DNA of 34,202 bases, from NCBI GenBank assembly GCA_021794475.1, contig JAJYQS010000024.1:1-34202 (forward strand). The letters are read 5' to 3'. Positions 1 to 34,202 of the stretch are shown here, piece after piece (positions within the stretch are counted from its first letter, which is position 1; every line of letters starts with the position of its first letter). Source of the DNA: a bacterium. Lineage in GTDB: Bacteria > SZUA-79 > Acidulodesulfobacterales > Acidulodesulfobacteraceae. The notes under the pieces were generated by a model that worked only from the letters and a program-made list of their open reading frames with translations, did no database searches and was not told where the DNA came from. The position numbers were made by a program, and so were the translations under genes.

Positions 1-49
1 AGTTAATACGGCGGATATGTTTTTTGTTGTTCAATTCACTTACTGATTT

Positions 50-124
50 GCGGGAATAGCTCAGTGGTAGAGCATCACCTTGCCAAGGTGAGGGTCGCGG
101 GTTCAAGTCCCGTTTCCCGCTCCA
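50..124 (+). tRNA. tRNA-Gly (anticodon GCC)
   Basis: Complete cloverleaf. The acceptor stem pairs GCGGGAA with TTCCCGC, the anticodon stem TCACC/GGTGA encloses the loop TTGCCAA, and the T arm contains GGTTCAAGTCC. The anticodon GCC lies at 82-84. The discriminator base is T121 and CCA is encoded at 122-124. A reading frame overlapping the gene is spurious. No copy of its 3' end was noticed elsewhere in the window, so there is no sign of an integrated island using it as attachment site. Confidence 0.97.
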
Positions 125-155
125 TTCTAAACAGCGATGCATTTTTACTGTTACG

Positions 156-239
156 AAAGAAATCGGTATCGTTTGATGTTATATGTTCGGCGTATATAGC
201 CGAAGCTGTTTCGCCTACGAGAACCGCATCCGGTAAAAT
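156..239 (-). pseudogene. fragment of an AbiEii-like nucleotidyltransferase
   Basis: Reading leftward from about 239, one frame gives LPDAVLVGETASAIYAEH followed by TSNDTD. This resembles the opening nucleotidyltransferase block of AbiEii-type proteins (pattern LPDAVLVGGTA.AL.A.HR.S.D.D). Two stop codons sit directly upstream of it and no start codon is available. The match ends within about 30 codons, close to tRNA-Gly. I read it as a decayed piece of a defence or toxin-antitoxin gene. The fragment is short, so the family call is tentative. Confidence 0.4.
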
Positions 240-278
240 TTATTATCCATTGCTATATATGTTTTTATTGCAGTTTTT

Positions 279-443
279 TCAGGTATATAAAACTTCGCCT
301 CTTGCAAAAGAGCCGAAAATTCCAATCTCTTTTACGCCGTATTTTTTATAAAGTTCTTCTTTATGCTGCTTTAATATTTGAAGAATTTCATTTTTGTCTT
401 TATAGTTTTTATTTTCTATAGCTTTATCATTTAACAAATTCAT
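279..443 (-). pseudogene. truncated MNT-type nucleotidyltransferase (antitoxin-like), N-terminal part
   Basis: A 54-codon frame starts at ATG 443 and stops at TGA 281-279. It contains a helical lead and then GVKEIGIFGSFARGE at about residues 36-50. That is the first nucleotidyltransferase motif (GSxARGE) of minimal nucleotidyltransferases of the HEPN/MNT antitoxin type. In intact members the metal-binding DxD follows about ten residues later. Here the frame diverges after GE and stops within four residues, so the catalytic aspartates are absent. No HEPN partner is visible. It is best read as a gene remnant, forming a degraded patch with the AbiEii-like fragment next to it. Confidence 0.6.
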
Positions 444-582
444 TTTGCCGCTTTAGAAGTATATCCTTTTCTTTCGTTTGCGCACGTGCGAGCCATCAAA
501 GCGTAAGATTATTTTAAAAAAGTAAATATCAGATAAATGGAGCCTATTCTTTTAAGTTTGTTCGAAAAAGATATAAAAAAAA

Positions 583-987
583 TTACGAAATAGTTTTGAA
601 TTTCTCCATAAATTTTTCGGTGATTTCCACAAAAGCCTTTGCCGATAAAGAAAGATTATCTAAAGATTGCGCCGCTAACGCAATTTTTCTTTTTATTTCC
701 GGTTTTATAGGAACGGAACATATTCCGCTGTAATTAAGCGGGATTGCAAGATTGGGAATAACGGCGGACTCGATACCTTCCCTGACCATTTCAATAATAG
801 TGCCTATGTTGCGCGCTTCTATATTTTTAATTTCTTCCGTTTTCTTTATAGAATTCATTAAATTAGACGCTACCAGCATTCCGCAGCTTGACCCCTTGAA
901 AGTTAAAAGCGGTTCGCGTGCAAGTTCTTTTATGCCTATGCTTTTTCTGGAGCACAGCGGATGTTTTTCGTTAAAAACTGCGAACAT
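583..987 (-). pseudogene. LysR-type regulator remnant, effector-binding domain only
   Basis: This 134-residue frame looks like the second half of a LysR-family effector-binding domain. It has KMFAVFNEKHPLC, a typical strand leading to the HPL turn, then KELAREPLLTFKGSS and MVREGIESAVIPN, as in the family's periplasmic-binding-protein-like fold. LysR proteins are about 300 residues with an N-terminal winged helix, and that part is missing. The matching frame extends upstream for about 15 codons (ETAQLLEY) and then meets TGA. The sequence beyond is A/T-rich and noncoding. The gene has therefore lost its DNA-binding half and is probably not a working regulator. Confidence 0.65.
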
Positions 988-1239
988 TTTGTATTCTAAA
1001 AGCTGAGCGGTTTCAAGTATAAAAATTATTCATTTGATTCATTATAATCCAGAACTTATAATATATATATTCAAGAGCATAGTTTGAAGTTTTTATAGCG
1101 CATATAATCCAATGCATAAATATTTTATAGTTAATTAAATAAGCAAACAAATTATGCGATTATATATTTTAGATTAGTAACAATCTCATTATGAATATTA
1201 ACATCTTAATATAAATTAATATAAAAACGGGGTATCAAA

Positions 1240-2031
1240 ATGAAAGATAATTGGAATGCCGAAGATTACGCAAAAAATTCTCAATGCCAGCTGCAATTAG
1301 GCGAAGAACTCATAGAAAAACTCTCATTAACCGGCAATGAATCATTGCTTGATATTGGATGCGGAGACGGAAAGATAAGCGCGAAATTATCAACAATTTT
1401 AAAAAAAGGAGAGGCAGTCGGGATAGATGCATCTGAAAATATGATAAATTTAGCGTCAAAAGAATTTCCTAATGATAAATTTCAAAATCTAACATTTTAT
1501 CGAATGGATGCATATGAGATTAACTTTTCTAAAAAATTTGATGTTGTGTATTCTAACGCATGTCTTCACTGGATAAAAGACCATAGCGGCGTTCTCGGAA
1601 AAGTTCGCGAATGCCTTAAGCCGAAAGGCAGGATTTTATTTCAGATGGGCGGACGCGGCAATGTAGGCGAAGTCTTAAATGTCGTAAAATTAGTCAGTAA
1701 TAAAGAAAATTGGAGCAGGTATTTCGATAATTTCGTTACGCCGTATTATTTTTACGATATAAAAGACTATGAGATATGGCTTTCTGAAAATCATTTTAAG
1801 TCTAATCGTTTGGAATTGATTGAAAAAAATATTAAACATTCAGGAGAAGAAAGTTTTAAGGGCTGGCTAAGAACTACTTGGTTTCCTTTTACCGACCGTT
1901 TACCTGAGGCATTAAGGGAAACTTTTCTTAACGAAGTGTCTGAAACTTATAAAATTGAGCATCCTGCCGATAAATCTGGCGCTATTAATGTAAAGATGGT
2001 TCGTTTGGAGGTCGAAGCGTACGCCGTCTAA
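1240..2031 (+). CDS. class I SAM-dependent methyltransferase
   Basis: 263 residues. SAM motif I is LLDIGCGDGKISAKLS at about residues 37-52. It is followed by the acidic GIDASENMI, which binds the ribose, and then DVVYSNACLHWIKDH in motif II/III position. This layout matches the Methyltransf_11/25 group that includes trans-aconitate methyltransferase (Tam) and malonyl-ACP methyltransferase (BioC). The ALHW-type motif resembles Tam, but the substrate cannot be read from sequence. No bio genes are nearby. A weak purine stretch (CGGGG) precedes the ATG. It stands alone, with A/T-rich spacers on both sides, and is presumably cytoplasmic. Confidence 0.85.
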   Translation: MKDNWNAEDYAKNSQCQLQLGEELIEKLSLTGNESLLDIGCGDGKISAKLSTILKKGEAVGIDASENMINLASKEFPNDKFQNLTFYRMDAYEINFSKKFDVVYSNACLHWIKDHSGVLGKVRECLKPKGRILFQMGGRGNVGEVLNVVKLVSNKENWSRYFDNFVTPYYFYDIKDYEIWLSENHFKSNRLELIEKNIKHSGEESFKGWLRTTWFPFTDRLPEALRETFLNEVSETYKIEHPADKSGAINVKMVRLEVEAYAV

Positions 2032-2094
2032 ATTTTATATATTGACATCAATTTGAATTCTTTTAAAATTATGGTCAAAATTAAAGGAGCATTT

Positions 2095-2521
2095 ATTTTC
2101 TTTGAACTATAAATGTATAAAATTAAGATATTATTATTCTTATCATTTTCACTGTTTTTTGTGCTCACCCTGTTCCGTTCCGTAAATTCTTACGCTATGA
2201 AACCTCACGGCGTTATGATAAATAAAGTAAATTCATAATAATTTTTAGATTGTTTTTTTAAATATTTATTGAGATAATAAATTTGTAAAAAATGGATGGA
2301 TTATTAAATGAGGCTCCTTGTCTAAACTGAGGCTAAACCGATATAGCGGCTCTCCAGTAAATAAGAATATAGTTCTATAATTAATTTATACTATATAAAA
2401 AAATAAAAAAACATTTAAAATAGACCTGATAACCGTATTTATAATTTTTTTTACAAAAAACGAGGGAAAAATATGAAGAAGATGTTTGTATTAATAAGTA
2501 TATTTATGAGCTTAGCTTTTA
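2095..2521 (+). repeat. degraded second copy of the Sel1/DUF3617 module
   Basis: This stretch matches 8927-9076 and then 10169-10446 with only scattered substitutions and small indels. Position 2237 corresponds to 9076 and 2238 to 10169, so 1,092 bp present in the downstream copy are missing here, with no microhomology at the join. The match includes the Sel1 ribosome-binding region and signal peptide, the roughly 230-bp spacer, and the first 16 codons of the DUF3617 gene. It is a direct repeat about 6.8 kb from the intact copy. Confidence 0.85.
2113..2238 (+). pseudogene. truncated Sel1-repeat gene (signal peptide only)
   Basis: A 41-codon frame beginning MYKIKILLFLSF is near-identical to the start of the intact Sel1 protein at 8943. 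It encodes the hydrophobic signal segment and SYAMKPHGVMINKVNS. It then meets TAA exactly at the deletion join, where the intact gene continues YWAKH. All Sel1 repeats are lost, so a functional product is unlikely. Confidence 0.8.
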
Positions 2522-2568
2522 CTTCAATACTGCGAAAGACTAATATTAATTCTATTAATAATAAATGA
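2473..2568 (+). pseudogene. truncated DUF3617 gene (start of signal peptide)
   Basis: The first 16 codons (MKKMFVLISIFMSLAF) match the intact gene at 10398 except for one substitution, and the GAGGGA ribosome-binding region is kept. The sequence then leaves homology and ends after 31 residues. It is the right-hand remnant of the duplicated module. Confidence 0.75.
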
Positions 2569-2578
2569 AGATAAACAT

Positions 2579-3223
2579 ATGAAAATAAGCAAAGAGATTA
2601 CAATCTCTATAAACAATAAAAATATAAACGGAAACATGGAAATTCCGGCTGCCGCCGAAGGAATTGTTTTATTTGCGCATGGGAGCGGAAGCAGCAGATT
2701 CAGTTCAAGGAATAGATACGTAGCAAAAATTCTGAATGAAAATAATCTTGGCACTCTTCTTTTTGACCTGCTCACAGAAGAAGAAGAAAAGGTAGATATA
2801 TATACTGCCGAATATCGTTTTAATATAAGGCTTCTCGCCGAAAGGCTAATTATCGTCACAGATTGGCTACTTAAGGATAAGTCTACAAACGGTTTAAAGG
2901 TCGGTTATTTTGGGGCAAGCACCGGAGCTGCGGCGGCTTTAATAGCGGCAGCTAAAAAATCCGATATTATTTTTGCGGTAGTTTCAAGAGGCGGTCGTCC
3001 TGATCTCGCTATGGAGAGTTTACCTGAAGTTAAAGCACCTACTTTGTTGATAGTCGGAGGAGAAGACTTTCAGGTTATTGAATTAAATGAAACTGCTTTA
3101 AGAATGATTAATGCAAAAAAGAAGCTTGAAATTATACCCGGTGCAACCCATCTGTTTGAGGAACAGGGAGCATTGGAAAAAGTTGCGGCGCTTTCGGCAA
3201 AGTGGTTTATAGAAAACTTATAA
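2579..3223 (+). CDS. alpha/beta hydrolase, dienelactone-hydrolase-like
   Basis: 214 residues, a usual length for this family. The oxyanion region is VLFAHGSGSSRFSSRNRYVA. The nucleophile elbow is GASTG with Ser114. The acid is Asp163 in VGGEDFQVIE and the catalytic His is His191 in PGATHLFEE, so the Ser-Asp-His triad is complete. The HGSGSSRxSxRNxxVA signature is the one seen in hydrolases found next to, or fused with, phosphoribosyltransferases, and such a gene follows here. The substrate is unknown. No signal peptide is visible, so it should be cytoplasmic. The start follows the truncated DUF3617 remnant by 10 bp without a clear Shine-Dalgarno sequence. Confidence 0.85.
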   Translation: MKISKEITISINNKNINGNMEIPAAAEGIVLFAHGSGSSRFSSRNRYVAKILNENNLGTLLFDLLTEEEEKVDIYTAEYRFNIRLLAERLIIVTDWLLKDKSTNGLKVGYFGASTGAAAALIAAAKKSDIIFAVVSRGGRPDLAMESLPEVKAPTLLIVGGEDFQVIELNETALRMINAKKKLEIIPGATHLFEEQGALEKVAALSAKWFIENL

Positions 3224-3339
3224 TTACTCATTTTTAAACATTTATTTAAACTATTTCTATTTAAATTAAACTATTTTAATTATGATTAATTTATTATTTA
3301 TTTATTTAATTAATTAATATTTACGGGATGATTTTTATT

Positions 3340-3984
3340 ATGTTTTACGATAGAAAAGACGCAGGGAAGAAATTAGCGGCAGCTCTTAAAGAATACAAAG
3401 ACAAAGATGTTTTAATTCTTGCTATACCGAAAGGAGGTATAGAAGTTGCTTTAGAAGTAGCAAAATATCTTAATGCTGATTTTTCATTGGCTATTGTAAG
3501 AAAGCTTCCTTTTCCTGATGAACCAGAAGGCGGTTTCGGAGCAATTGCGGAAGACGGAAGTATATATATAAATAGTGAAACATCAAGGTATTTAGACGAT
3601 GAAACAATCAAAATGATAGTAGATGAGCAGAAAAATGAAATTAAGAGAAGAATAAGCGTCCTTAGAAATGGAAAACCTCTGCCTGAACTTAAAGATAGAA
3701 CGGTGATTTTGATTGATGACGGAATTGCAGCGGGTTCTTCTATGAGGGCGGCAATTATGCTCCTTAGAAATAATGAAACGAAAAAAATAGTCGTGGCTTC
3801 CCCTGTTGCAGGTGAAGAAATTATTCTCAAGCTAAAAAAATTGGCTGATAAAATTGTAATACTTGAAATGCCGCAGTTCTTCAGAGCCGTTGCCCAGGTT
3901 TATCAAAATTGGTACGATGTTTCCGACAGGGAAGCTTTAGAGTTAATTAAAGGATTCACAAATAAAGAAAATAATGAAAATTAA
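3340..3984 (+). CDS. type I phosphoribosyltransferase family protein
   Basis: 214 residues from ATG 3340. An in-frame ATG at 3328 is possible, but GGGA lies just before and over it, which better serves 3340. The N-terminal MFYDRKDAGKKLAAAL and LAIPKGGIEVALEVA are typical of the stand-alone PRTase group. The PRPP loop is VILIDDGIAAGSSMRAAI, with the two acidic residues of the family. The homologues I know of are often fused to, or adjacent to, the alpha/beta hydrolase type seen 116 bp upstream. The base or nucleotide acted on is unknown and no purine or pyrimidine gene is close, so a named salvage role would be speculation. Confidence 0.85.
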   Translation: MFYDRKDAGKKLAAALKEYKDKDVLILAIPKGGIEVALEVAKYLNADFSLAIVRKLPFPDEPEGGFGAIAEDGSIYINSETSRYLDDETIKMIVDEQKNEIKRRISVLRNGKPLPELKDRTVILIDDGIAAGSSMRAAIMLLRNNETKKIVVASPVAGEEIILKLKKLADKIVILEMPQFFRAVAQVYQNWYDVSDREALELIKGFTNKENNEN

Positions 3985-4323
3985 ATTAAGATATCTATCA
4001 AGTTTTTAAAACGGGATAAGATAATAGAATAAAATTAGAATAGGATACCTGCCATAGTTATAATTATAATTGTAAGAAGTTTCATCGTTAAATTATTATT
4101 GCTGTATTAGCGGCATCAATTCTTATATATCTTATCGTTTAAAGCAATTTTTATATAATGTAAACTATGGTATAATTAAAATATATTGATTAATTAAATA
4201 ACGCACATTATTTTAAGTAGAAATTAAATCTTGCTTAGTTAATTATAATTAGAAAAATTTATTAATGAAATAACGGCATAGCATTATTTTAATTTAAATA
4301 TTTAAAAAAGGAGACGTTATATT
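3985..4323. other. AT-rich spacer, no gene recognised
   Basis: This is 339 bp of A/T-rich DNA. Short hydrophobic frames near 4050-4140 (runs of Ile, Leu and Val) are interrupted by stops and look like chance or a decayed membrane peptide. A likely extended -10 element for the next gene lies at 4168-4176, and a strong AAGGAG lies just ahead of its start. Confidence 0.5.
4168..4176 (+). promoter_or_regulatory. possible extended -10 promoter
   Basis: TGGTATAAT is a perfect extended -10 (TGn plus TATAAT), about 147 nt ahead of the BCAM0308-type gene. No convincing -35 was seen, as expected for this promoter class. In A/T-rich DNA this may be chance. Confidence 0.35.
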
Positions 4324-4851
4324 ATGCATGACACAAAAAGATGGAATCCGGCTAACATCAAAAAACATGAAGCAACCGACGAATCAGATTCTTATAAGAA
4401 TGCACTATCATACAAAGATATGTCAATATGTAAAAAATGTCATAATATTTATCATAATAAAAGGTGGGTTCATGATGAGGCACTTTATAATTCTATGTTG
4501 AAGAATAAAGAAGAAATAAATTATGTAATTTGTCCGGCATGTTTAAAAATAGAAACAAAATTTTACAATGGCGTAGTAGAGTTAAGCGGCAGTTTTCTAT
4601 TTGAACATAAAGACGATATTCTAAATCTCATAAAAAATACCGTAGAAAGAGCTGATTACATAGACCCATTGGAAAAGATTGAAAATATTGAAGAAGATGA
4701 TGAAAAAAAAATTATAACAATATACACTACAAGCGAAGATCTTGCTCAAAGAATAGGAAAAAATATAGAAAAAGCATATAATGGAGATATAGAATATTCA
4801 TTCTCGGAAAGAGAGCTGCTTCTGAGAGTTTATTGGAAAAGAGATTTATAA
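4324..4851 (+). CDS. BCAM0308-family zinc-binding protein
   Basis: 175 residues. Two CxxC pairs, Cys36/39 (CKKC) and Cys70/73 (CPAC), form a probable zinc knuckle around KRWVHDEAL. The C-terminal part has GVVELSGSFLFEHKDDILN and a segment reading ITIYTTSEDLAQRIGKNIEKAY, ending in RVYWKRDL. This order matches the family NCBI calls BCAM0308, whose zinc ribbon resembles NMD3. Its biochemical role is not established. The start follows a strong AAGGAG. The CBS, HPP and flavoprotein genes follow in the same direction, separated by a 278-bp spacer from this gene, so co-transcription is uncertain. Confidence 0.75.
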   Translation: MHDTKRWNPANIKKHEATDESDSYKNALSYKDMSICKKCHNIYHNKRWVHDEALYNSMLKNKEEINYVICPACLKIETKFYNGVVELSGSFLFEHKDDILNLIKNTVERADYIDPLEKIENIEEDDEKKIITIYTTSEDLAQRIGKNIEKAYNGDIEYSFSERELLLRVYWKRDL

Positions 4852-5129
4852 GATAGATTATATTATATTAGCAATCAATGATTGCACAATAATAAAATTT
4901 AGATAAAAACATAGGGCGATTAATGAAATGATAATGTGAAATAACAAATAATTATTATAATTTTACTACAATTATTTTTAAGATTAGCAATAATTAATTT
5001 GTTTGTTTCACATTTAGCTCTAAGAAATAGCTAATTAGCAATACGCCAAGGTTGTTTAGTTTTAGCGTGTTTAGACGATCTTTTTTAACCGATATATACC
5101 AATTATGCATGTGGAAGGTATTTTTATTT

Positions 5130-5723
5130 ATGAAAGAAAATAACAATATGCCGGAAATATCGGACGAAGATATTAAGGCTGCATTTAAAGAAATAAATAC
5201 ATATATAGATATTTCTATAGAAGATTTTAAGGAAATCTATCTGCATGCATTAAGGCACGCAAAAAATAGACTGCTTAATATTTCCATCGACAGCGTTATG
5301 ACTAAAAACATAATTTCTGTCACTGAAGAAGCGAATATTGATGAAGCTATTCATTTATTTTCAGAAAACAAGCTGCCGTATCTTCTTGTTCTCGACGATA
5401 GCAGCAGAATAAAAGGCATAATCACCAGAAAAGACATTTTAGTGGCTGCCGGCATCACTAAAGACTATACTATAAGGGATATTATCAGACATATAATAGG
5501 TGTTCCAACGCCGCACCGGCATACAGTCAACGACAGAACAGTTAAAGATATAATGTCTTCTCCTGTTATAACTATTCAATCAGGCAGCGATATTAAAGAA
5601 GCTGCTTTTAAATTAATAGAAATGAGGATAAACAACCTGCCTGTTGTGGATAAAAACAATAAACTTCTGGGGGTTATATCTACCGGCGATATTGTCAAAA
5701 ATACGGGCGGCATTAAATTATGA
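5130..5723 (+). CDS. tandem CBS-domain protein
   Basis: 197 residues from ATG 5130, preceded by GGAAGG at 5113-5118. A longer TTG-started frame from 5052 has no ribosome-binding site. A helical N-terminus of about 50 residues is followed by CBS1 (about 54-107, VMTKNIISVTEEANIDEAI to GIITRKDIL) and CBS2 (about 137-192, VKDIMSSPVITIQ to GVISTGDIV). CBS pairs bind adenosine nucleotides and act as regulatory modules. The stop overlaps the next ATG by 4 bp (ATGA), so it is translationally coupled to the HPP membrane protein. CBS and HPP domains also occur fused in one polypeptide, which supports a role as the regulatory partner of that protein. Confidence 0.88.
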   Translation: MKENNNMPEISDEDIKAAFKEINTYIDISIEDFKEIYLHALRHAKNRLLNISIDSVMTKNIISVTEEANIDEAIHLFSENKLPYLLVLDDSSRIKGIITRKDILVAAGITKDYTIRDIIRHIIGVPTPHRHTVNDRTVKDIMSSPVITIQSGSDIKEAAFKLIEMRINNLPVVDKNNKLLGVISTGDIVKNTGGIKL

Positions 5724-6262
5724 AACAATATTTAAAAAAAATGAAAGGCGGCGGTACAAGTCCTCCTATAGCGGGAATCTCTGAAATTATATGGTCTGGT
5801 TTAGGTTCTTTTGTAGGAATTTTTGCAATTTCTTACCTCTCGGCAAAATATTTTATTCCTCTTTTTGATATTATGTTGGTTATCGGTTCCTTTGGCGCTT
5901 CCGCTGTTCTGATTTATGCAGCTATAAAAAGCCCTTTAGCTCAGCCGAGAAATCTTATAGGCGGACATATTCTTTCTGCTTTAGTGGGCGTGGCATGCTA
6001 TAAATTTTTCGGAGATGACATTGTACTTGCTTCTGCTCTTGCAGTATCTTTAGCCATTATGGTAATGCTTGCGACTAAAACCCTGCATCCTCCCGGCGGA
6101 GCTACGGCACTTATTGCTGTAATTGGCGGTCGCGCAATATATCGACTGGGATTTCTTTATGCTTTAATTCCTGTTGGCCTCGGTGCGGTAATTTTATTGA
6201 TTATTGCGCTTTTAGTAAACAACCTTGCCGGAAACAGAAAATATCCAGAGTATTGGTTTTAA
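5720..6262 (+). CDS. HPP-family integral membrane protein
   Basis: 180 residues with four likely membrane spans, at about 25-45, 48-68, 85-113 and 140-168. The family's HPP motif is present as TKTLHPPGGATALIAVIGG. The N-terminus has GGGTSPP, also usual in the family. HPP proteins have been linked to nitrite transport in chloroplasts and cyanobacteria, but most bacterial members have no tested substrate. The gene overlaps the CBS-domain gene by 4 bp, so the pair is probably an ion or metabolite transporter with a nucleotide-sensing partner. That functional reading is inference. Confidence 0.85.
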   Translation: MKQYLKKMKGGGTSPPIAGISEIIWSGLGSFVGIFAISYLSAKYFIPLFDIMLVIGSFGASAVLIYAAIKSPLAQPRNLIGGHILSALVGVACYKFFGDDIVLASALAVSLAIMVMLATKTLHPPGGATALIAVIGGRAIYRLGFLYALIPVGLGAVILLIIALLVNNLAGNRKYPEYWF

Positions 6263-6308
6263 AATAATTTATAAATCAGAAAACTAATTAAATTAGAAAT
6301 TAGGTAAA

Positions 6309-6327
6309 TTAGGGACAGGCACTATTT
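6309..6327 (+). repeat. REP-like motif TTAGGGACAGGCACTATTT
   Basis: This short segment, in the spacer after the HPP gene, matches a sequence I remember as a recurrent REP-like element around Y1 (REP-associated tyrosine) transposases in Deltaproteobacteria. Only one copy was noticed in this window and no transposase is present, so the call is weak. Confidence 0.3.
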
Positions 6328-6404
6328 CCTTATCAAAAAATAATTAATTTTTATTTAATTTTATTAATTTTTATTTAATTTTATTTAATTTGGAGAATCT
6401 ATTC

Positions 6405-7955
6405 ATGAATATAACAGATAATATTAATTTGACTGACAAGGGAAATGATAACATAAATAACGAAATAATTACAGATGTCCTTATTGTCGGCGGAGGACCT
6501 GCCGGTATGATGACAGGCATTACGGCAGCACAATTTTGTCCAGGTAAAAAAGTTCTAGTTGTTCGTAAAGAATCCGATGCTGTTATACCATGCGGTATTC
6601 CTTACATATTTGGAACGCTTGGAGGCACCGACGAAGATATGGCCGGAAGATTGCCTTTAATTGCCGCAGGGGGAGAAATTTTAATAGGAAATATTGTTGA
6701 AATAGATAACATTAGACAAATAGCATATATGGAATATATTAATCAAGATTATAATAGCGAAGACGAACAAAATGAAAATATAGCAGCAGCAGACGGCAAA
6801 ATTTCAGCGCAGTTCTTAACAGAAAATATAAATAAACAACAACGATTGACAAAAACAAATAATGGTAATTTAGTTTTAATTAAGTTTAACAGGCTTGTGC
6901 TTGCAACAGGAGGCAGAAATTTTATTCCTCCTATTAAAGGTACGGATCTTGAAGGCGTATTCAGTATCCAGAAAGACTATAACTATTTAGAGAATCTTTT
7001 TACTAATCTTATTCCAAAAGTAAAAAAACTTGCTATTATCGGAGGCGGTTTTATAGGGGTTGAATTTGCTGATGAAATAAGAAAGCTGGGTATTGAAGTG
7101 CATATTATTGAAATGCTGCCGCATTTAATGCAGGTTTCGTTTGACTTAGATGTTTGCGCAAAGGTAGAAGAAATTTTAGAATCGCGTGGTATAGCGGTGC
7201 ATACAGGCTGTCAGGTTGAAGAAATAATATCTGACCCGTCAGAAAAAAAAGTTGCAGGACTGCGCATAAAAGACAAAGAAGATATTAAAGCCGATGCTGT
7301 TTTAATAGCAATAGGCGTGAAACCAAATGTAGAACTTGCAAAAAAAATTGGATTGACATTATCAAGATCAGGCGGAGTATGGGTTGACGCTTTTCAGAGA
7401 AGCAGAGAGGACGATAAAATATTTGCCGTAGGCGATTGTGCTCATAAGCAGGATTTTTTTACAAGAAAAGCTAATCATGCTATGATTGCATCGCAAGCTG
7501 CAGCGGAAGGCAGAATTGCAGGCATGAATCTTTATAGTTTGCGTTTATCACGTTATAATGCAGGCTCTGTTTCAGTGTATTCAAGCGAAATAGACGGGCT
7601 TGCTTTCGGAGTAGCGGGTTTAACGCAAGCTCAAGCAGTTGCGGAAGGTTTTGATATATTGATCGGCGAATCGCGGCTTCCGGATCATCATCCTGCTTCA
7701 ATGCCGAACACTACTGAAATATATTGCCGCTTAATATTTTCTAAAGAATCCATGCAGCTTTTGGGAGGTCAGATTACCGGCGGACAGACTACCGGCGAGC
7801 TTGTAAATACGATAGGTTTAGCTATCCAGATGCACGCTACCGCCACTGATATCGCAACAATGCAGTTCGGCAGCCAGCCAAGATTGACACCCTCTCTGCA
7901 TCCTATGGTAGCTGCAACGGGGGATGCTTTAAGAAAAAATGTACAAATAGTATAA
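6405..7955 (+). CDS. FAD-dependent pyridine nucleotide-disulfide oxidoreductase (CoA-disulfide reductase/NADH oxidase-like)
   Basis: 516 residues from ATG 6405. The TTG at 6390 overlaps the GGAG Shine-Dalgarno and is not the start. The FAD-binding fold is DVLIVGGGPAGMMTG at about 24-38, and the NAD(P)H fold is LAIIGGGFIGVEFADEI near 208-225. The second FAD motif is KIFAVGDCA. A single redox Cys63 lies in PCGIPY, as in the one-cysteine CoA-disulfide reductase and NADH oxidase/persulfide reductase group. The C-terminal part (about 380-516) is the dimerisation domain with LGGQITGGQ. An Asn/Gln/Ala-rich insertion at about 112-155 interrupts the first FAD half and is not normal for the family. The physiological acceptor (CoA-disulfide, persulfide, O2 or a rubredoxin-like partner) cannot be decided here. 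Confidence 0.85.
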   Translation: MNITDNINLTDKGNDNINNEIITDVLIVGGGPAGMMTGITAAQFCPGKKVLVVRKESDAVIPCGIPYIFGTLGGTDEDMAGRLPLIAAGGEILIGNIVEIDNIRQIAYMEYINQDYNSEDEQNENIAAADGKISAQFLTENINKQQRLTKTNNGNLVLIKFNRLVLATGGRNFIPPIKGTDLEGVFSIQKDYNYLENLFTNLIPKVKKLAIIGGGFIGVEFADEIRKLGIEVHIIEMLPHLMQVSFDLDVCAKVEEILESRGIAVHTGCQVEEIISDPSEKKVAGLRIKDKEDIKADAVLIAIGVKPNVELAKKIGLTLSRSGGVWVDAFQRSREDDKIFAVGDCAHKQDFFTRKANHAMIASQAAAEGRIAGMNLYSLRLSRYNAGSVSVYSSEIDGLAFGVAGLTQAQAVAEGFDILIGESRLPDHHPASMPNTTEIYCRLIFSKESMQLLGGQITGGQTTGELVNTIGLAIQMHATATDIATMQFGSQPRLTPSLHPMVAATGDALRKNVQIV

Positions 7956-8198
7956 AGTTTTACGAAAAAAAATGTGGCAATATTTAACCAAATTTTCCTT
8001 ATTTTACTATTTTTAGGCAATTTTAATAAGTCTTTTCATACTGCCTGCAAAAATGCGGGATTTAAGGAATTAACTAGTCCAGTGAAAAACGAAAAATGAT
8101 TTAACTAATATTTTTATTGTAAAAACAAATATATAATGTTTAAATATAGCAACAATGATAAATACCAATAACAAACTAAAGATATATTGACAATAAAT

Positions 8199-8894
8199 AT
8201 GAAATTCGTCCGATTTATATTTTTTTTATTTTTATTTCCATTCACAATAGTATTAATTTCCGGATGTTCTAAAATACAACCGAAAATTTTACATCATAAA
8301 CCTGCACGTTTATCAAACAGCAATAAAATAACATATCTTAAATTAATATCCCTGAAAAATTACGAATCAGTTACCGCAGACAATATGGAATCTATAAAAA
8401 CAATAGTTATAGACAAAATCCATAGTTTAACAAACTGGCAGGAAGAAACGATTACTAAAAGTAAAGATGCAAAATTTACATATTCTTTTATTAGGGATAT
8501 AAATGGAATTATTTATTCAATTTTAACTTTTCATTCTTCGCCGCAAGGTTTAAAGTGGTATAAACATAATTTTATAAAAGAAAAGGCTAAAATTCAACTG
8601 CGTGAATTTTCAGGATTTGTTTTAACCGATATACATTCTCATTCTAAGATTTTATTTGTAAAGTATGCCATGTTAGACAATAGACAATCCATCGAATATC
8701 GCGCTTTAAATCCGTATAATGAGATATTAAGCACTTTCTGGATATCTAAAAAAAAAGGGGCGCTTCTAAAATACGTTAATCATACAGTAAATAGAAAATC
8801 TTCTAAAGCATTAAAAAACAGCCTTACGTTTATAGTGAAAAAAATAGGAAAAATTAAAGCCTTTAAAGAGCCTGCAATCATTTCTGTTCATTAA
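8199..8894 (+). CDS. predicted lipoprotein of unknown function
   Basis: 231 residues from ATG 8199. A TTG at 8187 is a possible but less likely start. The N-terminus is a type II signal peptide: Lys/Arg, a hydrophobic core rich in Phe, then the lipobox LISGC with Cys at about residue 23. The mature part is basic and shows no domain I recognise. It contains SFIRDINGIIYSILTFHSSPQG and later KYAMLDNRQSIEYRALNPYNE. It is probably anchored to a membrane on the periplasmic side. It precedes the Sel1 gene by 48 bp in the same direction, so the two may be co-expressed. Confidence 0.7.
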   Translation: MKFVRFIFFLFLFPFTIVLISGCSKIQPKILHHKPARLSNSNKITYLKLISLKNYESVTADNMESIKTIVIDKIHSLTNWQEETITKSKDAKFTYSFIRDINGIIYSILTFHSSPQGLKWYKHNFIKEKAKIQLREFSGFVLTDIHSHSKILFVKYAMLDNRQSIEYRALNPYNEILSTFWISKKKGALLKYVNHTVNRKSSKALKNSLTFIVKKIGKIKAFKEPAIISVH

Positions 8895-8926
8895 ATAAAA
8901 ATTTAAAATAGATTAGTTATTAATAA

Positions 8927-9076
8927 TTTCTTGGAGCTATAAATGTATAAAATTAAAATATTATTGGTCTTATTATTCTTATCATTTTCAATGTTTTTCA
9001 TGCTCACTCTGTTCCGCTCCGTAAATTCTTACGCTATGAAACCGTACGGCGTTATGATAAATAAAGTAAATTCATA
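8927..9076 (+). repeat. left half of duplicated module (parent of 2095-2237)
   Basis: This covers the ribosome-binding site and first 44 or so codons of the Sel1 gene. It matches 2095-2237 with few changes, including one small indel of Leu codons in the signal peptide. Homology stops at 9076 and resumes at 10169. Confidence 0.85.
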
Positions 9077-10136
9077 CTGGGCAAAGCATAATTATAAAAA
9101 AGCTTTCTCAATTCTCAAAGTATTTGCTTTAAAAGGCAACCCCGCAGCTCAGAGAAAGCTCGGCTTTATGTATTTTAAGGGTTACGGTGTACCGTTAAAC
9201 TATCTAAAAGCAAACTACTGGTTTAAATTAGCCTCAAAACAGGGTGATGCCGTATCCCAGCTGGACTTAGGCAACGATTATTTTTACGGACTAGGAACGC
9301 CTAAAAATTATAAAAAAGCTCTTTACTGGTGGAAATTATCCGCTGAGCAGAAATATATCGGAGGCGAATATAATCTCGGTTTTCAATATTATTACGGCTA
9401 CGGGATTAAAAAAAACTTTAGGAAAGCCGCATACTGGTATAAACAAGTAGCAAATCAGGGTGTTATTTATGGAAAATCTGCTGAATATACACTTGGTTAT
9501 ATGTATTATAACAAAGAATTAATACCGGAAAAATGGATGCGGAAACATTACTGGTACAGATATGCAATCAATCAGGAATATAGTAAAATTGTTAAGACTG
9601 AAATAAATGCCGCTTATCAACATAGCTATATGCGGGATGCATATAAAAAAGCAGTTAAATGGTATAATCTGTCGGCTATACAAAATGACGCATGCGCGCA
9701 AAATAATTTGGGACTGTGTTTTTTTTCAGGACACGGCGTTAAGAAAAATTACAGAATCGCGTTATTCTGGTTTAATTTAGCCGCGCGTCAAGGTAATTAT
9801 ACAGCGGAATACAATTTAGGCAGAATGTATTATTATGGAAAAGGCGTAAGAAAAAACTATAAGTCGGCTGTATATTGGTTTAAGTTTTCTGCAAATCAGG
9901 GAGATTCATCTGCACAGGCAATGTTAGGGTATGCTTATTATAAAGGAAACGGAATAACGAAAAATTACATTAAATCTCTTAAATGGTTTATTATTGCACG
10001 CTCCTATGGTTTTGTATTCAGTAAAAAATATTGTCTGCTTAATAGGGCTTTGAATAATTTGCTTAAGCACCGTCTGAATGCAAAACAGATAAAAATTGCT
10101 GTTAATGAAGCTAAGAAATATCGCCCGATATATTAA
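8943..10136 (+). CDS. exported Sel1-repeat (TPR-like) protein
   Basis: 397 residues. GGAG lies 6 nt ahead of the ATG. A cleavable signal peptide (MYKIKI, hydrophobic core, probable cut near NSYA) directs it to the periplasm. Residues from about 57 to 350 are tandem Sel1-like repeats of about 36 residues. Each has the form AQxxLGxxYxxGxGVxKNYxKAxYWxKLAAxQG, and I count eight, two of them diverged around 180-230 (RKHYWYRYAINQ and DAYKKAVKWYN). Such alpha-solenoids act as protein-binding scaffolds. A truncated copy lies at 2113. The DUF3617 gene follows after a 260-bp spacer that is also duplicated, so the two genes form a unit. Confidence 0.88.
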   Translation: MYKIKILLVLLFLSFSMFFMLTLFRSVNSYAMKPYGVMINKVNSYWAKHNYKKAFSILKVFALKGNPAAQRKLGFMYFKGYGVPLNYLKANYWFKLASKQGDAVSQLDLGNDYFYGLGTPKNYKKALYWWKLSAEQKYIGGEYNLGFQYYYGYGIKKNFRKAAYWYKQVANQGVIYGKSAEYTLGYMYYNKELIPEKWMRKHYWYRYAINQEYSKIVKTEINAAYQHSYMRDAYKKAVKWYNLSAIQNDACAQNNLGLCFFSGHGVKKNYRIALFWFNLAARQGNYTAEYNLGRMYYYGKGVRKNYKSAVYWFKFSANQGDSSAQAMLGYAYYKGNGITKNYIKSLKWFIIARSYGFVFSKKYCLLNRALNNLLKHRLNAKQIKIAVNEAKKYRPIY

Positions 10137-10168
10137 AAATTCTTTTATTTTATTGTCAATATAACCGC

Positions 10169-10446
10169 ATAATTTTTAGATTGTTTTTTTAAATATTTAT
10201 TGAGATAATAAATTTGTAAAAAATGGATGGATTATTAAATGAGGCTTTGTCTAAACTGAGGCTAAACTGATATAGCGGCTATTCAGTAAGTAATATAATT
10301 CTATAATTAATTTATACTATATAAAAAAATAAAAAAACATTTAAAATAGGCCTGATAACCGTATTTATAATTTTTTTACAAAAATTGAGGAAAAAATATG
10401 AAGAAAATGTTTGTATTAATAAGTATATTTGTGAGCTTAGCTTTTA
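10169..10446 (+). repeat. right half of duplicated module (parent of 2238-2521)
   Basis: This is the spacer after the Sel1 stop plus the first codons of the DUF3617 gene, matching 2238-2521. The spacer is noncoding in both copies but very well conserved. It holds a local direct repeat of TGAGGCT (twice within about 25 bp) and a long A-tract. Confidence 0.85.
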
Positions 10447-10859
10447 GCACCAACGCATTTGCAAGCAGGCTGTTTTTGCCTGGATTATGGCAATATACCC
10501 AAACAATAACGACAACCGTTGCCGGACTTGCGTACTCTGCGCCGCCTATGACTTCTACTTATTCAACCTGCATCGGCAATAAATTTAAACCGCTGTTGCA
10601 GAAGAATCCAGATATGCCGGCTGACTGCCCAAAACCCGTCGTAACTATTAACGGTAAAACAGTAATTACGCGCTTTGAATGTTCTATCAAAACCGGCTCA
10701 GAGATAAAAGAACTTATATTTGAGTATTTTCCTAACGATAAAACAATGCATATGCATGGACATATCAACACTATCAACACATATCAAGGCAGGACAATGA
10801 ATGCTAATTCAAACATCGAACTTACCGGTAAAAGAATCGGCGCATGCAGCGTAAAATAA
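10398..10859 (+). CDS. DUF3617 family exported protein
   Basis: 153 residues. A signal peptide (MKKMFVLISIFVSLAFS, cut likely after NAFA) is followed by LPGLWQYTQTITT, the GxW opening of DUF3617 proteins. A Cys pair (TYSTCIGN and MPADCPK) and a later pair (FECSIK and ACSVK) probably form disulfides. The ITGKRIGAC-like end (LTGKRIGAC) is also typical. The function of the family is unknown and it is periplasmic or exported. GAGG precedes the start. The first 16 codons are repeated at 2473. It is probably expressed with the Sel1 protein. Confidence 0.8.
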   Translation: MKKMFVLISIFVSLAFSTNAFASRLFLPGLWQYTQTITTTVAGLAYSAPPMTSTYSTCIGNKFKPLLQKNPDMPADCPKPVVTINGKTVITRFECSIKTGSEIKELIFEYFPNDKTMHMHGHINTINTYQGRTMNANSNIELTGKRIGACSVK

Positions 10860-11059
10860 ATGAAAACCTTTTTCAGCATAGAAGAGTTACGAAGCGGCAA
10901 AAAAGAAAATAATAGATGAGTTTAGCGATAGATTATATTCTTATCATTCATTTAGAAACTAAATTTTAAAAACAGTTTTCATTAAACCTTTTTTACACAA
11001 AAGCGACCACAGCATAAAAAATTAATTATCTTAAAATTGTCTCAAACGCTTTATTTGAA

Positions 11060-11135
11060 TGGTGGAGCTGATCGGAGTCGAACCGACGACATCTTGCATG
11101 CCATGCAAGCACTCTGCCAACTGAGTTACAGCCCC
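11060..11135 (-). tRNA. tRNA-Ala (anticodon GGC)
   Basis: Complete cloverleaf on the minus strand. The acceptor stem is GGGGCTG with CAGCTCC (one G-U pair), the anticodon stem is CTTGC/GCAAG with loop ATGGCAT, and the T arm is CGGTTCGACTCCG. The anticodon reads GGC. CCA is encoded at 11062-11060. A good promoter lies just upstream at 11184-11211. Confidence 0.96.
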
Positions 11136-11183
11136 ATAAACTAATTGCAGATAAAATATATTGGCAACACTAAATTAACTTAC

Positions 11184-11211
11184 ATTATACATACCGCTAA
11201 GTAAAAATCAA
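11184..11211 (-). promoter_or_regulatory. sigma-70-type promoter for tRNA-Ala
   Basis: On the minus strand TTGATT (11211-11206) and TATAAT (11189-11184) are separated by 16 bp. The -10 ends about 48 nt ahead of the tRNA 5' end, leaving a short leader. A perfect -10 and near-consensus -35 directly upstream of a stable RNA gene make this one of the better promoter calls here. Confidence 0.6.
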
Positions 11212-11519
11212 TTATATCCGCAATCTTAAAATAAAAATGACATATTATACTTTATTTGCTTTATTTAATTTAATAATATATCTATAATAATGATGATAGA
11301 TAATATAATTATTAGAATAGATATAATATAATAAATAAAATATTATATAAATAACAGCAAGTATGTTTAATAAAATTTAGTAGATATATTCTATAATCTA
11401 TAGTAAATAGCATACAAATGTCAAGTGTTTTTTTATTTAAGTTTTATTTGTATGCTTTTAAAAACTTTATGAAGTTTAAAAACAAAACTGGAAACAAAAA
11501 GTTATCAAAATTGACAATG

Positions 11520-11548
11520 TTGCAACAATCAAAGTTTTTTGTTATAAA
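11520..11548 (+). promoter_or_regulatory. possible promoter for the hypC-side genes
   Basis: TTGCAA (11520-11525) and TATAAA (11543-11548) are 17 bp apart. The -35 is inside the 10-bp perfect palindrome TGTTGCAACA, which could be an operator. It reads toward the small membrane protein and hypC, about 150 bp away. Confidence 0.35.
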
Positions 11549-11603
11549 AGGTACTTTTATTGCGAGAGCTTGAAAAATTTGTATTAATTATTAATCACGA
11601 AAA

Positions 11604-11640
11604 GAAATCCATGTTTTCAAGCATGGGAATTTCAGGATGT
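11604..11640. mobile_element. IS200/IS605-type right-end relic
   Basis: The hairpin GAAATCCATG / CATGGGAATTTC around an 8-nt loop, followed by CAGGATGT, resembles the subterminal hairpin at the right end of IS200/IS605 elements (pattern GAAxCCCATG...CATGGG then TTCA/TCAA). No tnpA or tnpB coding sequence flanks it, so it would be a scar. Confidence 0.35.
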
Positions 11641-11701
11641 ATTACTGTAATTTATAAATAAATACTCTAATCTCTATATAAAGACTATATTGTTACGGAC
11701 T

Positions 11702-11935
11702 ATGTTATTAAACGCTGCGTTATTTTGGAATATTATGGACTGGACGGCTTTTTTCTTTACTTTGCTCGGTGTATATTTATTGAGCGAATATAAAAGGTCT
11801 GGGTTCCTCATTAACGGAGTCGGCTCGGTTTTATGGGTTATGATAGGATTACATTCAAAATTGGAAGGTTTACTTGTTTTAAATATTGTTTTGTTTATTT
11901 TATATATTAAAGGTTATTTGAAATGGAGAGCATAA
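11702..11935 (+). CDS. small membrane protein, possibly PnuC-like
   Basis: 77 residues from ATG 11702 (an upstream TTG at 11690 adds four residues; neither start has a good Shine-Dalgarno sequence). Three likely membrane spans are AAFFFTLLGVYL-like (about 12-27), FLINGVGSVLWVMIGL and LLVLNIVLFILYIKG, ending in YLKW. The pattern resembles short proteins annotated as nicotinamide mononucleotide transporter (PnuC)-like, but it is far shorter than PnuC. The stop is only 3 bp before hypC, so the two genes are surely co-translated. Whether it has a hydrogenase-related role is unknown. Confidence 0.6.
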   Translation: MLLNAALFWNIMDWTAFFFTLLGVYLLSEYKRSGFLINGVGSVLWVMIGLHSKLEGLLVLNIVLFILYIKGYLKWRA

Positions 11936-11938
11936 AAA

Positions 11939-12172
11939 ATGTGCTTAGCTATACCGTCTAAGGTTGTTGAAATAGAAGAAAATGATTTTGCTATTGTCGA
12001 TACTATGGGTTCAAAAAGAAAAATATCAACGATGTTGATAGACGAACGGATTGATATCGGAGATTATTTATTGATTCATGTTGGATATGCAATGCAAAAA
12101 ATAAACGAAGACGAAGCGGAAGAGAGTTTGAAGTTATTTAGAGAAATTGAAAATAAATTAGATATAGATTGA
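11939..12172 (+). CDS. hypC: hydrogenase maturation chaperone HypC/HybG
   Basis: 77 residues, normal length. It begins MCLAIPSKV, and after Met removal Cys2 is the residue that carries the Fe(CN)2CO precursor together with HypD. VDTMGSKRKISTMLI and GDYLLIHVGYAMQKI are the family's OB-fold strands. It works with HypD to assemble the Fe(CN)2CO moiety and passes it to the large subunit. It starts 3 bp after the small membrane protein. hypD follows after 190 bp of A/T-rich sequence. Confidence 0.95.
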   Translation: MCLAIPSKVVEIEENDFAIVDTMGSKRKISTMLIDERIDIGDYLLIHVGYAMQKINEDEAEESLKLFREIENKLDID

Positions 12173-12362
12173 AATCGACTATTTCATTTTAACGGTTTTT
12201 TGTTTGGCTTCTGTATTTTAAAATAAAATAGCATAGAATATAATGAAATAAAATTATATAGATAGAACGGAATTACATAAAATTGCATAAAATAAAATTA
12301 AATGCAGTAAAATAATTAATCTAAATTAAGGCTTGACTGAATGCTATTGCTAAATTTTCACT

Positions 12363-13484
12363 ATGTTTGATATTTATAACGATTTTAAAGAAAAAGAAAA
12401 TGTATTAAAATTGGTTTCACTTATAGACGAAGAGGTAGGCGGTTATAACAGAAAAGTTAAAATAATGGAGGTGTGCGGCGGTCATACACATTCTATTATG
12501 AAATACGGCCTCAATAGAATGCTTAGCCGCAGCGTAGATTTTATACACGGACCAGGATGTCCGGTTTGTGTGATGCCTGTTTCTAGAATTGATATTGCAA
12601 TATATTTGAGTAGATTAGAAAATGTCATATTGACAACGTATGGTGATATGATGCGGGTTCCCGGCAGCAAAAGTTCGCTTATTAAAGAAAGAGGAAACGG
12701 CGCAGATATAAGAATGGTCTATTCGCCTTTGGATATTATTAAATTAGCTCAAGAAAATAAAAATAAAAAAATAATTTTTTATGCTATAGGATTTGAAACA
12801 ACAGCTCCTATGACGGCAGCTTTAATAGAACAGATTAAAGTACATGGCATTGAAAATATTTTTTTTTATATAAACCATGTTTTAGTACCTCCGCCTATTG
12901 AAGCAATTCTTGATTTATGCGATTCCGAAATAGACGGTTTTGTGGGTCCGGGTCACGTCAGTGTTATAACCGGTGTCGAAATATATAATAATATTGTTGT
13001 TAAATATAAAAAACCTGTTGTAGTGTCTGGATTTGAACCGTTTGATATTCTCATGTCTGTATTAATGATTGCAAAACAAATAAATAGAAGATTTTCGAGA
13101 ATTGAAATAGGATATACGCGCGCTGTTAAACAAAATGGCAATAAAAAAGCTCAGGAACTTGTCAATAAATATTTCGAAATCAGAGATAGTTTTGAATGGA
13201 GAGGATTGGGCTATATTCCTAAAAGTGCCTTAAAATTAAAAGAAAAGTTTAAAGATATTGATGCAGAAAGCTTATTTAGAGATTATATTTATGATAATCT
13301 TGCTAACAATAAAGTAGTTGAGAATCAAGTTTGCAAATGCGGCGATATATTAAAAGGCAAACTTAAACCCAATGAATGTCCGCTTTTCAAAAAGTCCTGC
13401 ACTCCGGATAATCCTATAGGGGCATGTATGGTGTCGCATGAAGGAGCATGCGCCGCTTATTTTAAATATTTTGACGATTTTTAA
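12363..13484 (+). CDS. hypD: hydrogenase maturation protein HypD
   Basis: 373 residues, the usual length. It has VCGGHTHSIMKYG with Cys38, then HGPGCPVCVMP with Cys66/Cys69, which form the thiol-rich active site for cyanide transfer. FYAIGFETTAPMTA and GFVGPGHVSVITG are family blocks. The C-terminal [4Fe-4S] cysteines lie in KCGDILKGKLKPNEC, SCTPDNPIGACMVS and GACAAYF. HypD is the scaffold on which iron receives CN and CO together with HypC and HypE. No clear Shine-Dalgarno sequence precedes the ATG. Confidence 0.97.
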   Translation: MFDIYNDFKEKENVLKLVSLIDEEVGGYNRKVKIMEVCGGHTHSIMKYGLNRMLSRSVDFIHGPGCPVCVMPVSRIDIAIYLSRLENVILTTYGDMMRVPGSKSSLIKERGNGADIRMVYSPLDIIKLAQENKNKKIIFYAIGFETTAPMTAALIEQIKVHGIENIFFYINHVLVPPPIEAILDLCDSEIDGFVGPGHVSVITGVEIYNNIVVKYKKPVVVSGFEPFDILMSVLMIAKQINRRFSRIEIGYTRAVKQNGNKKAQELVNKYFEIRDSFEWRGLGYIPKSALKLKEKFKDIDAESLFRDYIYDNLANNKVVENQVCKCGDILKGKLKPNECPLFKKSCTPDNPIGACMVSHEGACAAYFKYFDDF

Positions 13485-13747
13485 TCAATTGGCATCTTCC
13501 TGCGGCATCTTTCTGTCGCAGTTATTATAATATTTATTATGGTTATATATTATGTCAGATATTATATATTATTTATTATATTAGATTAGAATTAGCAGAT
13601 AATAAATTTATACGAGTCATATTAAACAATATACAGAAGCCTATACTAAATAAAAATAATAATTTAATAATATAATTAACAATAATAATAGAATAATAAT
13701 AGAATAATAATAATGAAATAATATGAAATAATAATAAAATAATAATA
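13485..13747. other. hypD-hypE spacer with trinucleotide repeats and a weak hairpin
   Basis: CTGCG and CGCAG (13500-13521) form a short hairpin with a 12-nt loop and little T-tract, so at best a weak terminator. From about 13660 to the hypE start the sequence is imperfect AAT repeats. No gene is seen. Confidence 0.4.
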
Positions 13748-14926
13748 ATGAAAAATGATAATTTTGAGAAAATCCTGATTTCACACGGCGGCGGCGGAAA
13801 AGAAACATCTGAATTAATAAAAGATATATTATGCAAGCATCTTTCTAATGATATTTTACTGAAAATGGAAGATGCCGCTATTATCTCGCCAAACGGTTCA
13901 AAAAAAATTGCATTTACAACAGATAGTTTCACGGTTACGCCTTTATTTTTTAATGGAGGCGATATAGGTAAGCTGTCTATTGCCGGAACGGTAAACGATT
14001 TATCCGTTATGGGTGCAAAACCGCTATTTTTAAGTTTAAGTTTAATTATAGAAGAGGGATTTTTAATAAGCGATTTGGAAAAAATTATATTATCTATAAA
14101 AGGTGAATTAGAAGTTTCCGGTGCCAAAATTGTCACCGGAGATACAAAAGTTGTACCAAAAGGCAAGGCAGACGGTATTTTTATAAATACATCAGGGATA
14201 GGTGAAGTAATTTATGAAAACTTATCTGCGTCCAATATAAATGACGGCGATATTATAATAGTTTCGGGAGAAATTGGTGATCACGGAGCTTCTATAATGT
14301 CATTAAGGGAAGGGATAGATATAGATACCGGAATAAAAAGCGATTGCGCAAGTTTGTGGAGTATGATAGATGATGTTTTGAAAAATGGATTTAATGTTAA
14401 GGCAATAAGGGACGCTACAAGAGGGGGATTGGCAGCAGTTCTCAATGAATGGGCTGAAAGCTCCAATGTCAATATATTTATAGATGAGGAAGCAATACCT
14501 GTTAAAGATAATGTCAGAGGATTTTGTGAATTCATAGGATTAGATCCTTATCAATTTGCCTGTGAAGGAAGGGTTGTTTTTGCGGTAAGCAATAACGATG
14601 CTGAAAAGCTGCTGAAAGTTCTCAGAGCTAACCCGTTAGGAGAAAAATCGCAAATAATAGGCTGTGCTTCTGTTGAATCCGATGAACCTTATAAATCTTA
14701 TGAATCCGATAGCGGCAGCAACAATAATCATAACATTAATAAGAACAATTGTAAAAACAATAACAACGATAATAATAACAATAATAATAGCGCAGCTAAT
14801 AATGACGATTTATGCGAATTAAAAAATTATCGTAACTTCAATAAAAAAGTTATTATTAAAAATATTTACGGAATCTCAAGATTCTTGGATGTTCCATCAG
14901 GAGAACTTCTTCCGCGTATCTGTTGA
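13748..14926 (+). CDS. hypE: hydrogenase maturation protein HypE, with Asn-rich insertion
   Basis: 392 residues against about 330-350 usually. It opens with ISHGGGGKETSELI and has TTDSFTVTPLFFNGGDIGKL, VVSGEIGDHGASIM-like IVSGEIGDHGASIM and RDATRGGLAAVLNEWA, all standard for this PurM-like enzyme. The C-terminus ends in PRIC, whose Cys carries the thiocarboxamide that HypE dehydrates to cyanide for the iron ligands. Residues about 318-355 are a run of Asn with some Lys, Asp and Ser, encoded by AAT/AAC repeats, inserted between the ATP-binding core and the tail. The tail is intact and in frame, so the protein is probably active. The start lies in an AAT-repeat tract without a visible Shine-Dalgarno sequence. 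Confidence 0.96.
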   Translation: MKNDNFEKILISHGGGGKETSELIKDILCKHLSNDILLKMEDAAIISPNGSKKIAFTTDSFTVTPLFFNGGDIGKLSIAGTVNDLSVMGAKPLFLSLSLIIEEGFLISDLEKIILSIKGELEVSGAKIVTGDTKVVPKGKADGIFINTSGIGEVIYENLSASNINDGDIIIVSGEIGDHGASIMSLREGIDIDTGIKSDCASLWSMIDDVLKNGFNVKAIRDATRGGLAAVLNEWAESSNVNIFIDEEAIPVKDNVRGFCEFIGLDPYQFACEGRVVFAVSNNDAEKLLKVLRANPLGEKSQIIGCASVESDEPYKSYESDSGSNNNHNINKNNCKNNNNDNNNNNNSAANNDDLCELKNYRNFNKKVIIKNIYGISRFLDVPSGELLPRIC

Positions 14927-14978
14927 AAATAGCAAATAAAAATAAAAGTATTTTAGTTATTAATAATGCAGTTGTTAT

Positions 14979-15024
14979 TTATTTATTTATTAATTAATTA
15001 ATTAATAAATAAATAATTTTTTTT
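14979..15024 (+). terminator. 38-bp perfect A/T palindrome plus T8, possible terminator
   Basis: Arms 14979-14997 and 14998-15016 are perfect complements composed only of A and T, followed by eight T at 15017-15024. It lies 52 bp after hypE. RNA stems of A-U alone are weak, so it may instead be a cruciform-prone site, but the position and T-tract fit an intrinsic terminator. Confidence 0.4.
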
Positions 15025-15171
15025 ATTATATTTTATCAGTGTTCATTGCATTATTATATATATCTCTTGATATATATTTCCGGCGCATTGTATTTTAATG
15101 TTATATATGGACAGGGTATGATATAAAACGAAAAGTTTTAATTCTAATATTTTTAATTTTTATTAAATCAA

Positions 15172-17817
15172 ATGATTAAACGAGCAGTAATAAATATAAC
15201 GGGAATTGTCCAGGGGGTCGGATTTAGACCTTTTATATATAGACTTTCTCAAAAGTATTCTGTAAACGGATATATAATTAATAATATTTCCGGTGTAAAA
15301 ATTGAAGCTGAAGCAGATGAGAAGAAATTAAATAATTTTATTAACGATATTTATGCTAATAAACCTTCACTGGCAGTAATTTACGATATTGATTATATTT
15401 ACGAAGAACCTTCAGGATTTAATAATTTTTCAATACTTGAATCGACAAATAATATTCAAAAGACGGTTCAAATCAGAAAAGCCGCTGTTTCGCCTGATAT
15501 TGCTACCTGCGATAATTGTATATCGGAACTTTTAAACCCTGCAGACAGGAGATTTCTATACCCTTTTATAAATTGCACAGATTGCGGACCGAGGTTTACT
15601 ATAACCAAAAAATTGCCGTATGACAGAGCTAATACTACAATGAATCAATTTGAAATGTGTAATGAATGTCAAGGTGAATACGCCGACCCTTCCAATAGAA
15701 GATTTCATGCTCAACCTAATGCGTGTTTTAATTGCGGACCGGAAATTGAATTTATTGATAAAAACGGCAAACAATATGATAACGATATTTTTAATAAAGT
15801 TGCAGCTCTGATAAAAAACGGCGATATAGTCGGCGTTAAGGGTATTGGAGGATTTCATATAATGTGCGATGCCGCAAACGAGGATGCGGTGAATAGATTA
15901 AGGGTAATAAAAAATCGTCCTGAAAAACCGTTTGCAGTTATGTTCAAAAATATCCCAGAGATATTAAAATATGCGAATGCAACTAAATCTGAAATTGATT
16001 TATTAAACTCAAAAGAAAGACCGATTGTGCTGCTTAAATATCATGGAGGTCTTGCAAAAAATGTAAATTTCGCTCTTACCGCTGTAGGCGCATTTTTGCC
16101 TTATACTCCTATTCAACATATAATTTTTTCAATTGTAAATATACCTATCATAGCAACATCCGGAAATATTTCAGATGAGCCGATAATATCCGATGATAAT
16201 GAAGCAAGGTTAAAACTGGGGCCATTTGTAGATGGTCTATTGATTCACAAACGGCAGATATACCGAAAATGCGATGATTCTGTTATCAAAATCGTTGCTG
16301 TTAATAACTATTATGGTTGTGATAATGATAATAACTATAATAATGATAATAACAATAATAACGATAACAACTACAGTATTGCCTATACTGATACTGATAC
16401 TGATACTGATAACAACTTAAATATACTAAATATAACAATAAGGCGGTCTCGCGGATTTGTTCCTGCTGCGATTAATGTTCCCTGCAGACTAAAAAGAAAT
16501 ATAATCGCAGTCGGTTCAAATCTAAAAAATACGTTTGCTTACGGCATGAAAGACGATGATAAAATTATTTTAAGTCCGCATATAGGAGATTTAACAAATA
16601 TAAATTCATATGATTATTTTTGCAAATGTATTGAAGAAACAATAAGATTTTATGATTTAAAGCCTGATGCTATCGTCAGTGATATGCATCCGGAATATGA
16701 AAGTACGAAATTTGCAGAAGGATTTGCTAAGAAATTTGACATTGTCCATATCAAACTTCAGCATCATAAAGCGCATATAATTTCTTGTATGGCAGAAAAT
16801 TTATTATCTTTAAAACAAGATATTCTCGGAATTTCATGGGACGGAACAGGTTACGGAGAAGACCGGACAATATGGGGAGGAGAGTTTTTTGAAGGTAATT
16901 ATTTAAATCTTGAACATATCGGAAATTTTAAAAAATTTAAACTCATCGGAAGCGAAATGGCTATCAGACAGCCGCAAAGAATTTTTTTAAGCCTTATGTT
17001 TGAAATATTAGGCGAAAAAATTATTGATATGTACGGCAATAATGATAATGATAGAAAAGAAATAATTGAAAAAATTACAGGTTTTTCTTCAGAAGAAATT
17101 CGCAAATTATATCATATATGGAAAAACGATATTAATTCGCCTGAAACTTCATCTGTAGGAAGGTTATTTGATGCCGTTGCATGTATGTGCGGTTTTAAAG
17201 GCAAAATTACATATGAAGGGGAGGCTGCCGTATATTTAGAAAATTTAGCATCGTCGCTGCCGGAACTAATGCCGGAATATTTATCAGTTTTGGGCTCAGG
17301 CGGAACAGGCGAATTTTTAAAAAATGAATATACCGAAAAAAGCGGCAAGTATAAATATAATTATAGCATCGTCTACGCTAATAATACATTTACTGATAAA
17401 ATTAATATTAAAAATACAAATTCTAATTTTATAATTGATTGGAGTCCTATAATTTTAAATATTTTTGATGAACTTATCGAATTAAAGAAAAAATTAAATA
17501 AAAATAATACTGAATTATATAGCAATAACAATAATAATACTAACGGCAATGACGACAGCAGCAATAATAGCGCAAATTTAAATATTATAGCTTACAAATT
17601 TATAAATACTCTGGCTTCAATCGTTATAGATATATCATTATCAACGAAAAAAAAATATATTTGCTTATCTGGCGGAGTATTTCAGAATAGCATACTTACA
17701 GGTAAATTATATTATGCATTAAAAAAAAGAGGTCTGTCTGTTTTTATAAACCAAAAAGTTCCGATAAATGACGGAGGTATTTCATTAGGTCAAGCTTTCT
17801 ATGGCGGCATTATATAA
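15172..17817 (+). CDS. hypF: carbamoyltransferase HypF, with two Asn-rich insertions
   Basis: 881 residues against about 750-800 usually. The N-terminal acylphosphatase domain has VQGVGFRPFIYRLS. Two zinc fingers follow, CDNCISELL...CTDCGPRF and CNECQGEY...CFNCGPEI. Next is the YrdC-like domain (VGVKGIGGFHIMCDA and PEKPFAVM) and then the Kae1-like domain (VSDMHPEYEST, LQHHKAHIISCMAE, SWDGTGYGEDRTIWGGEF). HypF turns carbamoyl phosphate and ATP into carbamoyl-adenylate and loads HypE Cys. Insertion 1 (about residues 379-422) is Asn/Asp-rich and includes four ACTGAT units (16387-16410) encoding Thr-Asp repeats. Insertion 2 (about 777-804) is Asn-rich. Both lie between conserved blocks and keep the frame. 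Confidence 0.96.
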   Translation: MIKRAVINITGIVQGVGFRPFIYRLSQKYSVNGYIINNISGVKIEAEADEKKLNNFINDIYANKPSLAVIYDIDYIYEEPSGFNNFSILESTNNIQKTVQIRKAAVSPDIATCDNCISELLNPADRRFLYPFINCTDCGPRFTITKKLPYDRANTTMNQFEMCNECQGEYADPSNRRFHAQPNACFNCGPEIEFIDKNGKQYDNDIFNKVAALIKNGDIVGVKGIGGFHIMCDAANEDAVNRLRVIKNRPEKPFAVMFKNIPEILKYANATKSEIDLLNSKERPIVLLKYHGGLAKNVNFALTAVGAFLPYTPIQHIIFSIVNIPIIATSGNISDEPIISDDNEARLKLGPFVDGLLIHKRQIYRKCDDSVIKIVAVNNYYGCDNDNNYNNDNNNNNDNNYSIAYTDTDTDTDNNLNILNITIRRSRGFVPAAINVPCRLKRNIIAVGSNLKNTFAYGMKDDDKIILSPHIGDLTNINSYDYFCKCIEETIRFYDLKPDAIVSDMHPEYESTKFAEGFAKKFDIVHIKLQHHKAHIISCMAENLLSLKQDILGISWDGTGYGEDRTIWGGEFFEGNYLNLEHIGNFKKFKLIGSEMAIRQPQRIFLSLMFEILGEKIIDMYGNNDNDRKEIIEKITGFSSEEIRKLYHIWKNDINSPETSSVGRLFDAVACMCGFKGKITYEGEAAVYLENLASSLPELMPEYLSVLGSGGTGEFLKNEYTEKSGKYKYNYSIVYANNTFTDKINIKNTNSNFIIDWSPIILNIFDELIELKKKLNKNNTELYSNNNNNTNGNDDSSNNSANLNIIAYKFINTLASIVIDISLSTKKKYICLSGGVFQNSILTGKLYYALKKRGLSVFINQKVPINDGGISLGQAFYGGII

Positions 17818-17855
17818 GTAAATCAATAAAATAGCGAGAATAAATAAATTATAAC

Positions 17856-17881
17856 ATAATAAAAAATATATTTTTTATTAT
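17856..17881. terminator. 26-bp A/T palindrome between convergent genes
   Basis: ATAATAAAAAATA is followed directly by its perfect complement, giving a hairpin with an A-run on one side and a T-run on the other. It lies 39 bp after hypF and 122 bp after the end of the oppositely oriented protease gene. That is the expected place and form of a bidirectional terminator, though the stem has no G or C. Confidence 0.45.
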
Positions 17882-18002
17882 AAAAGTAAATATTTTGAGT
17901 GATAATAATAATGATTATGGCAATGATGGATGTATTTGGAAAAAATTAGAACACGCGGTAAACAATATGTGGCAAATCTGGTATTAAATCAGCTGCTGCT
18001 TA

Positions 18003-18473
18003 TTATTGCAATGGTATAATATTAAATGACTTAAGTTCTTTTAAAATATCATCTGCGACTGACGAAATGCAAAGCTTTAAAGGCTCCGTCAGCTCCATAG
18101 ATACATTGTCGCAGTTTTGGGGCACAACCGCAAAAAATATTAACTTTGGAGTAAATCCTGTAAGACCGCACATAGTTATAACATCAATAAATTCTACCTC
18201 ATGTGCTGTTTTTTTCATAAGATTTGCAGGTAGGTCATCATCGTGAAATTTGTAAATGCTGCCCGGCTTATCATCGGTTTTAAGCGCATCTATAATTATT
18301 GCAGTTTCTAGATTCAATATTGTATCAAGCAATCCGTACCCCATTGTGCTGCCGTCTATCAGCTGAACTTCGGCAGAATTAAATGAATAATTCTTATTAA
18401 GAAAATTTATTACATGGACGCCAAACCCTTCGTCCTGCAGCAATATATTCCCTATTCCGATGACTCCTACCAT
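18003..18473 (-). CDS. hyaD: [NiFe]-hydrogenase maturation protease (HyaD/HybD type)
   Basis: 156 residues, normal length. It begins GVIGIGNILLQDEGFGVHVI, where the Glu after Asp is the first nickel-sensing ligand. A central Asp lies in IIIDALKTDD, and His in KTAHEVEFID supplies the third. The enzyme checks that nickel is in place and then cuts the large-subunit C-terminus after the DPCxxCxxH motif. The matching large subunit in this operon has a 15-residue tail to remove. It is the last gene of the leftward structural operon and ends facing hypF. The exact paralogue name (HyaD, HybD, HupD) is a choice of convenience. Confidence 0.93.
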   Translation of the reverse strand: MVGVIGIGNILLQDEGFGVHVINFLNKNYSFNSAEVQLIDGSTMGYGLLDTILNLETAIIIDALKTDDKPGSIYKFHDDDLPANLMKKTAHEVEFIDVITMCGLTGFTPKLIFFAVVPQNCDNVSMELTEPLKLCISSVADDILKELKSFNIIPLQ

Positions 18474-18574
18474 TTTAACTTTTTGTATTAATTTAAAGTT
18501 GAATTATATAAAATTTAATTTTAATTGTATTTATTTTACTTTATATTTATTTATCTATCCTGTACATTTATAAT

Positions 18575-18907
18575 TCAATTTTTTTTTATAACACAGGGGG
18601 CAAATTTTACTTTATCATTTAAATCACCTATCCCTGAAATATCAAGGATATCTTCTCTTGATGAGTTAAAAAAATTAGTTTTTAATATTTCTCCTGTTTT
18701 AAAACAGTAATAAATTTTTTGAGCCTTAAATTTTCTATATAGAGCATATTCTTCAATATCAACGCGGGCGCCGGAAAAGACAAGCGATCCGCAATTTTCA
18801 AAAAACTCGCTATAATTATTATAGTCTTCTTTTTTTAAATTTTCATCGTAAGAACTATTTTCTTTAAGACTGTAATAAATATATCCTGCTATTATATTTT
18901 TCTCCAT
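18575..18907 (-). CDS. hypothetical protein in the hydrogenase operon
   Basis: 110 residues, acidic and Tyr/Asn-rich, with no signal peptide or membrane span. Visible segments are AGYIYYSLKENSSYDENLKK, CGSLVFSGARVDIEEYALY and AQKIYYCFKTGEILKTNF. There are three Cys, not in a metal-binding pattern. I recognise no family. It sits between the cytochrome b gene and the protease, same strand, with spacers of 297 and 101 bp. Position suggests an accessory maturation or assembly role, which is inference only. No strong Shine-Dalgarno sequence precedes the ATG, yet the frame is uninterrupted and has protein-like composition. Confidence 0.6.
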   Translation of the reverse strand: MEKNIIAGYIYYSLKENSSYDENLKKEDYNNYSEFFENCGSLVFSGARVDIEEYALYRKFKAQKIYYCFKTGEILKTNFFNSSREDILDISGIGDLNDKVKFAPCVIKKN

Positions 18908-19204
18908 TTTTATTCTTTGATATTTTGATATGTTTGTATTTTCTGTTGCATAATTTTTTTTTCAAAATAGCTAATATGTTATTAATATGTCATTATCGGT
19001 GTACCAATGTACTATTCTTATACATTATATCATTGTATCATTGATAAGTGATAAATATCAATTTGAAGCTGCGGTTTTTGCGGTTGTGTTGTTGCTATAT
19101 AAAAAAATATTAGAATATTGAATCGTCTTTCAGAATAAATAATTATAAATAATTTTGAACAGTTTCGAAAATGATAAAATAAATATCATATTATTATCAC
19201 TATA

Positions 19205-19984
19205 TTAGTCTGTGTCATCTTCTTTTAAGTTATCCCTTGAATATTTATAGCCGCCAAACGGAATCAATATATCGCCTTCTTTCCATACAATAGAACGCCA
19301 CACTTCTATATAAATATGGTAAAATATAAATATTATAATTAACCATGTTATAAACAAATGTGTTAACGTTACCCCTGTTAATCCGCCAAAGACCCATAGT
19401 GTCCAGTCTGTACAAATGTGAAGCATAGCCGGCCACCATGCGCCTACCGCAGATGTTCCGGTAAAAGAAGCAACATACATTTGAAAACCGGTTGCCATTT
19501 GCAATAAAAGCAGAAGATGAAAAAAAGTAAATATAATTGCATTAAGAGGGTCTTGATATTTGCCGGTTTCCGGTTTATTTTTCAGGGTAAAATAATGCTT
19601 AATCATCTTGTACATTTCATTAATTTTATTTCCGAAAGGCAAAAAACTTTTATATAAAGGTTCTTTTGTAGAAAAAAAGGCTAGATAAAGCCACGCAAAA
19701 AATGACACGTCGATCAGCACCGCACCTATAAAATGGAATTCACGCATCCACGTCATTATAAATGCCTGATAAGTTTCTCCGGAATTTAGTACGCCGCTTA
19801 CGGGAGAATCCGCCTGCGTCGGGGTTTTGCCGAATATCAGAAAGGGATATGCTATATACATGCCTGTGATTATTTGATTTATTATAGATAGAAAAAGCGT
19901 CCAGTGTATAATTCTTTTAATTACGGTCATTCTATGAACAACTTTTAAATCTGAATCGTTTCCAGAACTGTTTATATTTCCCAT
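19205..19984 (-). CDS. hyaC: [NiFe]-hydrogenase cytochrome b subunit
   Basis: 259 residues; HyaC/CybH family members are about 220-260. GAGGA lies 7 nt before the ATG. Four or more membrane spans carry His residues placed as heme b ligands: KRIIHWTLFLS, REFHFIGAVLID, FTFFHLLLLLQMATGFQM and HLFITWLIIIFIFYHIYIEVW, with MLHICTDW between. The protein anchors the periplasmic hydrogenase and passes electrons from the small subunit's distal cluster to quinone. The gene follows the large subunit by 162 bp. That spacer contains a pentanucleotide repeat. Confidence 0.92.
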   Translation of the reverse strand: MGNINSSGNDSDLKVVHRMTVIKRIIHWTLFLSIINQIITGMYIAYPFLIFGKTPTQADSPVSGVLNSGETYQAFIMTWMREFHFIGAVLIDVSFFAWLYLAFFSTKEPLYKSFLPFGNKINEMYKMIKHYFTLKNKPETGKYQDPLNAIIFTFFHLLLLLQMATGFQMYVASFTGTSAVGAWWPAMLHICTDWTLWVFGGLTGVTLTHLFITWLIIIFIFYHIYIEVWRSIVWKEGDILIPFGGYKYSRDNLKEDDTD

Positions 19985-20120
19985 AACAATATCCTCAATT
20001 ATTTTTATTAATCAAACAAAATTAATAACTACATTAAGTTAAATAATTTAACTCGCTATCTATCAGAAATATACATTTCTGTTGTTATATTGATAGAAAT
20101 TAAATATCTTTCTTATCTGC

Positions 20121-20160
20121 CTTATCTTATCTTATCTTATCTTATCTTATCTTATCTTAT
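20121..20160. repeat. pentanucleotide microsatellite, 8 x CTTAT
   Basis: Eight uninterrupted CTTAT units. Read on the minus strand they are TAAGATAAG..., and the last codons and TAA stop of the hydrogenase large subunit lie inside them (stop at 20149-20147). Most of the array is in the spacer before the cytochrome b gene. Confidence 0.95.
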
Positions 20161-21832
20161 ATTTTTTTACTTCTTTAGTCTTAGGGTCGATTATATGAAC
20201 CCCGCATGCTATGCATGGGTCAAACGAATGAACCGTCCTTAAAATTTCTAAAGGTTGAGATAAATTAGCAAGTTTTACTCCTATTAAAGATTCTTCATAA
20301 GCGCCCCGCTGATTAAACGCATCTCTCGGCGACCCGTTCCATGTTGACGGAACAACAATTTGATAATGATTAATCATCTTATTTTTTATGCTTACCCAGT
20401 GTCCCACTGCGCCTCTTGGAGCAGCATCGAGACCAATGCCGATGATTTCTTTATCGGGCATTTCATAATTTGTCCAAGTAGTCTGGTCTATAGCCATATT
20501 TTTTATTAATTCCATAGTCCACGGTTCAAGAGCATCGGCTAAATATTTTGCTTCAATAGCCCTTGCAGCCGTTCTGCCTAATGTTGAAAATAGAGCGCTT
20601 ACCGGCATATTGGAAGTTTTCAGCACATAATCGACTAATGATTTGATTTGCTTATTACCTTTAGCATAAGCGACAAGAGTTCTTGCAAGCGGACCGACTT
20701 CCATAGGTTTATTTTCATATCTTGGAGCCTTTAACCAACTGTATTTACCTTTTTCCTGAACGCTGCCGTCTTTCTTTAAACCCGTATATTCAGGATCTGT
20801 AATACCGACGGTAGGATTTAAACCGACTTTCTCATCGGGATATTTATACCATGAATGTGTTACAAATTCGGTTATATTTTTTTCATTTACATCGTGAACT
20901 TTTGATAAATCTCTATTAAAAATCACCCCTCTGTCTAAATAAAAATTATTTGGGTCTTCATCGTCAGTCTGAGGAAAACCGCCGTATGCCAGATAATTTT
21001 TTAATCCTCCGCCGATGCCTGCAATTGCCTCTTCTTTATAATATTTAGCGGCAAGCAGAATGTCTGGAATATATGCGTTATTGATAAAATCTGTTATTTT
21101 GCGCGTTCTGAAAAGTATGTCGTCCATTCTTTGCGGATTCAGTAAATCTGCAACTACCGAAATTCCGCCTACGACTATAGTTTGGGAATGCGGGTCTTTA
21201 GAACCCAAAATCGCTATTATCTGAGCAGGAATTCTTAAAACATCAAGATTATCTAAATAATGCGACGCTATTAAAAGATTTCCTTCAGGCGGTAATTTAT
21301 ATGCCGGATTTCCCCAGTACCCATTCGCAAAAGGTCCGAGCTGACCGGATGAAACAAATGATTTTAAGCGTTTTTTTACATCTTCAAATCTTGCCAAACT
21401 TGCATTATAAGGATTATCAGTGTATGCATAAGCTAAGTCCATTGCTTTTTTAGGGTCGGCATCAAGAGCAGAAACAATATCAACCCAGTCAAACCCGGCT
21501 AATTGATAAAAATGAATCATATGGTCCTGAACAAATTGAGCGCCTTTTAAAATATTTCTAGCTAATCTTGCATTCTTTGGAGGATGAATGCCGAGAGCAT
21601 TTTCTATTGCCCATGTTGCAGTTTCATAATGAGTATATGTACAGACTCCGCAAATTCTTTGCGCGAATAAACCTGCGTCTTCAGGAGCTCTGCCCTGAAG
21701 TATCAGTTCAATTCCTCTAAACAGTGTTGCCGAAGAGTATGCATCGCTTATTGTATCTCCGTTCATTTCTACTTCAATTCTTAAATGACCTTCTATCCTT
21801 GTAATCGGGTCAACTATTATTCGTTTAGACAT
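20147..21832 (-). CDS. hyaB: [NiFe]-hydrogenase large subunit
   Basis: 561 residues, normal length. GAGGA lies 6 nt ahead of the ATG. The N-terminal nickel pair is in RICGVCTYTH (Cys61, Cys64) and the C-terminal pair in DPCIACGVH (Cys540, Cys543, His546). Together they hold the Ni-Fe(CN)2CO site. The 15 residues after His546 (IIDPKTKEVKKYKIR) form the tail removed by the protease. DPITRIEGHLRIEVE near the start is the group 1 signature. The protein oxidises H2 and is co-exported with the small subunit. Its final Lys-Ile-Arg and stop codon are encoded by the CTTAT repeat. It starts 43 bp after the small-subunit gene. Confidence 0.97.
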   Translation of the reverse strand: MSKRIIVDPITRIEGHLRIEVEMNGDTISDAYSSATLFRGIELILQGRAPEDAGLFAQRICGVCTYTHYETATWAIENALGIHPPKNARLARNILKGAQFVQDHMIHFYQLAGFDWVDIVSALDADPKKAMDLAYAYTDNPYNASLARFEDVKKRLKSFVSSGQLGPFANGYWGNPAYKLPPEGNLLIASHYLDNLDVLRIPAQIIAILGSKDPHSQTIVVGGISVVADLLNPQRMDDILFRTRKITDFINNAYIPDILLAAKYYKEEAIAGIGGGLKNYLAYGGFPQTDDEDPNNFYLDRGVIFNRDLSKVHDVNEKNITEFVTHSWYKYPDEKVGLNPTVGITDPEYTGLKKDGSVQEKGKYSWLKAPRYENKPMEVGPLARTLVAYAKGNKQIKSLVDYVLKTSNMPVSALFSTLGRTAARAIEAKYLADALEPWTMELIKNMAIDQTTWTNYEMPDKEIIGIGLDAAPRGAVGHWVSIKNKMINHYQIVVPSTWNGSPRDAFNQRGAYEESLIGVKLANLSQPLEILRTVHSFDPCIACGVHIIDPKTKEVKKYKIR

Positions 21833-21875
21833 ATAAGTTCCTCATTATAATTTCAATTTCATTATTTTTTTATCT

Positions 21876-23216
21876 TTATTTTTTGTCTTTGTTATTGTCA
21901 TTGTCTTTGCCGTTGTTTTTTTCTTTTTCTTTATTGTTCTTTCTTCTTTTGACCCCTGTGTATATTGCGTGGGCAGCCATTCCTACGCCGGCAGCGCCAA
22001 ATAGGGCGACGCCGAATTCATCGGCTGTTGCTTCAACGCCCGGTATAAATATTTTAGCATCTAAATTTGGTTTTTCAAAAGGCGTCATCCTGTCCCAAAA
22101 AGCCGGTTCTGAACACCCAATGCAGCCGTGTCCGGCTCTCATTGGAAAACTCATATCCTGATTATATTGAGCAACAGTGCAGTTATTCCATGTAAAAGGA
22201 CCTTTGCAGCCCATCATATAAAGGCAATATTGCTTTTTTGCTCCGTCATCGCCCCATTGTTTTACATATTCGCCTGCTTCAAAATGACCCCTTCTGTAAC
22301 AGTTGTCATGCAGTCTTCCTGAATAAGCCCAGAGCGGTCTTCCTAAGCTGTCAAGCATAGGAGCTTTACCGATTAATATATATTCAACTAATGTGCCGAC
22401 TAAATTTACAGGATTAGCAGGGCATGCAGGTATATTAATAACCTGCCTGTTCGTAACGGAACTTAGTCCGACTGAACCTGTGGGATTTGGATATGCTGCC
22501 GGAATACCGCCGTAAGAAGCGCAGTTTCCGACGGCAATAATAACGCCTGCATTTTTTGCGGTTGCCTTAGTAATTTCAAGTCCCGTTTTGCCTTTTGCGC
22601 CTATTGTGAGAAATTTGCCGTTCATACCGGTAGGAATTGCACCTTCGACGACAAGAATATATTTACCTTTATATTTTTTTACAGTTTCATCTCTCCTTGC
22701 TTCAGCCTGATAGCCGGCAGGCACCATTATAGATTCCATATAATCAACGCTGACATAATTCAATATAATTTCTGCAGGGGTAGGGTGCGCAGTTCTCAGA
22801 AAAGCTTCCGTATTCCCCATGCAATCACTCATATCAAGCCAAATAAAGGGCGTTCTCGTTAAAATATTTGCTGCTCTGGCAACCCTCGGTGCAAAAATCG
22901 TAGGAAGCATAAGCGCCGAAGTGAGGAGGGCTGTCCACTGAATGAATTCTCTTCGTGAAATGCTGCTCGCAGAAAATACGTTGTTAAAATTTTCATCAAT
23001 ATCTTTTTGACTTTTAAAATATTCTTTTTCAAGATTGGTTAGGCGGGAATCTACTATATTTAAAGCTTCATCCGGGTCATCCGCAATATTTCTCAGAGGG
23101 TCCCATTTAAAATTTGTCTTATCGGTTTTATCATCATATTCATCAGAGCAAGCTCGATCGCTATTTTCTATTTTTTTTCCTTTAGCGGTCTTATTTTTTT
23201 CATCACCCTTTCCCAT
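21876..23216 (-). CDS. hyaA: [NiFe]-hydrogenase small subunit, with long pre-Tat extension
   Basis: 446 residues from ATG 23216, chosen because AGGAGG (23230-23225) lies 8 nt upstream; TTG 23222 is less likely. Residues 1-87 are hydrophilic and precede a Tat signal (SRREFIQW, Arg88-Arg89, core to APRVARA at about 115). The Fe-S domain follows. The proximal site reads DCMGNTEA (Cys132, Asn135), so the usual second Cys of CxxC is Asn; the other two proximal Cys are in GNCASYGGIPAA and ACPANP. Distal and medial ligands are normal: HDNCYRRGHF, CLYMMGCKGP, NNC and CIGC. The C-terminus has a membrane anchor (FGVALFGAAGVGMAAHAIY) and an Asn/Lys/Asp tail. The position equivalents of the two extra Cys of O2-tolerant enzymes are Gly. 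Confidence 0.95.
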   Translation of the reverse strand: MGKGDEKNKTAKGKKIENSDRACSDEYDDKTDKTNFKWDPLRNIADDPDEALNIVDSRLTNLEKEYFKSQKDIDENFNNVFSASSISRREFIQWTALLTSALMLPTIFAPRVARAANILTRTPFIWLDMSDCMGNTEAFLRTAHPTPAEIILNYVSVDYMESIMVPAGYQAEARRDETVKKYKGKYILVVEGAIPTGMNGKFLTIGAKGKTGLEITKATAKNAGVIIAVGNCASYGGIPAAYPNPTGSVGLSSVTNRQVINIPACPANPVNLVGTLVEYILIGKAPMLDSLGRPLWAYSGRLHDNCYRRGHFEAGEYVKQWGDDGAKKQYCLYMMGCKGPFTWNNCTVAQYNQDMSFPMRAGHGCIGCSEPAFWDRMTPFEKPNLDAKIFIPGVEATADEFGVALFGAAGVGMAAHAIYTGVKRRKNNKEKEKNNGKDNDNNKDKK

Positions 23217-23353
23217 TGCCAATTCCTCCTAAATTAGATATAAATTTGCTATATTTCAATCAACAATAATTAACCAATAATTAATAAGAAATAAGAAATA
23301 ATTAATAACTAATAATTAATAAGAAATAATAACCAATAATAACCGATTAAAAT

Positions 23354-23378
23354 TATACTATATAATGTATATAGTATA
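23354..23378. promoter_or_regulatory. 11-bp inverted repeat in the hyaA leader
   Basis: TATACTATATA, spacer ATG, then the perfect complement TATATAGTATA. It lies downstream of the predicted hyaA promoter, about 140 bp before the start codon. It could be an operator or a leader hairpin. All but one base pair is A-T, so chance is possible. Confidence 0.35.
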
Positions 23379-23427
23379 TTAAAAATAACCTCATTATACT
23401 TATCGCTTATCAATCGGCACTACAAAA

Positions 23428-23455
23428 ATTATATAACTATATAAATAAAAGTCAA
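23428..23455 (-). promoter_or_regulatory. sigma-70-type promoter of the hydrogenase structural operon
   Basis: Reading leftward, TTGACT (23455-23450) and TATAAT (23433-23428) are 16 bp apart. Transcription would begin near 23421 and leave a leader of about 200 nt before the hyaA start. It is the best promoter match in this divergent region. Confidence 0.55.
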
Positions 23456-23684
23456 ATATACTAAATTTTTGAAATTATTATAAAACGCGCTTTTATTTAT
23501 GTAAAAAATGAAAAAAAATAAAAAAAATGGTATATTATAATTATAAAATTTGATTTAATATAATTTTTTTTCTGAATATTGTATAAAAATAACGATTTTA
23601 ATTTTTTTTTTATGTTTAATTTTTTTAATCTATTTAACTTTTTTATTCTCCTAAAATATTTTCAGATATAACAATATAGTATAT

Positions 23685-23924
23685 ATGCATGAACTATCAA
23701 TAGCATTAGAAGTAATTGAAATGCTTGAAAAAAATAATTATTTAGAAGATATCAGAATAGTTAATGCGATTAATTTAACGATTGGTAATTATTCAGGGAT
23801 TGATAAAAATTATCTTGAATTTGCTTTTCAAAATTTAGGCGACGATAGGTTTTCTGAAGTTATTTTAAATTGTGATTATAATGAGACTGATGATATTAAA
23901 GTTAATGAAATAATAGCGGATTAA
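23685..23924 (+). CDS. hypA: HypA-like nickel chaperone lacking the zinc domain
   Basis: 79 residues against about 113-120 for HypA. The N-terminus MHELSIALEVIEMLE keeps Met1-His2-Glu3, the nickel-binding end. LTIGNYSGIDKNYLEFAFQNL matches the family's central part. The zinc domain, normally with two CxxC pairs, is absent. Only Cys63 remains. The last residues DDIKVNEIIAD match the strand that in HypA comes after the zinc domain, so this looks like an internal deletion of about 35-40 residues rather than a cut end. No frameshifted continuation with CxxC was found downstream. hypB follows after 136 bp. HypA hands nickel to the large subunit with HypB. Confidence 0.85.
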   Translation: MHELSIALEVIEMLEKNNYLEDIRIVNAINLTIGNYSGIDKNYLEFAFQNLGDDRFSEVILNCDYNETDDIKVNEIIAD

Positions 23925-24060
23925 TCACAAAAGAATAAATTCAATAAATATAAATTAAAGATTAAAGATAAATGGTTATTATAATGAATGAAGGAATGTA
24001 AGATAAATAATAAGATAAATAATAAAATAAGTAATAATAATATCAAATAATATTATATCA

Positions 24061-24771
24061 ATGGAGATTGAAAAATTGTATCCTGAACATAAAAAAATTT
24101 CTATTCAAAAAAACGCATTAGAAGCTAATGAAAATATTGCAAAATCTAACAAATCAAAATTTGAAGCAAGTAAAATATTTGTTGTGAATTTATTAAGCTC
24201 TCCAGGTTCAGGTAAGACATCCATGATAGAACGTATTGTGCCATTTTTAAAAGATTTAAATGTTAAAGTTTGTGTTATAGAGGGCGACGTGGAAACAGAT
24301 TTGGATAAAAAAAGAATAGACGCGTTAGGCATTCCTTCTTACCAAATTATAACAAAAGGCACATGTCATCTTGATGCTAAAATGATAGATAAAGCTCTTG
24401 TAAGTTCAAATTTTGATTTAATTAATTCAGATATTTTATTTATAGAAAATGTTGGCAATTTGGTATGTCCGACTTCTTTTAATCTTGGCGAAGATTTTAA
24501 AATTGTAGTTTTGTCAATTACGGAAGGAGATGATAAACCGTTAAAATACCCTGCGGCTTTTTATAAATCTGATATTATGATTATTAATAAAATTGATTTA
24601 TTAAATGTACTTGATTCCAGCATAAAAACAATTAAAGAAAATGCATTGTCAATAAATAATAAATTGAAAATATTTGAAATTTCGTGTAAAACAAATGAAG
24701 GCATTAAAGAATTAGCCAATTATTTTATGGAACAGATCATCAATAAACGTGAAAACAATGAAACTAAATAA
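24061..24771 (+). CDS. hypB: hydrogenase nickel-incorporation GTPase HypB
   Basis: 236 residues. The P-loop is SSPGSGKTSMIE, switch I region VIEGDVETDLDKKRI, and the metal-binding motif GTCHLDAKMID supplies the Cys and His that bind nickel or zinc at the G-domain dimer interface. FIENVGNLVCP and NKIDLL complete the GTPase signature. There is no His-rich N-terminus and no N-terminal CxxCGC motif, so it is a plain, non-nickel-storing form. GTP hydrolysis drives nickel transfer to HypA or the large subunit. nfo follows after only 21 bp and is probably co-transcribed. Confidence 0.95.
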   Translation: MEIEKLYPEHKKISIQKNALEANENIAKSNKSKFEASKIFVVNLLSSPGSGKTSMIERIVPFLKDLNVKVCVIEGDVETDLDKKRIDALGIPSYQIITKGTCHLDAKMIDKALVSSNFDLINSDILFIENVGNLVCPTSFNLGEDFKIVVLSITEGDDKPLKYPAAFYKSDIMIINKIDLLNVLDSSIKTIKENALSINNKLKIFEISCKTNEGIKELANYFMEQIINKRENNETK

Positions 24772-24792
24772 CTAACAAATGAATAAATCACT

Positions 24793-25638
24793 ATGTTACT
24801 AGGTGCCCACGTTTCAATTGCAGGCGGTTTAGAAAATTCGTGTGTTCACGCTGTGCAGACAGGTTCAAATGCTATCCAGATATTTACAAAAAATCAAGTA
24901 AGGTGGGATTTTAAAGATTTACAGGAGGACGCTGCGGCAAATTTCAAAAATTGTATAAATAAATTAAAGATAACGCCTATATCCCATATATCGTATCTTA
25001 TTAATTTAGGAAGTGCAGATGAAAATGTTGAACGAAAGTCATACAATCTTTTCATTGAAGAAATAAAACGATGTCATATTCTCGGTATTAATCAGCTTGT
25101 ATTTCATCCAGGTTCCAACAAAAATTTAACCGAAGATGAAGCAGTCAAAAAAATTTCTTTTAATTTAAAAAAAATAATAGAAGAAACAAATGCGTTGTAT
25201 GGCGACGATGTGTCGCTGACAATAGAAACAACGGCAGGGCAGGGCTCTACGATAGGTTATAAATTAGAGCATATAAGAGATATGATTAGTATTATAAACA
25301 GCGATAGGATGAAAGTTTGTATAGATACCTGTCATATATTTGCGGCAGGGTACGATATAAGAGGTGAAGACGGCTATAATAATTTTATGGAAACATTCGA
25401 CAGATTGATTGGACTTAACAGATTGAGCGCATTTCATCTGAATGATTCCATGAAAGATTTAAGTTCTAAAATTGACAGACATGCCGGTATCGGAAAAGGT
25501 TTTATAGGCACAGATACATTTAAATTTATTATAAACGACGGAAGATTCGGCAACACGCCTATGGTTGTTGAAACCCCGGGGAATGACAGTGAGCATAAAC
25601 AAGATATAGATATTATAAAAAACTTGAGAATATTATAG
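24793..25638 (+). CDS. nfo: endonuclease IV (AP endonuclease)
   Basis: 281 residues, the usual length. Diagnostic blocks are LLGAHVSIAGGLENS, AIQIFTKNQ, LVFHPGSNK, LTIETTAGQGSTIG, CIDTCHIFAAGYDI, FHLNDSMKDL and RHAGIGKGFIG. They supply the His, Asp and Glu ligands of the three-zinc site. It cleaves 5' to abasic sites in base-excision repair, in the cytoplasm. Its placement 21 bp after hypB is probably incidental, giving shared transcription but not shared function. Confidence 0.95.
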   Translation: MLLGAHVSIAGGLENSCVHAVQTGSNAIQIFTKNQVRWDFKDLQEDAAANFKNCINKLKITPISHISYLINLGSADENVERKSYNLFIEEIKRCHILGINQLVFHPGSNKNLTEDEAVKKISFNLKKIIEETNALYGDDVSLTIETTAGQGSTIGYKLEHIRDMISIINSDRMKVCIDTCHIFAAGYDIRGEDGYNNFMETFDRLIGLNRLSAFHLNDSMKDLSSKIDRHAGIGKGFIGTDTFKFIINDGRFGNTPMVVETPGNDSEHKQDIDIIKNLRIL

Positions 25639-25723
25639 AAAATATAATAAAATAATAAAAATAAAATTAAATAATTCGATTGTATTGTAATTAAGTGTAT
25701 ATTCCGTTGAGCTATCGTTATTT

Positions 25724-27094
25724 TTATTCTCGATAATTCTTGCTTTCTCCCCATAGCGCTTCAAGATGTGCTTTAATTTCTTTTTCCTTGCCGGTATCTT
25801 CAGGTCGGTAGTATATTTTATTTGAAAGTTCCTCAGGAAGATATTTCTGTTTTGCAAAATGGTTTTCATAATTGTGGTCGTATCTGTATCCTTTATGATA
25901 ATCAAGTTCTTTCATAAGTTTTGTAGGCGCATTTCTCAAGTGAAGCGGAACGGTTAGTCCGGGGAATTTTTTCACATCATTTAGCGCCGAGTCTATGGCA
26001 AGATAGCTTGCGTTTGACTTAGGACAGCTTGCAAGATATGTTGCCGTCTGCGATAAAATAATTCTCGCCTCCGGCATGCCTATTACATTTACAGCGTTAA
26101 AGCAGCTGACCGCCAGATTTAAGGCGTCAGGCTCTGCATTGCCGACATCTTCCGATGCCAAAATAACCATTCTTCTTGCAATAAATTTAACATCTTCTCC
26201 TGAATCAAGCATTTTAGCAAGCCAGAAAACAGCTCCGTCTGGATCGCTGCCCCTTAGACTTTTTATAAAAGCGGAGATAGTATTGTAATGCTCTTCACCT
26301 GTTTTATCATATTTTGATGTTCTTAAATAAGCCTCTTCTATTTTCGCTGCGTCAAGTATTATTTTATCGCCATTAATATCTGGTTTGGCAGTATTTATAG
26401 CAGTTTCAAGAGCATTCAGCATTATTCTTGCATCGCTGCCTGAATATCTTATAAGAGCTTCCCTGCCGTCTTCCTCTAAGTTAATTTTCTTTTTTTTAAT
26501 AGTTTCATCGGAAGCAAGCGCTCTGTCTATAATCAGGTTTAAATCTTCTTCAAATAGGGGATACAAAGTAAATACGGTTACTCTTGATAAAATAGGCGAA
26601 TTTATTTCGAATGAAGGGTTTTCTGTCGTAGCTCCGATTAAGATAAGGCTTCCTTCTTCAATTGAATGAAGCAGGATGTCTTGCTGTGATTTATTGAAGC
26701 GATGAATTTCATCAATAAAGATAAGAACAGGTTTTCCGTAATATTTAAAATTAGTATTTGCCTTGTCGATAATTTCTCTTAATTCTTTTACACCGCTTGA
26801 TACTGCAGAAATTTTATAAAACTCATAACCGGATATACCGGCAATTATAGTGGCAAGCGTGGTTTTTCCGCTTCCCGGAGGACCCCAGAATATCATAGAG
26901 CGTATAAATCCCGCATCAAGCATATTTTTTAAAGGTTTGTCTTCGCCAAGAATATGATTTTGTCCAAAGAACTCATATAGCGATTTAGGTCTCAGTCTTT
27001 CTGCAAGAGGTTGAAGAATGTTGTTTTTAAATTTGTTTGCAGCGGCATTGTTATCGCTTCCGTCATTATTGCTGCTATTATCAAACAGGTTCAT
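25724..27094 (-). CDS. rarA: replication-associated recombination AAA+ ATPase RarA/MgsA
   Basis: 456 residues from ATG 27094 (MNLFDNS). A start at 27133 adds a hydrophobic stretch atypical of the family. Near the N-terminus is PLAERLRPKSLYEFFGQNHIL, then Walker A GPPGSGKTTLA and Walker B LIFIDEIHRFNKSQQD. Sensor 1 is GATTENPSFEINSPILSR, and the C-terminal tetramerisation block includes SEDVGNADP-like SEDVGNAEPDALNLA and RNAPTKLMKELDYHKGYRYDH. RarA acts at stalled replication forks. Residues 5-22 are Asn/Ser/Asp-rich, another low-complexity addition. Its stop is 85 bp from the convergent nfo stop. Confidence 0.94.
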   Translation of the reverse strand: MNLFDNSSNNDGSDNNAAANKFKNNILQPLAERLRPKSLYEFFGQNHILGEDKPLKNMLDAGFIRSMIFWGPPGSGKTTLATIIAGISGYEFYKISAVSSGVKELREIIDKANTNFKYYGKPVLIFIDEIHRFNKSQQDILLHSIEEGSLILIGATTENPSFEINSPILSRVTVFTLYPLFEEDLNLIIDRALASDETIKKKKINLEEDGREALIRYSGSDARIMLNALETAINTAKPDINGDKIILDAAKIEEAYLRTSKYDKTGEEHYNTISAFIKSLRGSDPDGAVFWLAKMLDSGEDVKFIARRMVILASEDVGNAEPDALNLAVSCFNAVNVIGMPEARIILSQTATYLASCPKSNASYLAIDSALNDVKKFPGLTVPLHLRNAPTKLMKELDYHKGYRYDHNYENHFAKQKYLPEELSNKIYYRPEDTGKEKEIKAHLEALWGESKNYRE

Positions 27095-27331
27095 AAAGTT
27101 TAGAATTATCAGTAAAAAACAGTGAGAAATCAATCTATAAATCTTGTAATTTTGTCTTTAAATTGTTGATGCTGATACTGATTTGAAATATCAGCCATTT
27201 TTTATACAATTTATAATTTATATAGTTGTAATTATATCATAATTTTCTTTATTATTTCTTTTATTTTATTAATTTTAAGAGGCCCATCCTTAAGCCTAAG
27301 TTTTGTAGTTATATCAGTCCCCCAATTGACC

Positions 27332-27474
27332 GGAATAAAATAAGACACTATAAATTAAGTTAATAGGAGGATAAAAAGTTTATAAAAAATAAAATATATA
27401 TTGACAATATTAGTATTTTATTATAAATTATATAGTAAGTTAAATTATAACCAAAAAGTGTCTTAGTTTACTCC
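27332..27474. mobile_element. 143-bp inverted-repeat element, MITE-like or IS remnant
   Basis: The ends GGAATAAAATAAGACACT (27332-27349) and the complement of 27457-27474 (GGAGTAAACTAAGACACT) match at 16 of 18 positions. Inside is a strong AGGAGG (27365-27370) with no gene after it, as if the transposase was deleted. No clear target duplication was seen. Confidence 0.45.
27401..27427 (+). promoter_or_regulatory. possible promoter reading into topB
   Basis: TTGACA (27401-27406) and TATAAA (27422-27427) are 15 bp apart, slightly short. The site lies inside the inverted-repeat element and points to topB 100 bp downstream. Confidence 0.4.
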
Positions 27475-27530
27475 AGCAATATGGGATGGGGTTAGACCAC
27501 GGACAAAAATTAAATATAAACAGGAAATTT

Positions 27531-29558
27531 ATGAAACTAATCATTGCCGAAAAACCGTCCGTAGCCAAAGCTATTGCATCTTTTTTAGGCTCTTCAGCGC
27601 GGCATGACGGATACTTCGAAACTAAAGATTACACTATAACGTTTTGTTACGGCCATGTTTTAGAGCAGCTTGGTCCTAAAGAATATCTCGGCAGACCCGT
27701 CAATATAAACGACGCTCCGCTGATACCGGAAAAATGGCAGCTAAAAGTAAAAGAATCCGCCTCCGCCCAGTTTAAAATTATTAAATCGTTAATAGCAAAG
27801 GCTTCTGAAATAATAAACTTGGGAGACCCTGACAGGGAAGGTCAGCTCTTAGTCGACGAACTTATTGAATACTGCGGTTATAAAGGAACGGTCAAAAGAT
27901 TATGGCTGAACGCCTTAGACGATGAATCCGTCGCTAATTCATTTAAAAAACTCGAAGACAATTCTAAATATATTAATTTTAAGAACTGCGCTTTAGCCCG
28001 CCAGAGATTAGACTGGCTAATCGGTTTAAACGCTTCTATCGTTGCCACCAAAAAAACCAATCAATTATTGTCTATCGGAAGAGTGCAGACGCCTACGCTG
28101 TCGTTAATAGTAGAACGCGATTTAAAGATAGAAAACTTTAAGCCTCAGGATTTTTACGAAGTCTTTGTCGATATAGAACATATAAAGCCTTTTACGGTCA
28201 AATGGATTAAAGGCGATATTAAAACGGACGAAGAAAACCGCATTACGGACAAGCAGGCTGCCGAGAAATTAGCAGAAATAGTAAAAAACACTACCGGCAA
28301 AGTAATTAATTGCGAAAGCAAAAAAGGAACTTCTAAGGCTCCTAATCCGTATAATCTTGCAAAACTGACCAAAGACGCTTCGGCTAATTTCGGCTTTTCC
28401 GCAGATACGGTATTAAAATTAGCCCAGAGTCTATACGAAAAGGCTTTTACGACATACCCGAGAGTTGACAGCGAATATCTGCCGGAAGAACAGTTTGCCG
28501 GCAGCAAAAAAATACTGATGAACTTTAATCTGCCTGAAACAATAGATTTTAATAAAAAGCATCCCGCATGGAACACAAAAAAGGTCGATGCCCATCACGC
28601 CATAATACCGACGGTTAAAAAAGCTTTTGGACTTACTCCGGGCGAACAGAATTTATATAGCTTAATAGCGGACAGGTTCATTAATCTGTTTATGCCGGAA
28701 CAGGAGTTTATAAATAAATTAATAGAAATGGATATTAAAAACAATATATTTTCCGTTAAGAAAAAAATAATAACCAATCCCGGATGGTCTGACGAAAAAT
28801 CTCAGGATGACTTGCCGGACGTAAAAATAAACGATATCTTAAATACGGCGGGTTCCAGAATGGAATCTAAGCAGACCACTCCGCCCGTGAGGTTTACGGA
28901 CGGAACTTTAATAGCCGCAATGGCTAATATTCATAAATACACGGAAGACGACAAAGACATAGAAATATTAAAAGAGGTAAAAGGCATAGGAACAAGCGCC
29001 ACTAGAGCCAATATAATAGAAACTCTTATAAAGCGCGGATACATAGAAAGACAGAAAAAAAATCTTATTTCCGTTGATTTGGGAAGAAAGCTTATAAACG
29101 ATTTAAAAGGCGCCGAAAATATTAAACTCTTAACTTCCGCTCATTTAACCGCAGATATGGAAGAAGAGCTGAAATTAATAGAAAAAGGCGAAAAAACAAT
29201 AGACGAAATACTAAGTAGAGGCATAGCAGCGACTAAAGAACTAACCGCAAGCCTTAAATCCCTGCCTTTTTCCATTAAAGGCGTTCCGTATAATAACCCG
29301 AACGCTAAGGTAATCGGCAAATGCAGCTGCGGAGGAGATATAACGGAATTTTCAAAAGGATATAAATGCAATAAGTGCGGAGCTATCGTATGGAAGGAGT
29401 TTTCAGGAAAGAAACTTTCAATTAGAACAGCCGTCAGTCTTTTGAACAATAAAACAGTGTCATTGAAAGGTTTCACGTCAAAAGCGGGTAAAAAATACGA
29501 TGCCGTTTTGCGTTATAATTTTGATACAAAAAAAATAGCGTTTGTTAATAACAAATGA
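27531..29558 (+). CDS. topB: DNA topoisomerase III (type IA)
   Basis: 675 residues from ATG 27531, preceded by AGGA. An upstream ATG at 27486 adds 15 non-homologous residues. The Toprim domain begins KLIIAEKPSVAKAIASFLG and has INLGDPDREGQLLVDELI. The active Tyr is in TTYPRVDSEYLPEEQF. Other blocks are LALARQRLDWLIGLNASIV-like CALARQRLDWLIGLNAS, VDAHHAIIPT and GIGTSATRANIIETLIKRGYI. The C-terminal zinc ribbon is CSCGGDITEFSKGYKCNKCG. It decatenates and relaxes DNA. By eye its codons use more G and C than the hyp or rarA genes, which could mean transfer; TopB is also carried by conjugative elements. No other such genes are present. Confidence 0.93.
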   Translation: MKLIIAEKPSVAKAIASFLGSSARHDGYFETKDYTITFCYGHVLEQLGPKEYLGRPVNINDAPLIPEKWQLKVKESASAQFKIIKSLIAKASEIINLGDPDREGQLLVDELIEYCGYKGTVKRLWLNALDDESVANSFKKLEDNSKYINFKNCALARQRLDWLIGLNASIVATKKTNQLLSIGRVQTPTLSLIVERDLKIENFKPQDFYEVFVDIEHIKPFTVKWIKGDIKTDEENRITDKQAAEKLAEIVKNTTGKVINCESKKGTSKAPNPYNLAKLTKDASANFGFSADTVLKLAQSLYEKAFTTYPRVDSEYLPEEQFAGSKKILMNFNLPETIDFNKKHPAWNTKKVDAHHAIIPTVKKAFGLTPGEQNLYSLIADRFINLFMPEQEFINKLIEMDIKNNIFSVKKKIITNPGWSDEKSQDDLPDVKINDILNTAGSRMESKQTTPPVRFTDGTLIAAMANIHKYTEDDKDIEILKEVKGIGTSATRANIIETLIKRGYIERQKKNLISVDLGRKLINDLKGAENIKLLTSAHLTADMEEELKLIEKGEKTIDEILSRGIAATKELTASLKSLPFSIKGVPYNNPNAKVIGKCSCGGDITEFSKGYKCNKCGAIVWKEFSGKKLSIRTAVSLLNNKTVSLKGFTSKAGKKYDAVLRYNFDTKKIAFVNNK

Positions 29559-29749
29559 CCGATATAAACAAGAGGCGATAAAATTTGCCGGAGATACAAA
29601 TCTTCATAATTAATAATTTTTTTGTGCTATAATATAAAAATAAAACTAACGTATATAAAATTAACTATATAAAGCTAAGTATTAAATAATATTGAAAATA
29701 TAAATATGAAGATATTAATTAATACAAAAAATAAATAGGAGCCAAGATC

Positions 29750-30478
29750 ATGAAGCTTTTAAATAAAGCAGTTTCTGCAGCGCAAAATGCTGCAAAAGCT
29801 TTTAATAGGGTGTTTTATAGGTTTTTAGTTAAAACTCCGGCATTAAATTCGGCGGAATATTTGCTTAAATATAAAAAACATATTATTTTTCTTACCATTT
29901 TTATGTTATTTGCGTTTAACCTTAGCGGCTGTGCAACATATCGGACACCTTCAGCCTATTCGGCCGGTTTTATAAGCGTATCAACGCCAAGTTTTGCTTT
30001 TTCTTTCGGGCAGGGGGTTAATGCGTATTATTATCCGCCTTTTCAAACTTATATTTACGGATATAACGGGTACTATTACAGATGGTTTAATAATAGTTGG
30101 GTTTATGCAAGCGCTTATTCCGGCCCGTGGTTTCAACTTCCTCCGACAGTTGTTTTGCCGTCTCCGCTGCTTTATGGTCCGCCCCCGCCCATAGTCACTT
30201 ATAGACCTTATTTTATGTGGTGGAGAAGAAATGTGGGACCGTGGTACAGAATATATCATCCTGGGTGGTGGGTTAGACACCGCGCATATTTGAGACATTA
30301 TGACTTGTGGCGTTCTCATGCAGCGAGGTTTTATGCAAACCATCCGTTTAACAGATGGAAGATGAGAAGAATCTTTAATATAAAACACAGAGAAAGAGAA
30401 AAATATTTCAGGAGAAGAATGAAAGCATATAAACGCAGTCAAAATAACAGACGCAGATTTTACAGGCATAGACATTAG
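29750..30478 (+). CDS. Tyr/Trp-rich predicted lipoprotein
   Basis: 242 residues; AGGAG lies upstream. A basic, amphipathic N-terminus of about 43 residues precedes a hydrophobic segment (HIIFLTIFMLFAFNL) and a lipobox-like LSGC at about residue 60. The n-region is far longer than in usual lipoproteins. The mature part is dominated by Tyr, Trp, Pro and Arg: YYYPPFQTYIYGYNGYYYRW, NNSWVYASAYSGPWF and a His/Arg/Lys-rich tail ending RRRFYRHRH. It recalls envelope proteins with YYYxxGxWY motifs, but I cannot name a family. It is probably membrane-attached and strongly basic (tail), perhaps binding cell wall, DNA or nickel/copper; that is speculation. Confidence 0.7.
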   Translation: MKLLNKAVSAAQNAAKAFNRVFYRFLVKTPALNSAEYLLKYKKHIIFLTIFMLFAFNLSGCATYRTPSAYSAGFISVSTPSFAFSFGQGVNAYYYPPFQTYIYGYNGYYYRWFNNSWVYASAYSGPWFQLPPTVVLPSPLLYGPPPPIVTYRPYFMWWRRNVGPWYRIYHPGWWVRHRAYLRHYDLWRSHAARFYANHPFNRWKMRRIFNIKHREREKYFRRRMKAYKRSQNNRRRFYRHRH

Positions 30479-30508
30479 AAAAATACTATATATAATTGCA
30501 ATAGGGGG

Positions 30509-30553
30509 CAGCGTACAGGCAACGAAATGGCGAAACGACAGCCTGATACGCTG
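30509..30553. other. GC-rich imperfect hairpin
   Basis: CAGCGTACAGGC (30509-30520) pairs with GCCTGATACGCTG (30541-30553), 12 base pairs with one bulge and a 20-nt loop. It is preceded by five G and followed by TACC. It stands out from the surrounding A/T-rich spacer (30479-30770). No T-tract follows, so it is not a typical terminator. It may be a structured RNA or a mobile-element end. Confidence 0.4.
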
Positions 30554-30770
30554 TACCTAATTTGTCAATATAATGTTTAATCTGCTGCTTCCTTTTTCAT
30601 TTTCTTTTTACTCTTTTAAATAATTATATTTATATATAATGCTTCGTCGGCTATATAAAGATACGCAGCCGCTGTCCTGCATTGTTCTATCCTTGCATTG
30701 TTATCTATTTTATTATACAATAATGATATAAATAAATCTAATTAACATAAATCAAAAAAAAAGAATAAAC

Positions 30771-31445
30771 ATGTCCGGTATTCTTATTTTCGATACTGAA
30801 ACTACCGATACGTTAGAACCCGTTCTGATAGAAGCCGCAGGTATTTACATAGAAGGCAGTCCTTTTGATAAGCAGGACAACACGTTTGTTCAAAGATATA
30901 ATCCTGAAAAGCCTATAAGCTATGGAGCTATGGCTACGCATAATATATTAGACGAAGAGCTTGTCGGCTGCCCTAAATCTTCCGAATTTAAATTAAACGC
31001 TAACGTTAAGTATTTAATAGGACATAATATAGATTTTGACTGGTCTGTTATAGGCAAACCGCCTGTGAAGCGAATAGATACGCTTGCTATGGCAAGAGCC
31101 GTTTATCCGGAGTTAGATTCTCACGGTCTTATAGCCTTGAGTTACGCTCTATGCGATGTAAATAAAAGGAAACACTTAAGAGAAGTATTAAAAAACGCTC
31201 ATAGCGCTTTAACGGATGTTAAATTATGTTTAAGCGTTTTAAGAAATATTTTGCAAAAAATGGATTTGCATAAATGGTCAGATATTTATGCTTTTTCGGA
31301 AGAATCAAGAATACCTAAGATAATGCAGTTCGGGAAGCATAAAGGCGTAGCTATAAAAGCTCTCCCGGATGATTATAAAATATGGTTAAGAAAACAGCCG
31401 AATATTGATGAATATTTATTGAAGGCGCTGAATGCTGCTGAATAA
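30771..31445 (+). CDS. DnaQ-like 3'-5' exonuclease with C-terminal DUF3820
   Basis: 224 residues. DEDDh exonuclease motifs are ILIFDTETTD (Asp8, Glu10), IGHNIDFDWSVIG and HSALTDVKLCL, giving all four acidic residues and the His. The layout is close to exonuclease X. The last 45 residues (IPKIMQFGKHKGVAIKALPDDYKIWL) match DUF3820, sometimes labelled a quorum-sensing-regulated virulence factor domain, which is commonly fused to ExoX-type nucleases. It should degrade single-stranded or mismatched DNA ends in repair. dut follows in the same direction after 71 bp. Confidence 0.88.
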   Translation: MSGILIFDTETTDTLEPVLIEAAGIYIEGSPFDKQDNTFVQRYNPEKPISYGAMATHNILDEELVGCPKSSEFKLNANVKYLIGHNIDFDWSVIGKPPVKRIDTLAMARAVYPELDSHGLIALSYALCDVNKRKHLREVLKNAHSALTDVKLCLSVLRNILQKMDLHKWSDIYAFSEESRIPKIMQFGKHKGVAIKALPDDYKIWLRKQPNIDEYLLKALNAAE

Positions 31446-31516
31446 CAATAGATAATAAAACTAAATAAAACTAGATGCAATAACTAAATTTTAACGGCTG
31501 AAAAATAATTACTATT

Positions 31517-31963
31517 ATGGTTATGGACTTATTTGAAGACTTTTATTTAAACATTGAACTTTTTCATCCCGAAGCCGTTATGCCTATCCGCAGTATTAAC
31601 GGAGACGCCGGATTAGATTTATGCGTCTGTGAAAAGACTGTCTTAAGACCTAATGTTTTAATTAAAGCACATATAGGCATTAAAATTGAATTTCCGATAG
31701 GTTACGCCGCTATTATAAAAGAAAAATCGGGATTGGCTTTAAAAGGCATTGAAATTAAAGGCGGGGTTATAGACCACGAATATAGGGGAGAAGTGCTCGT
31801 TTTAGCTAAAAATAAATCAACATCGCCTATAATATTGGAAATAGGAAATAAGATAGCCCAGATGTTAATAATGCCGGTCTGGACAGGTAAGCCCTTACAA
31901 GTAGGAAAAGTAAATAAAAATACTGTAAGAAAAGATAACGGATTCGGTTCGACCGGGGAATAG
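31517..31963 (+). CDS. dut: dUTP diphosphatase
   Basis: 148 residues, the normal trimeric form. All five motifs are visible: NGDAGLDLCV, KEKSGLALKGI, GGVIDHEYRGEV with the catalytic Asp, GNKIAQMLIMP, and the Arg/Gly-rich end RKDNGFGSTG that closes over the substrate. It hydrolyses dUTP to dUMP and keeps uracil out of DNA. An ATG at 31523 is an alternative start two codons later. It lies between a repair-type exonuclease and ubiE. Confidence 0.95.
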   Translation: MVMDLFEDFYLNIELFHPEAVMPIRSINGDAGLDLCVCEKTVLRPNVLIKAHIGIKIEFPIGYAAIIKEKSGLALKGIEIKGGVIDHEYRGEVLVLAKNKSTSPIILEIGNKIAQMLIMPVWTGKPLQVGKVNKNTVRKDNGFGSTGE

Positions 31964-32131
31964 AAAAATAAAATTAAGATTTAACATATTAAATTAAATC
32001 AAATCGTAAATTAAACCGGTCCGTATTTTTTTTTAAGTATAACTGGTAAAAATTTCAAAAATACGATATATATAATAAAGACAGACATAAGCAATTTAAT
32101 AAAAAATTATATTTACAAATGGTGCAATCTA

Positions 32132-32845
32132 GTGAGCAAAAAGATAAATGAAATGTTTTCGAGGATATATAAAAAATATGATTTTATGGACCACATTTTA
32201 AGCTGTAATGTAGATATTTTCTGGAGAAAAAAAGCAGTAAATGAAACTGTAAAAGGTTTAAAAAGTCATAAAAGCTATAAATTGCTTGATGTCGCATCAG
32301 GAACAGGAGACCTTGCAATTGAAATAAAACGTGCCGCCGTCAAAAAAAAGCAGGGTGAAGATATAGATATAGATATATATGCTATAGATTCAAACAGCGA
32401 TATGCTTAATGTAGCCATTAATAAAGCAAAAAAGATGAATTTGCCCATACATTTCAAAGTCGGCGATGCCCTGGCAATTGATTTTCCTTCCGACAACTTT
32501 GATTTACTCACAAGCTCATTTGCGTTAAGAGATTTTGACGATTTAGAGAAATTCATTCAAGAGGCAAATAGAGTATTAAAAAAAAGTGCAAAGATTGTGC
32601 TTATGGATATGTCCGATCCGGAAGGCAAATTTTCTAAGCTGTTTTTTAATCTATATGCAAAAATTATGATTTTAGAAGATTCTTTAGTTGATAAAGATGC
32701 TTACTCATTCTTGATTAACAGCATACGTTCATTTGACGAGCAAAGATTAATAAATATTATGAAAAACAAAGGCTTTAAGAATATAAAGGTTGCTAAACTT
32801 TGTCCGTATGTAACTTTTTTATTAACGGCTGAAAAATCTCAATGA
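32132..32845 (+). CDS. ubiE: demethylmenaquinone methyltransferase UbiE/MenG
   Basis: 237 residues, starting with GTG at 32132. The family opening is INEMFSRIYKKYDFMDHILS, then SAM motif I LLDVASGTGDLAIEI, AIDSNSDMLNVA, and the UbiE block LTSSFALRDFDDLEKFIQEANRVLKK, where the usual FGxRN is replaced by FALRD. It adds the C-methyl group in menaquinone or ubiquinone synthesis. It supports a respiratory quinone pool, which the hydrogenase in this window would reduce. A GATATA repeat encodes the Asp/Ile run at about residues 78-83. The FALRD variant leaves some doubt on substrate. Confidence 0.85.
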   Translation: MSKKINEMFSRIYKKYDFMDHILSCNVDIFWRKKAVNETVKGLKSHKSYKLLDVASGTGDLAIEIKRAAVKKKQGEDIDIDIYAIDSNSDMLNVAINKAKKMNLPIHFKVGDALAIDFPSDNFDLLTSSFALRDFDDLEKFIQEANRVLKKSAKIVLMDMSDPEGKFSKLFFNLYAKIMILEDSLVDKDAYSFLINSIRSFDEQRLINIMKNKGFKNIKVAKLCPYVTFLLTAEKSQ

Positions 32846-32929
32846 GTGTTTTGACGAAAGAAAGGAAAAATTTTAACGAATGAAAAAAACAATATATGAT
32901 TTTTAAATTAACATTCTTAATTAAACTAA

Positions 32930-33006
32930 ACAAATAAATATAACTTAAACAAATAAATATAAATTAATTAACTAACTAATTAATTAACTAACTAACTAAC
33001 TAAATA
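32930..33006. repeat. tandem AAC/TAAC-type repeats before the small gene
   Basis: Two direct copies of TTAAACAAATAAATATAA are followed by an imperfect array of CTAA/TTAA tetranucleotides up to 33003. It ends right before the GGAG ribosome-binding site of the 58-residue gene, so it forms its 5' leader. Confidence 0.7.
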
Positions 33007-33022
33007 AACAGGAGATTATTGT

Positions 33023-33199
33023 ATGAAAAATATTGAAATGAACGTTGCCGGCGATGTTTTAACAATTAAGGTTGACCTTTCCAGGACATTCGGCAAATCC
33101 AGCAGCGGCAAATCAACTATTATCGCTTCTACGGAAGGCAATGTATCAGTGCCGGGCAAAGAGGAAGTAAAAATCGGATTAAACGTTTATACTAAGTAA
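33023..33199 (+). CDS. conserved small protein (58 residues), function unknown
   Basis: GGAG at 33011-33014 lies 8 nt ahead of the ATG. The sequence opens MKNIEMNVAGDVLTIKVDLS, then RTFGKSSSGKSTIIASTEGN and ends KIGLNVYTK. The GKSSSGKS stretch resembles a P-loop but the protein is far too small for a nucleotidase. I recall similar short proteins of the form MxxIxxxVxGxxLTIxVDLSxxFGxSxSGKxxIIASTxGN in many bacteria, of unknown function. Composition is much less A/T-biased than the flanks, which supports a real gene. It is probably cytoplasmic, with a compact beta structure. Confidence 0.75.
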   Translation: MKNIEMNVAGDVLTIKVDLSRTFGKSSSGKSTIIASTEGNVSVPGKEEVKIGLNVYTK

Positions 33200-34087
33200 A
33201 GTTAATAATAACAATAATTAATTAATTTAAGGAAAAGCTAATATAAACCGTTCTTAAAAATGATGTTTGTCTGTTGAAATAATAAGGAACAATAAAATAA
33301 TTTTATGTTTCTTTATAAATAAATTAATTTTAATTTACCATGATAAATTGATTTTAAGACCGGTTTTATTTAATTTGCAAATTTATTTATTATTCTATTG
33401 TCCGTTTACTTTGTGTATACTGTATTTTTATTTTTGCATCGCATAAAGCCTTATAGACTATGCTCGTTTTTGTCTGGAATCCCCGGTCTTTAGACATGGA
33501 AGCATGTCAATCACTCCGTAACTGTAGATTAAGAAAGTTCATATATTAAAATTTCGTCCTTACTTTTTTATTTTTAACCTGACACTTCACCGCTTTTTTA
33601 TTGCAAATCGAGCTTATTTAACTTATTAATTTATTAAAAAAACAGATTCAAGCGTTTTCCCCCGTCGTTCATTTCTGAAATGTAAGATAATAATTTACAA
33701 ACTTATAGTTAAAGCTTACATATATATAGTTATATTTTACATATTAAATATTATTTGTTTACAAAATGTATATATTCCACTTCTTTTCATAACAATATTT
33801 ATAGAGTAAGCTCTAATTATAAAATGGTCATAAAATATAAAAAATATTAGTTTGATATTTTTTTAGCAATATTAACCTTTATTCTATAAGTTAAAATTTT
33901 TAATATTAATAATTCATAAAATATACAGGTTAAAATATTACAATAAATATTAAAAATATATTACATATTTAGGTAATATACATGCATTTGCTGCATGGAT
34001 TGTTTTTTATATTATAGCTTAATCACACTAACTTAATTCACTATTCACTAATTTAATTCGGAAAAAAACAGCAAAGAGGAGAGAGGT
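33200..34087. other. AT-rich region without recognised genes
   Basis: 888 bp. It contains an IS605-like right-end scar at 33477-33510. The rest, especially 33700-34000, is A/T-rich with many stops in all frames. Nothing clearly coding was found. Possible promoters for the last gene cannot be told from background. Confidence 0.5.
33477..33510. mobile_element. IS200/IS605-type right-end relic
   Basis: The segment reads GAATCCCCGGTCTTTAGACA and continues TGGAAGCATGTCAA. It closely follows the usual right end of IS200/IS605 (tnpB-type) elements: GAAxCCCCGGTCTTTAGACCGGGGAGGATGTCAA, ending in the TCAA cleavage site known from IS608. The 3' arm of the hairpin has decayed. No tnpA or tnpB reading frame remains beside it. 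Confidence 0.5.
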
Positions 34088-34202
34088 ATGAACACATTTA
34101 GCAGGATAGAAAAGCGAAGGTTGAATCGGCCGGGTCGGAACCAAAAATCCGTGTTTTATATTTTAGTTTTTGGATTTTTCGCAGTTCTAAGTTTTGCGTT
34201 AT
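34088..34202 (+). CDS. partial gene, N-terminal membrane or signal segment
   Basis: The first 38 codons of a gene that runs past the window end. A strong GAGGAGAGAGG precedes the ATG. The N-terminus is very basic (RIEKRRLNRPGRNQ), followed by a hydrophobic stretch SVFYILVFGFFAVLSFAL, so it is a membrane or exported protein. Too little is present for a family. Confidence 0.6.
   Translation, partial: MNTFSRIEKRRLNRPGRNQKSVFYILVFGFFAVLSFAL

Follow-up and report, generated by a model that had tools for sequence, protein, structure and literature searches.

Can a HypA protein that has no zinc domain still deliver nickel to a [NiFe]-hydrogenase? A 2019 review ascribes a zinc site to HypA proteins without exception (PMC7055735), and a 2025 review repeats the same two-domain description (PMC12134894). 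The stretch of DNA analysed here (34,202 nucleotides, referred to as the window) encodes a HypA of 79 residues from which this domain is missing. Searches of the open-access literature turned up no description of a zinc-less HypA, and the natural zinc-less form is accordingly taken here as an unreported variant of a known family.

The short hypA gene and its locus

The hypA open reading frame is intact, running from an ATG start to a TAA end over 79 codons. The product, MHELSIALEVIEMLEKNNYLEDIRIVNAINLTIGNYSGIDKNYLEFAFQNLGDDRFSEVILNCDYNETDDIKVNEIIAD (79 aa), contains a single Cys (C63), which is not conserved across the family, and a sole His (His2); it has no CxxC motif, where the canonical HypA zinc site needs two. 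PF01155 matches at 39.1 bits, above its gathering cut-off of 28.9, with coverage limited to profile positions 1–57 of 112. The TIGR00100 equivalog, which represents Escherichia coli HypA/HybF, scores 32 bits (E 9.9e-8), short of its cut-off of 88.1, since the window protein lacks the C-terminal half; membership of the same family is evident from the core sequence. A first-pass annotation, made from the sequence by itself, had described a 79-residue product with an MHE start, a HypA core and one Cys, and these results bear it out. By sequence, fold and context the window protein is a HypA-core protein rather than a canonical HypA, whose usual definition includes the zinc site (PMC7055735).

The features of the locus are as follows (positions are those of the window).

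11939..12172, + strand: hypC (MCLAIPSKVV start, position; matches HypC of other hyp loci)
12363..13484, + strand: hypD (TIGR00075, E 2.2e-148)
13748..14926, + strand: hypE (sequence, position; BLAST finds HypE in other hyp loci)
15172..17817, + strand: hypF (TIGR00143, 722 bits, joined pieces)
18003..18473, − strand: HyaD/HybD-type maturation protease (TIGR00072, 116 bits, cut-off 47.45)
19205..19984, − strand: hydrogenase b-type cytochrome (TIGR02125, 111.5 bits, slightly below the cut-off of 121.5)
20147..21832, − strand: [NiFe]-hydrogenase large subunit (PF00374, 670 bits; NF033181, 522.1 bits, below the equivalog cut-off of 600)
21876..23222, − strand: [NiFe]-hydrogenase small subunit with a twin-arginine-like SRREFIQW stretch (TIGR00391, 405.9 bits)
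23685..23924, + strand: zinc-less hypA, 79 aa (PF01155, family alignment, AF2, PDB fold matches)
23685..23693, + strand: MHE nickel-binding N-terminus, M1 H2 E3 (invariant in 22/22 family members)
23802..23804, + strand: D40 codon, counterpart of the Helicobacter pylori HypA nickel ligand D40 (invariant in 22/22)
23880..23894, + strand: junction at the site of the absent zinc domain, residues 66–70, turn between strands 60–66 and 71–78 (alignment, AF2 strands)
24061..24771, + strand: hypB, GTPase with CHLDA metal site (TIGR00073, 245.3 bits, cut-off 121.2)

The hypC, hypD, hypE and hypF genes lie upstream of hypA on the same strand, and the hydrogenase block (small subunit, large subunit, cytochrome, protease) is divergent from hypA-hypB. 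HypB aligns with the HypB structures of H. pylori, A. fulgidus and M. jannaschii. The large subunit retains the RICGVC and DPCIACGVH motifs and a short C-terminal peptide, and should therefore need nickel insertion and cleavage as usual, both being established maturation steps for this family; it is presumed to be the nickel acceptor. With hypB, hypCDEF, the protease and the hydrogenase all present in the window, the initial proposal of a minimal nickel chaperone within a full hyp set fits.

Several other features of the locus were recorded. HypE and HypF contain Asn/Asp-rich low-complexity runs (NNNNNDNNNN, TDTDTDTD; window 14750–14900 and 16300–16450) and are otherwise normal enzymes, HypF matching TIGR00143 in two pieces that flank its run. 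About 85 residues precede SRREFIQW in the small subunit, which begins with TTG, and the true start may be further in. A 110-aa open reading frame (18575–18907, − strand) between the protease and cytochrome genes has no NCBIfam match at E 1e-4.

The missing zinc domain and the predicted fold

Alignment of the short HypA forms with 38 zinc-bearing HypA sequences shows that 33 columns are absent, from just before the first CxxC up to just before the last strand. The first-pass annotation had read this as loss of the CxxC...CxxC domain with retention of the closing strand, and both observations stand: DIKVNEIIAD resumes the alignment after the 33-column gap, matching the last strand of full-length HypA, and is predicted to form the closing strand (residues 71–78).

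An AlphaFold (AF2) model, for which the input was a 22-row family alignment, has a pLDDT of 90.6 and an H-E-H-E-E order of elements (helix 2–16, strand 26–34, helix 41–49, strand 60–66, strand 71–78). The core is closed in the model by a four-residue tight turn at the site of the zinc domain, as had been anticipated for a core lacking the zinc loop. When the model was searched against the PDB, the best 14 matches were all HypA chains, 6g81 being best by E-value and 3a43_B giving a TMq of 0.76; the alignments to these two entries extend over about 110 columns and span the gap to the last strand. Unlike the fold search, phmmer with the window sequence against PDB sequences returned no HypA match.

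H. pylori HypA (PDB entries 6g81, 2kdx) shares with the window protein the MHE start, D40, the core fold and a HypB partner. Its M1, H2, E3 and D40 are the proposed nickel ligands (PMC5557546); the equivalence of D40 is our own positional match within the ungapped N-terminal half. The H. pylori zinc domain (C74/C77/C91/C94), which with its flanking His residues responds to pH and nickel (PMC5557546, PMC7055735), has no counterpart in the window protein. Thermococcus kodakarensis HypA (PDB entries 3a43, 5aun, 5yxy) is alike in its core fold (TMq up to 0.76), and differs in possessing a zinc domain and a domain-swapped zinc dimer, both absent from the 79-residue protein. In the T. kodakarensis HypAB complex His98 of HypA is an additional nickel ligand (PMC7055735), and this residue too lacks a counterpart in the window HypA.

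Conservation in the family and occurrence beyond it

The genome of origin is a draft (1.83 Mb, 92% complete, 111 contigs), and a short gene in a fragmented assembly might reflect an assembly, sequencing or gene-calling error. The family sample comprises 30 genomes of Candidatus Acidulodesulfobacterales relatives, the own genome counted. Among these, hypA is present in 22, and its product has 79 residues with zero indels in 22/22, at 46–100% identity to the window HypA and with an intact CxxC domain in none. Separate metagenome-assembled genomes with the 79-residue form include LSA5.bin79, YF2.bin53 and SKS5.bin53; Ca. Acididesulfobacter diazotrophicus AP1, of a genus placed in Ca. Acidulodesulfobacteriota (NCBI), carries it as well. 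Searching the six-frame translation of the own genome with PF01155 yielded one HypA, that of the window, and four further matches elsewhere that are weak, below cut-off and confined to the zinc ribbon. One of these four, at 29304, falls within the 690-aa topoisomerase-like open reading frame of the window. No second hypA was found by this search or in the relatives, and the missing zinc domain is absent from the reading frames around hypA, frameshifted or otherwise. The recurrence of one product in 22 genomes from separate assemblies, together with the six-frame search, rules out an assembly or frameshift artefact, and the chance that error of any kind explains the short gene is negligible.

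The family genes are also under constraint. MHE, D40 and the core GxYSG..D.NYL..AF.N are invariant in 22/22, the median pairwise dN/dS is 0.16 (unsaturated pairs), and pN/pS is alike, at 0.29–0.31, in core, junction and final strand; family hypA is under purifying selection. The same 22 genomes contain hypB, and the remaining eight have neither gene. In every family locus that is long enough, hypA-hypB adjoin the divergent genes for small subunit, large subunit, cytochrome and protease; HypB keeps the CHLDA motif in all loci, and the large subunit is full length wherever a contig includes the whole gene. The short HypA is thus an old, maintained trait of the family. One member, G001, has a gene for a urease alpha subunit and, close by, one for a UreG-like GTPase (C8:59314–63130), the sole urease found in the family, and has only zinc-less HypA; a rule that lack of urease makes the zinc domain dispensable is accordingly not general.

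On wider sampling the protein proves not to be a one-off. A survey of 389 genomes found HypA in 195, after exclusion of G238 as a rubrerythrin-like false match: 17 from the window's family, 16 others with zinc-less HypA only, and 162 with zinc-region matches. The last group was classed by matches through the zinc region, Cys pairs being read directly in the 38 aligned sequences, a few of which come from outside the survey set. The 16 represent 14 families other than that of the window, and G066, outside the survey count, adds one more with zinc-less HypA only, giving at least 15. These genes lie mostly within hyp or hydrogenase loci. The proteins (e.g., L107, L028, L099, L115) have 80–98 residues; like the window HypA they are the sole HypA type and share its excision boundary, and they are distant from it in sequence. 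The zinc-less HypA of L128, whose lineage has no HypB, is predicted to adopt the same H-E-H-E-E fold (AF2, pLDDT 91.5).

HypB is absent from 11/16 zinc-less and 34/162 zinc-bearing genomes (Fisher p 1.5e-4, relatedness ignored). The idea that zinc loss simply follows HypB loss describes a trend in other lineages, but fails in the window's family, where HypB is kept in 17/17 survey genomes. The absence of HypB alongside zinc-less HypA points to an alternative nickel route in some lineages. The 34 survey genomes with zinc-bearing HypA and no recognisable HypB were noted separately, so HypB-independent nickel insertion may be common. An acid habitat is an attractive reason for the zinc-less form and fits acid-mine bacteria, but the form also occurs in many other families.

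In five genomes, zinc-less hypA adjoins a [NiFe] large subunit (RICGIC...DPCISCxxH) and a HypC/HydE-like radical SAM fusion of about 435 aa: L126:5990–9430 (G380), L127:6312–9648 (G362), L128:6203–9593 (G163), L131:4734–8080 (G287) and L134:6846–10300 (G248). The L128 fusion protein matches TIGR03956 at 249.6 bits. HypB, HypD and HypF are absent in all five. The [NiFe] cofactor may thus be assembled there independently of HypD and HypF, a route for which no published account was found. G362 has two divergent zinc-less HypA paralogues (L127:8099–8341 and L132:7496–7753), one beside the fusion and the other alone beside a 709-aa open reading frame.

As for origin, the internal deletion first proposed describes the alignment well and is plausible, though ancestral absence of the domain, and one or several origins, would also fit the tree and the AU test. 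All zinc-less forms could instead belong to one ancient sub-family spread by descent and gene transfer, which may even have arisen before HypA acquired its zinc domain. Every zinc-less form is cut at the same place, a single zinc-less clade is not rejected by the AU test (p 0.47), and the window's family groups weakly with the four other HypB-keeping zinc-less forms. Independent losses would, however, favour the same structural boundary, and the free core tree (80 columns, poor resolution) scatters the zinc-less forms and implies at least three switches between the zinc-bearing and zinc-less states. We regard a single origin as a tentative possibility, compatible with a zinc-free chaperone.

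Proposed nickel transfer by a zinc-free core

The window HypA is very probably a working zinc-free nickel chaperone, whose MHE core alone would take nickel from HypB to the large subunit. This HypA is the only one in the genome, hypA and hypB co-occur in 22/22 genomes, the pair is linked to the hydrogenase, MHE and D40 are invariant, dN/dS is low and the fold is that of HypA. From this we infer nickel binding, HypB docking and delivery. The T. kodakarensis HypAB and HypA–large-subunit complexes provide a structural model for the relay. HypB, with its GTPase and intact CHLDA metal site, would hand Ni(II) to the M1/H2/E3 site of HypA, of which D40 is probably also part. The HypA core would then dock on the apo large subunit, already holding Fe(CN)2CO, and free the nickel into the hydrogenase active site, after which the HyaD-type protease would trim the large-subunit C-terminus. 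The zinc domain would go unused, its place taken by the tight turn that joins strands 60–66 and 71–78. In the T. kodakarensis HyhL–HypA structure (PMC7055735) the nickel sites of the two proteins are close, and the N-terminal tail of HyhL is in contact with that of HypA; hand-over by the core is therefore possible in principle.

In H. pylori, the zinc site responds to pH and nickel load and tunes nickel affinity, and Cys mutants of the site have 9–60% of wild-type hydrogenase activity (PMC5557546, PMC7055735); the zinc domain therefore matters in zinc-bearing HypA. With the domain gone, any pH or nickel gating would have to come from HypB, or there would be none. No expression data for these hyp genes were found, and the acid mine drainage paper is silent on hydrogenase (PMC6776010).

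The zinc function might still be provided in trans, whether from a separate zinc-ribbon protein or from HypB, in which case the system would not be zinc-free. The weak matches to the PF01155 zinc region elsewhere in the genome would suit such a helper, but the best of them, L002, looks like the zinc ribbon at the C-terminus of an unrelated protein of helix-turn-helix type, and a hypA-free genome has it too. Across the 22 loci, no conserved small open reading frame with two CxxC motifs lies within 4 kb of hypA; the few two-CxxC matches nearby are rubredoxin-like or antisense and are not shared. Nor does the aligned part of HypB contain an extra Cys-rich domain. With no conserved candidate in these searches, zinc in trans is rejected as highly improbable.

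It is also unlikely, if slightly less so, that the short HypA is a relic or has taken a new role, as a HypB scaffold or regulator, with nickel coming from HypB alone. The protein has lost half of the features conserved in HypA, and some of the bacteria whose HypA is zinc-less lack HypB altogether, so that the usual relay has already changed in them. A relic or a new role is difficult to reconcile with purifying selection over a five-genus divergence, an invariant MHE, an exact length and strict co-occurrence with hypB and hydrogenase.

Taking the zinc-free chaperone together with its wider distribution, we favour, with some reserve, the broader conclusion that the zinc domain is inessential to nickel insertion, and that a widespread, unrecognised class of zinc-free HypA exists (an 80-residue MHE core, some with HypB and many without), a subset of which has a pathway without HypB, HypD and HypF. 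The zinc-site Cys residues matter for H. pylori HypA (PMC5557546); zinc-free HypA occurs in the window's family and at least 15 others. A natural zinc-free HypA found across a whole family allows the role of the zinc domain to be asked, whether in pH or nickel gating, partner choice or fold stability, and offers a very small scaffold on which to study nickel hand-over. Hydrogenase appears to be loaded with nickel by a zinc-less HypA in this acid-mine bacterium, throughout its family and in at least fifteen bacterial families unrelated to it.
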